The translations under genes and the position numbers were made by a program. A DNA stretch of 64,000 nt from Collinsella sp. An7 (GTDB lineage: Bacteria; Actinomycetota; Coriobacteriia; Coriobacteriales; Coriobacteriaceae), in assembly GCF_002159335.1 (NCBI RefSeq), contig NZ_NFHP01000008.1, positions 1-64,000 on the forward strand, read 5' to 3'. Positions within the stretch are counted from its first letter, which is position 1; each line of letters opens with the position of its first letter. The notes under the pieces are model-generated. The model had not been told where the DNA came from, did no database searches, and was given only the letters and a program-made list of their open reading frames with translations. This document shows positions 1 to 64,000 of the stretch, one piece after another.

Positions 1-107
1 CCCAGCGGCCTCGCCCGCTCCGCCCCCGCAGCCGCCGCGTCCCTCGGCAACCCGCCCCTCTCGTGTGAAAAACCGCGCACGACCGCCCCTGCTCCCGCTC
101 GCTGGCA

Positions 108-113
108 TAGAAT
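108..113 (+). promoter_or_regulatory. Possible -10 box upstream of purF
   Basis: TAGAAT lies 34 bases before the purF start. No convincing -35 box is visible, so this is a weak call. Nothing else is recognised in bases 1-107. Confidence 0.3.
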
Positions 114-146
114 ATGCGGGTCCATTTCACCAACCAAAGGAGCGCC

Positions 147-1799
147 ATGCCCGAGCGGAGCTGTCGAACCGTCTGCAACCCTGTGCCCGCCGCGACCGAC
201 CCCGCGCCCGACGACGCCCTCCACGAGGAGTGCGGCGTTTTTGGCGTGTGGGCACCCAGCCGCGACGTGGCGCGCCTTACCTACTTTGGCCTCATGTCGC
301 TCCAGCACCGCGGCCAGGAGTCGGCCGGCATCGCCGTGGGCGACGGCGGCACGGTTATGGTCCGCAAGGAGCTTGGCCTCGTGAGCCAGGTCTTTACCGA
401 CGCCGACCTTGCCGCGCTCCCCGGCCAGCTCGCCATCGGACACGTGCGCTACGGCACTGCGGGCGCCAAGAGCTGGGAGGCCGCGCAGCCGCACCTCTCG
501 ACCATCAACGACGTCATCATCGCGCTTGCTCACAACGGCACCCTCGTTAACACCGACGAGCTGCGCCGCCAGCTGATCGACCTCGGCGTGCACTTTCTCT
601 CCAACTCCGACTCGGAGGTCGCGGCCAAGCTCATCGGGTACTTCACCCAGCGCACGCGCCATCTGCGTGAGGGCATCCGCAAGACGATGGAGCTCGTGCG
701 CGGCGGCTACGCCATGGCGCTCATCAACGAGCAGGCGCTCTACGCCTTCCGCGACCCCTTTGGCATTCGTCCGCTCGTCCTTGGCTACCTGCCCGCCGAC
801 GATGGTGCAGTTGGGGACGTGTTCCATCTGACCCATTCGGACGCCTCCGATACGTCCACCAACGTGGCCGGCTGGGTCGTTGCCTCCGAGACCTGCGCGC
901 TCGACATCGTGGGCGCCGTCTACGTGCGCGACATCCGCCCCGGCGAGATCCTGCGCATCAGCGCCGAGGGCCTCGTCTCCGAGCAGGGCGTGCCTGCCGC
1001 GCGCGAGACGGCCGAGTGCATCTTTGAGCAGGTCTACTTTGCGCGGCCCGACTCCATCATGGCGGGCAAGTCGGTCTACGCGTGCCGCTACGACATGGGT
1101 CGCCAACTCGCCCGCGAGGCGCCCGTCGAGGCCGATATGGTCATCGGCGTGCCCGATAGCGGCCTGCCGCCGGCGGAGGGCTTTGCGCACGAGAGCGGCA
1201 TTCCCTTTGGCGAGGGGCTCATCAAGAACCGCTACGTGGCGCGCACTTTTATCCAGCCCACGCAGGAGCTCCGCGCGATGGGCGTGCGCATGAAGCTCAA
1301 TCCGCTGCGCGATAACATCGCCGGCAAGCGCCTGGTGGTGATCGATGACTCCATCGTGCGCGGCACCACCATGGTGCAGCTCGTGCGGATGCTGCGTCAG
1401 GCGGGAGCGGCCGAGGTTCACGTGCGCATCAACTCGCCGGAGGTCGTGTGGCCGTGCTTCTATGGCATCGATACCGACGTTCAGGCGCAGCTCATCAGCG
1501 CCAACCGGCGCGTGGAAGAGATCCGCGACTATATCGGTGCCGACTCGTTGGCGTTTCTCTCGGTTAAGGGGCTGCTTGCGTGCATGCCGCCGTGCGGGGC
1601 GACCCCCGAGGGCGGCGTGCGCGGCTACTGCACCGCCTGCTTTACCGGCGTGTACCCGGTGGCCATTCCCGAGAGCTTTGGCCGCGACAAGTTTATGCCC
1701 GGCTACGACCCCTGCAACCTCACGCAGCCGACGGTGCTGCCCCGCGACGTGGTGGAGCAGAAGGACCGCGACCGCACCTGGGAGTCCGAGCACCTCTAA
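147..1799 (+). CDS. purF: Amidophosphoribosyltransferase (glutamine PRPP amidotransferase)
   Basis: First committed step of purine synthesis: transfers glutamine amide nitrogen to PRPP to give phosphoribosylamine, in the cytoplasm. The start at 147 is chosen because AAAGGAG lies 4 bases upstream (136-142); an earlier in-frame ATG at 114 has no such site. The product is 550 residues. Cys29 in ECGVFGVW is the expected N-terminal nucleophile, so residues 1-28 look like a cleaved propeptide. The glutaminase domain comes first, then the phosphoribosyltransferase domain with the PRPP loop VIDDSIVRGTT at about 398-408. Cysteines in AECIF, WPCFYG and YCTACF fit the Fe-S cluster type of the family (Bacillus-like). 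Odd feature: residues about 213-235 form an extra loop whose DNA (803-835) matches the dispersed 33-bp intergenic repeat. It is followed by a separate promoter for purM. Confidence 0.96.
   Translation: MPERSCRTVCNPVPAATDPAPDDALHEECGVFGVWAPSRDVARLTYFGLMSLQHRGQESAGIAVGDGGTVMVRKELGLVSQVFTDADLAALPGQLAIGHVRYGTAGAKSWEAAQPHLSTINDVIIALAHNGTLVNTDELRRQLIDLGVHFLSNSDSEVAAKLIGYFTQRTRHLREGIRKTMELVRGGYAMALINEQALYAFRDPFGIRPLVLGYLPADDGAVGDVFHLTHSDASDTSTNVAGWVVASETCALDIVGAVYVRDIRPGEILRISAEGLVSEQGVPAARETAECIFEQVYFARPDSIMAGKSVYACRYDMGRQLAREAPVEADMVIGVPDSGLPPAEGFAHESGIPFGEGLIKNRYVARTFIQPTQELRAMGVRMKLNPLRDNIAGKRLVVIDDSIVRGTTMVQLVRMLRQAGAAEVHVRINSPEVVWPCFYGIDTDVQAQLISANRRVEEIRDYIGADSLAFLSVKGLLACMPPCGATPEGGVRGYCTACFTGVYPVAIPESFGRDKFMPGYDPCNLTQPTVLPRDVVEQKDRDRTWESEHL
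803..835 (+). repeat. REP-like 33-bp repeat inside the purF coding sequence
   Basis: The core CAGTTGGGGACGTGTTCCAT (808-827) is identical to the intergenic copy at 26459-26490. The stretch 808-837 differs from that copy at one base in thirty. Read in the purF frame it encodes GDVFHLTH within a variable loop before the conserved GWVVASETCA segment. Confidence 0.75.
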
Positions 1800-1807
1800 G
1801 GCGCCGA

Positions 1808-1840
1808 TGGGTCACTTGGAACGCGTCCCCAAATGACCCA
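1808..1840. repeat. REP-like 33-bp palindromic repeat, copy a
   Basis: The arms TGGGTCACTTGG and CCAAATGACCCA flank a short loop. The repeat begins 8 bases after the purF stop. It is followed on the other strand by a variant half (1841-1864) that resembles the sequence at 22545-22579. Confidence 0.75.
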
Positions 1841-1910
1841 TTTTGACCCCGCCCCAGAATGAGCTATGCGTGCCGGCTTGCTCGGCGGGCGCGTGCTGGC
1901 CCGGCGTACC

Positions 1911-1919
1911 TGCTATGAT
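1911..1919 (+). promoter_or_regulatory. Extended -10 promoter of purM
   Basis: TGCTATGAT is an extended -10 element 37 bases upstream of the purM start, so purM-purN can be transcribed separately from purF. No -35 box is evident, as is usual for extended -10 promoters. Confidence 0.55.
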
Positions 1920-1955
1920 TTGGCTATCTGAGAGCATCTTCAGAAAGGACCGCCG

Positions 1956-3071
1956 ATGAGCGATACACCCAAGCATGTGACCTACGAGGACGCCGGCGTC
2001 GATACGGCCGAGGGCGGCCGCGCGGTCGACGCGATCAAGCAGATGGTCGCCGCCACCAACCGCCCCGAGGTCATCGGCGGCATCGGCGGCTTTGGCGGGC
2101 TGTTCTCGGCCGCGGCGCTCAAAGACATGGAAGACCCGATTCTCATCAGCGGCACCGACGGCGTGGGCACCAAGCTCGTACTCGCCCAGCTGCTCGACCG
2201 CCACGAGACCGTGGGCCAGGACCTCGTGGCCATGTGCGTCAACGACATTCTCGCCTCGGGTGCCGAGCCGCTCTTCTTTCTCGACTACGTGGCCATCGGC
2301 CACATCGAGGCCGGGCACATGGCCAAGATCGTCAAGGGCGTGGCCGACGGCTGCAAGCTTGCGGGCTGCGCGCTCGTGGGCGGCGAGATGGCCGAGCACC
2401 CCGGCGTCATGCGTCCGGACGACTACGACCTCGCCGGCTTTACCGTGGGCGTGGTCGACCGGCCCAAGATGCTCGACCCGGCAAACGTCCGCCCCGGCGA
2501 CGTGATCCTGGGCCTGCCGAGCTCGGGCGTGCACTCCAACGGCTACTCGCTCGTGCGCAAGGTCATCGGGGTCGACGGCATCGTGCCGGGCACGCCCGAG
2601 GCCGAGGCCAAGCGCGCTGAGCTGGAGGCGCCGCGGGACGAGCTCGCCGGCATGAGCCTGGCCGATGCGCTGCTGGCTCCCACCCGCATCTACGTCAAGC
2701 CCGTGCTCGAGGTGCTGCGCGGCGCGGCGGCCGGCAAGGTGCACGCCATCGCGCACATCACGGGCGGCGGCATTACCGAGAACCTCAACCGCGCGCTGGC
2801 CGGGGACGTGGACGCCGTAGTCGACCGTCAGGTCGACGGGAGCTTTGGCTGGGACGTTCCGCCCGTTATCTCCTACATCTGCCGCGAGGCCGGGCTCACG
2901 CCCAACGAGGCCTGCAAGACCTTCAACATGGGCGTGGGGCTCTGCCTCACCTGCGCGCCCGAGGACGAGGCCACGGTGCGCACCGCGCTCGAGGCTGCCG
3001 GCGAGCGGCCGTTCCGCGTGGGTGCGTGCGTGGAGGGTTCCGGCAAGGTGGTGTACGCCGATGAGCGCTAA
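1956..3071 (+). CDS. purM: Phosphoribosylformylglycinamidine cyclo-ligase
   Basis: ATP-dependent ring closure of FGAM to aminoimidazole ribotide, fifth step of purine synthesis. The 371-residue product has the PurM landmarks GTDGVGTKL near the N-terminus and VGGEMAEHPGVM in the middle, and ends in the normal AIRS C-terminal fold. AGAAAGG lies just upstream of the ATG. The stop overlaps the start of purN, which indicates translational coupling. The N-terminus (MSDTPKHVTYEDAGVD) keeps the family's YxDAGVD motif, so the start is secure. The gene is slightly longer than the common length of about 345. Confidence 0.97.
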   Translation: MSDTPKHVTYEDAGVDTAEGGRAVDAIKQMVAATNRPEVIGGIGGFGGLFSAAALKDMEDPILISGTDGVGTKLVLAQLLDRHETVGQDLVAMCVNDILASGAEPLFFLDYVAIGHIEAGHMAKIVKGVADGCKLAGCALVGGEMAEHPGVMRPDDYDLAGFTVGVVDRPKMLDPANVRPGDVILGLPSSGVHSNGYSLVRKVIGVDGIVPGTPEAEAKRAELEAPRDELAGMSLADALLAPTRIYVKPVLEVLRGAAAGKVHAIAHITGGGITENLNRALAGDVDAVVDRQVDGSFGWDVPPVISYICREAGLTPNEACKTFNMGVGLCLTCAPEDEATVRTALEAAGERPFRVGACVEGSGKVVYADER

Positions 3072-4119
3072 CGACGAGCGCCGCGTGCCGGCGGCCACCG
3101 AGGACATTGCCGCCGCGGCCGCCCGGGCAGACGAGACGGGTACCTCGGCCGATACCTACCGCGAGCTGGTAGAGGCTGCCGAGCTGCCGCCCGAGGCGCT
3201 GCCGAGCGGCGAGTTCTTTACCGCCACGGCGGAGCAGGAGGTCGACCTGGCCCGCGCCGCCGCGGTGGCGGCCGCCCGCGCGTCGGCGCTTGCGGGTGCG
3301 GCGGGGGCCTCTGCCGGCACGGGCAACGCGCCTGCCGCCGAGCCCGCCGCTGCCGAGTCCGCTCCCCAGCCGACCGGCTCGCTCTACGAGGCCGCCTTGG
3401 CCGACGCCGAGCGCCGGCTCGCCCGCCTGCGTGAGGCCTTTGCCGGCGTTGAGGACGGCAACGACCTCGAGGCCCGTCGCGCCGCAGCGCGCGAGGCCGG
3501 CAAGGAGCTCCCGCCCCTCAAGATCGGCGTGCTCATCTCGGGCTCCGGCACCAACCTCCAGGCGCTCATCGACCGCATCGCCGCAGGTACGCTCAACGCC
3601 GAGATCGTGCTCGTTATCTCGAGCCGTCCCTCGGCCGCGGGCCTCAAGCGCGCGGCGGCCGCGGGCATCCAGACGCTTGCGCTCTCCAAAGAGATCTACG
3701 CCGACCCGTGGGACGCCGACGAGGTCATTGCCACCGAACTCAAACGTGCGGGCGCCGAGTACATCATCATGGCGGGCTACATGCGCATGGTGCACGAGCC
3801 GCTGCTCGCGCTTTGGCCCAACCGTGTGGTCAACCTGCACCCGGCGCTGCTGCCGAGCTTTCAGGGGGCACACGGCATCGCCGACGCCTACGAGCGCGGC
3901 GTCAAGGTCACCGGCGTGACGGTGCACTTTGCCAACGCGGCGTACGACCAGGGTCCGATCATCGCGCAGGAGCCCGTCCACGTTGAGGAGGGCTGGACGG
4001 TCGACGAGCTCGAGGAGCACATTCACGAGGTCGAGCATCGCCTCTACCCCGACGTGGTGCAGCTCCTTGCCGAGGGCCGCGTGCGGGTGCGCGAGAACCT
4101 CACCGTGGCGGTGGGGTAG
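3061..4119 (+). CDS. purN: Phosphoribosylglycinamide formyltransferase with long N-terminal extension
   Basis: Transfers a formyl group from 10-formyl-THF to GAR in purine synthesis. The ATG at 3061 overlaps the end of purM by 11 bases, which favours this start and gives 352 residues. The catalytic domain occupies only about residues 152-352. It starts at IGVLISGSGTN and carries the family triad as Asn258, His260 (NLHPALLPS) and Asp296 (DQGPII). Residues 1-150 are an Ala/Glu-rich, low-complexity extension not found in the usual enzyme of about 200 residues. No second catalytic domain is recognisable in it. Internal starts cannot be excluded, but no strong ribosome site is seen before residue 150. 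Confidence 0.93.
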   Translation: MSANDERRVPAATEDIAAAAARADETGTSADTYRELVEAAELPPEALPSGEFFTATAEQEVDLARAAAVAAARASALAGAAGASAGTGNAPAAEPAAAESAPQPTGSLYEAALADAERRLARLREAFAGVEDGNDLEARRAAAREAGKELPPLKIGVLISGSGTNLQALIDRIAAGTLNAEIVLVISSRPSAAGLKRAAAAGIQTLALSKEIYADPWDADEVIATELKRAGAEYIIMAGYMRMVHEPLLALWPNRVVNLHPALLPSFQGAHGIADAYERGVKVTGVTVHFANAAYDQGPIIAQEPVHVEEGWTVDELEEHIHEVEHRLYPDVVQLLAEGRVRVRENLTVAVG

Positions 4120-4166
4120 CGAGTCCGCGGCAGCTCGGCGCCGCGGAGGCGAGCCCGCGAGGACGC

Positions 4167-4210
4167 GGGGCGTCCGGTGCCCATTCCGGGCGCCGCGTCG
4201 CCCCCGTTTT
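4167..4210 (+). terminator. Terminator after purMN
   Basis: A G+C-rich hairpin with GGGGCG and CGCCCC outer arms and GGTGCCC/GGGCGCC inner arms is followed by GTTTT. It lies about 50 bases after purN. Confidence 0.6.
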
Positions 4211-4213
4211 AGG

Positions 4214-4242
4214 TTTACGCCAGCCTTTGCCGATAATATGAT
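4214..4242 (+). promoter_or_regulatory. Promoter of the first MurE-like gene
   Basis: TTTACG (4214-4219), a 17-base spacer, then TATGAT (4237-4242). It sits directly after the purN terminator and about 60 bases before the next start codon. Confidence 0.6.
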
Positions 4243-4302
4243 GTCTAGGCAGCGGTTACAGCCGCATCTGGTGAGTTCCCGGACGCAGGAGATGGTGACA
4301 AG

Positions 4303-5946
4303 GTGGATACCATGAACGGGGTTGGTACGGCGAGGCTCGAGGGGCCTGCGGCCGAGCCGCCAGTTGCGGCCGAGCTGCCAGACATCTCCCTGGGCGATCT
4401 TGTGCAGGAGCTGGCAAGGTGGGGTATCGCGGCGGTTGCCTCGGACCCTTCTGCGGCGGTCCACGGGGCGTCCATCGATTCGCGCGCGGTGGATGCGGGC
4501 TGCCTGTTCGTTTGCAAGGGTGCCGGCTTTAGGCCGCAGTTTCTCTCCGGGGCGCTCGGCGCCGGCGCGGCGGCATATATGTGCGAGGCCGTCGCGGCTC
4601 ACGACGGCGAGCCTCTCAGGCCGCCCCAAGAGCTGCGCGACGCAGCCCCGGGCGCTCCCTACCTTGCCGTCCGCGGCATCCGAAAGGCCATGGCCCGGGT
4701 CTCTCCGCTGATCTTCGGCCACCCCGAGCGCAAGCTGACCATCATCGGCATCACGGGTACCAAGGGCAAGTCGACCACGGCCTACATGCTGCGCTCGATC
4801 TTGCGCGCGGCCGGGCAGGAGCCGTCAATCTTGGGTTCCATCGAGACGGACGACGGCGCGGAGCGCTTTGAGAGCCATAACACGACTCCCGAGGCGCCCG
4901 ACCTGTGGCGCCACCTGTTTCACACGGTGCAGGCGGGTCGCACGTGCATGGTCATGGAGGTCTCGAGCCAGGGGCTCAAATACGACCGCGTGCTCGGCCT
5001 GCCGCTCGACATCGCGTGCTTTCTCAACATCGGGCGCGACCACATCTCGCCCATCGAGCACCCCACGTTTGAGGATTACTTCGCGAGCAAGCTGAGGATA
5101 TTCGACCACGCCCAGACGGCCGTCGTGAACCTTGCGACCAAAGAGCTCGAACGCGTTATGGCGGCTGCCGCGCACGCTCGCCGGTGCGTAACCACGCTCG
5201 CCGAGATGCCGGGGCACGAGGACGGGCTGGCCAAAGACCGCACCGCTCACCTCCCGGCTAGCCTGGGGGCCGACCATATCGCGGCATCTGCCGGTGGCGT
5301 TGACTTTGAGGTGGCGGAAGGGTCGGAACGGCACCGTATCCGCTTGGGAATTCCCGGACTCTTTAACGTCGAGAACGCCCTGGTCGCCATTGCGTGCGCG
5401 CGGCAGCTGGGCATCGGCTACGACGCGATCGCCGCCGGGCTCGCGCACGTGCGCGTTCCGGGGCGCATGGAGCCCGTGGTGTCTCCGGACGGCAAGATCC
5501 TCGCGCTCGTTGACTACGCGCACAACGAGCTGTCGTACGAGACGCTCTTCCACTCGGTCAAGGCGGAGTATCCCAAACGCAAGGTGGTTGCGGTGTTTGG
5601 CGCGCCGGGCGACAAGGCGCTCGAGCGCCGCGAGGTGCTGCCGCGCGTGGCGTCGCGCTATGCCGACCTGCTGATTTATACCGAGGAGGATCCGGCGCAC
5701 GAGAGCGTCGAGCAGATCTGCGCGGAGCTTGCCGCGCACACGCCGGATTCGGTGGAGCACCGCATCGTCTGTGACCGCACCGAGGCGATACGCCAGGCGT
5801 TTGCATGGGCGCAGCAGGCTGGCGAGGCGGTCGTGCTGCTGCTGGGTAAGGGTGACGAGACGCGTCAGCACCGGGGCGACTCGTATCCCGAGGTAACGAG
5901 CGATCTCGAGCTCGCGCGGGAGATGCTGGGGGTTGCGGAGCGGTAG
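4303..5946 (+). CDS. MurE-type UDP-MurNAc-tripeptide ligase, paralogue 1
   Basis: Mur ligase family protein of 547 residues, predicted to add the third amino acid to UDP-MurNAc-L-Ala-D-Glu in the cytoplasm. The N-terminal UDP-binding domain contains SIDSRAV and LFVCKGAGF. The ATP loop GTKGKST is at about 152-158, the substrate segment HNTTPEAPDL follows, and VDYAHNELSYE opens the C-terminal domain. The position where diaminopimelate-adding enzymes carry DNPR reads EDPAHE (about 462-467), so diaminopimelate is not predicted; lysine or ornithine are possible. The GTG at 4303 has AGGAG 10 bases upstream; an ATG at 4312 is the alternative. It converges on a second MurE-like gene 59 bases away. 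Which paralogue serves bulk peptidoglycan cannot be told from sequence. Confidence 0.85.
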   Translation: MDTMNGVGTARLEGPAAEPPVAAELPDISLGDLVQELARWGIAAVASDPSAAVHGASIDSRAVDAGCLFVCKGAGFRPQFLSGALGAGAAAYMCEAVAAHDGEPLRPPQELRDAAPGAPYLAVRGIRKAMARVSPLIFGHPERKLTIIGITGTKGKSTTAYMLRSILRAAGQEPSILGSIETDDGAERFESHNTTPEAPDLWRHLFHTVQAGRTCMVMEVSSQGLKYDRVLGLPLDIACFLNIGRDHISPIEHPTFEDYFASKLRIFDHAQTAVVNLATKELERVMAAAAHARRCVTTLAEMPGHEDGLAKDRTAHLPASLGADHIAASAGGVDFEVAEGSERHRIRLGIPGLFNVENALVAIACARQLGIGYDAIAAGLAHVRVPGRMEPVVSPDGKILALVDYAHNELSYETLFHSVKAEYPKRKVVAVFGAPGDKALERREVLPRVASRYADLLIYTEEDPAHESVEQICAELAAHTPDSVEHRIVCDRTEAIRQAFAWAQQAGEAVVLLLGKGDETRQHRGDSYPEVTSDLELAREMLGVAER

Positions 5947-6005
5947 GCCCGGTGGGCCGGCGCCGGCTCCGATCCGCCCCGCTTGCTCTGCGCGGCTTAC
6001 TCCGC

Positions 6006-7535
6006 CTAACCGACGATCGACCTGATCACGGCGGCGTCCCCCTCGTAGGGGAGGCGCTCCGTGCCGCGGACCACAAACGTCTCATGGCCCTTGCCGGCCA
6101 AGATCACGACCGCCGGACGCCGCGCGCCCTCGATGGCATGCCGCGCGGCCTCCCTGCGGTCGAGGATGGTCGTGATGTTCGTTGCCCCCGCCTCGCGCGC
6201 AGCCTGCTCAATCTCCTGCGCGATGAGCGCGGGGTCCTCCTTGCCCGGGTCGTCCTCGGTAACGATGATCCGGTCGGCGAGGCGGCCGGCGGCCTCGCCC
6301 ATACCGTACCTCCGCTCGACGCCCTTGGTTCCCGTGGCACCAAACACGCAGGTCACCTCGTGGTTGGGATAGGCGTCGCGCACGTCGGTGAGCAGCGCCT
6401 CGAGGCTCGAGCCGTTGTGCGCGTAGTCCACGATAACGGTGAGCCCGTCCTCCTGATGGGCAATTTCCATGCGCCCGGGAACATGCACCGCCTCCAGCCC
6501 CGCGCGGATATCGGCGGCGGTGGCGCCAACGGCGAGCGCGCACGCCGCGGCGATGAGCGCGTTCTCTGCGTTGTAGAGGCCGAGCATGGGGAGCCGCACG
6601 GCAAGGGGCTCGTTCAGCTCGGGCACATTCGGTCCGGCGGTCAGCTCAAAGGCGATTCCGCCCCGCTCATGCCGGATGTTCGCGGCACGGAGGTCTGCCT
6701 CGGCCTCGGTCGTGGAGCATGTGATGGTTCGCTCACAGGCGCTCGCTGCGCTGAGGACGCGCTCCCGGCACTCCGGTTTCATGTCGAGGTTGACGACCGC
6801 GGTGCGCGCTTTCTCAAACAGCCGCAGCTTGCTTGCAAAGTAGTCCTCAAACGTGGGGTGTTCGATGGGCGAGATGTGGTCCTCAGAGATGTTGGTAAAC
6901 GCGCCGACCGCGAGCTTGACCCCCCGCATGCGCCCGTATTTGAGCGCCTGGCTCGAGGCCTCCATAACAAGTGCGGACGAGCCGGACGCCATCGCGTTGG
7001 CGATATGACGCTGCAGGTCAAAGGGCTCGGGGGTGGTGAGGGTGGAGGTCTCTACCTCAATGCCGTCGTCGAGCGTGATGGTAGAGAAGAGGGGACACCG
7101 CGGCAGGCCGAGCCGCTCGGCGCGCGCCTGCAGGATGGCGCGGAGGCAGTAGGCCGTGGTCGTTTTGCCCCTGGTGCCCGTGATCGCGCAGATGTCGATA
7201 TGCTCCGAGGGGTGGTTCCAGGCAAGGTCTGCCGTTATGCCGAGCGCGCGGCGGATGTCCGAGACGATGATCGCGGGGATGGAAACGCCAAAGTCCTGCT
7301 CGGCGACATAGGCAACGGCACCCGCCTCGATTGCATCGAGCAGGTACTCGCGCCGGAAGGTCGCTCCCTTGCAAACAAAGAGCGTCTGCGGGCGGACGTC
7401 GCGGGAGTCGTCGGTTGCGTTGGCAATGGTGAGGGACGCGCTGGTGGCGTCGGGGCTCGAGAGGAGGATGCCCTCCCGATGGAGTGCGTCCAGGTATTCC
7501 TGGAGCGGTCTGGTGGTTTGCGAGGTGTGTGACAT
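6006..7535 (-). CDS. murE: MurE-type UDP-MurNAc-tripeptide ligase, paralogue 2
   Basis: A second Mur ligase of 509 residues, transcribed towards paralogue 1. The chosen ATG at 7535 (MSHTSQTTRP) has ATAGGAG just upstream; the frame stays open further only because it runs across the tRNA region. Visible landmarks are LFVCKGATF, the ATP loop GTRGKTTTAY, STLTTPEPFDLQ, EDHISPIEHPTFEDYF and VDYAHNGSSLE. The amino-acid selectivity position reads DDPGKED, again not DNPR. The stretch ISPIEHPTFEDYFASKL is identical in both paralogues, so the pair derives from duplication. Its ATP loop and TTPE motif look more canonical, so it is the likelier housekeeping MurE. This assignment is inference. Confidence 0.85.
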   Translation of the reverse strand: MSHTSQTTRPLQEYLDALHREGILLSSPDATSASLTIANATDDSRDVRPQTLFVCKGATFRREYLLDAIEAGAVAYVAEQDFGVSIPAIIVSDIRRALGITADLAWNHPSEHIDICAITGTRGKTTTAYCLRAILQARAERLGLPRCPLFSTITLDDGIEVETSTLTTPEPFDLQRHIANAMASGSSALVMEASSQALKYGRMRGVKLAVGAFTNISEDHISPIEHPTFEDYFASKLRLFEKARTAVVNLDMKPECRERVLSAASACERTITCSTTEAEADLRAANIRHERGGIAFELTAGPNVPELNEPLAVRLPMLGLYNAENALIAAACALAVGATAADIRAGLEAVHVPGRMEIAHQEDGLTVIVDYAHNGSSLEALLTDVRDAYPNHEVTCVFGATGTKGVERRYGMGEAAGRLADRIIVTEDDPGKEDPALIAQEIEQAAREAGATNITTILDRREAARHAIEGARRPAVVILAGKGHETFVVRGTERLPYEGDAAVIRSIVG

Positions 7536-7721
7536 GGTGGCTCCTATGTGGGGCGCGGGCAGGGCTGGCGGGTGCCGCCTGCGCGGGTAAGTGCGTACCG
7601 AGATGGTACCGCAACTGATGTGGCGGGGCGTTGTTCTACAGGGGGCCGCGCGTGTGACTCCCGGAGCGGGGTCGGGACGAGCGCGGCGTGCGCCGGTCTT
7701 TTGGAAAGTTGGGTGCGCTTC

Positions 7722-7751
7722 TTGTGCGACGGCCTGCTCATACGCTAATAT
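7722..7751 (+). promoter_or_regulatory. Promoter of tRNA-Ser
   Basis: TTGTGC (7722-7727), 18 bases, TAATAT (7746-7751). The tRNA begins 14 bases after the -10 box. Confidence 0.65.
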
Positions 7752-7765
7752 ATAGCACTGCTCAC

Positions 7766-7856
7766 GGAGAGCTGACCGAGAGGCCGAAGGTGCTCGCCTG
7801 CTAAGCGAGTATTCCCCTAAAGGGAATCTGGGGTTCGAATCCCCAGCTCTCCGCCA
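7766..7856 (+). tRNA. tRNA-Ser (anticodon GCU)
   Basis: A class II tRNA with a long variable arm. The acceptor stem GGAGAGC (7766-7772) pairs with GCTCTCC (7846-7852), followed by discriminator G and an encoded CCA. The anticodon stem CTCGC/GCGAG holds loop CTGCTAA with GCT at 7800-7802, reading AGC/AGU serine codons. The variable arm is ATTCCCCTAAAGGGAAT, and the T-loop carries GGTTCGAATCC. A promoter precedes it and a hairpin terminator follows, so it is a single-gene unit. Confidence 0.96.
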
Positions 7857-7867
7857 GCCGATTATGC

Positions 7868-7898
7868 AAGCCCGGTGCCCCAGCGGTGCCGGGCTTTT
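7868..7898 (+). terminator. Terminator of tRNA-Ser
   Basis: AAGCCCGG and CCGGGCTT arms with a 13-base loop and a short T run, 12 bases after the tRNA. Confidence 0.6.
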
Positions 7899-7984
7899 GC
7901 TGTTGCGGGGCGTCTCCGCCGCCCGATCGCGCCCGGCGCGTTGCTGGCGCTTGGACGTGCGCGCCGTCGCCGTTCTTCCATGCC

Positions 7985-8046
7985 GTCGAAACGCCGGTTT
8001 ACAAGGGGTCATACGGTCGAATCGCCGTTTTACAGGGGGTCAATAC
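7985..8046 (+). repeat. Direct repeat pair of about 30 bp next to the MITE-like element
   Basis: Two adjacent copies (7985-8014 and 8016-8046) share the pattern GTCGAANCGCCGNTTTACA followed by AGGGGTCA. The second copy runs into the left terminal inverted repeat of the element at 8034-8206, so the pair may reflect an earlier insertion or excision. Confidence 0.65.
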
Positions 8047-8206
8047 CAAAACCTCGCGCCAATGTAAGGATGAAATCGGCACGCGCAATGTAGACCGATT
8101 TTGCCCAACGTCTCTACCAGCGGTTTTGTTCATCGAATTTTGCTCTCTACTCGATAAACCGCAATTCCATCCTTACATTGGCGCGAGGTTTTGATTCTGA
8201 CCCCCT
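8034..8206. mobile_element. MITE-like inverted-repeat element (173 bp)
   Basis: Terminal inverted repeats of about 43 bp (8034-8076 and 8164-8206) begin with AGGGGGTCA and contain ACCTCGCGCCAATGTAAGGA on one side and its complement on the other. They match at all but a few positions. The 87-bp interior has no open frame of note. A transposase is not present, so this would be a non-autonomous element, or a very long hairpin RNA if transcribed. No clear target-site duplication is visible. Confidence 0.65.
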
Positions 8207-8311
8207 ATGAGCGCGCGACGGCCCTCGACGCGCGGGCGCAGGCCCGGTGGCGCGTGCGGCGTGGCGCAGCGGCGCCTCGTGGGGCCGGGGCGGCGAGCAG
8301 GGGCGCTTGCC

Positions 8312-9283
8312 CTAGCCAATCACCAGGTCGTCGCGGTGCGCCCGCACGGTATCCCAGCTAAAGAGCCCAACCAGCTCGGAGGCACTCCGCGGCGCGCGAT
8401 CGGGCGCGAGGCCCGTGCTGCCGGCGAGCCAGCCCAGCAGGCGTTCGGGCGTGCCAAACTGCTCGCGCAGCCCTTCCATGTCGAGGTCACGGTCGCGCTT
8501 GGAGAGGCGCCGCCCGTCGGGTGCCATCAACAGCGGAACATGGGCGTATGCGGGTTGCCTATAGCCGAGCAGACGCTGCAGGTGAATCTGCCTCGCGGTC
8601 GAGCTCAGCAGGTCGTGGCCGCGCACGACCTCGGTCACGCCCATCTCGGCGTCGTCTACCACCACGGCAAGCTGGTAGGCAAAGACCCCGTCGCTGCGCT
8701 GCACCAAAAAGTCCCCGCATTCGCGCGCGAGCACCTCGCGCTGCGGCCCATAAACGCGGTCGACAAACGCGATGGTCCCGGTCGGGTCGTCCGCCGTGGG
8801 CACGGCAAGCCGTTGCGCCGGGGGTCGCCGCCGGGACCGCTCGGCAACCTCGGCGGGGGAGAGCCCGCGGCAGGTGCCGGCATAGATGGGGGTTCCGTCG
8901 CTCGCGTGCGGTGCCGACGCCGCATGCAGCTCGGCGCGCGTGCAAAAGCACGGATAGACCGTGGCCGCCTCTTTGAGCGCGTTGAGCGCCGCCTGGTAGC
9001 GATCGATGCGGTCGCGCTGGTAATAGGGGCCTTCGTCCCAGTCGAGGCCAAGCCAGTGCAGGTCGCTAAGCAAAAGGTCGGCCCACGGCCCGCTTTGCGT
9101 GCGCGGGTCGAGGTCCTCGATGCGCAGGATCACGCGGCCGCCCGCGCTGCGGGCCGAGAGCCACGCCACGAGCGCGGCAAAGATGTTGCCCAGGTGCATG
9201 CGCCCCGAAGGTGTGGGCGCAAATCGCCCGACGACGGGACGCTCGGCGGCGGTGTGGGTTGCGGTGGCGCGTGAGGTATCCAT
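8312..9283 (-). CDS. gluQ: Glutamyl-queuosine tRNA(Asp) synthetase
   Basis: Attaches glutamate to queuosine in tRNA(Asp). It is a truncated paralogue of GluRS without the anticodon-binding domain, and its 323 residues match the family. The class I signature is HLGN at residues 30-33 in APTPSGRMHLGN, and the KMSKS counterpart is RLSKRD. A CFC...YAGTC cysteine/tyrosine set forms the zinc site typical of GluQ. The start is placed at MDTSRA because a -35/-10 pair lies immediately upstream and no Shine-Dalgarno site is present, which suggests a leaderless message. The longer frame to 9409 reads through the promoter and a repeat. Confidence 0.92.
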   Translation of the reverse strand: MDTSRATATHTAAERPVVGRFAPTPSGRMHLGNIFAALVAWLSARSAGGRVILRIEDLDPRTQSGPWADLLLSDLHWLGLDWDEGPYYQRDRIDRYQAALNALKEAATVYPCFCTRAELHAASAPHASDGTPIYAGTCRGLSPAEVAERSRRRPPAQRLAVPTADDPTGTIAFVDRVYGPQREVLARECGDFLVQRSDGVFAYQLAVVVDDAEMGVTEVVRGHDLLSSTARQIHLQRLLGYRQPAYAHVPLLMAPDGRRLSKRDRDLDMEGLREQFGTPERLLGWLAGSTGLAPDRAPRSASELVGLFSWDTVRAHRDDLVIG

Positions 9284-9289
9284 GCGCAC

Positions 9290-9319
9290 AGTATGGGCAA
9301 CGGGTGGCGCGTTTGTAAA
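9290..9319 (-). promoter_or_regulatory. Promoter of gluQ, probably giving leaderless mRNA
   Basis: On the minus strand TTTACA (9319-9314), 18 bases, CATACT (9295-9290). Only 6 bases separate the -10 box from the ATG at 9283, so transcription would begin at or next to the start codon. Confidence 0.6.
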
Positions 9320-9349
9320 GCCCCGGCTTGGCATGTGTCCGAGCCAAAA

Positions 9350-9382
9350 TGGGTCACTTGGAACATGTCCCCAAATGACCCA
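9350..9382. repeat. REP-like 33-bp palindromic repeat, copy b
   Basis: TGGGTCACTTGG, AACATGTCC, CCAAATGACCCA: the same family as 1808-1840, lying between gluQ and ferritin. Confidence 0.75.
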
Positions 9383-9384
9383 AA

Positions 9385-9422
9385 ACGGCCGGAGCCCCCG
9401 GGTCTGCATACCCGAGGGCTCC
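9385..9422 (-). terminator. Terminator of the ferritin gene
   Basis: Arms 9391-9403 and 9410-9422 (GGAGCCC plus CCGGGT against ACCCG plus GGGCTCC). On the minus strand they are followed a few bases later by GTTTT. Confidence 0.55.
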
Positions 9423-9488
9423 TGGAAAAGGGGGGACTATGGGTGCGCGGGGCGGCTAGGGGGGAGCCGCCCCGCGCGGAAAGGGAGG

Positions 9489-10007
9489 CTAGAGCGGAAG
9501 CGCCGTGAGCTGCGTGTAGACGCGCGCCTGATACTCGCGGTCGAGGTCGTAGAGGCCCTTGGGGTCGCAGCCAAAGAGCTTCATGTTGGTGATCATGTCG
9601 CGGGCGTTGGTCTCCTCCTCGCCCTGCTCGCTCACAAACCAATCGAGGAACTTCATCGTGCGGACGTCGTGCACCTCGTGCGCCACCTCATAGCAGCGGT
9701 GGATGAGACCCGTGACGTACTCCTCGTGCGCCAGGCCGGCCTCGAGCGGCTCGATGTCCGAGCTAAAGGTCTTGTCGGGCTTGGCGATGGCCTCCATAGT
9801 GGGGGTAAAGTCGTTGTCGAGGAGGTAGCGGCGGATGGCGAGCGCGTGGTCGGACTCCTCGCGCGCCTGGATCATGTACCAGTTGGCAAAGCCCTTGAGG
9901 CCGCGGTCCTCGTAGTAGTCGGCAAAGGTGAGGTAGAGATACGCCGAATAGAACTCCGCGTTGATCTGATCGTTGAGAATCTTTGTGACCTTGCTGTCGA
10001 GTGCCAT
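9489..10007 (-). CDS. ftn: Ferritin (FtnA-like iron storage protein)
   Basis: Oxidises and stores iron in a 24-subunit cytoplasmic shell. The product is 172 residues, the normal length. The ATG at 10007 (MALDSKVTKI) has GAAGGA upstream; the frame extends slightly further without support. Four-helix ferritin features are visible: INAEFYSAYLYL in helix A with the conserved Glu near residue 17, REESDHA (Glu and His of the ferroxidase centre, about 50-55), and SEQGEEETNARD near 125-135. The absence of a haem-binding Met and the FtnA-type helices argue against bacterioferritin. It forms a monocistronic unit. Confidence 0.93.
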   Translation of the reverse strand: MALDSKVTKILNDQINAEFYSAYLYLTFADYYEDRGLKGFANWYMIQAREESDHALAIRRYLLDNDFTPTMEAIAKPDKTFSSDIEPLEAGLAHEEYVTGLIHRCYEVAHEVHDVRTMKFLDWFVSEQGEEETNARDMITNMKLFGCDPKGLYDLDREYQARVYTQLTALPL

Positions 10008-10170
10008 GGGACGTTCCTTCCTCACCATTACCGGCTACGTGCGTTTCGAGTCGCACTCAACGTATACCCGCCTTTGCCGGTTCAAACGCATCCACAATTC
10101 CCTCACGCGGACTTCAACGTTTCGCCTTAATTCGTTCGGTGCGGAGCGCGCGGGCCGCTGCGCGGCGGGA

Positions 10171-10203
10171 TGGGGCAAAACGAACACGTCCCCAACCGAC
10201 CCA
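10171..10203. repeat. REP-like 33-bp repeat, copy f
   Basis: CGAACACGTCCCCAACCGAC with TGGGGCA and ACCCATT flanks. It is a diverged member of the family and lies in the ferritin/DUF2207 divergent region. Confidence 0.6.
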
Positions 10204-10303
10204 TTGGCCGAATCTTCCATGGGGCGGCCGGGAGCTGTCCGCGCCGCCCGGTACAATGGCGCCCATAGGGGAGGCACCCGACGCCTACGAAGGGATGGTT
10301 GCC

Positions 10304-12397
10304 ATGATGCGATTGGGCTCGTATACGGTGGGAGCGTCGACCGCGGCAGATCGAGATGCGGCGGGCTGCGGGCCACTGCGGCAAGCGCCGGGCCGCCGTT
10401 CGTCAGCTGCCCGTCCGGCCCCGAACTGCGGTTTGGCGTTGTCGGCCGCGAGGCCTCGCCTCGTGCGTCTCGTCATCGTGTTCGCGACGGTGGCGCTCGC
10501 CCTGCTCTTTGCCGCGCCGCGCCCAGCCCTCGCCTACGACATGCCGCGCGTGCGGATCGACGCTGTGGTGGAGGAGGACGGCAGCCTGCAGGTCGAGGAG
10601 GAGCGCACCTTTGCCTTTGACGACGACGTCAACGGTGTCTTCTGGACCATCCCCATCACCCAAAACGAGCAGGGCGGTCGCTCGTGGCCCGATGTCGCCT
10701 CGCTCGAGGCTGCGCTCGTCGTGCGCGGCGCCGACGAGCCGCTCGAGCGCGTGGGCTCGGCCGAGCCCGGCGAGAACGGCGTCTTTACCGTCGAGGAAGA
10801 CGGCGACGCCCTGCGCATCCAGCTCTTCTCGCCGCACGCCGACGGCGAGGAGGCCACCTTCCGCCTGTCGTACCGCTTAACGGGCGCGGTCATGGCCTGG
10901 GCCGACACGGCCGAGCTCTACTGGCAGTTTGTGGGGCCCGGCTGGGACGAGCCCTCGGGCGACGTGTCGCTCACCGTCTCGTTTGCGGGCGCCACGGCGC
11001 CGGGTGCGCAGGCGGCGACGGACGAGACCTTCCGCGCGTGGGGCCATGGCCCCTTGGAGGGCAGCGTCGAACCTGACGTGCAGACGGCGACGGTGCACTA
11101 CAGCGTCCCGACCGTGCGCGACGGGGAGTTTGCCGAGGCGCGGACCGTCTTCCCAGCGTCGTGGGTGCCGGGGCTCGTTGCTGCGAGCGGCAGCTCCACC
11201 GAGCGCCTGCCGCAGATCCTAGAGGAGGAGGCGGCATGGGCAGCCGAGGCCAACGCGCGCCGCGAGCAGTTGCAGACGGTCATCGGGGTGGGCAGCGTGC
11301 TGCAGATTGCGCTGCCAGCCGCCCTTTTGGTGGCTGCGGTGGCGTTTCGCCTCACGCACGGTCGGGCGCCCCAGGCCTCGTTTGACCAAAAGTACCTGCG
11401 CGAGCTGCCTTCCAACGACCATCCGGCCGTCATCGCCGCCTTTATGGAGGGCGGCGAGGCGGGTGAGCGCGCATTTGCCGTCACGCTCATGAAGCTCACC
11501 GACGAGGGCGTGGTGGGCATCGTGACGGATGGCGATGGTTCCGGCCGCGGCAAATCGCCGGCGTATCGTTTGCGTTTGCTCAAGCCGCACGCGCACGACG
11601 GGGAGGGTATCGACGCCGCGGTGCTCCGCGTGTTCTTCCGGGGCGGGCGCACCGAGTCGAGCTTTGAGGAGCTCCGCTCGTATGCCGAGTCTTCGCCCGA
11701 CACGCTCAACGAGTTTATGGACGACTTTGCGGCGGAGGTTGCGGCGGAGCTGGCGAGCCGCGGGCTCAGCACCCCGCGCGGTGGCTTCCCCACGGCGGTG
11801 ACGGTGGCCGGGGTGGCACTTCTTGCGGCGTCGTTTATCCTGGCCGCCTTCACCGATGGTGCGACCCTGCTTGCGCTCGGCATTGGGTTTACGCTCACGT
11901 TGGTGGCCCTCATCGTTGCGGCTCGGTGCCGCAGGATCACGCCAGAGATGGCCGAGCTCCGGGCGCGGTGCGAGGCGTTTCGCCGGTGGGTCGAGGATTG
12001 CTCGAGTTTGGGCGAGAGCATCGATGTGGACCGCCCCGAGGGCCGGTGCATGCTCGTGATGGCAACCGCCGTGGGGGTGAGCGACGAGGTCATCGCTGCA
12101 TTTGCCGGGCCTCGTTCGGCAGCGGCGGATGTTGCCGAGCAAGCGGAGCAGGCGGCCTTCGAGGCGGAAACCTTTGCGTACGGTTACGGTGGCCTCTACT
12201 ACCCATACCCGCTCTTCTGGTGGTATTTCCCCTGGTACGGGCATCGTCACAGCCCACACGAGAGCGTGGACTCGGCATACGAGAGTGCGGCTTCGAGCAT
12301 TGCCTCGAGCCTGAGCGCCTCGGCCGGTGGCAGTGGCGGTGGGTTCTCTGGCGGCGGCGGGGGCGGCGTTGGCGGAGGCGGCGGCGGAACGTTCTAG
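10304..12397 (+). CDS. DUF2207 family membrane protein
   Basis: Predicted envelope protein of 697 residues and unknown function. The ATG at 10304 is preceded by GAAGGG; 10295 is an alternative. A hydrophobic segment ending in APRPALA (about residues 50-75) looks like a signal sequence or anchor. The extracytoplasmic DUF2207 domain follows (MPRVRIDAVVEEDGSLQVEE). Next comes a transmembrane helix (QIALPAALLVAAVAF, about residues 330-350) and, after a cytoplasmic region, a close pair of helices near residues 495-545. The C-terminus is almost pure Gly with Ser and Phe, as in many members of this family. A -10-like TACAAT lies at 10252. It has no operon partner. Confidence 0.85.
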   Translation: MMRLGSYTVGASTAADRDAAGCGPLRQAPGRRSSAARPAPNCGLALSAARPRLVRLVIVFATVALALLFAAPRPALAYDMPRVRIDAVVEEDGSLQVEEERTFAFDDDVNGVFWTIPITQNEQGGRSWPDVASLEAALVVRGADEPLERVGSAEPGENGVFTVEEDGDALRIQLFSPHADGEEATFRLSYRLTGAVMAWADTAELYWQFVGPGWDEPSGDVSLTVSFAGATAPGAQAATDETFRAWGHGPLEGSVEPDVQTATVHYSVPTVRDGEFAEARTVFPASWVPGLVAASGSSTERLPQILEEEAAWAAEANARREQLQTVIGVGSVLQIALPAALLVAAVAFRLTHGRAPQASFDQKYLRELPSNDHPAVIAAFMEGGEAGERAFAVTLMKLTDEGVVGIVTDGDGSGRGKSPAYRLRLLKPHAHDGEGIDAAVLRVFFRGGRTESSFEELRSYAESSPDTLNEFMDDFAAEVAAELASRGLSTPRGGFPTAVTVAGVALLAASFILAAFTDGATLLALGIGFTLTLVALIVAARCRRITPEMAELRARCEAFRRWVEDCSSLGESIDVDRPEGRCMLVMATAVGVSDEVIAAFAGPRSAAADVAEQAEQAAFEAETFAYGYGGLYYPYPLFWWYFPWYGHRHSPHESVDSAYESAASSIASSLSASAGGSGGGFSGGGGGGVGGGGGGTF

Positions 12398-12579
12398 CGG
12401 CGGCCGCGGCGAGCCGCCGCATCGGGGTGGGGTGTTGCGCACCTGCCGCGCCGGGGGTGCGGCCCCGTGTCCGACCCCCGCGCGTCCTGCGCACCAAGCG
12501 CGCCGCGTTGCGCTACATTATAGGTTCCTAGTGTTTGCCGGCGCCGCACGCGCCGGCGCCTGTTGCGCAAGGAGGGCGT

Positions 12580-14223
12580 ATGGGAGCTGAGCGAAAGATC
12601 GCGCGTGCGCTGATCTCGGTGACCGACAAGACGGGCGTGGTCGACTTCGCCCGCGCTCTGGTCGACGAATTCGGGGTTCAGATCATCTCGACGGGCGGCA
12701 CGGCCAAGGTCATCGAGGAGGCGGGCGTGCCCGTGACCCCGATCGAGGACTTCACCGGGTACCCCGAGATGATGGACGGGCGCGTTAAGACGCTCCATCC
12801 CAAGGTCCACGGCGCGCTCCTCGCCCGCCGCGATTTGCCCGAGCACATGAGTCAGGCCGCCGAGCACGGCATCGAGCTCATCGACCTCGTGGTGGTGAAC
12901 CTCTACGAGTTTGAGAAGACCGTGGCCGACCCGGCTGTGACCTTTGCCGACGCCATTGAGCACATCGACATCGGCGGCCCCTCCATGCTCCGTTCCGCCG
13001 CCAAGAACAACGACGCCGTGACCGTGGTCTGCGACCCGGCCGACTACGACGCCATTCTCGAGGAGATGCGCCTGCACGAGGGTGCCACGCTGCGCTCCAC
13101 GCGTCGTCGCCTCGCCGCCAAGGTCTTTACCCGCACCGCCGCCTACGACTCGGCGATCTCCACCTGGCTCAACGATTACCTCGCCGCCGAGGAGCCTGCG
13201 GTTGCCGCCGCTGCCGGCGAGGAGGGCTTCCAGCCGCCTGCGGCCCTCACCCTCAACCTCGCCAAGACGCAGGAGCTGCGCTACGGCGAGAACCCGCACC
13301 AGTCCGCCGCGGTCTACCGCTTTGCCGACGAGTTCTCGCGCTACGGCAGCTCCGCCAACCCGCTGGTGGGCGCCGAGCAGATTCAGGGCAAGCCGCTCAG
13401 CTACAACAACTTCCTCGACGCCGACGCCGCGTGGAACGCCGTGCGCGAGTTTGACGAGCCGGCTGTGGTGATCCTCAAGCACCAGAACCCCTGCGGCTCG
13501 GCCGTGGCCGAGGACGTCACCACCGCTTACGACCGCGCCTTTGCGTGCGACCCCAAGAGCGCCTTTGGTGGCATCATCGCCGTCAATCGCGAAGTGCCGC
13601 TCTCGCTCGTCGAGCATTTTGCCGACCAGAACAAGCAGTTCGTCGAGGTCATTATCGCGCCGAGCTACACCCCCGAGGCCCTCGAGCGCCTCTCCAAGCG
13701 TTCCAACCTGCGCGTGCTCGCCACGGGCGGCGCCGCGGGCCACGCGCGCCTTGAGCTGCGCTCCGTCGACGGCGGCATGCTCGTGCAGTGCGTCGACACC
13801 GTTGAGGAGGACCCGGCCAACTTTACCTATCCCACCGAGCGCAAGCCCACCGACGCCGAGATGCGCGACCTGCTCTTTGCGTGGCGCGTGGTAAAGACCG
13901 TCAAGTCCAACGCCATCCTCATCGCCAAGAACGAGGCCGGTATCGGCATGGGGCCGGGGCAGCCCAACCGCGTGGACTCTGCGCTTTTGGCCTGCGAGCG
14001 CGCCGAGGACGCCTGCAAGCGCATGGGCATCGAGGCGAGCGAGTTTGCCTGCGCGAGCGATGCGTTCTTCCCGTTCCGCGACAACGTTGACGTGCTCGCG
14101 GCGCACGGCGTGACGGCGATCATCCAGCCGGGTGGCTCGGTCCGCGACGACGAGTCCATCGAGGCTTGCAACGAGCACAACATCGCCATGGTGTTTACGG
14201 GGACCAGGCATTTCCGCCACTAG
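12580..14223 (+). CDS. purH: Bifunctional AICAR formyltransferase/IMP cyclohydrolase
   Basis: Last two steps of IMP synthesis. The 547 residues comprise an N-terminal MGS-like cyclohydrolase domain ([40 protein letters not shown]) and a C-terminal AICAR transformylase domain with [15 protein letters not shown], the Lys-His site LKHQNPCG, and FPFRDNVD near the end. The ATG at 12580 has AAGGAGG upstream; the frame opens 15 codons earlier without a site. The C-terminal [18 protein letters not shown] is the usual ending. It is separate from purFMN and has its own upstream region. Confidence 0.97.
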
Positions 14224-14371
14224 CGGGTCGACGCTGTGCGCCGGCCTGGCGGGCACCTTGCCGTTCAGCTTCGAGGGCATGGGCGTAAGCCCTATGCCCT
14301 CTCGCTTCGCGGCAATCTGCCTCGCCAAGCCGTCGCTCGCTGTCTTTAATCATTTGGGGACGGGGTTGTTT

Positions 14372-14404
14372 TGGGTTATTTGGGGACGTGTTCCATCTGC
14401 CCCA
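14372..14404. repeat. REP-like 33-bp repeat, copy c
   Basis: TTGGGGACGTGTTCCATCTG with TGGG and CCCA ends. A second related half, ATTTGGGGACGGGGTTGTTT (14352-14371), lies directly upstream and resembles 22545-22579. Confidence 0.7.
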
Positions 14405-14410
14405 TTTTCA

Positions 14411-14459
14411 GCTCGCCCGCTTGTATCGGCTTGATACAGGCGGGCGGGCTGTTTTGTTG
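14411..14459 (+). terminator. Hairpin terminator downstream of purH
   Basis: GCTCGCCCGCTTGTATC (14411-14427) pairs with GATACAGGCGGGCGGGC (14433-14449), followed by TGTTTTGTTG. It lies 190 bases after purH, beyond repeat copy c. Confidence 0.65.
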
Positions 14460-14467
14460 TCCCGATA

Positions 14468-14553
14468 GTTAGGTACCCGCCCATTACACCAGCGTCAAAT
14501 CGTGTCCAAAAACACTCACGATTTGCCGCTCATGTAATGGCCGGGTACCTAAC
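14468..14553. repeat. 86-bp long-palindrome element, copy 1 (imperfect)
   Basis: It starts GTTAGGTACCCG and ends CGGGTACCTAAC, with inner arms AAATCGTG/CACGATTT around a loop. It has the same length and plan as the perfect copy at 60418-60503, with several mismatches between arms. Confidence 0.8.
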
Positions 14554-14590
14554 TTTCTGGGTTGGCTGAGGGCGGGCTTGTCGGGGGCAC

Positions 14591-14666
14591 GGGCCGGTTG
14601 GGGATGTGTTCGCTCCAACCCATTGCTGGAAAATGGGTCAAACGGGGCACGTTCCCAACTGACCCA
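14591..14666. repeat. REP-like repeats, two copies (d1, d2)
   Basis: d1 (14591-14622) contains GGTTGGGGATGTGTTC. d2 (14634-14666) has the arms TGGGTCA and TGACCCA around ACGGGGCACGTTCCC. They lie in the 508-bp gap between purH and the next gene; this gap otherwise holds copy c, the terminator and the 86-bp palindrome, and no gene is seen. Confidence 0.65.
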
Positions 14667-14732
14667 TTTGTTTTCTGGCGGGTGAGAGACCATAATGGGG
14701 CCGATTTAGGACGCGTTGTTGAGGAGGCCAAG

Positions 14733-15416
14733 ATGTCCGAGACCGCGGAGCAGCCGGTGGAGAACGGCGCCTTTCAGCTGGGGGAGCCGGTGCTGGTGTG
14801 CCGCTGGCGCCTGCATGCGCGCAAGATCCCGCTGCTCAACCGGCATATCCGGGCGCTTGCAGCGCGTCGCGTTGCGGGCGAGCCTCTCAGCCGGGGGCTC
14901 CTCTCGTGGGCAAAGCAGCACGTAGAGTGGTCGCTCGCAGACGACACGACCGTCCCCGTACCCGAGGACGGCGTGCTCATGCTCGTGGTGGACGAGACCG
15001 GTCAGGCGGCTATGAGCACGGGCGCTTACGAGCCTCTGCCCGACACGTCTGCCGAGGCGCTTGCACAGCGGGCCATCAACGCGCAGCGCGAGGCGCAAGA
15101 GACGGATGTGGCGCCCGAGGTGCTAGCCTGCGTGGCCGATGGAGCCCTGACCTTGGGCGTTGCCGAGGAGGCGACGCTTTGCGGCGCGGCATCGCTTGCC
15201 GAGCAGCTGGCCCGGGCGCGTGGATGCGCGGTGACGCGCGACCCGGCGCTTCCGTTTCGCGCGCTCGCGGGCATGGGAGAGGCGGCGCAGGGAGCGCTCC
15301 TGCTCTCGGACGAACACGGTGCGGTCTTGGCGAGCGACGCCGACGAGCTCGCTCCCGCGGCGGCCGACCTCGCCATACTGCTGACCGAGGGCTACGAGAA
15401 GCTTCTCCGCTGCTAG
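14733..15416 (+). CDS. Unrecognised protein, 227 residues
   Basis: I do not recognise this family. The ATG at 14733 has GAGGAGG 5 bases upstream. The protein is soluble in appearance, acidic and Ala-rich, with no signal peptide or membrane segment. An N-terminal stretch LVCRWRLHARKIPLLNRHIR and a central acidic part (VPEDGVLMLVVDETGQ) could be remnants of a fold IV aminotransferase-like protein, but no PLP lysine context can be identified, so no function is offered. It is monocistronic, between a repeat-rich gap and a two-component system 200 bases downstream. Codon use matches its neighbours, so it is probably a real lineage-specific gene. Confidence 0.75.
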   Translation: MSETAEQPVENGAFQLGEPVLVCRWRLHARKIPLLNRHIRALAARRVAGEPLSRGLLSWAKQHVEWSLADDTTVPVPEDGVLMLVVDETGQAAMSTGAYEPLPDTSAEALAQRAINAQREAQETDVAPEVLACVADGALTLGVAEEATLCGAASLAEQLARARGCAVTRDPALPFRALAGMGEAAQGALLLSDEHGAVLASDADELAPAAADLAILLTEGYEKLLRC

Positions 15417-15612
15417 GGGCGTCAGGCCGGCGCGCTGCAAGCCTCAGCGGATCGGCGGGACACCCTCCCAACCCCTCTCTTCCTTAGCATTTCTTAAGCG
15501 AGGGGGCGGTAATTTGCTGGGGCATAATAGACCCATCGACCGTTCGGCGAGCTGCAGTCGCACGCCTCATCCCCGCGGCGGCTCCGCCCCAAGTGCATGC
15601 AAGGGAGCAGCC

Positions 15613-16278
15613 ATGGCCCTCATCTACGTGGTAGAAGACGATGCCGCTATCCGCGGCGAACTCGTGCAGGTGCTCGAGCGCAACGGCTTTACCACGGCTG
15701 CGGCCACGGACTTCTCCCATGTGGTCGAGAGCATCCAGGAGGCGAGCCCCGACCTCGTGCTGCTCGACCTCACCCTCCCCGATACCGACGGGCAATTTAT
15801 CTGCCGTGAGCTCCGCGCCGTCTCCGACGTGCCCATTATCGTCCTCACGAGCCGCGTAACCGAGATCGACGAGGTCATGAGCATGACGATGGGCGCCGAC
15901 GACTTTGTGCCCAAGCCCTACAGCGCCCGCGTGCTCGTGGCGCGCATCCAGGCACTGCTGCGGCGGACGTCGGGCGGCGAGGGCAAGAGCGTGCTCGAGC
16001 ACAACGGCCTCGCGCTCGACCTGTCGCGCTCGGTGGCGCAGGCCAACGGCAAGCAGGTTGAGCTCACCAAAAACGAGCTGCGGATCCTTGCACTGCTCAT
16101 GCGCCGCGCGGGCACGATCGTCTCGCGCGAGGCGCTCATGCGCGACCTCTGGGATTCCGATGCCTTTGTGGACGACAACACGCTCACCGTCAACATCAAC
16201 CGCCTGCGCGGTACGCTCGAGAAGATCGGCGTTATGGGCTACCTCACCACGCACCGCGGCCGTGGCTACTCGGTCTAG
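15613..16278 (+). CDS. OmpR-family response regulator
   Basis: Two-component DNA-binding regulator of 221 residues. The receiver domain occupies residues 1-115, with the acidic pair in YVVEDD, the phospho-Asp in LVLLDLTLPD (about residue 51), the Thr/Ser in IVLTSR and the Lys in FVPKPYS. The winged-helix effector domain (about 125-221) has ELTKNELRILALLM and VDDNTLTVNINRLRGTLE. AAGGGAG precedes the ATG. The kinase gene starts 8 bases after its stop, so the two are an operon. The sequence style resembles BceR/GraR-like regulators of antimicrobial peptide resistance. Confidence 0.92.
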   Translation: MALIYVVEDDAAIRGELVQVLERNGFTTAAATDFSHVVESIQEASPDLVLLDLTLPDTDGQFICRELRAVSDVPIIVLTSRVTEIDEVMSMTMGADDFVPKPYSARVLVARIQALLRRTSGGEGKSVLEHNGLALDLSRSVAQANGKQVELTKNELRILALLMRRAGTIVSREALMRDLWDSDAFVDDNTLTVNINRLRGTLEKIGVMGYLTTHRGRGYSV

Positions 16279-16285
16279 GTGTCCC

Positions 16286-17338
16286 ATGTCGCCGCGCGCC
16301 TACCTTAAGAGCAACCTGCCGATCCTGGGGATCTTGCTGGCCGCTGCGCTGCTCATCGTTTTTGTTCTGGAGGTAGCGGGCGTCAACCGCTACATCACGG
16401 CGCTTGCCGGCATCATCGCGCTCGCCGGTGCCGTTGCCGCGTTTAGCATAGATTACCTGCGCAAACGCTCGTTCTACAGCGACCTTGCCGAGGTTTTGGC
16501 CGATGATGTGCGGCCCCAGTGGCTGGCCGAGTTTATCGAGCGGCCCGACTTTGCCGAGGGGGAGCTCACCTACGACGCGATTCGCGCCATTGCCAAGGGT
16601 GCGAGCGACGAGACGGCGGCGGCCGAGCGTCAGCTTGTGGAGTACCGCGAGTACATCGAGACGTGGGTCCACGAGGCAAAGTCACCCCTGGCGGCAGCGC
16701 ATCTCATGCTTGAGAACCTCGGCGAGACGGCGGGGGACGTGCTCGGCTACGAAAAGCTCGATGCGGTGGGCGACGAGCTCCGCCGTGTGGAGGGCTACAT
16801 CGAGCAGGCGCTCTTCTATGCGCGCTCCGAGGCGCTCGACCGCGACTACCTCATTCGCGCGTACCGCCTCGGCGACCTGGTAAACGCGGCGATTAGGGCC
16901 AACGCGCCGGCTCTCATTGCGGCGCGGGTGGCGCCAGTGGTCGAGGGGCTCGACCTCGAGGTCTTTACCGACGAGAAGTGGATCGAGTTTATCCTCGGGC
17001 AGATCATCCAGAACAGCGTCAAGTACGCGCATGCCGACCGGCCGACCATCAGCTTTACGGGCCGGCTCGTAGACGAGGGGCTCGCCACGGAGGCGGTGGA
17101 GCTCTCTGTGGCAGACAACGGCTGCGGCGTCTCTGAGGCGGATTTGCCGCGCGTGTTTGAGAAGGGCTTTACCGGCGACAACGGTCGCACGGGCAAGCGT
17201 TCCACAGGCATAGGCCTTTACCTGGTAAAACGCCTTTGTGACAAGATGGGTGTCCAGCTCGAGGCAAGCTCAAGGCCAGGTGAGGGCTTCACCATCCGTT
17301 TGAGGTTCTCCACCAACAAGTTCCAATATTTTGAGTAG
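16286..17338 (+). CDS. Sensor histidine kinase, BceS/GraS-like
   Basis: Membrane kinase of 350 residues, partner of the upstream regulator. Two transmembrane helices (about 10-30 and 35-55) with almost no extracytoplasmic loop mark an intramembrane-sensing kinase. The H-box is ETWVHEAKSPLAAAH with His129. The ATPase domain has the N box QIIQNSVKYA, DNGCGVS, and GKRSTGIGLYLVKRL. WVHEAKSP closely matches the WVHEIKTP typical of bacitracin-type sensors, which normally work with a BceAB-type ABC transporter; none is encoded nearby. ATG 16286 is used because the in-frame N-terminus then begins directly before the first helix. Confidence 0.9.
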   Translation: MSPRAYLKSNLPILGILLAAALLIVFVLEVAGVNRYITALAGIIALAGAVAAFSIDYLRKRSFYSDLAEVLADDVRPQWLAEFIERPDFAEGELTYDAIRAIAKGASDETAAAERQLVEYREYIETWVHEAKSPLAAAHLMLENLGETAGDVLGYEKLDAVGDELRRVEGYIEQALFYARSEALDRDYLIRAYRLGDLVNAAIRANAPALIAARVAPVVEGLDLEVFTDEKWIEFILGQIIQNSVKYAHADRPTISFTGRLVDEGLATEAVELSVADNGCGVSEADLPRVFEKGFTGDNGRTGKRSTGIGLYLVKRLCDKMGVQLEASSRPGEGFTIRLRFSTNKFQYFE

Positions 17339-17610
17339 GCTCTGTCGCCACGTGCAGATACCTGCCGGTGCCCTCGCACCCGGGCGTGTGGGGACCCGCG
17401 CCGCTAGCGAGAGGTTCGGCCAGCGATCTCCTTTGCTCGGACGCACGGGAATTCATGCGTCCATGGGGGGCTGACCGTGCGTCTACGGCGGCTAAACCGC
17501 GTTGCGCCCCACGTTTCCAGCCGCCCTTCCCGCACCCCCATCAGGTCAAAGCTACCCACATCCTTCAACGCCCCTCCCATTCACCTCGGAGAAGCAGGCA
17601 AGCGCAACGG
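17339..17610. other. Intergenic stretch without a recognised gene
   Basis: This 272-bp stretch lies between the kinase gene and the nested palindrome. It is C-rich on the plus strand. Short open frames exist, but none has a ribosome site. No promoter or RNA gene is recognised. Confidence 0.5.
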
Positions 17611-17732
17611 TGCCGCGAGGGCTGACGGCCGGGCTTCCCTCTGAACGAGTTCCACAGGAAAGGGCGCCGAAGCGCCCTTTCCGAGGACTGTTTGGAGTTC
17701 AGAGGGAAGCCCGGCCGTCAGCCCTCTCGGCA
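17611..17732. repeat. 122-bp nested palindrome between convergent genes
   Basis: The outer arms of 36 bp (17611-17646 and 17697-17732, one mismatch) contain GGGCTGACGGCCGGGCTTCC and its complement. An inner 11-bp hairpin GGAAAGGGCGC/GCGCCCTTTCC (17657-17667/17672-17682) has a CGAA loop. It is located 18 bases beyond the usp stop, so it may serve as a bidirectional terminator. Its arm length is more like a transposable inverted-repeat element. Confidence 0.75.
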
Positions 17733-17750
17733 TCGGGTACGGAAGCGAGC

Positions 17751-18188
17751 CTACTTCACGACCAAAATGTCGCACTCCGAGCTCCGCAGCAGGAAGGTCG
17801 AGATGGAGCCCAGGAGCGCGTACTTGATCGACGAGAGGCCGCGCGCGCCGCACATCACAAGGTCGGGCTGCACCACGTCGAGCATCTCGTCTTTGAGCGT
17901 CTCGCGAATACGCCCGGCGCGGATCATGATCTCCACCTCGGGGATGTCGGGGTTCTCGCGGGCTTCTTCAACCTGTGCCTCAATGGAGGTGCGGAACGCC
18001 TCCTCGAGCCCGCTGACCAGGTCGGCCGGATAGGCGCCTGCAGACTCGAGTGCCGTGGAGTCGATGACGTGCCCGATGATGAGTTTGGCGCCGTTGTTTG
18101 CCGCGACCTTGATGGCGCGCGCCAGGACGAAGTCCTGCTGCTCGGTCCCGTCGAGCGCCACGAATACCTTGGAATAGCCTTCGTTCAT
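17751..18188 (-). CDS. Universal stress protein (UspA family)
   Basis: Small cytoplasmic nucleotide-binding stress protein of 145 residues. The fold opens with KVFVALDGTEQQDFVLARAI and ends with the ATP-binding-type motif GARGLSSIKYALLGSIS followed by the strand CDILVVK. The variant GxRGxxxxxxxLLGSxS fits the ATP-binding subclass. AAAAGGAGG lies 5 bases before the ATG at 18188. It is monocistronic, divergent from uppP, and ends at the nested palindrome. Its exact role in stress or starvation cannot be deduced from sequence. Confidence 0.93.
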   Translation of the reverse strand: MNEGYSKVFVALDGTEQQDFVLARAIKVAANNGAKLIIGHVIDSTALESAGAYPADLVSGLEEAFRTSIEAQVEEARENPDIPEVEIMIRAGRIRETLKDEMLDVVQPDLVMCGARGLSSIKYALLGSISTFLLRSSECDILVVK

Positions 18189-18393
18189 GAGAGCCTCCTT
18201 TTCGTGCGACGGCGAGCCGCCGCCAGCAGCCTACTTGCGGACGTTATACCCGCGTCCGCCCCAATCGTTCTTATGTTTCCGTGAACGTAGCCCATCGACC
18301 CGCCGGGGGTCTTTGCGCTGGTCGATAATGGCTTGCAACTGAGGCGCCGCCCCGCGCGGTCGAGCGCCGGCAATCGCGATAGGGGAGGCTCTG

Positions 18394-19335
18394 TTGAATC
18401 CCATCGAACTGCTCAAATCGGCATTTCTCGGTCTGGTCGAGGGCATCACCGAGTGGCTGCCCATCTCGAGCACGGGCCACATGATCTTGGTGGACGAGTT
18501 CATTAAGCTGAACGTCAGCGAGGAATTCATGAACATGTTCCTCGTGGTGATCCAGCTGGGCGCCATCCTTGCGGTGTGCGTGCTGTTCTTCCACGAGCTC
18601 AACCCGTTTAGCCCGAGCAAGGGTCGCGAGGGCCGGCGCGCCACGTGGTCTCTCTGGGGCAAGATCGTGCTCGCGTGCCTGCCGGCGGCGATCATCGGCA
18701 TCCCGCTCGACGACTTTATGGAGGAGCACCTCTACAACAGCGTGGTGGTGGCCGCGGCGCTCATCGTCTACGGCATCGCGTTTATCGTGATCGAGATGTG
18801 GCGCAAGCGGGTGCTCGCGCGCCGCGTCGAGGAGGAGGGCGTGGTCCCGGGCAGCCGTCCGGCCGGCACGCACTTTGCTCGCCCCGCCGAAGCGGTCGAG
18901 CCCACCGAGGGCGGCGACTTTGGCGCGATCACCCGCGTGGAGGACCTGCCGCTCAAGACCGCCTTTGGCATCGGGTGCTTCCAGGTGCTATCGCTCATCC
19001 CGGGTACGTCGCGCTCCGGCTCGACCATCATCGGCGGCCTTCTGCTTGGCTGCACGCGCTCAGTGGCCTCTAAGTTCACGTTTTTCCTGGCGATTCCCGT
19101 CATGTTTGGCGCCAGCGCGCTCAAGCTGGTGAAGTACGTGGTGCTCGACGGCGGTACGTTTGGCACCAACGAGCTCGCCATCATGGGCGTGGGGTGCCTC
19201 GTGGCCTTTGTGGTGTCGCTTCTGACCATCAAGTGGCTTATGAACTTTGTGCGCAAGCATACCTTCATTGCCTTTGGCGTGTACCGCATCGTGCTCGGCG
19301 TGGTGGTGATTGCGTACTTCTTGCTGCTGGCGTAG
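18394..19335 (+). CDS. uppP: Undecaprenyl-diphosphatase (BacA/UppP)
   Basis: Integral membrane phosphatase that recycles undecaprenyl diphosphate for cell-wall synthesis and gives bacitracin resistance. The 313-residue product starts with TTG ([17 protein letters not shown]), supported by AGGGGAGG 5 bases upstream. Both signature motifs are present: [18 protein letters not shown] near the N-terminus and [13 protein letters not shown] around residues 204-216. It has about eight hydrophobic helices. Odd feature: a hydrophilic insert of roughly 45 residues (about 145-185, [16 protein letters not shown] onward) lies in a loop, so the protein is longer than the usual 270 or so. Confidence 0.95.
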
Positions 19336-19370
19336 CGCTTGCGGCTGCGCTTGCACGCGCGTGCTCGTTC

Positions 19371-19411
19371 GCACCCGTCCCCGCCCGTAGCGGCTGGGGC
19401 GGGTGCTTTTT
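19371..19411 (+). terminator. Terminator of uppP
   Basis: GCACCCG plus CCCCGCCC pairs with GGGGCGGGTGC, followed by TTTTT. It lies 36 bases after uppP. Confidence 0.75.
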
Positions 19412-19633
19412 GCGTGCGGGCTGCGGCGCTGGCGTCGGGGCAGCGCTGCTGAGGCCGTCGCTGTCACCGGCACCCGCCCCGCGCCGCCGTGGTGCCCGTT
19501 GTGCCCCGCGCCGCGCGCGTGCACCCTTCCTCCACAGCGCGTCGCCTGTGTCCGCGCGGCCCGGTATACTGGGTAGGCTCAAGACCACGGCTCGCCGCAG
19601 CGGGCCTTCGTATCATCCTGACGGGAGACGACC

Positions 19634-22483
19634 ATGTCGGTTTCGCAGCCTCTACCTTGGGAAACACCACATAACGGCACGCCGGGCTCCACCTCCGCGG
19701 CCGCACCTGCGGGCGCATCGGACGCCGCCCCGGCAGCCACCGCCCCGGCCTACGAACAGGTCCCGCTCGACGTCTACGACGCCCCGGCGCCCGCTCCCGC
19801 GCGGCGCACGCCGGCCGTCGACATCGACTCGCTCAACCCCGCCCAGCGCGAGGCCGTCCTCACCACTGAGGGGCCGCTCCTGGTGCTCGCGGGCGCCGGC
19901 TCGGGCAAGACGCGCGTGCTCACCTATCGCATCGCCCACATGATCGCCGACCTCGGTGTCCGTCCGTGGCAGATCCTCGCCATCACCTTTACCAACAAGG
20001 CCGCGGCTGAGATGCGCGAGCGTCTGGGCGCCCTGTTGCCCGACGGCACGCGCGGCATGTGGGTGTGCACGTTCCACGCCATGTGCGTGCGCATGCTCCG
20101 CGAGGACGCTGACCTTCTGGGCTACACGGGGCAGTTCACCATCTATGACGACGACGATTCGCGCCGCATGGTGCGCGACATCATGCAGGCGCTCGGGATC
20201 GAGCAGAAGAGCTACCCGCTCAACATGATTCGCTCTAAGATCAGCGCCGCCAAGAACGCCATGGTGGGGCCGGACGAGTTTCAGGCGCGCGCGAGCTCGC
20301 CCCAAGAGCAGAAGGCTGCCCAGGTCTATCAGGAGCTCGAGCGCCGTCTGCGCGCGGCCAACGCCATGGACTTTGACGACCTGCTCGTGCGCGCGCTCGA
20401 GCTCTTGCGCACCCGCCCCGAGGTGCTCGAGCGCTACCAGGAGCGCTTTCGCTATATCTCGGTGGACGAGTACCAGGACACCAACCACGTGCAGTACGAA
20501 ATTGCCAACCTGCTCGCGGCCAAGTACCAGAACCTCATGGTCGTGGGCGACGACGACCAGTCTATCTACTCCTGGCGCGGTGCGGATATCTCCAATATCC
20601 TCGACTTTGAGAAGGATTTCCCCGCGGCCAAGGTGGTCAAGCTCGAGCAGAACTACCGCTCGACGGGCCACATTCTCAACGCCGCCAACGCCGTGGTGCG
20701 CCATAACTCGCAGCGCAAGGAGAAGCGCCTCTTTACCGCGGCGGGCGATGGCGAGAAGATCCAGGCCTACCAGGCCTCGGACGAGCGCGACGAGGGCCGC
20801 TGGATCGCCGGCGAGATTGAGAAGCTGCACGCCGGCGGCACGAGCTACGACGATATCGCCGTCTTCTACCGCACCAACGCGCAGTCGCGCATCTTGGAAG
20901 ATATGTTCCTGCGCGCGGGCGTGCCCTACAAGATTGTGGGCGGCACGCGCTTCTTTGACCGCGCCGAGATTCGCGACGTGATGGCCTACCTCAAGATGGT
21001 CGTGAACCCGGCCGACGAGATGAGCGTCAAGCGCGTCATCAACACGCCGCGCCGCGGCATCGGCTCCACGTCCATCGCCAAGATCGAGGAGCTTGCGCGC
21101 GAGAACCGCTGCAGCTTCTTCCAGGCGTGCGAGATCGCCACGGCCGAGACGGGTCGATTCTCGGCCAAGGTGCGCTCGGCGCTCGGCGACTTTGTGGCGC
21201 TGGTGCGCGAGGGCCGGCGTATGGACGGCGAGCTGCAGAACGTGGTCGAGGCGATTGTGGAGCGCTCGGGCCTTATGCAGGCGCTCCGTGCCGAGGGGAC
21301 GGTCGAGTCCGAGGGACGCGTAGAGAACATCCAGGAATTCCTGGGTGTGGCGGCCGAGTTTGAGGAGACGCACGACGATATCGAGGGGACGCTCGAGAGC
21401 CTGGAGGAGCTGCGCGCGGCGGGTGTCTCGGATGTGCCGGCAGCGGATGACCTGGTCGGAGCGGGGGCGGGTGTGCCCGGCACTGCGGCGCCTGCGGACG
21501 AGGCCGGTCCGGCAGCTGTGGCGCCGGCAAGCGCATCTGCCACCGCTGCGGCACCCACCGGCGCGCAAGCCCAGCTCGCCGCGCTCATCGCCGGCAACAC
21601 CATGGCGGCGGCGCCCGCCCGCGCGGTGCCCGCCGCCCAGACCGAGGCCGAGATCGATCGGACCTACGGAGCGCTCGCCTGTCGGGCACTGCCGGCGCTC
21701 CTCGAGTGGCTCGCCCTGCGCAGCGACCTCGACTCCCTTGCTGGTGAGACGCACGCCATCACCATGATGACCGTGCACTCGGCCAAGGGCCTTGAGTTTC
21801 CGGCGGTTTTTGTGGCGGGCCTTGAGGAGGGGATCTTCCCGCACGTGGCGGGCTTTGCCGCGGCGGACGACCCGGCCAAGCTCGAGGAGGAGCGCCGCCT
21901 TGCCTACGTGGCCATCACGCGCGCACGGCAGCGGCTCTTTCTCACCTACGCCGCGACGCGCCGCACCTACGGCTCCACGCAGGCCAACCCGCGTAGCCGC
22001 TTTTTGAACGAGATTCCCGATGCCGACATTGAGTTTACGGGTGTGGGCTCTGCCGGCTTTGAGGGTACGGGCTGGGAGAAGCGCGGCGACCGCCGCGGCA
22101 CGTACGGCTCGGGCGTGGGCGAGGATATGTACGGCGGCCGGGTCTTTGGGTCGTACACCCGCTCGACCGGTGGGAGCGTCTCGCGCCATACGGGCATCAG
22201 CCCCGACGCCGGCCGCAAGCCGGCAACGTTTGGTAGCGGTGCGCCCCGCGCGCGAGCCGGGGCGGGCTCCGGTGCCGCCGGTGGGCACACGGTGGAGCAG
22301 CGTCGGCCCGACGCCGCCAAACGTGCCGAGACCTTTGCGCCTGGTGATATGGTGAGTCACAAGACCTTTGGCACGGGTACTGTCATCTCGGTGTCGGGCG
22401 ACATGCTCGAGGTCGCGTTTGAGAAGAGCGGCCAGACCAAGAAGCTGATGAAGGGGTTTGCCCCCATCGTCAAAATCTCCTAG
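19634..22483 (+). CDS. pcrA: ATP-dependent DNA helicase PcrA/UvrD
   Basis: Superfamily 1A 3'-5' helicase for repair and replication restart, 949 residues. The start ATG 19634 is preceded by GGGAG. The first 60 residues are Ala/Pro-rich. Motif Q/I LNPAQREAV and GAGSGKTRVL are near residues 72-95. Then follow AITFTNKAAAEM, motif II VDEYQDTN, motif III GDDDQSIYSWRGAD, MTVHSAKGLEFP (V) and YVAITRARQRL (VI). An Ala-rich insert of about 75 residues (about 597-672) interrupts domain 2B. The C-terminus DMVSHKTFGTGTVISV is the Tudor-like RNA polymerase-binding domain of PcrA, which favours PcrA over Rep. Confidence 0.95.
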   Translation: MSVSQPLPWETPHNGTPGSTSAAAPAGASDAAPAATAPAYEQVPLDVYDAPAPAPARRTPAVDIDSLNPAQREAVLTTEGPLLVLAGAGSGKTRVLTYRIAHMIADLGVRPWQILAITFTNKAAAEMRERLGALLPDGTRGMWVCTFHAMCVRMLREDADLLGYTGQFTIYDDDDSRRMVRDIMQALGIEQKSYPLNMIRSKISAAKNAMVGPDEFQARASSPQEQKAAQVYQELERRLRAANAMDFDDLLVRALELLRTRPEVLERYQERFRYISVDEYQDTNHVQYEIANLLAAKYQNLMVVGDDDQSIYSWRGADISNILDFEKDFPAAKVVKLEQNYRSTGHILNAANAVVRHNSQRKEKRLFTAAGDGEKIQAYQASDERDEGRWIAGEIEKLHAGGTSYDDIAVFYRTNAQSRILEDMFLRAGVPYKIVGGTRFFDRAEIRDVMAYLKMVVNPADEMSVKRVINTPRRGIGSTSIAKIEELARENRCSFFQACEIATAETGRFSAKVRSALGDFVALVREGRRMDGELQNVVEAIVERSGLMQALRAEGTVESEGRVENIQEFLGVAAEFEETHDDIEGTLESLEELRAAGVSDVPAADDLVGAGAGVPGTAAPADEAGPAAVAPASASATAAAPTGAQAQLAALIAGNTMAAAPARAVPAAQTEAEIDRTYGALACRALPALLEWLALRSDLDSLAGETHAITMMTVHSAKGLEFPAVFVAGLEEGIFPHVAGFAAADDPAKLEEERRLAYVAITRARQRLFLTYAATRRTYGSTQANPRSRFLNEIPDADIEFTGVGSAGFEGTGWEKRGDRRGTYGSGVGEDMYGGRVFGSYTRSTGGSVSRHTGISPDAGRKPATFGSGAPRARAGAGSGAAGGHTVEQRRPDAAKRAETFAPGDMVSHKTFGTGTVISVSGDMLEVAFEKSGQTKKLMKGFAPIVKIS

Positions 22484-22544
22484 CCGGCCGCCCTGGGCAC
22501 GCCACCTTTCCTTTCAGGCGTTCGGGCATGGCGCGAAGGCCTAT

Positions 22545-22579
22545 TACTCATTTTGGGACGGGGTTATTTTGAATGGGGG
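22545..22579. repeat. REP-like repeat fragment before brnQ
   Basis: CATTTTGGGACGGGGTTATT resembles the left half of the repeat at 14351-14371 and the complement of 1840-1864. It abuts the brnQ start codon. Confidence 0.5.
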
Positions 22580-23938
22580 ATGGAGCGCGTGGAGAGTCGA
22601 ACGGAGCGCCTGAGCGGGCGGGCGAGCCTCCTGGTGGGGGCGACGCTGTTCTCGATGTTCTTTGGCGCGGGGAATCTCATCTTGCCGCCGCTTCTGGGCG
22701 TGCAGGCGGCGTCTGAGTCGGTGCCCGCCATCATCGGCTTCTTTGTTGCGGGCGTGGGGCTGCCCGTGCTCGGTATCGTGGCGGTGGCACTTGCCGGCAC
22801 GGTGCGCGAGCTCGCCGACCGCGTCCATCCGATGTTCTCACGCGTCTTTGTGGCAGCGGTCTACCTGGCCATTGGGCCGTGCCTTGCCATCCCGCGCACG
22901 TCGTCCACGGCCTTTGAGATGCTCGCCCCGTTGCTGCCCGCCGGGGTGTCGCTCGACGCCGTACGCTTGGGGTTCTCGGTGGTGTTCTTTGCCGTAGCGT
23001 ACCTGCTCGCCATGCATCCGGGTCGCCTCACGCGTTTCTTGGGCCGCGTAACGGGCCCGGCGCTCATTGCGCTTGTGGTGGCGGTTGTGGGGGCTTCGAT
23101 ATTCTCGCTTGTCACCGCTCCTGAGCTGCCCGCGCGCGCCGCCGAGGCGCCATATAACACGGGTGCGGCGGTGCAGGGTTTTCTCACGGGCTATCAGACC
23201 ATGGACCTTCTGGCGTCGCTCACCTTTGGGCTGGTGATTGCCACCAACATCCGCTCGCTCGGTGTGCGCGAGCCGCGCGGCGTCATGTGTGAGGTCTGCC
23301 GCGCCGGAGTGGTGGCGGGCGTGCTTATGATGGCGCTCTACGGCGGGCTTTGCGCCGTGGGCTTTGAGCTCTGCGAAGAGCTTGCGGGAGCGGCCAACGG
23401 GGCCGTGATCATCACCGCCTCGGCCACGCTGCACTTTGGCATGGCGGGCACGATTGTGGTCGCGGCGATCTTTCTGCTTGCCTGCCTGAACGTCTGCACG
23501 GGGCTCATCAGCTGCTGCGGCAGCTACTTTGCCGAGGAGGTGCCGCGCGTGCCGTATCGCGTATGGGCCGTGACGTTTGCGGTGTTCTCGTGCGCCGTCT
23601 CTAACATCGGGCTCGACGCGATCCTGGCGTTCTCGGTGCCGCTCCTCAATGCGCTCTACCCCATGGCGATCGTGCTGGTGCTGATGGGTATGGCGCACCG
23701 CGCGTGCGACGCCGCGCCGCTCACCTGGCCGGTAACGGTGGGTCTTGTGGGTGTGGCGAGCGTGGTTACGAGCCTGCGCGATACCTTGGCGCCGGGGATG
23801 TGGTTGCCGTTTGATGAGCTGCCCTTTGCCAGCGTAGGTCTTGGGTGGGTCGTGCTTGCGGTGGTGGGGCTGGTGATAGGCGCCGTGCTCTCGCGGGCGG
23901 CAGGTGGTCACGGTACCTCAAAGAGAGGCGCACGGTAG
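22580..23938 (+). CDS. brnQ: Branched-chain amino acid carrier (BrnQ/LIVCS family)
   Basis: Cation-coupled symporter for Leu, Ile and Val, 452 residues with about twelve hydrophobic helices. The family start LVGATLFSMFFGAGNLILPP is clear, as are GFFVAGVGLPVLGIVAVALA and YLAIGPCLAIPRT. The ATG at 22580 gives MERVESRTERLSGR before the first helix. It sits directly after a repeat fragment, and the ribosome site (GGGGG touching the ATG) is poor; a GTG three codons later is an alternative. The repeat may have replaced the native leader. It is a single gene following pcrA, without visible regulatory sites. Confidence 0.9.
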   Translation: MERVESRTERLSGRASLLVGATLFSMFFGAGNLILPPLLGVQAASESVPAIIGFFVAGVGLPVLGIVAVALAGTVRELADRVHPMFSRVFVAAVYLAIGPCLAIPRTSSTAFEMLAPLLPAGVSLDAVRLGFSVVFFAVAYLLAMHPGRLTRFLGRVTGPALIALVVAVVGASIFSLVTAPELPARAAEAPYNTGAAVQGFLTGYQTMDLLASLTFGLVIATNIRSLGVREPRGVMCEVCRAGVVAGVLMMALYGGLCAVGFELCEELAGAANGAVIITASATLHFGMAGTIVVAAIFLLACLNVCTGLISCCGSYFAEEVPRVPYRVWAVTFAVFSCAVSNIGLDAILAFSVPLLNALYPMAIVLVLMGMAHRACDAAPLTWPVTVGLVGVASVVTSLRDTLAPGMWLPFDELPFASVGLGWVVLAVVGLVIGAVLSRAAGGHGTSKRGAR

Positions 23939-23958
23939 AACCTGCTCGTCATCGGATC

Positions 23959-24003
23959 ATTGCAGAACGGGCGCGATGCCGGTCATTGCGCCCGTTCTGC
24001 AAT
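23959..24003. terminator. Perfect 16-bp hairpin after brnQ
   Basis: ATTGCAGAACGGGCGC (23959-23974) and its exact complement (23988-24003) enclose a 13-base loop. The right arm ends in TTCTGCAA, the unit repeated six more times downstream. It probably terminates brnQ, although no T run follows. Confidence 0.6.
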
Positions 24004-24056
24004 TTCTGCAATTTCTGCAATTTCTGCAATTTCTGCAATTTCTGCAACGGGGTTCG
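24003..24056 (+). repeat. Six tandem copies of the 9-mer TTTCTGCAA
   Basis: Six exact head-to-tail units follow the hairpin, plus a seventh partial copy, TTCTGCAA, that forms the hairpin's right arm. The unit length is a multiple of three, so a frame across it encodes CNF repeats, but that frame lacks a ribosome site. Confidence 0.9.
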
Positions 24057-24234
24057 TGATGTCTGTATTGCCCGACTCTGTCTCGCCGCCTGCCCGGCTG
24101 TGCTGACGTTCGCCTAAAAGACGGCGCGGCCGCCGGGCGCCTGTGCCACAATCGATGCGGTATGTTCAGCTGAGCCGGAGCGGATGCGGGCCACGGGGGC
24201 GCCGCGGCACGGCTCGTTGCGAAAGGGGCTCGCC

Positions 24235-25194
24235 ATGGGTGAGGACACCAAGGTGTACGTGGGTATCGATGTGGGCGGCACCTCCGTCAAGGAGGGGCTC
24301 TTTGACAGTGAGGGCAATCTGCTCGGCAAGGTGAGCGTGCCCACGCCCCCGCTCGTCGACGAGACGGGCTATGCGGCCGTTACGGGCGGCATCGACCAGC
24401 TTCTCGCCGATACGGGCCGCCAGATCACCGACGTGCTTGGCGTGGGCTTTGCCCTGCCGTGCCCCGTGCCGGCCTCGGGCGAGATCACCCTTGCCGCCAA
24501 CATCACGGTCGACGGCGCGGGTCTCAAGGACGCCGTCGCGGCGCACTGCACCGAGGCTGCGGTCCGCTACGTTAACGACGCCAACGCGGCGGCCATGGGC
24601 GAGCTCTGGCGCGGCGCGGCGGCCGGTCGCCGCAGCATGGTCATGGTGACCATCGGCACCGGTCTCGGCGGCGGCGTGGTCGTTGACGGCAAGGTCATCG
24701 ACGGCGCGTTCGGTGCGGGCGGCGAGATTGGCCACATCACCGTCAACCCCGCCGAGGAGCGCGAGTGCGGCTGCGGCCGTCACGGCTGCCTCGAGCAGTA
24801 CGCCTCCGCCACGGGCATGGTCAACGACTATCTGCGCGCCTGCGAGGCCCACGGCGCCACGCCGCACGAGCTCTCGGGTCCGAGCGATTCGCGCACGGTC
24901 TTCCAGCTCTGCCGCGAGGGCGATCCCATTGCGCTCGAGGCCGAGGGCGTCTTTACCGATTACCTCGCCCACGGGCTCGCCATCATTTCGGCCGTGGTCG
25001 ACCCCGAGATCTACGTCCTCGGCGGCGGCGCCTCCGCCTCGAGCGACGTCTACCTCGACGACCTGCGCCGCAAGTTTGCCGAGCGCGCGCTCTCGGTGAG
25101 CACCACCACGCCGATCGAGATCGCCTCTCTCGGCAACGACGCGGGCATCATCGGCGCCGCGTACGTGTCGCTCCAGGCCGCTCGCGAGGCGTAA
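24235..25194 (+). CDS. ROK family sugar kinase (glucokinase-like)
   Basis: Cytoplasmic kinase of 319 residues, probably phosphorylating glucose or a related hexose. The ATG at 24235 has GAAAGGGG upstream; the longer frame is unsupported. The phosphate-binding loop GIDVGGTSVKEGLF is at residues 10-24. The second ATP motif GTGLGGGVVVDGK follows mid-protein, then the ROK zinc signature ECGCGRHGCLEQYAS (CxCGxxGCxE). GAGGEIGHITVN carries the sugar-binding Glu and His. ROK kinases cannot be told apart by substrate from sequence alone, so glucokinase is the default. It is monocistronic. Confidence 0.92.
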   Translation: MGEDTKVYVGIDVGGTSVKEGLFDSEGNLLGKVSVPTPPLVDETGYAAVTGGIDQLLADTGRQITDVLGVGFALPCPVPASGEITLAANITVDGAGLKDAVAAHCTEAAVRYVNDANAAAMGELWRGAAAGRRSMVMVTIGTGLGGGVVVDGKVIDGAFGAGGEIGHITVNPAEERECGCGRHGCLEQYASATGMVNDYLRACEAHGATPHELSGPSDSRTVFQLCREGDPIALEAEGVFTDYLAHGLAIISAVVDPEIYVLGGGASASSDVYLDDLRRKFAERALSVSTTTPIEIASLGNDAGIIGAAYVSLQAAREA

Positions 25195-25393
25195 ACCCAA
25201 GGGCGCGACGGGTTGCGCCATGCGGGCCGTCGCCGCTTTGCGCATAACGCGCCTCTCCACATGCCGGGTCCCCGCGCTCGCCGCAGGGGTCCGGCGTGTT
25301 TCGTTGGGCTGCACCGCGCCGCCATCTGCCACCGCGGCGCTCGATGGGCTAAGATAAGAGCGTTACGAACACCCAGCGAAAGGGGCTCAACTC

Positions 25394-26326
25394 ATGAGCA
25401 ACGTTCTCGTCTTCGGACACCTCAACCCCGATAACGACGCCATCATGTCGTCGGTCGTCCTCAGCCAGCTTCTCAACCAGGTCAACTACAACGGCGACAC
25501 CTACGAGGCGCGCCGCCTGGGCCCACTGCCCGCCGAGGCCGAGAAGCTCCTCGCCGAGACCGATACGCCCAAGCCGCGCATGCTCAACGCCATCAAGGAG
25601 AAGGCCAACCCGCAGCAGGTCGTGCTCACCGACCACAACGAGGCCGGCCAGTCCGTTGAGGGTCTTGAGTTTGCGCAGATCATCGGCGTGGTGGACCATC
25701 ACCGCATCGGCAACTTCACCACGGCGGCGCCGCTCCACTACATCGGTCTGCCCTGGGGCTCCAGCTGCACCATCGTGGCCTGGCTCTTTGGCATCCTCGG
25801 CCAGCGCCCGACCGATGCTCAGGCAAAGCTCCTGCTCTCGGCCATGATGACCGACACGCTTATGCTCAAGAGCCCCACCACCACCGAGTTCGACCGCATC
25901 TTTGCCGCGCAGCTCGGCGAGCAGCTTGGCGTCGACCCCATCAAGTTTGGCATGGAGGTCTTCCTCAGCCGTCCCTCCGGCTCGTTTACGCCCGAGGAGA
26001 TGGTCGGCAACGACATCAAGCTCTTTGAGGTGGGCGGCACCAAGCTGCTCATCGGCCAGTACGAGACCGTGGACAAGTCGCGCGCGCTCGGCATGGTGCC
26101 CGAGATTCGCGAGGCCATGAAGGCGTATATGAAGAAGAAGGGTGCCGACGGCATCGTGCTGTGTGTGACCGACATCATGGAGGAGGGCTCGCAGGTGCTC
26201 CTCGAGGGCGAGACCGCGGTGGCGCAGAAGGGCCTCGGCATCGAGGACGTGGCCGAGGGCGTTTGGATGCCCGGCGTGCTCTCCCGCAAGAAGCAGGTGG
26301 CGGCCCCCATCATGGCAGTCAAGTAG
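25394..26326 (+). CDS. ppaC: Manganese-dependent inorganic pyrophosphatase (family II)
   Basis: Hydrolyses pyrophosphate in the cytoplasm and so pulls biosynthetic reactions forward. It has 310 residues, the normal length. DHH-superfamily metal ligands are visible in GHLNPDNDAI (His9, Asp13, Asp15), in LTDHNE and in VVDHHRIGN. The C-terminal DHHA2 domain ends with the substrate-binding SRKKQV. GAAAGGGG precedes the ATG, and TAAGAT about 45 bases upstream may be its -10 box. Family II enzymes are typical of anaerobic Gram-positives. Confidence 0.96.
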   Translation: MSNVLVFGHLNPDNDAIMSSVVLSQLLNQVNYNGDTYEARRLGPLPAEAEKLLAETDTPKPRMLNAIKEKANPQQVVLTDHNEAGQSVEGLEFAQIIGVVDHHRIGNFTTAAPLHYIGLPWGSSCTIVAWLFGILGQRPTDAQAKLLLSAMMTDTLMLKSPTTTEFDRIFAAQLGEQLGVDPIKFGMEVFLSRPSGSFTPEEMVGNDIKLFEVGGTKLLIGQYETVDKSRALGMVPEIREAMKAYMKKKGADGIVLCVTDIMEEGSQVLLEGETAVAQKGLGIEDVAEGVWMPGVLSRKKQVAAPIMAVK

Positions 26327-26458
26327 GCATTGCCTGACCTGCGCGACCTTCTGTAGCACCCGATCTTGGCCTTCAATCGTTGGTCGGCGCCCTGAGGCGC
26401 CCCCCCTCCTCTTTCAGGTTAATCTCGGGCACTACAGGAGGCCGTTTCCGTTGTCGAT

Positions 26459-26490
26459 TGGTCAGTTGGGGACGTGTTCCATTTGACCCA
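26459..26490. repeat. REP-like repeat, copy e
   Basis: TGGTCAGTTGGGGACG followed by TGTTCCATTTGACCCA. It is the copy most similar to the one inside purF and lies in the 328-bp gap between ppaC and nhaA. Confidence 0.75.
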
Positions 26491-26606
26491 TTTTGTTCCA
26501 TGGCGATCTTTCTGGGCCTTTTCCCACATGCGGTTGTGAATTCCCGTTGGAATGGGTTTAGCGGGCGCGACCATGTGGTACAAAAGATGTGGCATATATC
26601 GTAGAT

Positions 26607-26643
26607 GCGGCGGAGAGTCCAGCGGGCCCTCCGCCGCTTTTTT
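26607..26643 (+). terminator. Hairpin with T run directly before nhaA
   Basis: GCGGCGGAG (26607-26615) pairs with CTCCGCCGC (26629-26637), followed by six Ts. It ends 11 bases before the nhaA start, so it either insulates nhaA or acts as an attenuator of its leader. Confidence 0.75.
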
Positions 26644-26654
26644 GAGAGGAACCG

Positions 26655-28037
26655 ATGTCCACCAACACGACCAGTTCGCAGGGCATGGCTGCGCTCGTTG
26701 ACGATCGCGCGCGTCGCCGTCTCGAGCGCAAGAGCACGCTCGAGCGCATCACCAGCAACGGCACCATCTCGGCGCTCGTGATGATCGCCGCCGCCGTGGC
26801 GGCCGTCATCTGCGCCAACACCGACGCCTACGAGACCATCCACGCGGCGCTGCTGGAGCCCATCACCGTCGCGCTCGGCCCCTGGAGCTTCTCGCTCTCG
26901 GTCGAGCTCTTTGTCAACGACTTCCTCATGGCGATCTTCTTCTTGCTGGTGGGCATCGAGCTCAAATACGAGATGACGGTCGGCGAGCTCCGCCGCCCGC
27001 GCCAGGCGCTGCTGCCCATGCTTGCCGCGGTGGGCGGCGTGGTGGTGCCGGCGTGCATCTACGGCATCGTCAACCGGGGCGGCGCGGTGTACGGCTGGGC
27101 CATCCCCATGGCAACCGACATCGCCTTTGCGCTCGGTGTGCTGTCGCTCCTTGGCAGCCGCGTGCCGCCGGCGCTCAAGGTGTTCTTCTCCACCCTCGCC
27201 ATCGCGGACGACCTGCTCGCCATCGCTGCCATCGCGATCTTCTACGGCCACGCGCCGAGTCTTCTGTGGCTCGCCGCCGCCGCGGTGGTGACGATCCTCT
27301 TGGTGTTCCTCAACGTGAGCAAGCGCTACCGGCTCGCCCCGTATCTGGTGCTGGGCCTGGCGCTTTGGTTCTGCCTCTTCCAGAGCGGCGTACACGCCAC
27401 GCTTGCCGGCGTGATCTTGGCCTTTACCATTCCGGCGCGCTCCGACATCAACGCGGGCGAGCTGGTGAGCTGGCTCGGCTCTAAGCTGCCGGTGCTCGAG
27501 GAGCGCTTCGACAACGAGGCGCACATCTTGGGTCAGCATGACTTTACGCACGCCACGCGCGGGGTCGAGCGCGTGATGCACCGCGTCACGCCGCCGCTGG
27601 AGCGCCTTGAGCACTACATTTCCACGCCGGTGAACTTCCTCATCCTGCCGATCTTTGCCTTTGTAAACGCGCAGGTGCGCCTGGTGGGTGTGGAACCGCT
27701 CGCGCTCGTGCTCGACCCGGTGGCCATCGGCGTGTACGTGGGCATGCTGCTCGGCAAGCCGCTCGGCATTGCGGGCGTGACGTTCCTGATGGTCAAGGCG
27801 CGTCTGGCTGAGCTGCCCACGGGCGTGGGGATGCGCCACATCGTGGGCATCGGTATCCTTGGCGGCATCGGCTTTACCATGTCGATCCTCATCTCGGGGC
27901 TCGCGTTTACCGAGATTCCCGCCGAGCTTCTGGCTGCCAAGACGGCGATTCTTGCCGGCTCGGTCTCGGCCGCGGTGATTGGGCTCGTCTTTATGCACTT
28001 TGCCTGCCGAACTAAGCCGGCAAAGCAGCAGTCATAG
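26655..28037 (+). CDS. nhaA: Na+/H+ antiporter NhaA
   Basis: Membrane antiporter that exports sodium (or lithium) in exchange for protons, for pH and salt homeostasis. The 460-residue product has about twelve helices. The essential aspartates are visible in MATDIAFALGVLSLLG and in the double-Asp motif AIADDLLAIAAI, as in NhaA of Escherichia coli. The cytoplasmic N-terminus of about 40 residues is longer than in enterobacteria. GAGAGGA lies just before the ATG, squeezed between it and a terminator-like hairpin, so translation could be sensitive to leader structure. It is a single gene with its own terminator. Confidence 0.96.
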   Translation: MSTNTTSSQGMAALVDDRARRRLERKSTLERITSNGTISALVMIAAAVAAVICANTDAYETIHAALLEPITVALGPWSFSLSVELFVNDFLMAIFFLLVGIELKYEMTVGELRRPRQALLPMLAAVGGVVVPACIYGIVNRGGAVYGWAIPMATDIAFALGVLSLLGSRVPPALKVFFSTLAIADDLLAIAAIAIFYGHAPSLLWLAAAAVVTILLVFLNVSKRYRLAPYLVLGLALWFCLFQSGVHATLAGVILAFTIPARSDINAGELVSWLGSKLPVLEERFDNEAHILGQHDFTHATRGVERVMHRVTPPLERLEHYISTPVNFLILPIFAFVNAQVRLVGVEPLALVLDPVAIGVYVGMLLGKPLGIAGVTFLMVKARLAELPTGVGMRHIVGIGILGGIGFTMSILISGLAFTEIPAELLAAKTAILAGSVSAAVIGLVFMHFACRTKPAKQQS

Positions 28038-28064
28038 CCCGGACGCACTCCTGCGCTACGTATG

Positions 28065-28130
28065 AGCCGCCCGGCTCGCTCGCAACCTGCCCTGTGCAGG
28101 CGTGAGCGGGTCGGGCGGCTTTGTTTTTGC
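28065..28130 (+). terminator. Terminator of nhaA
   Basis: A long stem with arms GCCGCCCG and CGGGCGGC plus inner CTCGCTC/GAGCG, followed by TTTGTTTTT. Confidence 0.75.
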
Positions 28131-28160
28131 CGCGATGACGTTGCTGCCTGGCGACCGAAT

Positions 28161-28415
28161 TTACTCCACGGTGCCGTAGGTGCCGCCCCAGCCGTGCGCG
28201 GCGAGGGCGGAGTTGAGCTGGTCGCAGAGCCGTTGGCGGCTGTAGCGGCCGGGTGGCAGCAGATCCACGATCTCGATTAGGTCGCGGTCGAGATCCTGCA
28301 GCTCGGCTTGGACCACCACATCGAGCCGGTCGACCTCGTTGCGCCCCAGGTAGAGCGCGTCTACCAGACGCTGCAGGTCGCCAAACGCCTCGGATTGAAA
28401 CGACGCGAAGTCCAT
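28161..28415 (-). CDS. Small unrecognised protein, 84 residues
   Basis: The family is not recognised. The ATG at 28415 (MDFASFQSEAFGDLQRLVD) has GGGAGGAG upstream, which makes this a credible gene rather than a chance frame. The sequence is acidic and helical in the first 50 residues (heptad-like spacing of Leu and Val), then turns to PPGRYSRQRLCDQLNSAL and a Gly-rich end. There is no membrane segment or signal peptide. It lies alone on the minus strand between nhaA and the aminotransferase. A longer frame upstream is not supported. Confidence 0.7.
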   Translation of the reverse strand: MDFASFQSEAFGDLQRLVDALYLGRNEVDRLDVVVQAELQDLDRDLIEIVDLLPPGRYSRQRLCDQLNSALAAHGWGGTYGTVE

Positions 28416-28738
28416 ATGCGCTCCTCCCTCGGGGTCGATGCTGCGGTCCGCGTGCTGTCGGCGGGCGCCCACTGTCGCTACGGCGTGCGCCGCTGGCGAC
28501 TGTCTGCCGCCGTGGCCCGCAACCCGGTTGGCCCATTCTGCCCGTTTGCCGCGCGCGGCGCAAGATGCCGATGCCACGCGGCGCCGCGCGTCGGCCTGCC
28601 GCGCAACTTGTGTTTCCCCCGTTTGAACGCGCGCCCGCCGCAGCCGACCCCGCGGCGTTGCCGGTATACTTTTGAAGAATGACTATCGGCGCAGCGGTGG
28701 CGAGTTCATCGCCCGCGCGCCTTCAAGGGGGTATTCGC
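28416..28738 (+). promoter_or_regulatory. Divergent region; -10 box of the aminotransferase gene
   Basis: This 323-bp gap holds TATACT at 28665-28670, a good -10 box. Transcription would start near 28677, almost on an in-frame ATG at 28679, while the ribosome site lies before the ATG at 28739. No -35 box or repeat is recognised. Confidence 0.5.
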
Positions 28739-30061
28739 ATGCAGACGGCGTACGAGAAAGCCGAGGAAGAACTCACCCGCACGATATACGAGAAGATGCC
28801 CGACGACGAGCTCGCGCGCACCGTTGAGGAACTGCGCGCCGAGGTCGCCGAGGTCAAGGCCCGCGGCCTTAAGCTCGACATGGCCCGCGGCAAGCCGAGC
28901 CCGGCGCAGGTGGACATCTCGCGTCCCATGCTCGACATTCTCACGTCCAGCGCCGACCTTACCGACGGTGGGGTGGACTGCTCCAATTACGGTTGCTTTG
29001 ACGGTATTCCCTCGGCCCGCCGCCTCGCGGGCGAGTTTCTCGGGGTGCCGCCCGAGCAGACGATCGTGCTGGGCTCCTCGAGCCTCAACATCATGCAGTC
29101 CGTCCTCATCCATTACTGGGAGAAGGGTGTGCCCGGCTACACCCCGTGGAACAAGCTCGACCACGTCAAGTTCCTCTGCCCGAGCCCCGGCTACGACCGG
29201 CACTTTGGCCTCACCGAGGACCTGGGGATCGAGAACATCCCCGTTCGCATGACCGAGACCGGCCCCGATATGGACCAGGTTGAGTACCTCTGCGCCACCG
29301 ACAGCTCCATCAAGGGTATGTTCTGCGTGCCCAAGTACTCCAACCCTACGGGCATCACCTATTCCGACGAGACGGTCCGCCGCCTTGCGGTGATGAAGGC
29401 CGCTCCCGATTTTCGCATCGTGTGGGACAACGCCTACGTGGTGCATGACCTCTTTGACGAGGGCGACAAGCTGCTGAACATCCACGACGTGGCGCGCGAG
29501 GTGGGCAACGAGGACCGCATCCTCGCAGTGGCCTCGACCTCCAAGATCACCTTCCCGGGCGCGGGCATTGCCTTCTTTGGGTCGTCGCCGGCCAACGTTG
29601 AGGAGGTTGCCGCGACGCTCCAGGTGGGGCTCATCAGCGCCAACAAGCTTAACCAGCTCATGCACGTGCGCTTCTTGCCCGATATGGACGCCGTCCGGGC
29701 GCACATGCGCAAGCACGCCGAGTTCCTCCGCCCGCGCTTTGCGGCGGTGGAGCGCAAGCTCACCGAGGGTCTGGCCGGCACGGGCGTGGCGCGCTGGACG
29801 CACCCGCGCGGCGGGTACTTTGTCTCGTTTGACGGGCCCAAGGGTTCGGCCAAGCGGGTGTGGAAGCTCTGCCGCGAGATGGGCGTTACGCTCACCACGG
29901 CGGGTGCTACCTGGCCGTATGGCAACGACCCCGACGACACCAACATCCGCATCGCGCCGACGTACCCCACGGTTGACGAGCTCGAGCAGGCGCTCGACGT
30001 GCTCGTGCTAGCCGTTAAGCTCACGGCGGCCGAGCTGGCGCAAGAGGAGCGTGCCGCATGA
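28739..30061 (+). CDS. Class I aminotransferase (aspartate-type, MocR-like fold)
   Basis: PLP-dependent aminotransferase of 440 residues. AAGGGGG precedes the ATG at 28739. Characteristic segments are LDMARGKPSP near the N-terminus, SNYGCFDGIPSARRLAGEFL, KYSNPTGITYS, and the PLP lysine in STSKITFPGAGIAF (Lys269). NIRIAPTYP near the end carries the conserved Arg that binds the substrate carboxylate. This subfamily (seen in actinobacteria) includes aspartate aminotransferases, so Asp/2-oxoglutarate is the likely substrate, not proven. Its stop overlaps the next gene (ATGA), so the two are coupled. An alternative leaderless start at 28679 would add 20 residues. Confidence 0.88.
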   Translation: MQTAYEKAEEELTRTIYEKMPDDELARTVEELRAEVAEVKARGLKLDMARGKPSPAQVDISRPMLDILTSSADLTDGGVDCSNYGCFDGIPSARRLAGEFLGVPPEQTIVLGSSSLNIMQSVLIHYWEKGVPGYTPWNKLDHVKFLCPSPGYDRHFGLTEDLGIENIPVRMTETGPDMDQVEYLCATDSSIKGMFCVPKYSNPTGITYSDETVRRLAVMKAAPDFRIVWDNAYVVHDLFDEGDKLLNIHDVAREVGNEDRILAVASTSKITFPGAGIAFFGSSPANVEEVAATLQVGLISANKLNQLMHVRFLPDMDAVRAHMRKHAEFLRPRFAAVERKLTEGLAGTGVARWTHPRGGYFVSFDGPKGSAKRVWKLCREMGVTLTTAGATWPYGNDPDDTNIRIAPTYPTVDELEQALDVLVLAVKLTAAELAQEERAA

Positions 30062-30612
30062 CGGAGCCGCAAAACGACACGATGGACGACTTCTTTGACG
30101 ACGAGCTTGAACTCGAGGCGGCGGCCGAGCAGTCTGCGGCCAAGGTGAGCGCCGGGGCGGCCGAGCAGTCGACGGGCGAGGACACGGCGGCTGCTTCTGC
30201 GGGCGGGTCCGATGCCGGCGCGGCCGACGCGCCGAGCGAGCCCGCGGGCACGGACCCTGCTGCCAGCTCCGAGCCCGCGCCGGAGCCCGCCGCCGCGGGC
30301 CCCACGCCGCCGCCCTTCTGGATGGTGCTCGTCATCACGGCGATTGCCCTTGTGCTGGGTGTCATCATCGGCTACCTGCTCGGCTCGTCGGCGGCGCTCG
30401 CTTCGCTCGAGTCGATGCAGTCGCAGGCGCAGGCTGAGCAGGCGACCGATGCCGCCGACAGCTCGGCTTACGAGCTCCCCGAGGGGCACCCGCAGCTCGA
30501 GGTCGATACCGACGGCACAGCCCATGTGGCCGACGGGTCGGACGCTTCCGACGGCAGCGCCAACAGCGCAAGCGACAGCTCCGCAGCCACTGACGCCGCG
30601 GGTACGGAGTAG
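30058..30612 (+). CDS. Single-pass membrane protein, low complexity
   Basis: Function unknown, 184 residues. It starts inside the aminotransferase stop (ATGA overlap). The N-terminal 80 residues are acidic and rich in Ala, Ser, Glu and Pro. One transmembrane helix follows (WMVLVITAIALVLGVIIGYLLG, about 83-104). The rest is Asp/Ser/Ala-rich and probably extracytoplasmic. The next gene also encodes an anchored protein and starts 8 bases after this stop, so the two may act together. No catalytic motif is visible. Confidence 0.8.
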   Translation: MTEPQNDTMDDFFDDELELEAAAEQSAAKVSAGAAEQSTGEDTAAASAGGSDAGAADAPSEPAGTDPAASSEPAPEPAAAGPTPPPFWMVLVITAIALVLGVIIGYLLGSSAALASLESMQSQAQAEQATDAADSSAYELPEGHPQLEVDTDGTAHVADGSDASDGSANSASDSSAATDAAGTE

Positions 30613-30620
30613 GGGGCACC

Positions 30621-31337
30621 ATGGCGTTCAACTCCCAGCAGACAACGCGCGCCCGCGCCATCGTGCTCATCGCGGCGCTCGTGGTGGTTGTGGCGATCGC
30701 CGTGGCCGTGATCGCGGGCGGGCTCAACCCGGCATCGCAGGCCGCGCAGGGTGCGGACACCTCGGCTGGCACCACGGCGGGCCAGGCCTCAACCGACGGC
30801 ACCTCCTCCGACGCTGCGGATAGCGACGCCGACGCCATGGAGACGGTCGACGCCCAGTACGGCACTGCCGCGCAGTCGCTCCGCGCTCAGCACGAGGCCG
30901 ACCCCACCAACCCCACGACCCTGCTCAACCTGGCCAACGGCTACTTTGACTGGGGCGTGGCGGCGCTCAACCACGCTGCAGACGATGACGACGAGGCCCA
31001 TGCGACCGAGCTTCTCAACGAGGCCATCGGCTATTACGATAGTTACCTCGCCGATAACGCGGGCGCCAAGTCGGCCATCGTCGACCGCGCCATTTGCGTC
31101 TTCTACACCGGCGACCACGCTTCGGCCATTGCCGCGCTCGAGGACCTCGTAACCAATCTCGACGCCGGCTTTGCCCCCGCGTGGGCCAACCTCGGCATGT
31201 TCTACGAGGCCGAGGGCCGCGCCGAGGAGGCCTCGAATGCCTACCAGACCGCTATCGACGCGGCGGGCGACGAGGACGCCTACGGCGTGCGCGACTACGC
31301 CGAGAGCCGCCTGGCCGCGCTCAATGGCGCCTCGTAG
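30621..31337 (+). CDS. Membrane-anchored TPR-like protein
   Basis: A 238-residue protein with an N-terminal transmembrane helix (AIVLIAALVVVVAIAVAVIAGG, about 13-34), an acidic linker, then helical repeats from about residue 95: NPTTLLNLANGYFDWGVAAL, ATELLNEAIGYYDSYL, APAWANLGMFYEAEGRAEEA. These fit tetratricopeptide repeats, which mediate protein contacts. It lies 8 bases after the preceding anchored protein, with a GGGGG ribosome site. A scaffold role is inference; partners are unknown. Confidence 0.82.
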   Translation: MAFNSQQTTRARAIVLIAALVVVVAIAVAVIAGGLNPASQAAQGADTSAGTTAGQASTDGTSSDAADSDADAMETVDAQYGTAAQSLRAQHEADPTNPTTLLNLANGYFDWGVAALNHAADDDDEAHATELLNEAIGYYDSYLADNAGAKSAIVDRAICVFYTGDHASAIAALEDLVTNLDAGFAPAWANLGMFYEAEGRAEEASNAYQTAIDAAGDEDAYGVRDYAESRLAALNGAS

Positions 31338-31433
31338 AAGCACCCGATCCGCCTGCGCCCGCGGCCCAGAGCGCCCGGCGCGCCACCTCTCCGCGCTCGA
31401 ACACCCGAGCGCGTGCTTAACGATTGGAGACCT

Positions 31434-31748
31434 ATGGAACTCAGCATCACCACCAACCCCACCCCCGAGCTCTACACCATCACCGTGACGGGCGAGGTTG
31501 ACATCTCTAACGCCGACCGTCTGCGCGAGGCCATCAACTTTGCGCTCGAGCAGCCCACCGAGGAGATTCAGCTCGACCTGGCGCAGGTCGCCTACATCGA
31601 CTCCACGGGGATCGGCGTGCTTGTGGGCGCGGCGCACCATGCGGCCGAGCACGGCAAGGGCTTCTCGGTTGTTAACGCTCAGCCCGGCGTGATGCGCGTG
31701 GCTCAGCTGTTGGGTGTTGATCAGGAGATTTCCATCAGGGCTCAGTAA
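31434..31748 (+). CDS. STAS-domain anti-sigma factor antagonist
   Basis: A small cytoplasmic protein of 104 residues. The STAS fold opens YTITVTGEVDISNADRLREAI and has the phosphorylatable Ser in YIDSTGIGVLVGA, as in SpoIIAA/RsbV. Members release a sigma factor by binding its anti-sigma kinase when dephosphorylated. No anti-sigma kinase or phosphatase gene is in the window, so the partner is elsewhere. The ATG at 31434 has TTGGAGA upstream; an ATG seven codons earlier is less likely. It is followed by tatA/B 130 bases later. Confidence 0.9.
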   Translation: MELSITTNPTPELYTITVTGEVDISNADRLREAINFALEQPTEEIQLDLAQVAYIDSTGIGVLVGAAHHAAEHGKGFSVVNAQPGVMRVAQLLGVDQEISIRAQ

Positions 31749-31877
31749 GGTTGAGCGCCCGTGGCTGTGCGTGCGGTCGCGGGCGCTATACTGTTTCGGT
31801 TGCACCTACCGCGCTTTACGCGGTGCAAGGTCCCGCGGCGTCAGCGCGGCGGGCAGGTACGATTCAGGAGGTTTCAC

Positions 31878-32573
31878 GTGAGCATCGGTGGTACCGAGCT
31901 GCTGATCATCGTGATCTTTGGCTTTTTGCTTTTTGGTCCAGACAAGCTGCCCCAGATGGGTCGCACGATTGGCCGCGCGCTCAGGCAGTTCCGCGAGACG
32001 CAGCAGCGTATGACGTCGATGGTGCAGTCCGAGGTCATCGACCCTATGGCTGCCGTGGTTAACGGTCCGGCCTCGCCGGCCGCCACCGCCGCGCGTGCCG
32101 ACGACGCCGATGCCGAGGATGGCACCGACGCCCCAGCTGAGGGTGCCGCGCCCGCCAAGAAGGAGACCTTTGCCGAGCGCCGTGCCCGTCTGGCCGCCGA
32201 GAAGGCCGCCCGCGAGGCCGGGGCTGCTGGTGAGGGAGCCGAGGCTGCGGCCGATGTGCCTGCCGGGGACGCCGCGCCCGCTATGGCGGACGACGACAAG
32301 GCCGCCGCGTCTGCGGAGCCTGCCGCTGCTGCCGATGTCGCGGCGCCCGCGAGCGCTCCTGCTGCCGAGGAGCAGAAGGCCGCCGCGCCGGCCGAGCCGG
32401 AGGAGGAGCCCGCCGTCAAGACCACTGCCGACCTCTACGCTCGCCGTCCGCGCCGCAGCCGCGCTGCCGAGGAGGCCGCTGAGGAGGCCGCGCCCGCTGC
32501 GGACGCCGCCGCTCCCGCCGAGGCCGCTGACACGGCCACGCCCGCCGCGCCCGCGGAAGGGGGTGAGCGCTAA
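31878..32573 (+). CDS. tatA: Twin-arginine translocase subunit TatA/TatB
   Basis: Membrane component of the Tat system that exports folded proteins. The GTG start at 31878 is preceded by AGGAGG at good spacing. The N-terminus MSIGGTELLIIVIFGFLLFG is the single helix, followed by PDKLPQMGRTIGRALRQF, the amphipathic helix with the conserved FGxxxLP hinge. The remaining 170 residues or so are an Ala/Glu/Pro-rich tail ending in KTTADLYARRP and more Ala repeats. The length (231) is large for TatA and resembles TatB-type proteins, so it may serve both roles. The stop overlaps the tatC start by one base. Confidence 0.92.
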   Translation: MSIGGTELLIIVIFGFLLFGPDKLPQMGRTIGRALRQFRETQQRMTSMVQSEVIDPMAAVVNGPASPAATAARADDADAEDGTDAPAEGAAPAKKETFAERRARLAAEKAAREAGAAGEGAEAAADVPAGDAAPAMADDDKAAASAEPAAAADVAAPASAPAAEEQKAAAPAEPEEEPAVKTTADLYARRPRRSRAAEEAAEEAAPAADAAAPAEAADTATPAAPAEGGER

Positions 32574-33355
32574 TGCCCATCGGACCTGGACGCATGCCGC
32601 TTCTGGACCATCTTGGTGAGCTGCGCCGCCGCCTCACGATCGTGGTCGTTACGCTCATCGCCTTCACGCTCATTATGTACTTTGCCGCACCCACGGTGAT
32701 CGACCTGCTCACCGACCCCATCAAGCCCTTCGTGCCCGATGGCAAGTTCTACATTGGCTCGGCGCTCGGCGGCTTTACCACGCGCTTCTCCATCGGCTTC
32801 CGCACAGCGCTTGTGATGTGCTCGCCCATGATCGTATGGCAGGTGCTGGCGTTCTTTTTGCCGGCGCTCAAGCCCAACGAGCGCAAGTGGGTCGTGCCGA
32901 CGGTCCTCGCCGCCACCTGCCTCTTCTTTGTGGGCATGATCTTTTGCTACTTCTTTATCGTGCCGCCGGCGTTTGAGTGGCTCACCGGCGAGGTCGAGGC
33001 CGTGGCAAGTGCCTGGGCCATGCTCGATGATTACATCGGCACCGAGATGCTCCTCATGATTGGCTTTGGCGTGGCCTTTGAGCTGCCGCTTATCGTGTTT
33101 TACCTGGCTGTCTTCCACATTGTGCCCTACGCTTCGTTCCGCTCCGCATGGCGCGTGATCTACGTGGTGCTCGCCGTGGTCGCGGCCTGCATCACGCCCG
33201 ACGCGAGCCCCGTTACCATGCTCCTCATGTTTGCGGTGCTCGTGACCCTCTACGAGCTCGCCCTCTTCATCACGCGCTTCGTGATTGTGGCGCGTGAGGG
33301 CAAGGACGGCCTCAAGGCCCGCCGCGTGAGCCTGTTTGCAGACGACGACGAATAG
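32573..33355 (+). CDS. tatC: Twin-arginine translocase subunit TatC
   Basis: Polytopic receptor for twin-arginine signal peptides, 260 residues with six predicted helices. The N-terminus MPLLDHLGELRRRL carries the conserved cytoplasmic motif with its essential Glu. Further landmarks are SPMIVWQVLAFFLPALKPNERKW and FCYFFIVPPAFEWL, and TPDAS late in the chain. It is coupled to tatA by a TAATG overlap, forming a minimal Tat operon. Which exported substrates it serves cannot be told from this window. Confidence 0.96.
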   Translation: MPIGPGRMPLLDHLGELRRRLTIVVVTLIAFTLIMYFAAPTVIDLLTDPIKPFVPDGKFYIGSALGGFTTRFSIGFRTALVMCSPMIVWQVLAFFLPALKPNERKWVVPTVLAATCLFFVGMIFCYFFIVPPAFEWLTGEVEAVASAWAMLDDYIGTEMLLMIGFGVAFELPLIVFYLAVFHIVPYASFRSAWRVIYVVLAVVAACITPDASPVTMLLMFAVLVTLYELALFITRFVIVAREGKDGLKARRVSLFADDDE

Positions 33356-33394
33356 CGCGCGCTCCTCGACGACGAGGACATAACGCGACCTTGC

Positions 33395-33416
33395 AAGCGC
33401 CCTTCGGGGCGCTTTT
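33395..33416 (+). terminator. Terminator of the tat operon
   Basis: AAGCGCCC, TTC loop, GGGGCGCTTTT, 40 bases after tatC. Confidence 0.8.
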
Positions 33417-33433
33417 GCGTTACGGGGATCTTG

Positions 33434-33670
33434 GTGCGTACATTGCAAGGCATTTTGCCGAACCCCTCTGTACATAATTCCGCGCCATGAACCCGGAAAT
33501 GCGCTGTAGGGGCATAATCCTACCGCCAGGTGCATAGCACGGAAAATGTACAGGCAGCTACCTGCGCTTTCCCCGGTCGCGCATTTGCGGGTTCACCGAC
33601 GGGTTCATTGCCGCGAGAAATGTACACCCAGGCGGGACAAAACACGCCGCCATGAACCCGGAAATGCACG
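33434..33670. repeat. Structured intergenic region with repeated TGTACA and ATGAACCCGG motifs
   Basis: CGCCATGAACCCGGAAATGC occurs almost identically at about 33483 and 33650. An inverted relative, GCATTTGCGGGTTCA, lies at about 33581-33595. GTACA-type motifs occur four times (about 33436, 33470, 33547 and 33616), two of them just before an ATGAACCCGG copy. The region lies between tatC and hypA in a 466-bp gap and has no credible gene. Confidence 0.6.
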
Positions 33671-33821
33671 ATGGAACGCGGCGGCGCACGGTGACGGGGC
33701 GGCCCTGCGCGCACGACGCACCTGCGGCGAACGGGTAAGATATGGGGGCGAATCGCATTACCCCGCAAGGGCGGCGGACAAGATCTCCCGTCCCCGCTGC
33801 AGGGGAGAGAGGACGGCTTCC

Positions 33822-34190
33822 GTGCACGAGATGAGTATCGTGAGCGGCATTTTGGAGAGTGTGACCGAGGTCGCGCGCCGCGCCGGCGCCTCGCGCCTCT
33901 GCCAGGTAAACCTTCGCATCGGTGTCATGCGCGAGGTGGTGCCCGAGGCCATGGACCTCGCATGGGAGGTCCTCTGCGAGGAGGACCCGCTCACGGACGG
34001 CTGCAAGCTCACGGTGGAGGACGTGTATCCCGAGAGCGTGTGCAACGCGTGCGGCGAGCGATTCACCCACGACCGCTTCCACCTGCGCTGCCCCGTGTGC
34101 GGGAGCGCCGATACGCGCCTCATCCACGGTCGCGAGCTCGATATCATCTCCATCGAGGTCGAGCATCCCGACGAGCCCAGCCAACCGTAA
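33822..34190 (+). CDS. hypA: Hydrogenase maturation nickel chaperone HypA
   Basis: A nickel- and zinc-binding protein of 122 residues that delivers Ni to hydrogenase (or urease) with HypB. It starts with GTG, giving MHEMSIVSGILESV, the invariant MHE N-terminus in which His2 binds nickel. The zinc site is formed by CNAC and CPVC, about residues 73-93. An upstream extension of the frame runs through the repeat region and is not supported. GAGAGGA is close upstream, and TAAGAT about 80 bases before may be a -10 box. hypB follows 75 bases later. Confidence 0.94.
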   Translation: MHEMSIVSGILESVTEVARRAGASRLCQVNLRIGVMREVVPEAMDLAWEVLCEEDPLTDGCKLTVEDVYPESVCNACGERFTHDRFHLRCPVCGSADTRLIHGRELDIISIEVEHPDEPSQP

Positions 34191-34265
34191 CGGCGCCGCA
34201 TCGCCCTCTCCAACAGGCGGGCATCACCCCGTCCAGCCAGCTGCAACCGTAAAGGAGTATGACCG

Positions 34266-34946
34266 ATGTCCTCCGAGACCCTTACCATCGAAAGCCCCAT
34301 CTTGAACCGCAACGAGCGCTTGGCCGCCGAGCTGCGCGAGCGCTTCCGTGCGGCGGGCGTCTACGTGATCAATGTGCTCTCGAGCCCGGGTTCCGGCAAG
34401 ACCTCCACGATTCTCGCGACCGACGCGCGCCTGCGCGAGCATGGCCTGCGCTCGGCGGTGATCGAGGGCGACATCGCCTCGGACGTGGACGCCCAGACCA
34501 TGAAGGAGGCGGGCATCCCCGCGGTGCAGATCAACACGGGCGGTCTCTGCCACCTCGAGGGCAACATGATCGGGCAGGCGGTCGATGCGCTCGACCAAGG
34601 CGTGGGGCTCGCCAACATCGACGTCATCTTTATCGAGAACGTGGGGAACCTCGTGTGCCCCGTGGACTTCGATCTGGGCGAGAACCTCTCCGTCATGATT
34701 CTCTCGGTGCCCGAGGGCGACGACAAGCCCGTCAAGTATCCGGGCATCTTCCAGCATGCGGGCGCGCAGCTGCTCAATAAGGTGGACGTGGCACCGGCGT
34801 TCGATTTCGACATGGCGGCCTACCATGCGGTGCTCGACGACCTCAATCCCACCGCACCGCGCTTCGCCGTGAGCGCGCGCACCGGCGAGGGGATGGACGC
34901 GTGGTGCGCATGGCTGGCCAACGAGATCGAGGCGGCCCGCGCCTAG
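34266..34946 (+). CDS. hypB: Hydrogenase maturation GTPase HypB
   Basis: Metal-binding GTPase of 226 residues that drives nickel insertion. The Walker A motif SSPGSGKTST is at about 38-47. GDIASDVDAQ follows, then the metal-binding GGLCHLEG and ENVGNLVCPVDFDLGE, and NKVD for guanine specificity. The His-rich N-terminal nickel store of some HypB proteins is absent. AAAGGAG lies upstream of the ATG. Neither hydrogenase structural genes nor hypCDEF are in the window, so hypAB must serve an enzyme encoded elsewhere. Confidence 0.96.
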   Translation: MSSETLTIESPILNRNERLAAELRERFRAAGVYVINVLSSPGSGKTSTILATDARLREHGLRSAVIEGDIASDVDAQTMKEAGIPAVQINTGGLCHLEGNMIGQAVDALDQGVGLANIDVIFIENVGNLVCPVDFDLGENLSVMILSVPEGDDKPVKYPGIFQHAGAQLLNKVDVAPAFDFDMAAYHAVLDDLNPTAPRFAVSARTGEGMDAWCAWLANEIEAARA

Positions 34947-35025
34947 CGCGCCCGCGCGAGGGCGCGCCCCTTCCATTTTGGCGGCAAGCGTCTGTCCGAC
35001 ACCGCAAAAGGCCTCATCAGGGCCC

Positions 35026-35044
35026 CCGCAACCGATGGTTGCGG
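35026..35044. promoter_or_regulatory. Short perfect inverted repeat upstream of the XRE gene
   Basis: CCGCAACC, GAT, GGTTGCGG. It may end hypB transcription or be an operator for the regulator gene that starts 103 bases later. No T run follows. Confidence 0.4.
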
Positions 35045-35146
35045 AAATTCTTACCAGAGTAGGTGGCCTCTCTTGCGCTGTTTCCGTAGATTGAGGCTAA
35101 CGGATCCGCGTGTGCACCAGTCGTAGAACAGCGGAAGGGATGCAGC

Positions 35147-35815
35147 ATGAACGTGCAGATAGCTCAGCGCTTGGCCGAGCTCCGGCGCGCCAAGGGATAC
35201 AGCCAAGAGTCGCTTGCGCGGGAGCTGGGGCTCTCGCGGCAGGCGGTGAGCAAATGGGAGCGGGCAGAGAGCTCGCCCGATACCGAGAACCTCATCGCAC
35301 TCGCGCGCCTCTACGGGGTGAGCCTGGACGAGCTGTTGAGCGTCGACGCCGACATAGCGGACGACATCGCGTTTGAGAACGCCGAGCGCGCCGACAAGAC
35401 CGCCGCAGATGATGCGGCCCGCGCGGCAGACCGCGAGACCGCGGCGCAGGCAGCGGCTGCAGCGGCCCAGGCGAGTCGGGCTGCGGCGCAGGCGGCGGAG
35501 GCTGCGACGCGCGCGAGCAGTCAGGCGACGCGGGTGAGCGAGTCGGCGGCAGAGGCGCACCGGCGCGGCGCGTGGCGGTCGTTCCCGTATGCGACGTTCA
35601 CCGTCATCCTCTTCTTTGTGTTCGGATTCTTCTTCCACGCGTGGGCGACGGCGTGGCTCATCTTCCTCACCGTGCCGATTTACCGCTGGGTGGCGAGCAT
35701 CTTGGACGGTGCCGCGGCGCGCGCCCGCGGTGAGCGTGTGGCCGATGACCGGGGGCCGACGCCGGCTCCGCCGCATCTCGGCGCCATCAACCGTGCCGAC
35801 GAAGAGGGGAGGTAA
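35147..35815 (+). CDS. Membrane-anchored XRE-family regulator
   Basis: A DNA-binding protein of 222 residues. The helix-turn-helix domain occupies residues 1-66 (IAQRLAELRRAKGYSQESLA and SRQAVSKWERAESSPDTENL). Then follows a long Ala-rich coiled segment (about 75-140) and two hydrophobic segments (YATFTVILFFVFGFFFHAWA and AWLIFLTVPIYRWVASIL, about 147-188). Such anchored regulators usually report on envelope state to the adjacent genes. GGAAGGG precedes the ATG. The DUF4097 gene starts 5 bases after its stop, so the pair forms an operon and probably works together. Confidence 0.88.
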   Translation: MNVQIAQRLAELRRAKGYSQESLARELGLSRQAVSKWERAESSPDTENLIALARLYGVSLDELLSVDADIADDIAFENAERADKTAADDAARAADRETAAQAAAAAAQASRAAAQAAEAATRASSQATRVSESAAEAHRRGAWRSFPYATFTVILFFVFGFFFHAWATAWLIFLTVPIYRWVASILDGAAARARGERVADDRGPTPAPPHLGAINRADEEGR

Positions 35816-35820
35816 GGGCC

Positions 35821-36816
35821 ATGGCGACCAAGAACAACCAGCGCCCCGAGGTACCGCAGACCCCGGCAACTGCCGGCACGGCGCGGAGCGGGCGCCGCTT
35901 CAGCTTCACCCGCGGCGAGGCCGTCAAGGTCGGCATCGGTGTTGTCCTCATCGCGGTGCTCGCGCTCGGCGCGGCTGCGCCCTCGTGCACTTCAACTGTG
36001 CTCGGAGGTGCGCTCCGCGTCATTCCCGGCGTATCGTTCAACCTCGGTTCGTGGAGCCTCAATCCGGGTAACCCCACGACCCTCTCCGAGCCCATCGATA
36101 CCACGAACGCATATAGCACCGACGAGGTGACCGACCTGCGCGTAACATGGCGCGGCGGCACGGTGCGCATCGTGCCCACCGAGGGCGCGGAGCTCGTGGT
36201 GCGCGAGGAGGTCGCTGCGGGCGACTATCAGATGGACCCCACGCAGGCCACCTTTGAGCTCAACGGCGGTACGCTCGCCATCGCAGATGGCCTGCCCGAG
36301 TCGGACAACGGCTACGACTATCCGGACATGCGCCTTACTATCGAGGTGCCGGTGCGCGAGGGCTGGCGGCTCCACCATGTGAGCATCAGGAGCACCTCCT
36401 CGGCGCTCGACTTCAGCAGCCTTTCCTGCACGGTGCTCGATGTTGACGCGGTGAGCTCCGATCTTTCAGTCGCAGACCTTGTTGCCGAGCGGGCCGAGCT
36501 CTCAAGTGTGAGCGGCAACATCAAACTGTCGGGCAGCGTGTCGGCCGATCTTGCCGTCGATACCGTTTCGGGCGCGCAGGACCTCACGCTTGCGGGCGCC
36601 CTGCCGCCGCAGGCGTCCTGCGACACCGTGAGCGGCGATATCTCGCTTCAGATGCCGGCGGACGCTGGCGCCACGGTCGAGGTTTCGAGTATCTCGGGCG
36701 GTTTTTCGAGCAACCGGCCTGCGAGTGCGCAGTCGGGCGACACCTACGTCTACGGCGACGGCTCGTCGCGCATCACCATCAACACCGTGAGCGGCGGTAT
36801 CCGCATCCTGCCGTAG
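35821..36816 (+). CDS. DUF4097 family beta-strand repeat protein
   Basis: A protein of 331 residues with one N-terminal transmembrane helix (VGIGVVLIAVLALGAAAP, about 38-56), followed by a repetitive beta-strand domain rich in SVSGNI/DTVSGD-type repeats: DVDAVSSDLSVADL, LSSVSGNIKLSG, DTVSGAQDLTL, DTVSGDISLQM, NTVSGGIRI. This is the DUF4097 (adhesin-like) solenoid, probably outside the membrane. The function is unknown. It is co-transcribed with the XRE regulator, a pairing seen in other Gram-positives. Confidence 0.88.
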   Translation: MATKNNQRPEVPQTPATAGTARSGRRFSFTRGEAVKVGIGVVLIAVLALGAAAPSCTSTVLGGALRVIPGVSFNLGSWSLNPGNPTTLSEPIDTTNAYSTDEVTDLRVTWRGGTVRIVPTEGAELVVREEVAAGDYQMDPTQATFELNGGTLAIADGLPESDNGYDYPDMRLTIEVPVREGWRLHHVSIRSTSSALDFSSLSCTVLDVDAVSSDLSVADLVAERAELSSVSGNIKLSGSVSADLAVDTVSGAQDLTLAGALPPQASCDTVSGDISLQMPADAGATVEVSSISGGFSSNRPASAQSGDTYVYGDGSSRITINTVSGGIRILP

Positions 36817-36837
36817 CGGGATAGGGCGAATGGCCCG

Positions 36838-36892
36838 GGTGACAGGGGCGGCTCCTATGTCACCCGAATCGTTTGCCGCAGCAAACGATTCG
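36838..36892. terminator. Two overlapping hairpins after the DUF4097 gene
   Basis: GGGTGAC/GTCACCC (36838-36844/36859-36865) overlaps the perfect CGAATCGTTTGC/GCAAACGATTCG stem (36865-36876/36881-36892). They can form alternately. There is no T run. The rest of the 327-bp gap to nifJ holds a possible -10 box, TACAAT, at 36966 and nothing else recognised. Confidence 0.55.
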
Positions 36893-37143
36893 CGGCAGTT
36901 CCGTGGCCGGGCCCCGCTTGTCTAAAACGTTGTGACGCGAGCGAATTATTCCGGCGCCGTCGCGGTACAATAACCCTGCATGCGGATTTCTGCCGGCCGT
37001 CACGCTCGACCTTGTCGCCTGAGTCGCGCACGGACCCGCCCGCAGGGGCGCTCACCAGCAGAAACCCCGCAAGCGCCGTTGACTGCTCGGCGCGTACCGT
37101 GCGCGCCGGGGGACTGTATACCTACACGAGAGGAGAGGGGTAT

Positions 37144-40683
<3,540 letters not shown>

Positions 40684-40716
40684 TGCTTCGGGCCTAATGC
40701 GACGTTAGTCGTGCGG

Positions 40717-40755
40717 GGGACCCCAAAGCTCATCCGGGCTTTGGGGTCCCTTTGT
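40717..40755 (+). terminator. Terminator of nifJ
   Basis: Perfect 13-bp arms GGGACCCCAAAGC (40717-40729) and GCTTTGGGGTCCC (40738-40750), then TTTGT. Confidence 0.85.
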
Positions 40756-40994
40756 ATGTGGGGGCTCTGGTGCGGCACGGCGGGCGCGATGGGGCGGCCG
40801 CGGCGTGGCGCGATGGCTGCAGCGAGGCGGCGGCCCGGCGGCGTGGAGTGGCATCGCGACGACTGCGGCGGTGTGGTGGCAAGCAGCGGCTGCGGTGGTT
40901 CGACACGGTGGCGCGGTGGGCTGGTAACACCTCGCACACGGGCCTGTGGGATAGGGATACTATCGAGAGAAGAGGCGCGTGAGGGGTGGCTGCG

Positions 40995-41606
40995 ATGAAG
41001 AGAATCTCACAGGTGCTGCTGGGCGGCTCGCTCGACGAGGCGGTGCTGCGTAATGCCGAGCGCTCGATGCTCATGCTGGTTGACGAGCCGCTGCGCCAGT
41101 ACTCGTCGTTTGTGTTGCGCCTCTTGGCCGCAACGGTGGTGGCCACGGCTGGCGTTGCCGCCGACTCCGCGACGACCATCATCGGCGGCATGCTCATCGC
41201 CCCGCTCATGTCGCCTATGCTCGGCACGGCGCTGGCGACGGCGCTGGGACGCCCGCGCGAGGCGGTGCGCACGCTCGCCATCACGGTGCTGGGCGTGGCA
41301 CTCGTGGTGGGCGCATCCGCCCTCGTGACGGCCATCATTCCCGTGGCCGCCAACATGGAGACCAACTCCCAGGTTCTGGCGCGCACCTCGCCGCGCCTCG
41401 TCGACCTGATCATCGCGCTCGCGTCGGGGTTCATGGCCGCGCTCGCCTCCATGCGCCGCGACATCCCCGATGCGGTCCCGGGTGTGGCTATCGCCGCGTC
41501 GATCGTGCCGCCGCTATGCGTGGTGGGCTCCGCCCTGTACGAGGGCGCTCCCGTGCAGGCGCTCGGTGCCTTCGTGCTCTTTCTTGCCAACTACGTGGCG
41601 ATCTAG
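40995..41606 (+). CDS. DUF389 membrane protein, N-terminal part (ends at in-frame UAG)
   Basis: First part of a DUF389 protein: 203 residues with about five helices and the family segments DSATTIIGGMLIAPLMSPMLG and IPDAVPGVAIAASIVPPLCVVG. It stops at a TAG (41604-41606) right after FLFLANYVAI, in the middle of a transmembrane region. The same frame continues without interruption to 41999 with the matching second half. So this is a single gene broken by one nonsense codon, or a read-through product, or two polypeptides. The ATG at 40995 has GAGGGG upstream. A substrate for DUF389 proteins is not known. Confidence 0.8.
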   Translation: MKRISQVLLGGSLDEAVLRNAERSMLMLVDEPLRQYSSFVLRLLAATVVATAGVAADSATTIIGGMLIAPLMSPMLGTALATALGRPREAVRTLAITVLGVALVVGASALVTAIIPVAANMETNSQVLARTSPRLVDLIIALASGFMAALASMRRDIPDAVPGVAIAASIVPPLCVVGSALYEGAPVQALGAFVLFLANYVAI

Positions 41607-41999
41607 GTGATGGGCGGGGCGGTGTACCTTCTGATGGGCTTGGGCGCCAAGAGCTTCTCGGTGGTGAGTGATAAGGCGCGCAAGCTCTGGTACACGATCG
41701 TGGCCGTCTGCGCCGTGGTGCTCGTTTCGCTCCTGTTTAACGAGAGCGTGGGCGTGCTGAGGACGTCGATGCAGGAGCGCGCCGCGCAGGATGCCGCCGT
41801 GGCCTGGCTGGAGGGGACCGACTACCGCGTGGTGGACCTTACGCTCGATGAGGGGGAGCTCTACATTCAGATTGCGGGAACGGGGGCAAAGCCGCCTCTG
41901 AGCAAGCTGGCGCGTTCGCTCGAGGGCAGCGAGGTGGGCCTTACGGGCCTGTCGGTATCGGTGGTGGACGAACGGCGGATATCCCTGAGCGAGGAGTAG
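41607..41999 (+). CDS. DUF389 membrane protein, C-terminal part
   Basis: 130 codons in the same frame as the preceding part, beginning with GTG-ATG immediately after the amber codon. The first residues (GGAVYLLMGLGAKSF) complete the interrupted helix. One further helix follows (LWYTIVAVCAVVLVSLLFN), then a 75-residue extracytoplasmic domain (RVVDLTLDEGELYIQIAGTG). No separate ribosome site is present except codons of the upstream part. Independent translation could only come from re-initiation at the GTG or ATG. Codon use is normal, so any inactivation is recent. Confidence 0.65.
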   Translation: MMGGAVYLLMGLGAKSFSVVSDKARKLWYTIVAVCAVVLVSLLFNESVGVLRTSMQERAAQDAAVAWLEGTDYRVVDLTLDEGELYIQIAGTGAKPPLSKLARSLEGSEVGLTGLSVSVVDERRISLSEE

Positions 42000-42204
42000 G
42001 GGCGCCCCATGCCGGGTGGTCCGGGTGCAAGGCGCGTGCAAGGTCCTCGCGGGCTGCCCCATGGGGATGCCGGGCGTGATGTCCGGATAGGTCTCTGCCG
42101 CTGCGCGATAACCCCTTAAAAACTCCTCAGTTACTAAATAAACCCTAAGATATCCTGACGTTTTCCCGCTGAGGGCGGCTGCAAAAGAATCCGGCACGGT
42201 GCTT

Positions 42205-42213
42205 TGCTATAAT
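42205..42213 (+). promoter_or_regulatory. Extended -10 promoter of the polytopic membrane protein gene
   Basis: TTGCTATAAT-type element: TGC directly followed by the consensus TATAAT (42208-42213). The surrounding 80 bases are unusually AT-rich for this window. No -35 box is needed or seen. Confidence 0.65.
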
Positions 42214-42280
42214 CCCGTCAATCTGGACAATAGTGGCTCCAAGCTGGACCGATTGTTTTCTTTCCGATGCAAGATGCGTC

Positions 42281-42289
42281 GGGGGGGGG
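42281..42289 (+). repeat. G9 homopolymer at the translation start
   Basis: Nine consecutive Gs end one base before the ATG at 42291. The tract is either the ribosome-binding region or, if translation starts at 42267, part of the coding sequence. Tract-length change would alter expression or frame. Confidence 0.8.
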
Positions 42290-42290
42290 C

Positions 42291-44654
42291 ATGTCAAAAC
42301 AACAGGACGGGTGTCGTGCGGCCATGCGCATGCGTTCAAAGAGCGAGTCGACTTTAGATATAACCCCCTATGAGACAGACGATATGCACTTGCGTGCGCT
42401 CGGCGCACGGCAGCTTGCGGCAGGTGCCGTGCTGGGCGTGGTGCTTGCGTGCTGCGCGTCGATGAGCTTGGCGCCGGTTGACTCGAGCGATGTGTTCGCT
42501 CTCGTAAAAGACGCCACCGGTGCGGGCTATATCGTGCTCGAGGTGCTGTGCGGCCTCCCGGCGCGCGATGCGTGCCTCGTGCCCGTGGCGCTGGGCGCCC
42601 TGTTGGCGCGGCCGTGCTACCGGGTGTTTCTGGCGCACGGGCGCCATCGGCGGACAGCCATGCCGTCGCCGGGTTTCGCCGCGGCATGGGTGCTGCCCAT
42701 GCTGTTTGCCGCGACGATGGCCTTTGGGCAGAGCTTTGACGGCTGCGGCTCGGCCGAGTGGATCACCGACGGCATCTCGCAGGGCGTCAAGGGGCTGCTC
42801 TTGGGTTTGGGCTGGTTTGGGCTCGCACGGATGGGCCTGACGTACCTCTTTGCCGCGCTCGACCGGGTGCGTGGCCGGGCGGGGGAGCGCGAGACCGCGG
42901 GCGGGGCATGCCCGCCGCGACCGGCGGAGGATGCCTCTGGGGTACGCGGGGCTCAGCCCGGAGAGGCCGCGCGTACGGCGGACGCCTGCGCGTACGCGGA
43001 CGACGAGGGGCATGCCACCGCCACGCGCGAGGCGTCGGCGCGGACGGTCTCGCTCCCGCGGCGCTACGTGGCCGCTGTGTGCCTGCGCCGGGTGCGCCGT
43101 CGGCTGGGTGCGTGGTGCGCGCGCCATCCGTTTGCCGCGCCGGCGCTCGCCCTCGGCCTTCTCTGGCTGCCGACGCTCATCGGGTACGCCCCCGGCCTGG
43201 TGATGTGGGACACCAAGACGCAGCTTCTACAGTGGTTTGGAATGGAGAACCACGTGAGCGCCTCGATGGGGCTCGACCCGGCGACGGCGCAGACCATGGT
43301 CACCCAGCATCACCCGCCGCTGCATACCGCGCTGCTCGGCCTGTGCATGCAGGCGGGGCTCTACCTTGCGCACAGCGCGACGGCCGGCGCCATGCTCTAT
43401 TCCGTGCTGCAGTACGTGGTGGTCGTGGCGTCGCTCGGCTACGCGTTCTCTACGCTGCGGCGCCTCGGTGTGCGCCCCGGCGCGCGGCACGCGGCCTTTG
43501 CCGTGATCGCGTTCGTTCCGGTGTTCTCGGGCTACGCGGTGCTGATGAGCAAGGACGTGCCATTTGCCGCGGCGCTGCTCGCGCTGCTCATGGCGCTCGT
43601 GCGCGTGCTGCGCGGGGCGGCCGCGCACCACGACCGGGCGCTCCTGGTGCTGAGCGCGCTCGCGGCGAGCCAGCTGCGGAGTGCGGCGGCAGTGGTGGTC
43701 GCGGCGGCGCTCGCCGTTGCGTGCGGTGCGGCGTGGCACCGGCGCGCGGCGCGGGCGAAGGAGCGGGCGCAGGCGCGCTCCACGGCATCCGCCCTCGGGC
43801 GCTCGTCGCTTCCCCTGCTCGCGGGTACGCTCGCTGCCGTCCTTGCGCTCACCATCGCGCTCGGCTCGGTAATTTACCCCGCGCTCGGCGTTTTGCCCTC
43901 GAGCACGCGCGAGATGCTCTCCATCCCGGCGCAGCAGGTGGCCCGCTACCTGCGTGACAACCCCGATGGCATCACGGCCGAGGAGCGTCGGGCCATCGGC
44001 GCCGTTTTGGACGTCGATCAGCTCGGGGAGCTCTACAAGCCCAGCAAGTCCGACCCGGTCAAGAACACGTTCAACAACAACGCGTCGTCCGCCGACCTCG
44101 CGCGGTTCTTCCAGGCGTGGGCAGACATCGTGGCGCGCGACCCCGAGAGCGCCGTCACGGCCACGGCGGCCAACTACTACGGGTACCTTTATCCGCCGCA
44201 CACCGTGCGGTGGTCGTACACCTCGGACTTCAGCCAAAAGGTCATGGAGAACATCGACGAGGTCACCTCGGAGCCCGGCAGCACCGTGCACCTGCAGATC
44301 GCGCAGCCGGACTACCCGCTCGTCCGCATATGCGACACGCTCGTCAGCATGTACCGGGCGGTCTGGCAGCGGCTCCCGGGGCTCACGCTGTGCATGCAGG
44401 CGGCGCTGTGGTGCTGGCTGCTTGCGGTTGCCACGGTGTACGCCGCGCGCGTCCGGGCGGGCGCGGCGCCGCTGCTCATGCCGCTTTGGCTCGTGTTCGG
44501 CATGGCGCTCGTCGGCCCGTGCAACGCGACGACGTACTTCCGCTATGTGTATCCCATCGCGGTCTGCCTGCCGTTTATCTGCGCGCTCGTGCTGGGTGCG
44601 CCAAACGCCGCGCGCCGCGGGGCGCCGCGGCCGCAGGCAGGCTCCAAAGCCTGA
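42291..44654 (+). CDS. Large polytopic membrane protein, DUF6020/GT-C-like
   Basis: A protein of about 787 residues with more than ten helices. It resembles DUF6020-type glycosyltransferase-like membrane proteins: LPTLIGYAPGLVMWDTKTQLLQ followed by TQHHPPLHTALLGL is the typical loop after an early helix. A large loop rich in His and Asp is consistent with a GT-C fold using a lipid-linked sugar donor. A variable Arg/Ala-rich cytoplasmic insert lies at about 195-265. The ATG at 42291 follows a G9 tract; an ATG 8 codons earlier is possible. The GT2 gene starts 60 bases after its stop, so the two probably form one envelope glycan pathway. Function is inference. Confidence 0.78.
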   Translation: MSKQQDGCRAAMRMRSKSESTLDITPYETDDMHLRALGARQLAAGAVLGVVLACCASMSLAPVDSSDVFALVKDATGAGYIVLEVLCGLPARDACLVPVALGALLARPCYRVFLAHGRHRRTAMPSPGFAAAWVLPMLFAATMAFGQSFDGCGSAEWITDGISQGVKGLLLGLGWFGLARMGLTYLFAALDRVRGRAGERETAGGACPPRPAEDASGVRGAQPGEAARTADACAYADDEGHATATREASARTVSLPRRYVAAVCLRRVRRRLGAWCARHPFAAPALALGLLWLPTLIGYAPGLVMWDTKTQLLQWFGMENHVSASMGLDPATAQTMVTQHHPPLHTALLGLCMQAGLYLAHSATAGAMLYSVLQYVVVVASLGYAFSTLRRLGVRPGARHAAFAVIAFVPVFSGYAVLMSKDVPFAAALLALLMALVRVLRGAAAHHDRALLVLSALAASQLRSAAAVVVAAALAVACGAAWHRRAARAKERAQARSTASALGRSSLPLLAGTLAAVLALTIALGSVIYPALGVLPSSTREMLSIPAQQVARYLRDNPDGITAEERRAIGAVLDVDQLGELYKPSKSDPVKNTFNNNASSADLARFFQAWADIVARDPESAVTATAANYYGYLYPPHTVRWSYTSDFSQKVMENIDEVTSEPGSTVHLQIAQPDYPLVRICDTLVSMYRAVWQRLPGLTLCMQAALWCWLLAVATVYAARVRAGAAPLLMPLWLVFGMALVGPCNATTYFRYVYPIAVCLPFICALVLGAPNAARRGAPRPQAGSKA

Positions 44655-44714
44655 CGCAAAGGCGGTCTGACCTGCGATGAGAACGATTCAATCAAGAAAG
44701 ACGGGTGGTGCTCG

Positions 44715-45746
44715 ATGACGGCAAGGCAATCCATGGAGCAAGCGATGGGGCGGGAGGCGCCGGCCGACACGGCGGGCCTCGCGCGCGTGGCGGTGCTCAT
44801 CCCGTGCTACAACGAGGCACTCACGGTGGGCAAGGTCATCGACGTTTTTCGCGCGGCGCTCCCCGGGGCGACCATCTACGTGTACGACAACAACTCGACC
44901 GACGATACCGCCGCCATCGCCCGGGAGCACGGCGCCGTGGTGCGCTTTGAGCCGCGTCAGGGCAAGGGCAATGTGGTGCGCTCGATGTTTCGCGACATCG
45001 AGGCCGACTGCTACCTCATGGTCGACGGCGACGACACCTACCCCGCCGAGCAGGCGCTCGAGCTCTGCCGGCCCATCCTCGAGGGCGCGGCCGACATGAC
45101 GGTGGGCGACCGCCTCTCCAACGGCACCTACGCGGCCGAGAACCAGCGCGCCTTCCACGGGTTCGGAAACAACCTCGTGCGCGGGCTCATCCGCATCATT
45201 TACGGCTACACCTTCAACGATGTCATGACCGGCTACCGGGCGATGTCGCGTCTGTTCGTCAAGACGATGCCCGTGCTCTCACCCGGGTTTCAGATCGAGT
45301 GCGAGCTGTCGATCCATGCGGTCGACAAGCGCTGGCGCATCGTAGAGGTGCCGATCGTCTACCGCGACCGGCCCGCGGGCTCGGAGTCCAAGCTCTCGAC
45401 GGTGCACGACGGGGTGCGCGTGGTCTCGGCAATCACGGGGCTCTTCAAAGATTACCGACCGCTCAAGTTCTTCATGCTGGTCGCGGCGGTGCTGATGCTC
45501 TTGGGGCTCGTGGCCGGCGTGCCGGTGATCGCGGAGTTTGCCGCGACGGGCCTGGTAACCAAGCTGCCTTCTGCCGTGCTCGCGGTGGGGTTGGTGTTCT
45601 GCGGCGCGCTGGCGCTGGCAACGGGGGCCATCTTGGACACCTCGGCCAAGAATGCCCATCGCCAGTGGGAGCTCGAGGTCCTGCGTCTCACCGAGGAAGA
45701 AGCGCGGGAGAGGGCCGGCCGCGGCGGGGTGCCGGGCGGAGAGTGA
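44715..45746 (+). CDS. Family 2 glycosyltransferase with C-terminal membrane helices
   Basis: A DPM1/DPG-synthase-like enzyme of 343 residues, expected to load a sugar onto a polyprenyl phosphate at the inner membrane face. The catalytic domain begins VAVLIPCYNEALTVGKVI, with DNNSTDDT, then the metal-binding MVDGDDTYPAE (DxD) and GDRLSNG. FNDVMTGYRAMSRLF and IVYRDRPAGSESKLST are typical of this subfamily. Two helices near residues 250-310 anchor it. Its position after the DUF6020-like protein suggests that it supplies the lipid-linked donor. The ATG at 44715 has only a modest ribosome site. Confidence 0.9.
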   Translation: MTARQSMEQAMGREAPADTAGLARVAVLIPCYNEALTVGKVIDVFRAALPGATIYVYDNNSTDDTAAIAREHGAVVRFEPRQGKGNVVRSMFRDIEADCYLMVDGDDTYPAEQALELCRPILEGAADMTVGDRLSNGTYAAENQRAFHGFGNNLVRGLIRIIYGYTFNDVMTGYRAMSRLFVKTMPVLSPGFQIECELSIHAVDKRWRIVEVPIVYRDRPAGSESKLSTVHDGVRVVSAITGLFKDYRPLKFFMLVAAVLMLLGLVAGVPVIAEFAATGLVTKLPSAVLAVGLVFCGALALATGAILDTSAKNAHRQWELEVLRLTEEEARERAGRGGVPGGE

Positions 45747-45809
45747 TGCCCGCTTGGCAGCCCGGCGCGCCGGCTGGCGTGCGCCCGACCCCATGGCGCC
45801 CGGCTTCAA

Positions 45810-46589
45810 TCACCGAGCGGTAAGCCAGGTAAAGGCCGGCAAAATCGCCTGCGCCCAGGTGGTCCAGCGATGTTCGCCCGGACCCTCGACGTACTCGTAG
45901 CCGATTGCACGGCTCTGCGCGTATTGGGCAAAGCGGCGCGATTCCTCGAGGAGAATGTCTTCCGTTCCGCAGAAGCTGTAGAGCCCCGGTAGTGCATATC
46001 CCGCGTCAAGGTCGCGGTCGAGCAGGTAGAAGAGGTCGTTTGCGGTGCCGGCAACACCGAGGTCGTCGCCAAACGCAAGGCGCGGGTCAAACCCCTCCTG
46101 CGTAAACGTGGTAACAAAGCGCTGGATGTCGAGTGCCCCCGAGAGCGCGGCGGCCCGGCAGAAGCGCTCCGGATAGGTGAGGGCGAGCTTAAAGGCGCCG
46201 TAGCCTCCCATGGATGCACCGCAGACCATAGTGTCCTCGCGCCGGGTGGAGAGCGGCAGAATGCTTGCAAGGTAGCGGGGCAGCTCGTCGGCCACAAACG
46301 AGAAGTAGGGCTGCCCGTGTGCCATATCGGTGTAGAACCCGTGCTCGACCTGCGGCATCACCACGGCAACGTCGGTGGTGCGCGCAAGGTCCTCGATCGT
46401 GGTGTTGCGCAGCCAACTGGTGCGGTCACCGCCCAGCCCGTGCAGCAGGTAGAGCACGCGGTACGGTCGCATTGCCTCCGATGCGCCGCCGCGAGGGCCG
46501 AATTGCTCGTCGCGCTCGGGAAGCAACACGACCACATCGGCCTGCCGGGCAAGCACGCGGCTCGCAACGTTGATCGTAAGCAGCGCCAT
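45810..46589 (-). CDS. Esterase of the esterase D/tributyrin esterase family
   Basis: An alpha/beta hydrolase of 259 residues, cytoplasmic (no signal peptide). The oxyanion region is YLLHGLGGD, the nucleophile elbow GASMGGYGAFKL with Ser in GxSxG, and GPGEHRWTTW near the end holds the catalytic His. The family hydrolyses short acyl esters such as acetyl and feruloyl esters or S-formylglutathione. GAAAGGA precedes the ATG at 46589. It lies downstream of murQ on the same strand, separated by an inverted-repeat element, so it may be part of the cell-wall sugar salvage locus, for example removing O-acetyl groups from MurNAc. That role is inference. Confidence 0.85.
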   Translation of the reverse strand: MALLTINVASRVLARQADVVVLLPERDEQFGPRGGASEAMRPYRVLYLLHGLGGDRTSWLRNTTIEDLARTTDVAVVMPQVEHGFYTDMAHGQPYFSFVADELPRYLASILPLSTRREDTMVCGASMGGYGAFKLALTYPERFCRAAALSGALDIQRFVTTFTQEGFDPRLAFGDDLGVAGTANDLFYLLDRDLDAGYALPGLYSFCGTEDILLEESRRFAQYAQSRAIGYEYVEGPGEHRWTTWAQAILPAFTWLTAR

Positions 46590-46651
46590 GATGTCCTTTC
46601 GTTGGAGCGTGAGGGGTTAGGCGGAGTGTCGCGCTGTAACGAAACGCGGCC

Positions 46652-46849
46652 GTGGCCAAAAGTCGTCTCGAAAAAGTACATTGCAGTGCGGCGCAGACGT
46701 TCCTAGCGGGCACAGGCGCGTCATCCGGGCAATCCGGGGCGTTCAGCAAGCATATTAAGGCACCCGATCGCGTCAACAGCCCGCGCCAAGGCCCCTTTTC
46801 GCGCAGCCAAGTCGGCGGTACATACTTTTTCGGCGCCAGTTTTGGCCAT
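46652..46849. mobile_element. Inverted-repeat element with TGGCCAAAA ends, copy 1
   Basis: The left end GTGGCCAAAAGTCGTCTCG plus AAAAAGTACA is matched on the other strand by the right end (ATGGCCAAAACTGGCGCCG plus AAAAAGTATG). Arms are about 33 bp and the element about 198 bp. The ends match those at 60568-60743 while the interiors differ. It separates murQ from the esterase gene. Confidence 0.7.
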
Positions 46850-46864
46850 CCGCTCTCGTTTTTC

Positions 46865-47770
46865 CTAGTTTCCAGCTTGCGCAAGCGCCGTGCGGACCTT
46901 GCCGCCCGCCGCCTCCAGCGCGTCTTTGGCTTCAGCGGGGGAGACCCCGAGCAAAATCGAGGCGATAGCGAGCTTTACGCTGCCGTCCGCGGCGTCGAGC
47001 GCGGCGTGGGCCTCGCCCTCGGTGCACTCGCACGCGGTCGTCACGATGCGGAGCGCTCGGGCGCGCAGCTTCTCGTTGGTCTGCTTAACATCGACCATCA
47101 GGTTTTGGTAGACCTTGCCCGAGCGGGTCATGGCCCCGGTCGAGATCATGTTGAGCACGAGCTTCTGCGCGGTGCCCGCCTTGAGTCGCGTGGATCCGGT
47201 CAGTACCTCGGGGCCCGTTACCGGCTCGATGGCGAGCTCGGCCACCCGCCCGACCTGCGACTCGGGTACGCACGCGATGGCCGCGGTCTTGCAGCCGAGT
47301 TTGCGCGCGTAGGTAAGTCCGCCGATCACATAGGGGGTGCGCCCACTCGCGGCAAGCCCGATAACCAGGTCGCGCGGCTCGAGTCCGATGCGTTCGAGGT
47401 CGCTCGCGCCCTCCGCGGGGTCGTCTTCAACGCCCTCACGCGCCACAGTAAATGCGTCCTTGCCGCCGGCGATGAGCCCCACCACGGTGCTCTCGGAGAC
47501 CCCGAAGGTCGGCGGGCACTCCACCGCGTCGAGCACGCCGAGGCGTCCACTTGTGCCGGCGCCGAGGTACACCATGCGTCCGCCGGCCGCGAGCGCGTCC
47601 GCCGCCCACTCGATGGCGGCCGCAACCTGCGGCAAGACGCGCTGCACCGCTGTCACGGCGTTTGCGTCCTCGGCGTTCATGGCCTCGGCAATCTGAAGCG
47701 GAGTCATGGTGTCGAGATTCATGGTGCGTGGGTTGCGCTGCTCGGTGGTAAGACGGGAGAGGTCGACCAT
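46865..47770 (-). CDS. murQ: N-acetylmuramic acid 6-phosphate etherase
   Basis: Removes the lactyl ether from MurNAc-6P to give GlcNAc-6P and D-lactate, a key step of peptidoglycan recycling. It is a SIS-domain protein of 301 residues. Landmarks are LTTEQRNPRTMNLDTM at the N-terminus, GAGTSGRLGVLDAVECPPTF with the catalytic Glu, GLAASGRTPYVIGGL, and TRLKAGTAQKLVLNMIST. The C-terminal helices include ACECTEGEAHAALDAADGSVKLAI. AAGGAA precedes the ATG at 47770. It is divergent from the rpiR-PTS-mupG operon with about 460 bases between them, so both are probably controlled together. Confidence 0.96.
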   Translation of the reverse strand: MVDLSRLTTEQRNPRTMNLDTMTPLQIAEAMNAEDANAVTAVQRVLPQVAAAIEWAADALAAGGRMVYLGAGTSGRLGVLDAVECPPTFGVSESTVVGLIAGGKDAFTVAREGVEDDPAEGASDLERIGLEPRDLVIGLAASGRTPYVIGGLTYARKLGCKTAAIACVPESQVGRVAELAIEPVTGPEVLTGSTRLKAGTAQKLVLNMISTGAMTRSGKVYQNLMVDVKQTNEKLRARALRIVTTACECTEGEAHAALDAADGSVKLAIASILLGVSPAEAKDALEAAGGKVRTALAQAGN

Positions 47771-48149
47771 TGCTGTTCCTTATCAAAATCGGGTGCGATG
47801 TCGGGTGTTCGCCACGGGGGCGGGTCGCGGTGTGTATGGTGCGCGCCCCCGAAAGAAACGTGGGCGCGCTGCCAACCGAAAGATAGAGCAACTCCCCGGG
47901 CCGAACAAGAAAGCGCGACTCCGCCCGCAGCGCCGGTGCCGCCGCGCCCCTTTTGCGGACGCATCGCCGGTGCAAGCAGCCATTAAAGTGTGAAAATCTG
48001 CAGGTCAACGGCAACATGTTCGTGCACCGCACCGCCCGCCCTCATCGTTTCGGACCGCGCGGCCGCATCCGCTGGGGCGCGTTGCGTTTCATTCCGCAGT
48101 GCCGCGAGCGGATGTTTTCGACCGTTTACCGACGCGTCGTGTCATAATA
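47771..48149. other. Divergent control region between murQ and rpiR
   Basis: This stretch of nearly 380 bp has no credible gene. Short frames lack ribosome sites. TTTACC at 48125-48130 with TATGAA at 48149-48154 (18-base spacer) is a possible rpiR promoter that overlaps the operator. No clear murQ promoter is identified. Confidence 0.45.
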
Positions 48150-48164
48150 TGAAATTAAATTTCA
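48150..48164. promoter_or_regulatory. Probable RpiR operator palindrome
   Basis: TGAAATTAAATTTCA is a perfect 15-bp palindrome centred at 48157, AT-rich in a GC-rich genome, 70 bases before the RpiR start. The TGAAA/TTTCA half-sites fit operators known for RpiR-type regulators. Autoregulation and control of the salvage operon are likely. Confidence 0.65.
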
Positions 48165-48234
48165 AACTCGCCATAAAACAATGACAAAATATTTGCTGCT
48201 CTCTAGAGTGGGTCGCAGGTTGGAGGACAAGCCC

Positions 48235-49080
48235 ATGGCAAGTCTCTTGGCACGTTTACAGCAGTATAGGGAAAGCGCAAGCCCGGCCGAACGCGGGCTG
48301 GTCAGACAGATTCTCGAGGATCCCGCGAGGCTTTCGGGGTTGAGCATCCACGAGCTCTCCGAGCGCACGTTCGCCTCACCGTCCACGGTGAGCCGTCTGT
48401 GCCGCAAGCTCGGGCTCAGCGGGTACCGCGATTTTCAGCGGCAGCTCATCTACGATCTCGCGATCTTGCGCGAGTCCGAGCGCGCGATCATCGGCGACCT
48501 GCACCCCACCGACACGACGGCCCAAACGGCCACCAAGGTCATTGGAGGCAACATAGCCGCCCTTACCCTCACCGAGAAGCTCAACGACCCTGCGGTCTTC
48601 GACGCTTGCGTGGACCTAATGACTGCTGCACGGACCATCAACCTGTTTGGCATGGGGGCGTCGCTGCTCTCTGCGCGGGATCTGCACTACAAGCTCCTGA
48701 GGATCGGGGTGGTCTGTAATCTGATTGACGACTGGCACGGGCAGCTGCTCTACGCATCGAACAGCATGCCCGGGGACGTGGCCATCGCCATTAGCTACTC
48801 GGGCTCGACCCGCGAGGTCAACACCTGCGTGCGCAAGGCGAGAGAGCGTGGGGCCAAGGTCATCTCCATCACGGGGAGCGGGTTCGATTCCGAGCTCGCC
48901 CGCAACTCGGATGAGGTGCTGCTCGTGGCCTCTACGGAGCCTCTGATGCGATCGGCGGCAACCGCCTCGCGCATCGGACAGCTCGGCGTTATCGACATCC
49001 TCTTCAAGTCGTTTGTCAATCGCGATTACGAGCGCTACTCGGAGATTCTGGAGCGCAATCAGATCCTCAAGCAGAAGTAG
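48235..49080 (+). CDS. RpiR-family transcriptional regulator (MurR-like)
   Basis: A sugar-phosphate responsive regulator of 281 residues. The N-terminal RpiR helix-turn-helix has LSIHELSERTFASPSTVSRL and RKLGLSGYRDFQRQL (about 30-75). The SIS domain follows (INLFGMGASLLSARDLHYKL; AIAISYSGSTREVNTC; GAKVISITGS) and would bind a phosphosugar, plausibly MurNAc-6P as for MurR. The ATG at 48235 is chosen for its GGAGGA 7 bases upstream; an ATG at 48181 gives a longer form but sits too near the operator. The PTS gene begins 45 bases after its stop, so it heads the operon. Confidence 0.92.
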   Translation: MASLLARLQQYRESASPAERGLVRQILEDPARLSGLSIHELSERTFASPSTVSRLCRKLGLSGYRDFQRQLIYDLAILRESERAIIGDLHPTDTTAQTATKVIGGNIAALTLTEKLNDPAVFDACVDLMTAARTINLFGMGASLLSARDLHYKLLRIGVVCNLIDDWHGQLLYASNSMPGDVAIAISYSGSTREVNTCVRKARERGAKVISITGSGFDSELARNSDEVLLVASTEPLMRSAATASRIGQLGVIDILFKSFVNRDYERYSEILERNQILKQK

Positions 49081-49125
49081 GCCTGCGCGGGAGGGCGCGC
49101 CTCGAGGAAAAGGAAAGGGAGAAGC

Positions 49126-50439
49126 ATGGAGAAGTTCCAGCAGTTTCTCGAGCGGGTCCTCGGGCCCGTTATGTCCGTGCTCGGCAGCAACCGCTACCTG
49201 CTCGCCGTGCGCGACGGCGTGGTCGGCGCTCTGCCGCTGATCATCGTCGGCTCGTTCTTTATGATTCTGGCCAACCCGCCACTGCCCTCCGACTGGGGCG
49301 TGTACCAGTGGCTCGTCGAGAACGCGGCCGTGATCCTGCTGCCGTACCGCATGACCATGTACATCATGGCGCTCTATGCGGTCTTTGGCATGGGCCACAG
49401 CCTCGCGCGCTCGTTTGACCTCGACGCGCTGCAGGGCGGCGTTCTCTCAGCCATGGCCTTCCTGCTCACCATCAACCCGGTGAACATCCCGGCGGAGGCT
49501 GCCGAGGTCGCGGGTGCTTCGGGCTTTGTGCTCCCCATGGCGAGCCTCGGCTCGGGTGGCCTCTTTGTGGGCATCGTGGTGACCTTCTTCTCGGTGAACG
49601 TCTATCGCTTTACCCAGCACTCTAAGTTCAAGATCACCATGCCCGATCAGGTTCCGCCGGCGGTGACCAAGTCGTTTGAGGCCCTCACCCCGACGCTCAT
49701 CGTGATGCTCGTCATCGGCGCCATCACCTACTGGATCGGCTTTGACTGGAACGGCACCATTACGGCCATCATCTCGCCGCTCGTCGTTGCCACCGACTCC
49801 ATCCCCGGCGTGCTCGTGATCACCTTCCTCTACGGCTTCTTCTGGTTCTTTGGCATCCACGGCGCCTCCATCGTGGGCTCCGTTGCCCGTCCGCTGTGGC
49901 TCACCCTCCTCGAGGCCAACGCCACCGCTGCCGCCGCAGGTGTTCCCGGCACCGAGCTGCCTGCTATCGCCGCTGAGCCGTTCTTCCAGTGGTTCGTGTT
50001 CATCGGTGGCGCCGGCTGCACCATCGGCCTCGGCATCATGCTCGTGACCGTGTGCAAGTCTAAGTATGCCAAGGACCTCGGCCGCATTGCCTTCCTGCCG
50101 TGCATCTTTAACATCAATGAGCCGCTGATCTTTGGCACGCCCATCATGCTGAACCTCACGCTCGCCATCCCGTTTGTGCTGACCCCGATGATCCTCGGCG
50201 TGTTTGCCTACATCGTGACTTCGCTCGGGCTCGTCAACCGCGTGATCGTGAGCGCTCCGTGGACGCTTCCCGGACCGATCGGTGCCTTCCTCGCCACCGG
50301 CGGTGACTGGCGCGGTGCGGTGCTGTGCATCGTCTGCATCCTGATCGCACTCGTGATTTACTACCCGTTCGTCAAGATCTGGGACAAGCAGTACCTCGCT
50401 CAGGAGTCCGAGGACTCCGCGGCGGTGGAGGCTGCCTAG
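49126..50439 (+). CDS. PTS EIIC component, lactose/cellobiose family
   Basis: Membrane channel of a phosphotransferase system, 437 residues with about ten helices. Lac-family signatures are LLAVRDGVVGALPLIIVGSFF near the start, FGIHGASIV, and the active-site region FNINEPLIFGTPIMLN. GGAAAGGGAG-like bases precede the ATG. The genetic context (murQ, mupG, anmK, GlcNAc kinase) argues that its substrate is a MurNAc-containing sugar or chitobiose-like disaccharide, not cellobiose. The EIIB gene lies at the far end of the operon, and no EIIA is present in the window. Confidence 0.93.
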   Translation: MEKFQQFLERVLGPVMSVLGSNRYLLAVRDGVVGALPLIIVGSFFMILANPPLPSDWGVYQWLVENAAVILLPYRMTMYIMALYAVFGMGHSLARSFDLDALQGGVLSAMAFLLTINPVNIPAEAAEVAGASGFVLPMASLGSGGLFVGIVVTFFSVNVYRFTQHSKFKITMPDQVPPAVTKSFEALTPTLIVMLVIGAITYWIGFDWNGTITAIISPLVVATDSIPGVLVITFLYGFFWFFGIHGASIVGSVARPLWLTLLEANATAAAAGVPGTELPAIAAEPFFQWFVFIGGAGCTIGLGIMLVTVCKSKYAKDLGRIAFLPCIFNINEPLIFGTPIMLNLTLAIPFVLTPMILGVFAYIVTSLGLVNRVIVSAPWTLPGPIGAFLATGGDWRGAVLCIVCILIALVIYYPFVKIWDKQYLAQESEDSAAVEAA

Positions 50440-50458
50440 CCGCAACTCGGTAAGAGGC

Positions 50459-50543
50459 GGGGCGCTCGCATGCGTGCGGGCGCCCCGTTGCGGAGGGGGC
50501 GCTGGTTGATGACGGTGCTCTCGGGGCGGCCTCTCCGCCGCCC
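50459..50543 (+). promoter_or_regulatory. Two hairpins between the EIIC and mupG genes
   Basis: GGGGCGC/GCGCCCC (50459-50486) followed by CGGGGCGG/CCGCCGCCCG (50524-50543) and then GTGTGTTTTGG. They may partially terminate or protect mRNA ends, setting different levels for the transporter and the enzymes. Confidence 0.45.
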
Positions 50544-50575
50544 GTGTGTTTTGGTACGCGTTGGAAAGGACCGAC

Positions 50576-51670
50576 ATGCAACGACTCGGCATCTCCATCT
50601 ACCCCGAGAAGGCTCCGCACGAGGAGACTCTCGCCTACCTGGAGCGCGCGGCCGCCGCGGGCGCCACGCGCGTCTTCAGCTGCCTGCTCTCCGTCGAGGC
50701 GGGCCGCGAGCAGGTGCGCCGCGACTTTAGCGAGATCAACGCCCGCGCCCACGAGCTCGGCTTTGAGGTTGTGCTCGACTGCAACCCGCGCGTCTTCTCG
50801 GAGCTTGGGGTCTCGTACCAAGACCTCTCGTTCTTCCGCGAGATCGGCGCCGACGGCATCCGCCTCGACATGGGTTTTACCGGCAGTGAGGAATCGCTCA
50901 TGACCTTTAACCCCGAGGGGCTCCTCGTTGAGGTCAACATGAGCAACAACACGCACTACATCGATACCATCATGGATTACTGTCCCGACCCGACGCATCT
51001 CATCGGGTGTCACAACTTCTATCCGCACGGGTACTCGGGGCTCGGGCTCGACTACTTCAACCGCTGCACGGAGCACTTCCGCCGCTACGGGCTGCGCACC
51101 GCCGCCTTTGCCACGTCGCAGGCGCCGGATACCTTTGCCAACTGGCCCGTCACCGACGGCCTGCCCACGCTCGAGATGCACCGCCACCTGCCGCTTTACG
51201 TGCAGGTTGAGCACTTTATCTCGATGGGCACGATCGATGACGTCATCATCTCCAATTGCTACCCCACCGATGAGGAGCTCGCCCAGGTGGCGGCGCTGCC
51301 GTGGAACCTCGTGAGCTTCTCGGTGGAGCTCGTGGAGGGGCTGCCCGAGGTCGAGCGTTCCATCATCCTCGATGAGCTGCACTTTAACCGCGGCGATGTT
51401 TCGGAGAACTTCCTGCGCTCCACGCAGAGCCGTGTGAAGTATAAAGGTCACGAGTTCGCGCTCTTCCACGCGCCCGAGACCATCCGTCGCGGCGACGTGG
51501 TGATCGAGAGCAGCGAGTACGGCCACTACGCCGGTGAGCTGCAGATTGCGCTCTCTGACATGCGCAACTCCGGCAAGAGCAACGTGGTGGGGCATATCCC
51601 TGAGGTGGAGCACTTCTTGTTGGATGAGGTGCGCCCGTGGCAGAAGTTCCGCTTCCATGAGGCGTGGTAA
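50576..51670 (+). CDS. mupG: 6-phospho-N-acetylmuramidase MupG (DUF871)
   Basis: Predicted to cleave phosphorylated MurNAc-GlcNAc into MurNAc-6P and GlcNAc, as shown for the Staphylococcus aureus enzyme of this family. It has 364 residues. The TIM-barrel part opens MQRLGISIYPEKAPHEETLAY and includes TRVFSCLLS and ADGIRLDMGFTGSEE. CHNFYPHGYSGLGLDYF is a hallmark stretch. The C-terminal cyclophilin-like domain includes GDVVIESSEYGHYAGELQIA. GGAAAGGA precedes the ATG at 50576. It is within the operon between the PTS gene and the GlcNAc kinase gene. Confidence 0.9.
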   Translation: MQRLGISIYPEKAPHEETLAYLERAAAAGATRVFSCLLSVEAGREQVRRDFSEINARAHELGFEVVLDCNPRVFSELGVSYQDLSFFREIGADGIRLDMGFTGSEESLMTFNPEGLLVEVNMSNNTHYIDTIMDYCPDPTHLIGCHNFYPHGYSGLGLDYFNRCTEHFRRYGLRTAAFATSQAPDTFANWPVTDGLPTLEMHRHLPLYVQVEHFISMGTIDDVIISNCYPTDEELAQVAALPWNLVSFSVELVEGLPEVERSIILDELHFNRGDVSENFLRSTQSRVKYKGHEFALFHAPETIRRGDVVIESSEYGHYAGELQIALSDMRNSGKSNVVGHIPEVEHFLLDEVRPWQKFRFHEAW

Positions 51671-51729
51671 GCGCGACGGCGTGCGGGCGCCCGGAGGACG
51701 ATTCGGCAGATGCAGGTGAGGGGACTTCT

Positions 51730-52731
51730 ATGATGTGGCTCGGGGTCGACGGCGGCGGGACCAAGACGGAGTTTGTGCTCTTTGACGAGGAGATGCGCCC
51801 GCGGGAGCGCTTCCGCCTGGGCACGTGCCATCCCGGTCAGGTGGGCTACGACGGCATGACCGCCGTGCTCGGCGAGGGCGTGGGCTTGGCCTCTGCCGCC
51901 GCCGGCGCTGCCGGAGACACAATCTGCGGCGTGGGGCTCGGGCTTGCCGGCTATGGGCAGGACCCGGCAATCCGCGCGCGCATGGCCGAGGCGGTGCGCG
52001 CCGCGGTGGGCGACGTGCCGACCGAGCTCATGAGCGACGTTGAGGCGGCGTGGGCATCGACCCTGGGGTTGCGCGACGGCGCCGTGGTGATCTGCGGCAC
52101 GGGTTCTATCGCCTTTGGGCGCCGGGGCGACGAGACCACGCGCGCCGGCGGTTGGGGTTACCAGGTGGGCGATGAGGGCAGCGGCTACTGGATTGGCCAC
52201 GAGGTGCTGCGCCTCTTTAGCCGGCAGGCCGATGGGCGCGACCCGCGCGGTGCGCTCTTTGACACGGTGATGCGCGAGCTTGAGTTCTCGGCACCTTACG
52301 ACGTGATCACCTATGCGCGCGATGTGCTTGCGGGCGACCGCACGCGGATAGCCTCCCTCACGCGCGTTCTGCGCGCCGCGGCCGACGCGGGCGATCCGGC
52401 GGCACTCGCGTGCTACCAGCGCGTTGCCGCGGAGCTGGCCGACATCGTACGCGCTGTGGTCGAGGCGCTCTACGGGCGCGATGCGGTTGCGGGCGGCTTG
52501 GCGGTTGGCGATGGCGCCGCCGATACCAAGATTCCCGTCGGGTACGTCGGCGGGGTGTTTGAGGGTGCAGGCGAGTTTTTGCTCGAGCCGCTTGCACAGG
52601 CGCTACCTGCCGGGTGCGCGCTTGTTGCCCCGGCCTATGAGCCGGCCGCGGGGCCATGCCTTATGCTGCGCTGCCGCCTTGGCGTCTCGGGGCCGGCGGA
52701 CAGGGCGGAAGGGGCAGATGCCTCGTGCTAG
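51730..52731 (+). CDS. BadF/BcrD-type ATPase, probable N-acetylglucosamine kinase
   Basis: An ASKHA-fold kinase of 333 residues. The phosphate-1 loop LGVDGGGTKTEFVLF is at residues 4-18. LMSDVEAAWAS and VVICGTGSIAFG form the central sites, and GGWGYQVGDEGSGYWIGHE is typical of GlcNAc/GlcN kinases of this family. YVGGVFEGAGEFLLEPL is near the end. In this locus it would phosphorylate the GlcNAc released by MupG. GAGGGG precedes the ATG at 51730. Its stop overlaps the anmK start by 7 bases. Confidence 0.87.
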   Translation: MMWLGVDGGGTKTEFVLFDEEMRPRERFRLGTCHPGQVGYDGMTAVLGEGVGLASAAAGAAGDTICGVGLGLAGYGQDPAIRARMAEAVRAAVGDVPTELMSDVEAAWASTLGLRDGAVVICGTGSIAFGRRGDETTRAGGWGYQVGDEGSGYWIGHEVLRLFSRQADGRDPRGALFDTVMRELEFSAPYDVITYARDVLAGDRTRIASLTRVLRAAADAGDPAALACYQRVAAELADIVRAVVEALYGRDAVAGGLAVGDGAADTKIPVGYVGGVFEGAGEFLLEPLAQALPAGCALVAPAYEPAAGPCLMLRCRLGVSGPADRAEGADASC

Positions 52732-53900
52732 CCGTTGGCCTTATGAGCGGCACGAGCCTCGACGGGGTGGATGCGGCGCTCGTGCGCATCGATGGGGTGG
52801 ACGCTGCCACGACGGTCGAGCTCGTGGCGTTTGAGACGTACCCTCTGCCCGAGGCAACCCGCGCGCGCATCCTCGAGGCGTGCCGTCCGGATGGTGCCGA
52901 CGCGCGGTTGCTGTGCTCGCTCAACATGGAGCTCGGCCACCTTTACGCGCAGGCCGTGCAAGCCATCTGCCAAGAGGCGGGTGTGGAGCCGGCAAGCCTT
53001 GGTTTTGTGGCGTGCCACGGCCAGACGGTCTGGCACGAGCCGGATGCCTCGCGCGACTACGTGGACGGCGCGCGCTACCACGCGGGCACGTTCCAGCTGG
53101 GCGAACCCGCTGTCATTGCTTATACGTGTGACGTGCGGGTGGTGTCCAACTTCAGGGCGATGGACCTTGTGGCTGGCGGGCAGGGGGCGCCCCTCGTGCC
53201 ATTTTCCGAGGTGGTGCTCTATGGTTCGGCATCGCGCAACCGCGCGCTGCTCAACCTTGGCGGCATCGGCAACGTGACGGTGCTTCCGCGCGGCCGGGGT
53301 GCCGAGGGCGTTTTTGCCTTTGACACCGGCCCGGGCAACATGATGATCGATGAGGCTTGCCGGCGGCTCTTTGGCGTGCCGTACGACGAGGAAGGCCGTA
53401 TCGCCGCTGCCGGGCAGGTGGACGGCTCTGCGCTTGCTGAGCTCCTCGCCAATCCCTACTTTGCCGCCGAGCCGCCCAAGTCTACGGGGCGCGAGCTCTT
53501 TGGCGCGGGTGCGGTCGAGGCGTTTCTTGCAAGGCACCCGCAGCTCACCCCAGCCGATGCCGTTGCCACCCTCACCGAGCTCACGGCTGCAAGCGTGGCC
53601 GACGCCTGCGTGCGCTGGGTGGTGCCGCGGCTCGAAGGCGGACTCGGTGAGCTCGTCGTGGGCGGAGGCGGCGCGCATAACGCTGATCTGGTTGGCCGGA
53701 TTGCGCGGCGGCTGCCTGGCACGAGGGTTTGCACGCAGGAGGAGCTCGGGTATTCTTCCGATGCCAAGGAGGCGGTGGCCTTTGCGATCCTGGGCAACCA
53801 GACAGTCGCGGGGCGTCCGGCAAACGTGCCCGCTGCCACCGGAGCCCGCGAGCCGGTGGTGCTGGGGAGCATAACGTATCCGCCTCGGCCACAGGGCTAA
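52725..53900 (+). CDS. anmK: Anhydro-N-acetylmuramic acid kinase
   Basis: Converts 1,6-anhydro-MurNAc to MurNAc-6P, which MurQ then uses. The product is 391 residues from a GTG at 52725 overlapping the kinase gene upstream, with AAGGGG about 10 bases before. The N-terminal ATP loop is GLMSGTSLDGVDAAL. CHGQTVWHEP, TFQLGEP and VSNFRAMDLVAGGQGAPLVP are family hallmarks. FDTGPGNMMID carries the catalytic Asp. The frame extends further upstream without support. In Gram-positives anhydro sugars come from lytic transglycosylase action or from other bacteria, so scavenging in the gut is plausible. Confidence 0.95.
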   Translation: MLAVGLMSGTSLDGVDAALVRIDGVDAATTVELVAFETYPLPEATRARILEACRPDGADARLLCSLNMELGHLYAQAVQAICQEAGVEPASLGFVACHGQTVWHEPDASRDYVDGARYHAGTFQLGEPAVIAYTCDVRVVSNFRAMDLVAGGQGAPLVPFSEVVLYGSASRNRALLNLGGIGNVTVLPRGRGAEGVFAFDTGPGNMMIDEACRRLFGVPYDEEGRIAAAGQVDGSALAELLANPYFAAEPPKSTGRELFGAGAVEAFLARHPQLTPADAVATLTELTAASVADACVRWVVPRLEGGLGELVVGGGGAHNADLVGRIARRLPGTRVCTQEELGYSSDAKEAVAFAILGNQTVAGRPANVPAATGAREPVVLGSITYPPRPQG

Positions 53901-54004
53901 GGAGCGGCCGCGCGCGGGCAGGCAGCGCGTGCAGACGGGCGCCCATCCGGCGGCCGGGGTAACTCGGCGGTTGAACGGTGAGATAGAGAGACGAGGGAGC
54001 GACG

Positions 54005-54448
54005 ATGGGAAAGAAGCAGAAGAACCGAGCGCGTGCAGCGGCGCGTGGCACCGCCGCAGACCCCGCGCGCATGGCGATGGCGGGCGGCAAGCGGCTCGGC
54101 AGCGACGCTAAGCTGGTCGGGACGGTGCCTCAGACCATGGCGGAGGAGATTGCCGGGCGATCGGGTGTGGCCCCCTTCACGTTTAGGAGCGCGCTCATTT
54201 TGGGTGCGGCGACCGTGCTCGGCGTGCTCGTCATTCCCTATATCGCCTCGCTTGGTGGCGTACCCGCAAACGTGTCGGTCTTGGTGGCGTTTCCGCTGTT
54301 GCTCGCGCTCGCGCTCGCCTTTACGCGCTGCTTTATCGATACCGACCGCGGGTTTTCGCGCGCGTTTGTGGCAACGTTTGGCATCACCTTTGCGGCTACC
54401 CTGCTCATCTGCTGGCTCGCCCTCTATCAGGGGATGCTGCCGTTCTAG
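54005..54448 (+). CDS. Unrecognised small membrane protein, 147 residues
   Basis: Not recognised. GAGGGAG precedes the ATG. The first 55 residues are basic and hydrophilic (KKQKNRARAAARGTA), then three hydrophobic helices follow (about 60-85, 92-112 and 120-145). It resembles small multi-pass proteins of unknown role with a cytoplasmic N-terminus. It sits inside the salvage operon between anmK and the EIIB gene, about 100 bases from each, so an accessory function for the transporter is conceivable but unproven. Confidence 0.75.
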   Translation: MGKKQKNRARAAARGTAADPARMAMAGGKRLGSDAKLVGTVPQTMAEEIAGRSGVAPFTFRSALILGAATVLGVLVIPYIASLGGVPANVSVLVAFPLLLALALAFTRCFIDTDRGFSRAFVATFGITFAATLLICWLALYQGMLPF

Positions 54449-54546
54449 TGATGTCGCTGCGGCGACGTTAACGCCGCGGTGGCGTGTACGCCTTAGGTTT
54501 CCATGCGCGGGGCAGAGGGCTCCGCGCCGATAAGTAGGAGGTTCCC

Positions 54547-54843
54547 ATGAAGGTTCTTCTTGTGTGCGCTGGTGGTATGTCCACCTCGATCCTCATGAAG
54601 AAGATGGAGAAGTATGCAGCCGACCAGGGCATCGCGGATTTTGAGATCGCGGCTGTGGGCGTGGCGGCGTACAAGGATATCTGGCAGAACTACGACTGCA
54701 TCCTACTCGGGCCGCAGGTGGGGTACCGCAAGGCCGATATCGCCAAGGACGTGGAGATCCCCGTGGCGGTCATGGCTCCGCAGGACTACGGTCTGGGCAA
54801 CTGCCCCAACATCTTTAAGCAAATCGAGGGCCTGATCGGCTAG
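54547..54843 (+). CDS. PTS EIIB component, lactose/cellobiose family
   Basis: A cytoplasmic phosphocarrier of 98 residues that passes phosphate to the sugar bound by EIIC. The N-terminus MKVLLVCAGGMSTSILMKKM is the family signature with active Cys7. YDCILLGPQVGY and the C-terminal IFKQIEGLIG fit the rest of the fold. TAGGAGG lies just upstream. It is the last gene of the salvage operon, six genes after rpiR. The cognate EIIA is not in the window and must be supplied from elsewhere. Confidence 0.93.
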   Translation: MKVLLVCAGGMSTSILMKKMEKYAADQGIADFEIAAVGVAAYKDIWQNYDCILLGPQVGYRKADIAKDVEIPVAVMAPQDYGLGNCPNIFKQIEGLIG

Positions 54844-55005
54844 GTTGAGCTGCTGGATTGGCCGACTCAAGCTGCCACAGCGGTGTTGCGAGCGCCATCT
54901 GGGGCGAGCTGATCTGACACGGCTCGCGGAAGTTTTCTGCGGGCTGTGGTGGAGACGCTCGCCCCGGATGGCGCTTTCTGTGCCGGGCGAGGCGGACGCG
55001 CCCCT

Positions 55006-55590
55006 GTTTGACAAGTTGTTGCGCGATTCGGTGGTAGTTTCTCAATCAGGATCGTCCTGTTCTCTTTACATGGCAAACTGCGGCACTGGTGAGGGCTGCG
55101 GCGTAGTTCCGTGGCGGGTTGCCAAAACAAGGCCCATTCAGGTCCCTTTGTTTGACAAGCCGCAGCCGAAGTGTGAGCTCGGCCGGAGTAACCTCGCAGA
55201 TTGTCAAGCTAAGGTCCGTCCAGCTTCTCTTGTTTGACAAAGCGCAACCGAACCGATGGCGTGCGCGGAGTAATCTTGCAGATCGTCAAACAAAGCGCCG
55301 AGTGGACGACCCCCTTTGACAATCTGCGGTGCAACTGCGAATGGCTGCACAGTTCCATTGCGGCTTGTCAAACGGTGGCCCATGCGGGCTCTCCTAATTG
55401 ACAGTCTGCGGCAACGGCGGGCGCTGCACGTCGCTGTTGCCGCACGTTGTCACATAAGCGGTCGATTTAGCCGTCTTGCGTGACAATCTGCGGCAACGGC
55501 GGAGCCGTAGCACACGCCTGCCGCATGTTGGCTCCTAACGGTGCCCGATGGGTCCCCTTGTGCGACGGTCCGCATCAACACCTTGAGCGG
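55006..55590. repeat. Tandem array of about seven palindromic units, period about 82 bp
   Basis: Units begin near 55006, 55071, 55151, 55232, 55315, 55398 and 55480, with a faint eighth near 55560. Each is an imperfect palindrome of 52-60 bp with ends like TTTGACAANCTGCGGCAAC and the complement, then a linker of about 25 bp that often contains GGCCC or GGTCC. The first unit has an internal deletion. The units are diverged. There are no identical repeats with unique spacers, so it is not CRISPR. The array fills the 988-bp gap between the EIIB and capA genes. Confidence 0.8.
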
Positions 55591-55831
55591 GCTCGGGCCG
55601 GCACCGCGGATCAGCGCGACCGCCCCGCCCGCCTGTCGGCCCGGCCCCGCCCCCCTGGATCGTCCTCGTCACCTGTTCTGACCTCGCCATCCTCCCGCCC
55701 TGCGCGCTTGACGGACCCGGCCGGTCGTCTGGCCGACGTGCGGGGGCCGAATCTCGGCAAATGCGGTACTGTTATTTCTATATGAGTCGTTTTCCGCGCT
55801 TGCGCAGGTCGGGCGCGTGGATGGGGGAGCT

Positions 55832-57772
55832 ATGGGTACCGCGGGATCGGGAGACAGCCGGCAGTCGGGCAACGCGGGTCGTTCGCCCCGCCGCCCGCTG
55901 CGTCTGGCGGGCACGCAGGCAGGCGCCGGAGCACATGGCTCGGGCGCTGCCGGAGCATCCAGCGCGTCGGGATCGGCCGGCGCATCCGCCCACGGCAGCG
56001 TCTCGCGCAGCGCAGCGCCCGGAGCTCGCCAATCCCGTCCCTCCGCCGGGGCCTCGTCGCCCAAGGGCGGCCGGTCCCGTGCAGCGGCGCCCTCATCGCG
56101 CCCCGCGGGAGCTTCCGACCGCGCCTCTGCCCGCGGCCGGGGAGCCTCGCCCGCCACGCAGGGCGTCCCCGCAAGCCAGCATCCCACTCAGCGCCGTCCG
56201 CTCGGCTCGGGGCCTGCCGGGCACGCATCAGGCTCCAGCCAGCGGCCCTCGCCCCGCCGTCAGCAGGGGCAGCGCGTCAACCGTACCCGCTACGGATACC
56301 CCACGGTGGGCGAGCGTCTCGCCAAAACGACGCGCCGCACCGGCCCGGGACGTCGCCCCGTCATCGGGACCACGGTTCAGCACAACGGGTCGCTCGGCTA
56401 CATCCGCCGCGGCCCCTTCCGGGGCAATGCCCAGCGGCGCGCCGCCCGGGCGAGCCTCCTTCATGTGTTGCCCTATGCTCTCGGTGTGCTCGCCATCGTG
56501 CTCGTGCTCTGGGGTGTGGGGTCGCTCGTGCAGGGCGGCTTTAACCCGTTTGCGGGCTCGGCGGCCTCGGGCGACGCCTCGCGGCTCGGCACGCTCAGCC
56601 ACGCGTTTGCGGACGGCTTTGCCACCCCGCCTGCGCAGGCAAAGCTTCAGGCAGATTCGCCGGGCGCGGTGGTGCTCACGCCGGGCCGCGTGACCGACTC
56701 GGGCACCGGGCGCGTAACGTTCTCGGCCGTGGGCGATAACATCGCTAACGAGAATCTGCTCGAGCTTGCCGATGCCGCTGCGGGCGAGACCAGCGACGAC
56801 CAGTACGACTTCAACGCGTTCTACGACGGCATTCGCGATGCGGTGCAGTCCTACGACATCTCGTTCATCAACCAAGAGACCACGCTGGGCGGCCCCGACC
56901 GCTATGGATACAACGGGTATCCCAGCTACAACACGCCCGACTCGCTCGCCGATGCCGTGGTTGCCGCGGGCTGGGACGTGGTTTCGCTCGACTCCAACCA
57001 CACCTACGACACGGGCGTCGAGGCCATCCAGCACTCGCTCGAGGTGTGGAGCGGCAAGTCGGACGACGTGCTCACCCTGGGCAGCTTTGCCAGCGAGGAG
57101 GACCGCTCGCGCGTGCGCATGGTGGAGTGCAACGGGGTGCGCATCGCGTTTCTCTCGTACTGCTACGGTCAGAATGGCTACGACCAGTCCGAGCTGCCCA
57201 ACGACTACTATGCCGTGCCGTACACCACCGAGGGCATGCAGGCCGATGTGGCGCGCGCCCGCGAGGTGGCCGACGCTGTGGTGGTCTACATGCACTGGGG
57301 CACCGAGTACACGCACGACCCCGACGAGACGCAGCTCACCCGCGCTCAGGAGCTGGCCGATGCGGGCGTGGACCTGGTGATTGGCAGCCATGCGCACGTG
57401 ATCCAGCCGATGGCCTGGGTCAACGGGGCAAATGGCGGCAAGACGCTTGTGGTCTACGGGCTCGGTGACGTGTGGAGCGGCTACCACGATTACCCCGAGT
57501 GCATCTTCTCGGGCATGATGAGCTGCGAGTTTGTAAAGCTCAGTGCAGACGAGGCCAAAGAGGCGGGCCGCAAGGTCTCGATTGAGAACGTGGTCTGGCA
57601 CCCGCTCATCGAGCACTGGGAGGGCAACACCGACACGGTCTACCTGCTCTCGGACTACACCGAGGAGCAGGCGCGCGCCAACGAGCTGCTCGCCGGGCTC
57701 GACGACCCGTACACCTGGATGCAGGACCTCACCAAGCAGGTGATTGGCGAGGAGTTCACGATCGATATGTAG
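55832..57772 (+). CDS. CapA-like (poly-gamma-glutamate synthesis type) metallophosphatase-fold protein
   Basis: An envelope protein of 646 residues. Residues 1-200 form a basic, Ser/Gly/Pro/Arg-rich tail, probably cytoplasmic. One transmembrane helix follows (VLPYALGVLAIVLVLWGVGS, about 213-232). The CapA domain begins near 290: FSAVGDNIANENLLELA, YDISFINQETTLGG, VSLDSNHTYDTG, VVVYMHWGTEY, VDLVIGSHAHVIQP and VYGLGDVW. Related proteins take part in poly-gamma-glutamate or capsule formation, but no capB/capC genes are nearby, so the substrate is unknown. The ATG at 55832 has GGGGGAG upstream. It converges on the C39-like gene. Confidence 0.88.
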   Translation: MGTAGSGDSRQSGNAGRSPRRPLRLAGTQAGAGAHGSGAAGASSASGSAGASAHGSVSRSAAPGARQSRPSAGASSPKGGRSRAAAPSSRPAGASDRASARGRGASPATQGVPASQHPTQRRPLGSGPAGHASGSSQRPSPRRQQGQRVNRTRYGYPTVGERLAKTTRRTGPGRRPVIGTTVQHNGSLGYIRRGPFRGNAQRRAARASLLHVLPYALGVLAIVLVLWGVGSLVQGGFNPFAGSAASGDASRLGTLSHAFADGFATPPAQAKLQADSPGAVVLTPGRVTDSGTGRVTFSAVGDNIANENLLELADAAAGETSDDQYDFNAFYDGIRDAVQSYDISFINQETTLGGPDRYGYNGYPSYNTPDSLADAVVAAGWDVVSLDSNHTYDTGVEAIQHSLEVWSGKSDDVLTLGSFASEEDRSRVRMVECNGVRIAFLSYCYGQNGYDQSELPNDYYAVPYTTEGMQADVARAREVADAVVVYMHWGTEYTHDPDETQLTRAQELADAGVDLVIGSHAHVIQPMAWVNGANGGKTLVVYGLGDVWSGYHDYPECIFSGMMSCEFVKLSADEAKEAGRKVSIENVVWHPLIEHWEGNTDTVYLLSDYTEEQARANELLAGLDDPYTWMQDLTKQVIGEEFTIDM

Positions 57773-57821
57773 CGCGGGGCGGGGCGGCTGTTGCGGGCTA
57801 CGTCTCGTCCCGGCTCCGTCG

Positions 57822-58844
57822 TTACGCCGAGAACGCCCAGTAGTTGCGTGCGTCGTGCATGATGGTGTCGAGGTCCCACGAGGTCTCGTTGTCCTCGGGC
57901 GCGTTGGGGTTGTGGATGCGGATGCGCCCGTCGTCGTCCACGCCCACGAGCACGATGTAGTGCCCGACCTTGGTAAATGCCCCCGGGCCCACGTTTACGA
58001 TCACGGGGTGGCCGGCTTCGACCTCCGCGCTGATGCGCGAGGCCACGTCGGGGAGCGTCTCCACGGTGAGGCCGAGCTGCGCGCCACCGTCGGTCATAAA
58101 GCGCCACGAGGTGCTGTTGGCCTCGACGTAGTCGTTTTCTTCGCTAAACTCCGCCATCTCGACGGGCCCCATATCGGTCTTTCCGGTGAGCGCGATGTAG
58201 ACCATCGACATGCAGGTCACGCCGCAGCCGTTCTCGCCGATGGTGCCGCCGGCGTATGGGTCGTCTGCCCAGGCGGGGTCGGTCTGAAAGAGCTCGGGCA
58301 CCGTGCCCTTCTTCCATTTGCTCTTGGGCGTTGAAGTGGGCCCGTCCGAGTCTTTTTGAGCGGTGTCGCTTGCTTGGGTGGCTGTGGTGGTGGAGGTGGC
58401 CGCAGGTTCTTCGGGCGCGGGTGAGAAGAGGCCGATGAGCGCGCCGACTCCGTTAACGATGCCGACCCCGATGACGAGGACGGCAAGGACCATAACGATG
58501 AGCCGGGCGGGGATACGTGGCTGCTGAGCTGCCGGGCGGCGTGTTGAGCTCCGTCGCGTGGGGGTGGGGGAGGCTTGGCGTGCGCGGCGGGAAGGCCGTT
58601 GCGTTGCGGGGCCGTTAGAGCCTGCGCACCGGGTGCGCGAGGCGCCGCCGCCAGCGTAGCGCCCGCGCGGCGCGGATGAGCCGTTGCGAGGCTGACCGGC
58701 CTGCCCGGCGGATGCGCGGCGCGTTGTGGGCCGGTCGGCGGGGGAGTTGCCGAGGGACTGGGAGGTGCGCTCCGCCGAAGCACGGCGCGGCGTTGGGCGA
58801 GCTGCCCCGCTGCGCGCCCGCGGGTCCTGCGATTTGGCGTCCAT
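57822..58844 (-). CDS. Membrane-anchored C39-like cysteine peptidase
   Basis: A protein of 340 residues. An Arg/Ser/Pro-rich basic N-terminal tail (about 1-110) precedes one helix (LIVMVLAVLVIGVGIVNGVG, about 114-133). After a Thr/Ser linker comes a C39_2-type peptidase domain: ELFQTDPAWADDPYAGG, the nucleophile region GENGCGVTCMSMVY, the catalytic His in KVGHYIVLVGVD, and IHNPNAPED. It probably acts outside the membrane on cell-wall or secreted peptides. GGGAGG precedes the ATG at 58844. The tail resembles that of the convergent CapA-like neighbour. Confidence 0.88.
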   Translation of the reverse strand: MDAKSQDPRARSGAARPTPRRASAERTSQSLGNSPADRPTTRRASAGQAGQPRNGSSAPRGRYAGGGASRTRCAGSNGPATQRPSRRARQASPTPTRRSSTRRPAAQQPRIPARLIVMVLAVLVIGVGIVNGVGALIGLFSPAPEEPAATSTTTATQASDTAQKDSDGPTSTPKSKWKKGTVPELFQTDPAWADDPYAGGTIGENGCGVTCMSMVYIALTGKTDMGPVEMAEFSEENDYVEANSTSWRFMTDGGAQLGLTVETLPDVASRISAEVEAGHPVIVNVGPGAFTKVGHYIVLVGVDDDGRIRIHNPNAPEDNETSWDLDTIMHDARNYWAFSA

Positions 58845-59316
58845 AGTTGCCTCCCATCGCCATATGAGCCTGAGTGTAGCACGCAGCGGCGGGACGACTG
58901 CCTGCTCGGCCTTTCATTAGCGTTCTGTTTTCACGTTGTGCATGTTCGCGATACTTCCCTGCCGCCCATCTCGCCTTTCCCGGTTGGCCGGTTCTGGTCC
59001 CGCCCGCCGACTGATTCCTTCTACTAGAAAGAATCAGTCGCTTCTGCCCTAAAAACGTCCGAAGCTATCTAATAGGAGGAATTGGGCGCACGGCCCCGCG
59101 CTCGCAGAATGAACCGTACACGCGGCGGCGCGCGGGCAGAAGGAATCGGACAGGCCCGCCCGTAACCCTTCGGGCCCTCCGCCCCCGCTGCCGCGCCGTT
59201 CGCCCGCCGCGTCCTGCACCCCCTGTGCCCAACGGGTAAGATGGTCGTGGCTGCCTGGCGCACCGCCTGGGTAGCGCCGCGCCACAGTGGCGACTGTCAT
59301 CAAGAAAGGGGCTCGC
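58845..59316. other. Divergent region before the epimerase gene, with a 33-bp palindrome
   Basis: The region contains CGACTGATTC, CTTCTACTAGAAA, GAATCAGTCG (59008-59040), a near-perfect palindrome that could be an operator or hairpin. An isolated AGGAGG at about 59072 is not followed by a start codon. TAAGAT near 59237 may be the -10 box of the epimerase gene. No gene is seen. Confidence 0.5.
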
Positions 59317-60204
59317 ATGTCCACCATCACCACCATCGGCAAGGGCGCCCTGAGCGCTTCCATCAACTCCAAAGGAGCCGAGCTCCAGAGCCTCAAGCTC
59401 AACGGCGTCGAATACCTCTGGCAGGCGGACCCTGCCCTGTGGGGCAAGCACGCGCCGGTGCTCTTTCCCATTGTGGGCTCCATCCGCAACGGCCGAGCTG
59501 ATTCCGCCGAGGGCCCCTGCACAATGGACCGCCACGGCCTTGCGCGCATCAACGAGCATGAGCTGGTGAGCGTTTCCGACGACGGCACCTCCGTCACCTA
59601 CGAGTTTGTGAGCACGCCCGAGACCCGTGCCGCTTACCCCTACGACTTCAAACTCAACATGACCTACACCATCGTGGGCGAGGCTACGCTCGCCCAAACC
59701 TTCCGAGTGGAGAACACCGGCGCGGTGCCGCTGCCGTTCTCGGTGGGCGGACACCCGGCGTTCAACATTCCTGTTGAGGGTACGGACGAGGCGTACGAGG
59801 ACTACGAGTTCCGCTTTGCCGAGCCCTGGACGGCCGACTGCCCCAAGCTGGTCGAAGGCGGCCTTGCCACCTACGAGGACACCTTCCGCACCGTGGACGG
59901 CTCGGATACGCTGCCGCTTTCGCGCGAGCTCTTCCGCTACGACACGATGATCCTGGACCACGTGCCCGGCGACACGCTGTCGCTCGTGGGCAAGCGTTCG
60001 GGCCACGGGATTCGTGTCGACTTCCCCGGGTTTGACTACCTGGGCGTTTGGTCGGCTCCGGGCGCGCCGTTTGTGGCGCTCGAGCCGTGGACCGGCCACA
60101 CCACGCTCACTACGGAAGACGACGTGCTCGAGCACAAGGAGAACATCACTATCCTCGAGCCCGGTGCAGTGGATGAGCGCACCTTCACCATCACGCTGCT
60201 GTAG
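59317..60204 (+). CDS. Aldose 1-epimerase-like protein (LacX/YeaD type)
   Basis: A galactose mutarotase-fold protein of 295 residues, acting on sugar anomers in the cytoplasm. Family segments are SINSKGAELQSLKLNGVEYLW, WGKHAPVLFPIVGSIRNG, MDRHGLARI, the central GGHPAFNIP with the conserved His, and FVALEPWTGHTT. The LacX-like subgroup often has uncertain substrate, so the epimerase activity is by homology only. GAAAGGGG precedes the ATG at 59317. It is monocistronic and is followed by a repeat island. Confidence 0.9.
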   Translation: MSTITTIGKGALSASINSKGAELQSLKLNGVEYLWQADPALWGKHAPVLFPIVGSIRNGRADSAEGPCTMDRHGLARINEHELVSVSDDGTSVTYEFVSTPETRAAYPYDFKLNMTYTIVGEATLAQTFRVENTGAVPLPFSVGGHPAFNIPVEGTDEAYEDYEFRFAEPWTADCPKLVEGGLATYEDTFRTVDGSDTLPLSRELFRYDTMILDHVPGDTLSLVGKRSGHGIRVDFPGFDYLGVWSAPGAPFVALEPWTGHTTLTTEDDVLEHKENITILEPGAVDERTFTITLL

Positions 60205-60231
60205 GCGGTGCGAGCGCCGGCTGCGACGTGT

Positions 60232-60395
60232 TGATTGACCATCTGCAGTAGAACTCGCCCTGCCCGGTGCGTTGTGCTGCAGATGGTCAATTCTCAGGCC
60301 CGTTTTGCCCGCTTGTTTGACAACCTGCGGCGCAATGCTCGCGCCCCGCGGCACAGTACGTCGCAGATCGTCAATTGAGACGCCGCGGCTGTTTT
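60232..60395. repeat. Two palindromic units of the 82-bp-period family
   Basis: Unit 1 has GATTGACCATCTGCAG (60233-60248) against CTGCAGATGGTCAATT (60277-60292). Unit 2 runs 60316-60375 with TTTGACAACCTGCGGCGCAA at its left end and GTCGCAGATCGTCAA at its right. The starts are about 82 bp apart, the same spacing as in the array at 55006-55590. Confidence 0.8.
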
Positions 60396-60417
60396 GCGAG
60401 GGTTCTCCGCCACGTTG

Positions 60418-60503
60418 GTTAGGTACCCGGCCATTACCTGAGCGGCAAATCATGGTGTATTTTGACCATGATTTGCCGCTCAGGTAATGGCCGGGTACCT
60501 AAC
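60418..60503. repeat. 86-bp long-palindrome element, copy 2 (perfect)
   Basis: Perfect 39-bp arms (60418-60456 and 60465-60503) start GTTAGGTACCCGGCCATTAC, with an 8-base loop GTATTTTG. It has the same length as the copy at 14468-14553. Confidence 0.92.
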
Positions 60504-60567
60504 TGTTTGGACATGGGGGTCGGTTGAGGCCGTTGGGGTGCAATCGAGGAAGAAAAAACGACGGGCA

Positions 60568-60743
60568 GTGGCCAAAAAGGGTGCCGAAAAAGTAATCTGC
60601 TCGGACATGATCGGGCCCCGGGCTGCCCGCAGCGTCTCGAAGAGTCTCGAAGAGGGTTCCAGTGCCCGGTTCTCGCAGTCGACGGCGCGCGCGATGCCTT
60701 CCAAAGCAGACGAGATTACTTTTTCGACGCTGCTTTTGGCCAC
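60568..60743. mobile_element. Inverted-repeat element with TGGCCAAAA ends, copy 2
   Basis: The left end GTGGCCAAAAAGGGTGCCG plus AAAAAGTAATCT is mirrored at the right end (GTGGCCAAAAGCAGCGTCG plus AAAAAGTAATCT on the other strand). It is 176 bp. The interior has a direct repeat TCTCGAAGAG twice (60635-60654). The ends match copy 1 at 46652-46849. Confidence 0.72.
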
Positions 60744-60967
60744 AGGATCGCATTGTTTTTTTGCGAGGGAGAGGTCGCAGCGGCTTTTGGGGCGCGACGC
60801 ATGCGGAGACCGGTTGCTGGCAAAGGGCATGCCGACGCCTTGCCCCGGTTGCGTTCAGCGAGATCATTTGCCATGGCCTGCGCGCTTCGGCCCTCTCCGC
60901 ACTGAGGCTGACAGGGTCGCTCATGGGCCGCGCGCTCGTGGATTTTGCCGGTAGCGTCGGGTGCAGC
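60744..60967. other. Intergenic stretch without a recognised gene
   Basis: These 224 bp lie between the inverted-repeat element and the prfA promoter. Short open frames occur on both strands without ribosome sites. No RNA gene is recognised. Confidence 0.5.
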
Positions 60968-60995
60968 TTGCCCTTTTGCCCGGGCTGGGTATGAT
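60968..60995 (+). promoter_or_regulatory. Promoter of prfA
   Basis: TTGCCC (60968-60973), 16 bases, TATGAT (60990-60995). Transcription would start near 61002 and give a leader of about 150 bases. Confidence 0.6.
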
Positions 60996-61019
60996 AGGTG
61001 GGCGAAAGAAAGGTGTGCC

Positions 61020-61046
61020 ATGTATCTCAGGTTCGACATGTTCTAG
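61020..61046 (+). CDS. Putative 8-residue leader peptide upstream of prfA
   Basis: ATG at 61020 encodes MYLRFDMF and ends in TAG. AAAGG at 61009-61013 lies 6 bases upstream, a good ribosome site just after the predicted transcription start. The stop codon is UAG, which release factor 1 (the product of prfA) decodes, so an autoregulatory leader is possible. The evidence is positional only. Confidence 0.4.
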   Translation: MYLRFDMF

Positions 61047-61152
61047 CTGGGCTCAGCCCTTGCCGCAGCCGCGGCTCCATCCGCGCGGCCACACCGCACC
61101 ATCCATGCCGAGCATACGCCGGCACAGCCGGCCCAACCGTAAAGGACGCACC

Positions 61153-62220
61153 ATGCGCGACAAGCTCGAAAAACTCATCGCCGCCTACGAGGAGCTCGAG
61201 AAGAAGCTCGCCGACCCCTCCGTGGCCTCCGACATCAAAGAGTACACCCGCCTTAACAAGGAGTACGCGCACCAGACTCCGCTCGTTGCCGCAGCCCGCG
61301 AGTACCTCTCGGCGCTCGACGACATCGAGGCTGCCAAGGAGATGCTGCACGATACCTCCGATGCAGACGAGAAGGCCATGCTCCAGGAGGACATCGCCGA
61401 GAACGAGGCCAAGCTCCCCCAGCTCGAGGAAGACATCAAGTTCATGCTCATCCCGGGCGACCCCAACGACGAGAAGAACACCATCGTAGAGATCCGCTCC
61501 GCTGCCGGCGGCGACGAGGCGGCCATCTTTGCGGGCGACCTCTTTAAGATGTACCAGCGCTTCTGCGAGGAGCACAAGTGGAAGCTCGAGGTGCTCGACG
61601 CCAGCCCCTCCGAGGCGGGCGGCTTTAAGTCCATCGAGTTCAAGGTCTCGGGCGACAAAGTCTACTCCGTGATGAAGTACGAGAGCGGCGTGCACCGCGT
61701 GCAGCGCGTGCCCAAGACCGAGAGCCAGGGCCGCATCCAGACCTCCACGGCCACCGTGGCGGTGCTCCCCGAGGCAGACGAGATCGACATCAAGATCGAC
61801 CCCTCCGACCTGCGTGTCGACACCTACTGCGCCTCCGGCCCCGGCGGTCAGTGCGTTAACACCACCTACTCGGCGGTGCGCATTACCCACCTGCCCACCA
61901 ACACCGTGGTGCAGAGCCAGGAGCAGCGCAGCCAGATTCAGAACCGCGAGGTCTGCATGCAGATGCTCCGTGCGCGCCTCTACGAGATGGAGCTGCAGAA
62001 GCAGCAGGCCGAGCTGGGCGCCGAGCGCCAGAGCCAGATCGGGCACGGCAACCGCTCTGAGAAGATCCGCACGTACAACCAGCCGCAGGACCGCGTGACC
62101 GATCACCGCATCGGCTTTAACTCCACGTACAACGGGGTGCTTTTGGGCGATCAGCTGGCCACGGTCATCGACGCGCTCGCTGCCGCCGATCGCGCGGAGA
62201 AGCTCGCCCAGGCGGTGTAA
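61153..62220 (+). CDS. prfA: Peptide chain release factor 1
   Basis: Recognises UAA and UAG stop codons and triggers peptide release on the ribosome. It has 355 residues, normal for RF1. The codon-recognition region HRVQRVPKTESQGR carries the PxT tripeptide (PKT) that marks RF1 rather than RF2. The catalytic GGQ is in SGPGGQCVN. The C-terminus has NYNQPQ-like RTYNQPQDRVTDHRIG. AAAGGA precedes the ATG at 61153; the longer frame is not supported. prmC, whose product methylates the GGQ glutamine, is the next gene, 364 bases downstream. Confidence 0.97.
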   Translation: MRDKLEKLIAAYEELEKKLADPSVASDIKEYTRLNKEYAHQTPLVAAAREYLSALDDIEAAKEMLHDTSDADEKAMLQEDIAENEAKLPQLEEDIKFMLIPGDPNDEKNTIVEIRSAAGGDEAAIFAGDLFKMYQRFCEEHKWKLEVLDASPSEAGGFKSIEFKVSGDKVYSVMKYESGVHRVQRVPKTESQGRIQTSTATVAVLPEADEIDIKIDPSDLRVDTYCASGPGGQCVNTTYSAVRITHLPTNTVVQSQEQRSQIQNREVCMQMLRARLYEMELQKQQAELGAERQSQIGHGNRSEKIRTYNQPQDRVTDHRIGFNSTYNGVLLGDQLATVIDALAAADRAEKLAQAV

Positions 62221-62253
62221 GCGCCTTCGCTTGCGGGCGAAGTTGTCCTTGTT

Positions 62254-62297
62254 GGCTGCCGGCTCGTTGGGTGTTCCCCACGGGCCGGCGGCCTTTT
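62254..62297 (+). terminator. Terminator of prfA
   Basis: GGCTGCCGGC (62254-62263) pairs with GCCGGCGGCC (62284-62293), followed by TTTT. Confidence 0.6.
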
Positions 62298-62584
62298 GCT
62301 GCGCAGGGTGAGCGGGGCGGTGGTGCGCGCCGAGGGCTGGGCCGTGTACCTATTATGGAGACGCGTGGGGCGCTGCACATGGCGAGCGGTGTGGGACGTC
62401 GAAAAACGGGGCCTGCGAGCTGCGCGGTTAGAAAACGCAGAATTCTGGTCAGATATTGGTCAGACCTGTGCCAGAAACAGTCAGAGACTGGTTAGATGCC
62501 CACGATAGCCTGAGCGCAAACGCGTCGGCGGTGGGGTGCGCTTGCGGTAGAATCGCCACCGGTACGGGAACACGAGGGGTCACC
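62298..62584 (+). promoter_or_regulatory. prmC upstream region with repeated GTCAGA motifs
   Basis: GGTCAGA occurs at 62447-62453 and 62458-62464, and AGTCAGA near 62479, spaced about one and two helical turns. This could be a regulator site. TAGAAT at 62546-62551 is a likely -10 box for prmC. No gene is seen. Confidence 0.4.
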
Positions 62585-63772
62585 ATGGCACAAGAAGAAG
62601 ACATCTGGACCGTTAAGCGCTGCATGGACTGGACGATCGGCTTTCTCGAGCGCAACGGCGAGGAGCGCCCGCGCCTGGCGGCCGAATGGCTGCTCTGCGC
62701 GGCGATGGACATGAAGCGTATCGATTTGTATCTCAATCTCGATCGCCCGATGAGCGAGGAGGAGCGCGCCTACGTACGCAGCGGGCTTCAGCGTCGTCGC
62801 AAAGGCGAGCCGCTCCAGTACATCATCGGTGAGACCTCGTTCCGTACGCTCGAGCTGTTCTGCGAGCCCGGCGTGCTTATTCCGCGGCCTGAGACGGAGC
62901 TCCTCGTAGAGGTGGTGCTCTCGTATCTGGACCATGAGGTGCTGGGTGGCCCGGCTGCGCTTGCGGCCCGCCGGACGCGCACCGAGCTGCCGTGGAATGC
63001 CGAGGTGGAGCGGGCACGCGAGGCCGAGCGCGCCGCGCAGCGCGAGCGTGCGGCGAATGGTGCGGACACAGCGGGCGAGGCGGCGGACTTGGAAGACGTT
63101 GCGGCGGAGGCTGCGCTCGAGAGTGCACCAGCCGAGGCTGCTCTGGGGGTCGAAGCGGTCGGCGTGCAACGCGATGCCGATGCGCTGGGTGCCGCTTCGA
63201 CGCCTGATGCGACCGGTGAGGCTGCCGCCGTGCCCACGCCGCACCGCGCACGCGTCCTCGAGGTTGGGTGCGGCACGGGCTGCATCTCTCTCTCGCTTGC
63301 CACCGAGCGCGCGGGGCTTGTGACCTGCGTGGCAACGGATATCGAGCCTCGGGCCGTGGCGCTCGCCCAGCGCAACCGCACCCGGGCGCAGGTAGATGCC
63401 GCGGCGGTCGACATCCGCGAGGGCGATCTGGTTGCCCCCGTGCGCCCCGAGGAGTACGGAACTTTTGACGTGCTCGTCTCAAACCCGCCCTATGTGCCGT
63501 CGAGCGTGGTGGATACGCTCACGCGCGAAGTGCGTGCCTTTGAGCCGCGGCTCGCGCTCGATGGCGGTACCGACGGACTCGATATCTTCCGCCGCTTGCT
63601 CGACGAGGTGCCGCGTATGCTCCGTCCGGGCGGTCTTTTTGCCTGCGAGCTCTTTGAGACCGCGACGGAGCCGGCGGCTGAGTTCTGCCGCGCGGCGGGG
63701 CTGGTGGAGGTACGGGTTGTCCCCGACCTGGCAACGCGCCCGCGCTTTGTGGTGGCACGCCGTCCGCGGTAA
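62585..63772 (+). CDS. prmC: Release factor glutamine methyltransferase with internal insert
   Basis: Methylates the glutamine of the GGQ motif in release factors. The product is 395 residues from the ATG at 62585 (GAGGGG upstream); the family norm is about 280. The N-terminal helical domain ends with YIIGETSFRTLELFCEPGVLIPRPETELLVE. The methyltransferase domain resumes with RVLEVGCGTGCISLSLA, and the substrate motif NPPYVPSS is intact. Between them lies an Ala/Glu-rich insert of about 95 residues (about 123-218). It sits directly after the PRPETELL motif, so it should loop out without breaking the active site. It follows prfA, as in many bacteria. Confidence 0.94.
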   Translation: MAQEEDIWTVKRCMDWTIGFLERNGEERPRLAAEWLLCAAMDMKRIDLYLNLDRPMSEEERAYVRSGLQRRRKGEPLQYIIGETSFRTLELFCEPGVLIPRPETELLVEVVLSYLDHEVLGGPAALAARRTRTELPWNAEVERAREAERAAQRERAANGADTAGEAADLEDVAAEAALESAPAEAALGVEAVGVQRDADALGAASTPDATGEAAAVPTPHRARVLEVGCGTGCISLSLATERAGLVTCVATDIEPRAVALAQRNRTRAQVDAAAVDIREGDLVAPVRPEEYGTFDVLVSNPPYVPSSVVDTLTREVRAFEPRLALDGGTDGLDIFRRLLDEVPRMLRPGGLFACELFETATEPAAEFCRAAGLVEVRVVPDLATRPRFVVARRPR

Positions 63773-64000
63773 AAAACGGACCGTCTGCAAAAACCGCATC
63801 ACATTTCTGCCGCATTTTGCCCCATTTGCCGAGCATCTGGCCCCGTTTACGCACCGTATTGACAACGTGTCGCCTTGCAGGGCCGGGGCGTGAGACAATA
63901 CACCGGAAAATGTCAGCAACAGAGGGCTTTGCTCATCGTTAGGCGCCGTGGCGCCGGGATGGGTCGATGTCGCGGCGCTTGGGAAGTCTGCCGCTGCGGT
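63773..64000. other. Window end, no assigned gene
   Basis: An ATG at 63971 opens a frame to the window edge (MSRRLGSLPLR), but it is too short to identify. No clear terminator for prmC is seen. TATTGACA at 63857-63864 could be a -35 box, but a matching -10 box at normal spacing is absent. Confidence 0.3.

Follow-up and report, generated by a model that had tools for sequence, protein, structure and literature searches.

The question raised by this locus is what kind of element the palindrome at 60418–60503 is, and how its copies came to be dispersed. It lies in the window, the whole stretch of 64,000 nucleotides that was analysed; the window's contig is C17 of an assembly (G000) that has 18 contigs and is 99.7% complete. 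The two arms (60418–60456 and 60465–60503) were 100% complementary with an 8-nt loop between them, which bore out the first-pass description of an 86-bp palindrome with flawless 39-bp arms. The copy at 14468–14553, described there as an imperfect sister of equal length, was also confirmed. When folded as single-stranded DNA (DNA parameters) and compared with dinucleotide shuffles, the 60418 copy gave −51.1 kcal/mol with z = −16.6, indicating that the palindrome is far beyond chance. The 14468 copy gave −31.3 kcal/mol with z = −9.5 against its shuffles. Judged from the loop, the two copies lie in opposite orientations. The features discussed below are as follows.

60418–60503, + strand: palindromic element, perfect 86-bp copy, arms matching at 39/39 positions
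60418–60456, + strand: left arm of the 60418 copy, outer 12 bases GTTAGGTACCCG
60457–60464, + strand: 8-nt loop of the 60418 copy, GTATTTTG
60465–60503, − strand: right arm of the 60418 copy, exact reverse complement of the left arm
60431–60490, + strand: 60-bp core, N10-AGCGKCA-N26-TGMCGCT-N10, possibly common to palindromes of other Coriobacteriaceae genera
60416–60417, no strand: putative 2-bp target duplication, left copy, TG
60504–60505, no strand: putative 2-bp target duplication, right copy, TG
14468–14553, − strand: the window's other copy of the element, 86 bp, 33/39 arm matches
14409–14451, + strand: ordinary intrinsic terminator-like hairpin downstream of a purH-like gene

The first-pass annotation had called for a genome-wide copy count. 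The search found further copies, exactly seven in all, each 86 bp long and each intergenic. They occupy seven loci on six contigs (C17:60418, C17:14468, C11:110485, C18:26332, C15:3813, C14:80742, and C5:134). With genes called by a simple codon-usage script, the spacers holding them were co-directional, convergent, and divergent. A search of 60 related genomes (E ≤ 0.001) added an eighth copy, the only one in the sister species Collinsella sp. An307 (G003; NZ_NFIP01000010.1). A covariance model built from the eight copies gave strong matches only in the window's genome and An307 among 67 family genomes; E-values of such models are inflated for any long hairpin, as seen from Rfam microRNA scores. 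The element was not found in the seven remaining species of this genus, so that it is present in two of nine genomes. No match was found in phage, plasmid, or viral-contig collections. In a GTDB scan with one genome per species, the sole match beyond An307 was a 20-base stretch in Haloarcula; it was isolated and was put down to chance rather than taken as a relative. That the palindrome arose by chance or as an assembly artefact is scarcely credible, as seven independent loci on six contigs carry it and one more copy stands in another species' assembly.

The copies were then compared with sister-species loci. The An307 copy and the C15 copy share one site, which lies in a 7-kb region with 93% identity between the two genomes and a carB-like gene; identity reached 95–97% close to the element. 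The other six copies were missing from An307 in the family-wide model search. Around the C14, C17:14468, and C18 copies, sister species keep the order of flanking genes, and their spacers were without the element. The spacers could not be aligned between species, so a base-exact empty site was not recovered. The rRNA-flank paralogues of the C5 copy gave no empty site either, since their divergence begins before the insertion point. The strain polymorphism that the earlier annotation had proposed to look for was thus found at the species level, with six of seven copies missing from the sister species, while its comparison with exact empty sites yielded none.

All eight copies share constant ends, GTTAGGT/ACCTAAC, and conservation falls sharply beyond them. 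The outer 12 arm bases were constant in every copy except at base 8, which is A, or G in the An307 copy. The arms carry GTTAGGTACC, and the orientation of the element can be read from its loop (consensus YGATTTTG).

The copies are dispersed and of fixed length, have constant ends, sit between genes, and are missing from orthologous spacers of sister species. The 86-bp palindrome is probably a MITE-like insertion element, non-autonomous and mobilised in trans, that belongs to one Collinsella-like genus; we put the probability of this reading at roughly 0.6. Set against the features described for MITEs (PMC10969869), it is short (<500 bp, always 86 bp, and a hairpin throughout) and has no coding capacity, its terminal inverted repeats are conserved among copies, and it is dispersed, multi-copy, and polymorphic between relatives. 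No autonomous partner with the same ends was found in its own genome or in 67 genomes of the family. A surviving partner is usual for a MITE and is not required. Apart from a partner and a confirmed target duplication, the palindrome is MITE-like in every testable respect.

The sequences next to the element point to how it may insert. The 2 bp adjoining the ends were identical on both sides in four of seven copies (TG/TG, TA/TA, TT/TT, and TA/TA) and mismatched in the other three. The chance of such identity is about 7% per copy, which gave P of about 7e-4 against background; permuting the flanks among copies gave only 0.10. Read outward, the flanks had the consensus TATYNGG, and 12 of 14 half-sites began with T. 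In this small sample, the flanks resemble a favoured target site that is roughly palindromic and is duplicated over 2 bp. The element would enter between genes at such a T-rich target and duplicate 2 bp of it. An enzyme encoded elsewhere would mobilise it in trans, and its two arms would serve as the recognition ends of that enzyme.

Because no mobilising enzyme was found, the mode of movement was inferred by analogy with ERIC and RUP, whose features are tabulated in PMC2229807. ERIC (IRU/RU-1) of enterobacteria is likewise a long palindrome repeated between genes; it has TA at its termini, and no autonomous partner is established for it. It was likened to the element by description; ERIC is about 127 bp and imperfect, whereas the element is 86 bp, up to perfect, and low in copy number. 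RUP of Streptococcus pneumoniae is a non-autonomous repeat of about 100 bp at TA targets. Unlike the element, which has 7 copies and no IS630-type gene in its genus, RUP has the partner IS630-Spn1 and 108 copies. Passive mobile palindromic elements without an enzyme of their own are a known kind, and the genus-restricted, low-copy palindrome described here, which is real, looks like one of them. We infer that transposition caused its dispersal.

Several searches were made for the mobilising enzyme. Across 67 family genomes, no gene was bracketed by GTTAGGTACCCGGCC (≤1 mismatch in 15 bases) at other sites. In the element's own genome, searches for a partner with the same ends (a 20-mer with 3 mismatches and a 12-mer with 2) returned the known copies and short matches at chance level. 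No DDE_3 transposase (IS630-type, PF13358) was found in the nine genomes of the genus, and TA stood on both sides in only two of seven copies; the element does not have the features of an IS630/Tc1-type MITE. A DUF559-like gene was considered as the mobiliser and set aside, as no homologue lay near the seven copies in the stretches read; it stays a lead. A DUF559-like gene lies downstream of a galM-like gene in G005 and G006 (L165 and L163), and the 60418 palindrome adjoins the same galM-like gene. Near position 340854 of G000:C1 (L062), a DUF559-like gene has on both sides GGGTTCA(C/T)TGCCGGGTTCA repeats, which belong to a different palindrome family.

The first-pass annotation had suggested that the ends of the palindrome may be recognition sites for a REP-type (TnpA-REP) enzyme, and that an associated Y1-type transposase should be looked for. 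REPs have a GT(A/G)G foot, usually number more than 100 copies, and flank their RAYT gene (PMC2817692); they are 20–40 bp long (PMC3733652). Spread of the element by a RAYT (TnpA-REP, Y1) transposase would fit a dispersed, extragenic palindrome and the presence of a RAYT-like gene in the genome. That gene, the only one of its kind in the genome (C12:176535), is flanked by inverted GGGGACG repeats and not by the element, and no copy of the element was found on contig C12. The foot of the element is GTTA instead of GT(A/G)G, its copies number seven and not tens to hundreds, and its 86 bp exceed the length of a REP. Y1 genes occurred in seven of nine genomes of the genus, a distribution unlike that of the element (two of nine). 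These results spoke against the suggestion, and we regard a REP or REPIN moved by a RAYT as very unlikely.

A dispersed REP-like palindrome of another kind, AATGGGTCA..GGGGACGTGTTCC..TGACCCATT, has many copies in the genome (also L068). It was seen in the window at 793–837, 1807–1840, 9349–9382, 10170–10203, 14362–14406, 14580–14666, and 26448–26492. Repeats related to this palindrome, GGGGACGGGT, stand on either side of the RAYT-like Y1 gene at G000:C12:176535.

The window contains further repeats. At 8034–8206, 43-nt arms that are 91% complementary and 87 nt apart form another dispersed inverted-repeat element, with a second copy, 70% identical, on contig C5 (L269:11564–11736). At 17608–17735, 39-nt arms are 95% complementary and 50 nt apart, and no second copy was present in the stretches read. 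At 55150–55501 and 60234–60391 there are inverted repeats around TTGACAATCTGCGG / TTGACCATCTGCAG, with several adjacent to one another. Those at 60568–60743 and 46653–46848 (GGCCAAAA..GAAAAAGTAATCT / AGATTACTTTTTC..TTTTGGCC) are about 115–145 nt apart, and related pieces were found on C15 and in An307. At 23986–24047, a nine-base unit, TTCTGCAAT, is repeated in tandem at least five times.

The palindrome might also be a functional RNA hairpin (a terminator, an mRNA stabiliser, or a processing site) that selection has kept after the copies spread. The very stable fold, some paired changes, and the location of most copies downstream of one or more predicted genes are in line with such a function. 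The T tract is missing at six of seven copies, and no terminator-like match was found at 60418. As the terminator-like hairpin at 14409–14451 precedes the 14468 copy, the palindrome is not needed as a terminator there. By its sequence, then, the element is not a terminator. One copy lies between divergent genes, and gene neighbours in sister species do without the element. No Rfam family reached its cut-off; generic microRNA hairpin models alone scored, and they scored below it. An RNA role as the explanation is improbable.

Pairwise identity among the copies was about 80–89%, i.e., they differ by about 11–20%. Gene identity between species at these loci was 80–92%. The divergence of the copies roughly equals that of genes between species, so no recent burst took place. 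The first-pass annotation had reasoned that perfect long palindromes are unstable in bacteria and that the 60418 copy is either recent or actively maintained. Arms of 39 bp are well under the size at which palindromes turn inviable in E. coli, so the instability argument is weak. Recency did not hold up, with copies just 80–89% identical and the closest genomic relative of the perfect copy only about 88% identical to it.

How the arms became perfect was approached through their mismatches. Within copies, the arms differed at 0, 6, 6, 3, 6, 6, and 9 positions in the seven copies and at 2 in An307; arms of different copies differed at a mean of 5.4 of 39. Symmetric changes, in which both arms of a single copy carry a change that another copy has on one arm only, were seen at three positions: base 21 (60418 copy, with C11 changed on one arm), base 19 (C18, with C5 changed on one arm), and base 8 (An307, with its partner C15 changed on one arm). 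Pairs altered on both sides numbered 6 versus 3.5 in shuffles, and 23 of 500 shuffles reached as high. Overall, arm similarity within copies did not significantly exceed that between copies (P = 0.15 for eight copies and 0.31 for seven). Template switching in quasi-palindromes is known to rewrite one arm from the other. Because the 60418 copy is without a near-identical source, its perfection suggests arm homogenisation by hairpin template switching rather than a very recent insertion. This explanation is tentative, since the overall test of arm coupling was not significant.

Some palindromes of other genera are possible relatives. In genus g5, weak matches had the core TACAYNAGCGTCA, placed as far from the centre as it is in the element. 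A second model then detected palindromes in 31 of the 67 genomes of the family, with some of its matches (L214 and L220) looking like unrelated hairpins. Compared by sequence, the palindrome families of g5 and g3 are clearly related to each other. The element matched them at 15 of 24 consensus arm bases. Because this match came from a wide search, their kinship with the element is taken as possible and no more.

In genus g3, the palindromes mark a hotspot between dusC and a glutaredoxin-like gene (stretches L201, L199, L202, L254, L263, L217, and L256). The spacer of G078 has a length of 180 bp and a single palindrome without cargo, and it matches the outer flanks of the other g3 genomes joined at one palindrome. 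In G060, G062, and G084 it is about 1.25 kb and has two palindromes in the same orientation. An RHH gene (PF01402) was read inside the block in G028 and G084. In G068, the spacer is 4.5 kb and contains a macro-domain gene and radical-SAM-like genes between direct palindromes; in G033, IS110 and IS3 elements lie between palindromes. The pairs about 1.08 kb apart were considered as insertion sequences, a reading that was rejected as their cargo is the RHH gene or another one and they have no transposase of their own. At a second g3 locus, next to rpsF (L259–L262), a DUF559/MTES_1575-like (PD-(D/E)XK) gene lies between palindromes, and this palindrome-flanked segment is inverted between species. 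G026 (L257:1141–2880) has a 38% identical DUF559-like homologue between palindromes at a different locus, so that two genera in all show such a gene between palindromes, which are homologous.

These arrangements bear on whether the element itself is a recombination site, i.e., a palindrome bordering exchangeable gene blocks like the possibly related ones of other Collinsella. The junctions in the dusC-glutaredoxin spacer fit a relation between one-site and two-site forms. All seven copies of the element, however, are single, with no bracketed cargo where synteny was readable, and the link to the g3 family is a weak arm similarity from a wide search. Plain homologous recombination between repeats would also explain the hotspot, as well as a dedicated system would. 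We consider it unlikely that the element is such a site. Its broader form, in which the element belongs to an old, family-wide set of Coriobacteriaceae recombination-site palindromes, single when empty and paired directly around exchangeable genes, seems quite doubtful. The cargo would then comprise the RHH antitoxin-like gene, the DUF559/PD-(D/E)XK-like nuclease, and the macro-domain block.

Integron attC sites were compared as well. They resemble the g3 palindromes, the possible relatives, in that these border exchangeable genes in direct orientation. An attC site has the end order RYYYAAC...GTTRRRY. The element ends in GTTRRRY...RYYYAAC, the reverse order, and no cassette was present at copies with readable synteny; attC was rejected although the end motifs are similar.

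We found no description of such a palindromic repeat family in this gut actinobacterial lineage. As a probable MITE-like insertion element, the palindrome would add a genus-restricted repeat family to this lineage, and it offers a clean case for how near-perfect palindromes stay perfect as their copies diverge. The g3 hotspot palindromes that border variable genes would matter if they were proven to be active recombination sites. If the family-wide reading were true, they would represent a hairpin-based cassette system outside integrons, and the copies in the window would be its cargo-free sites.
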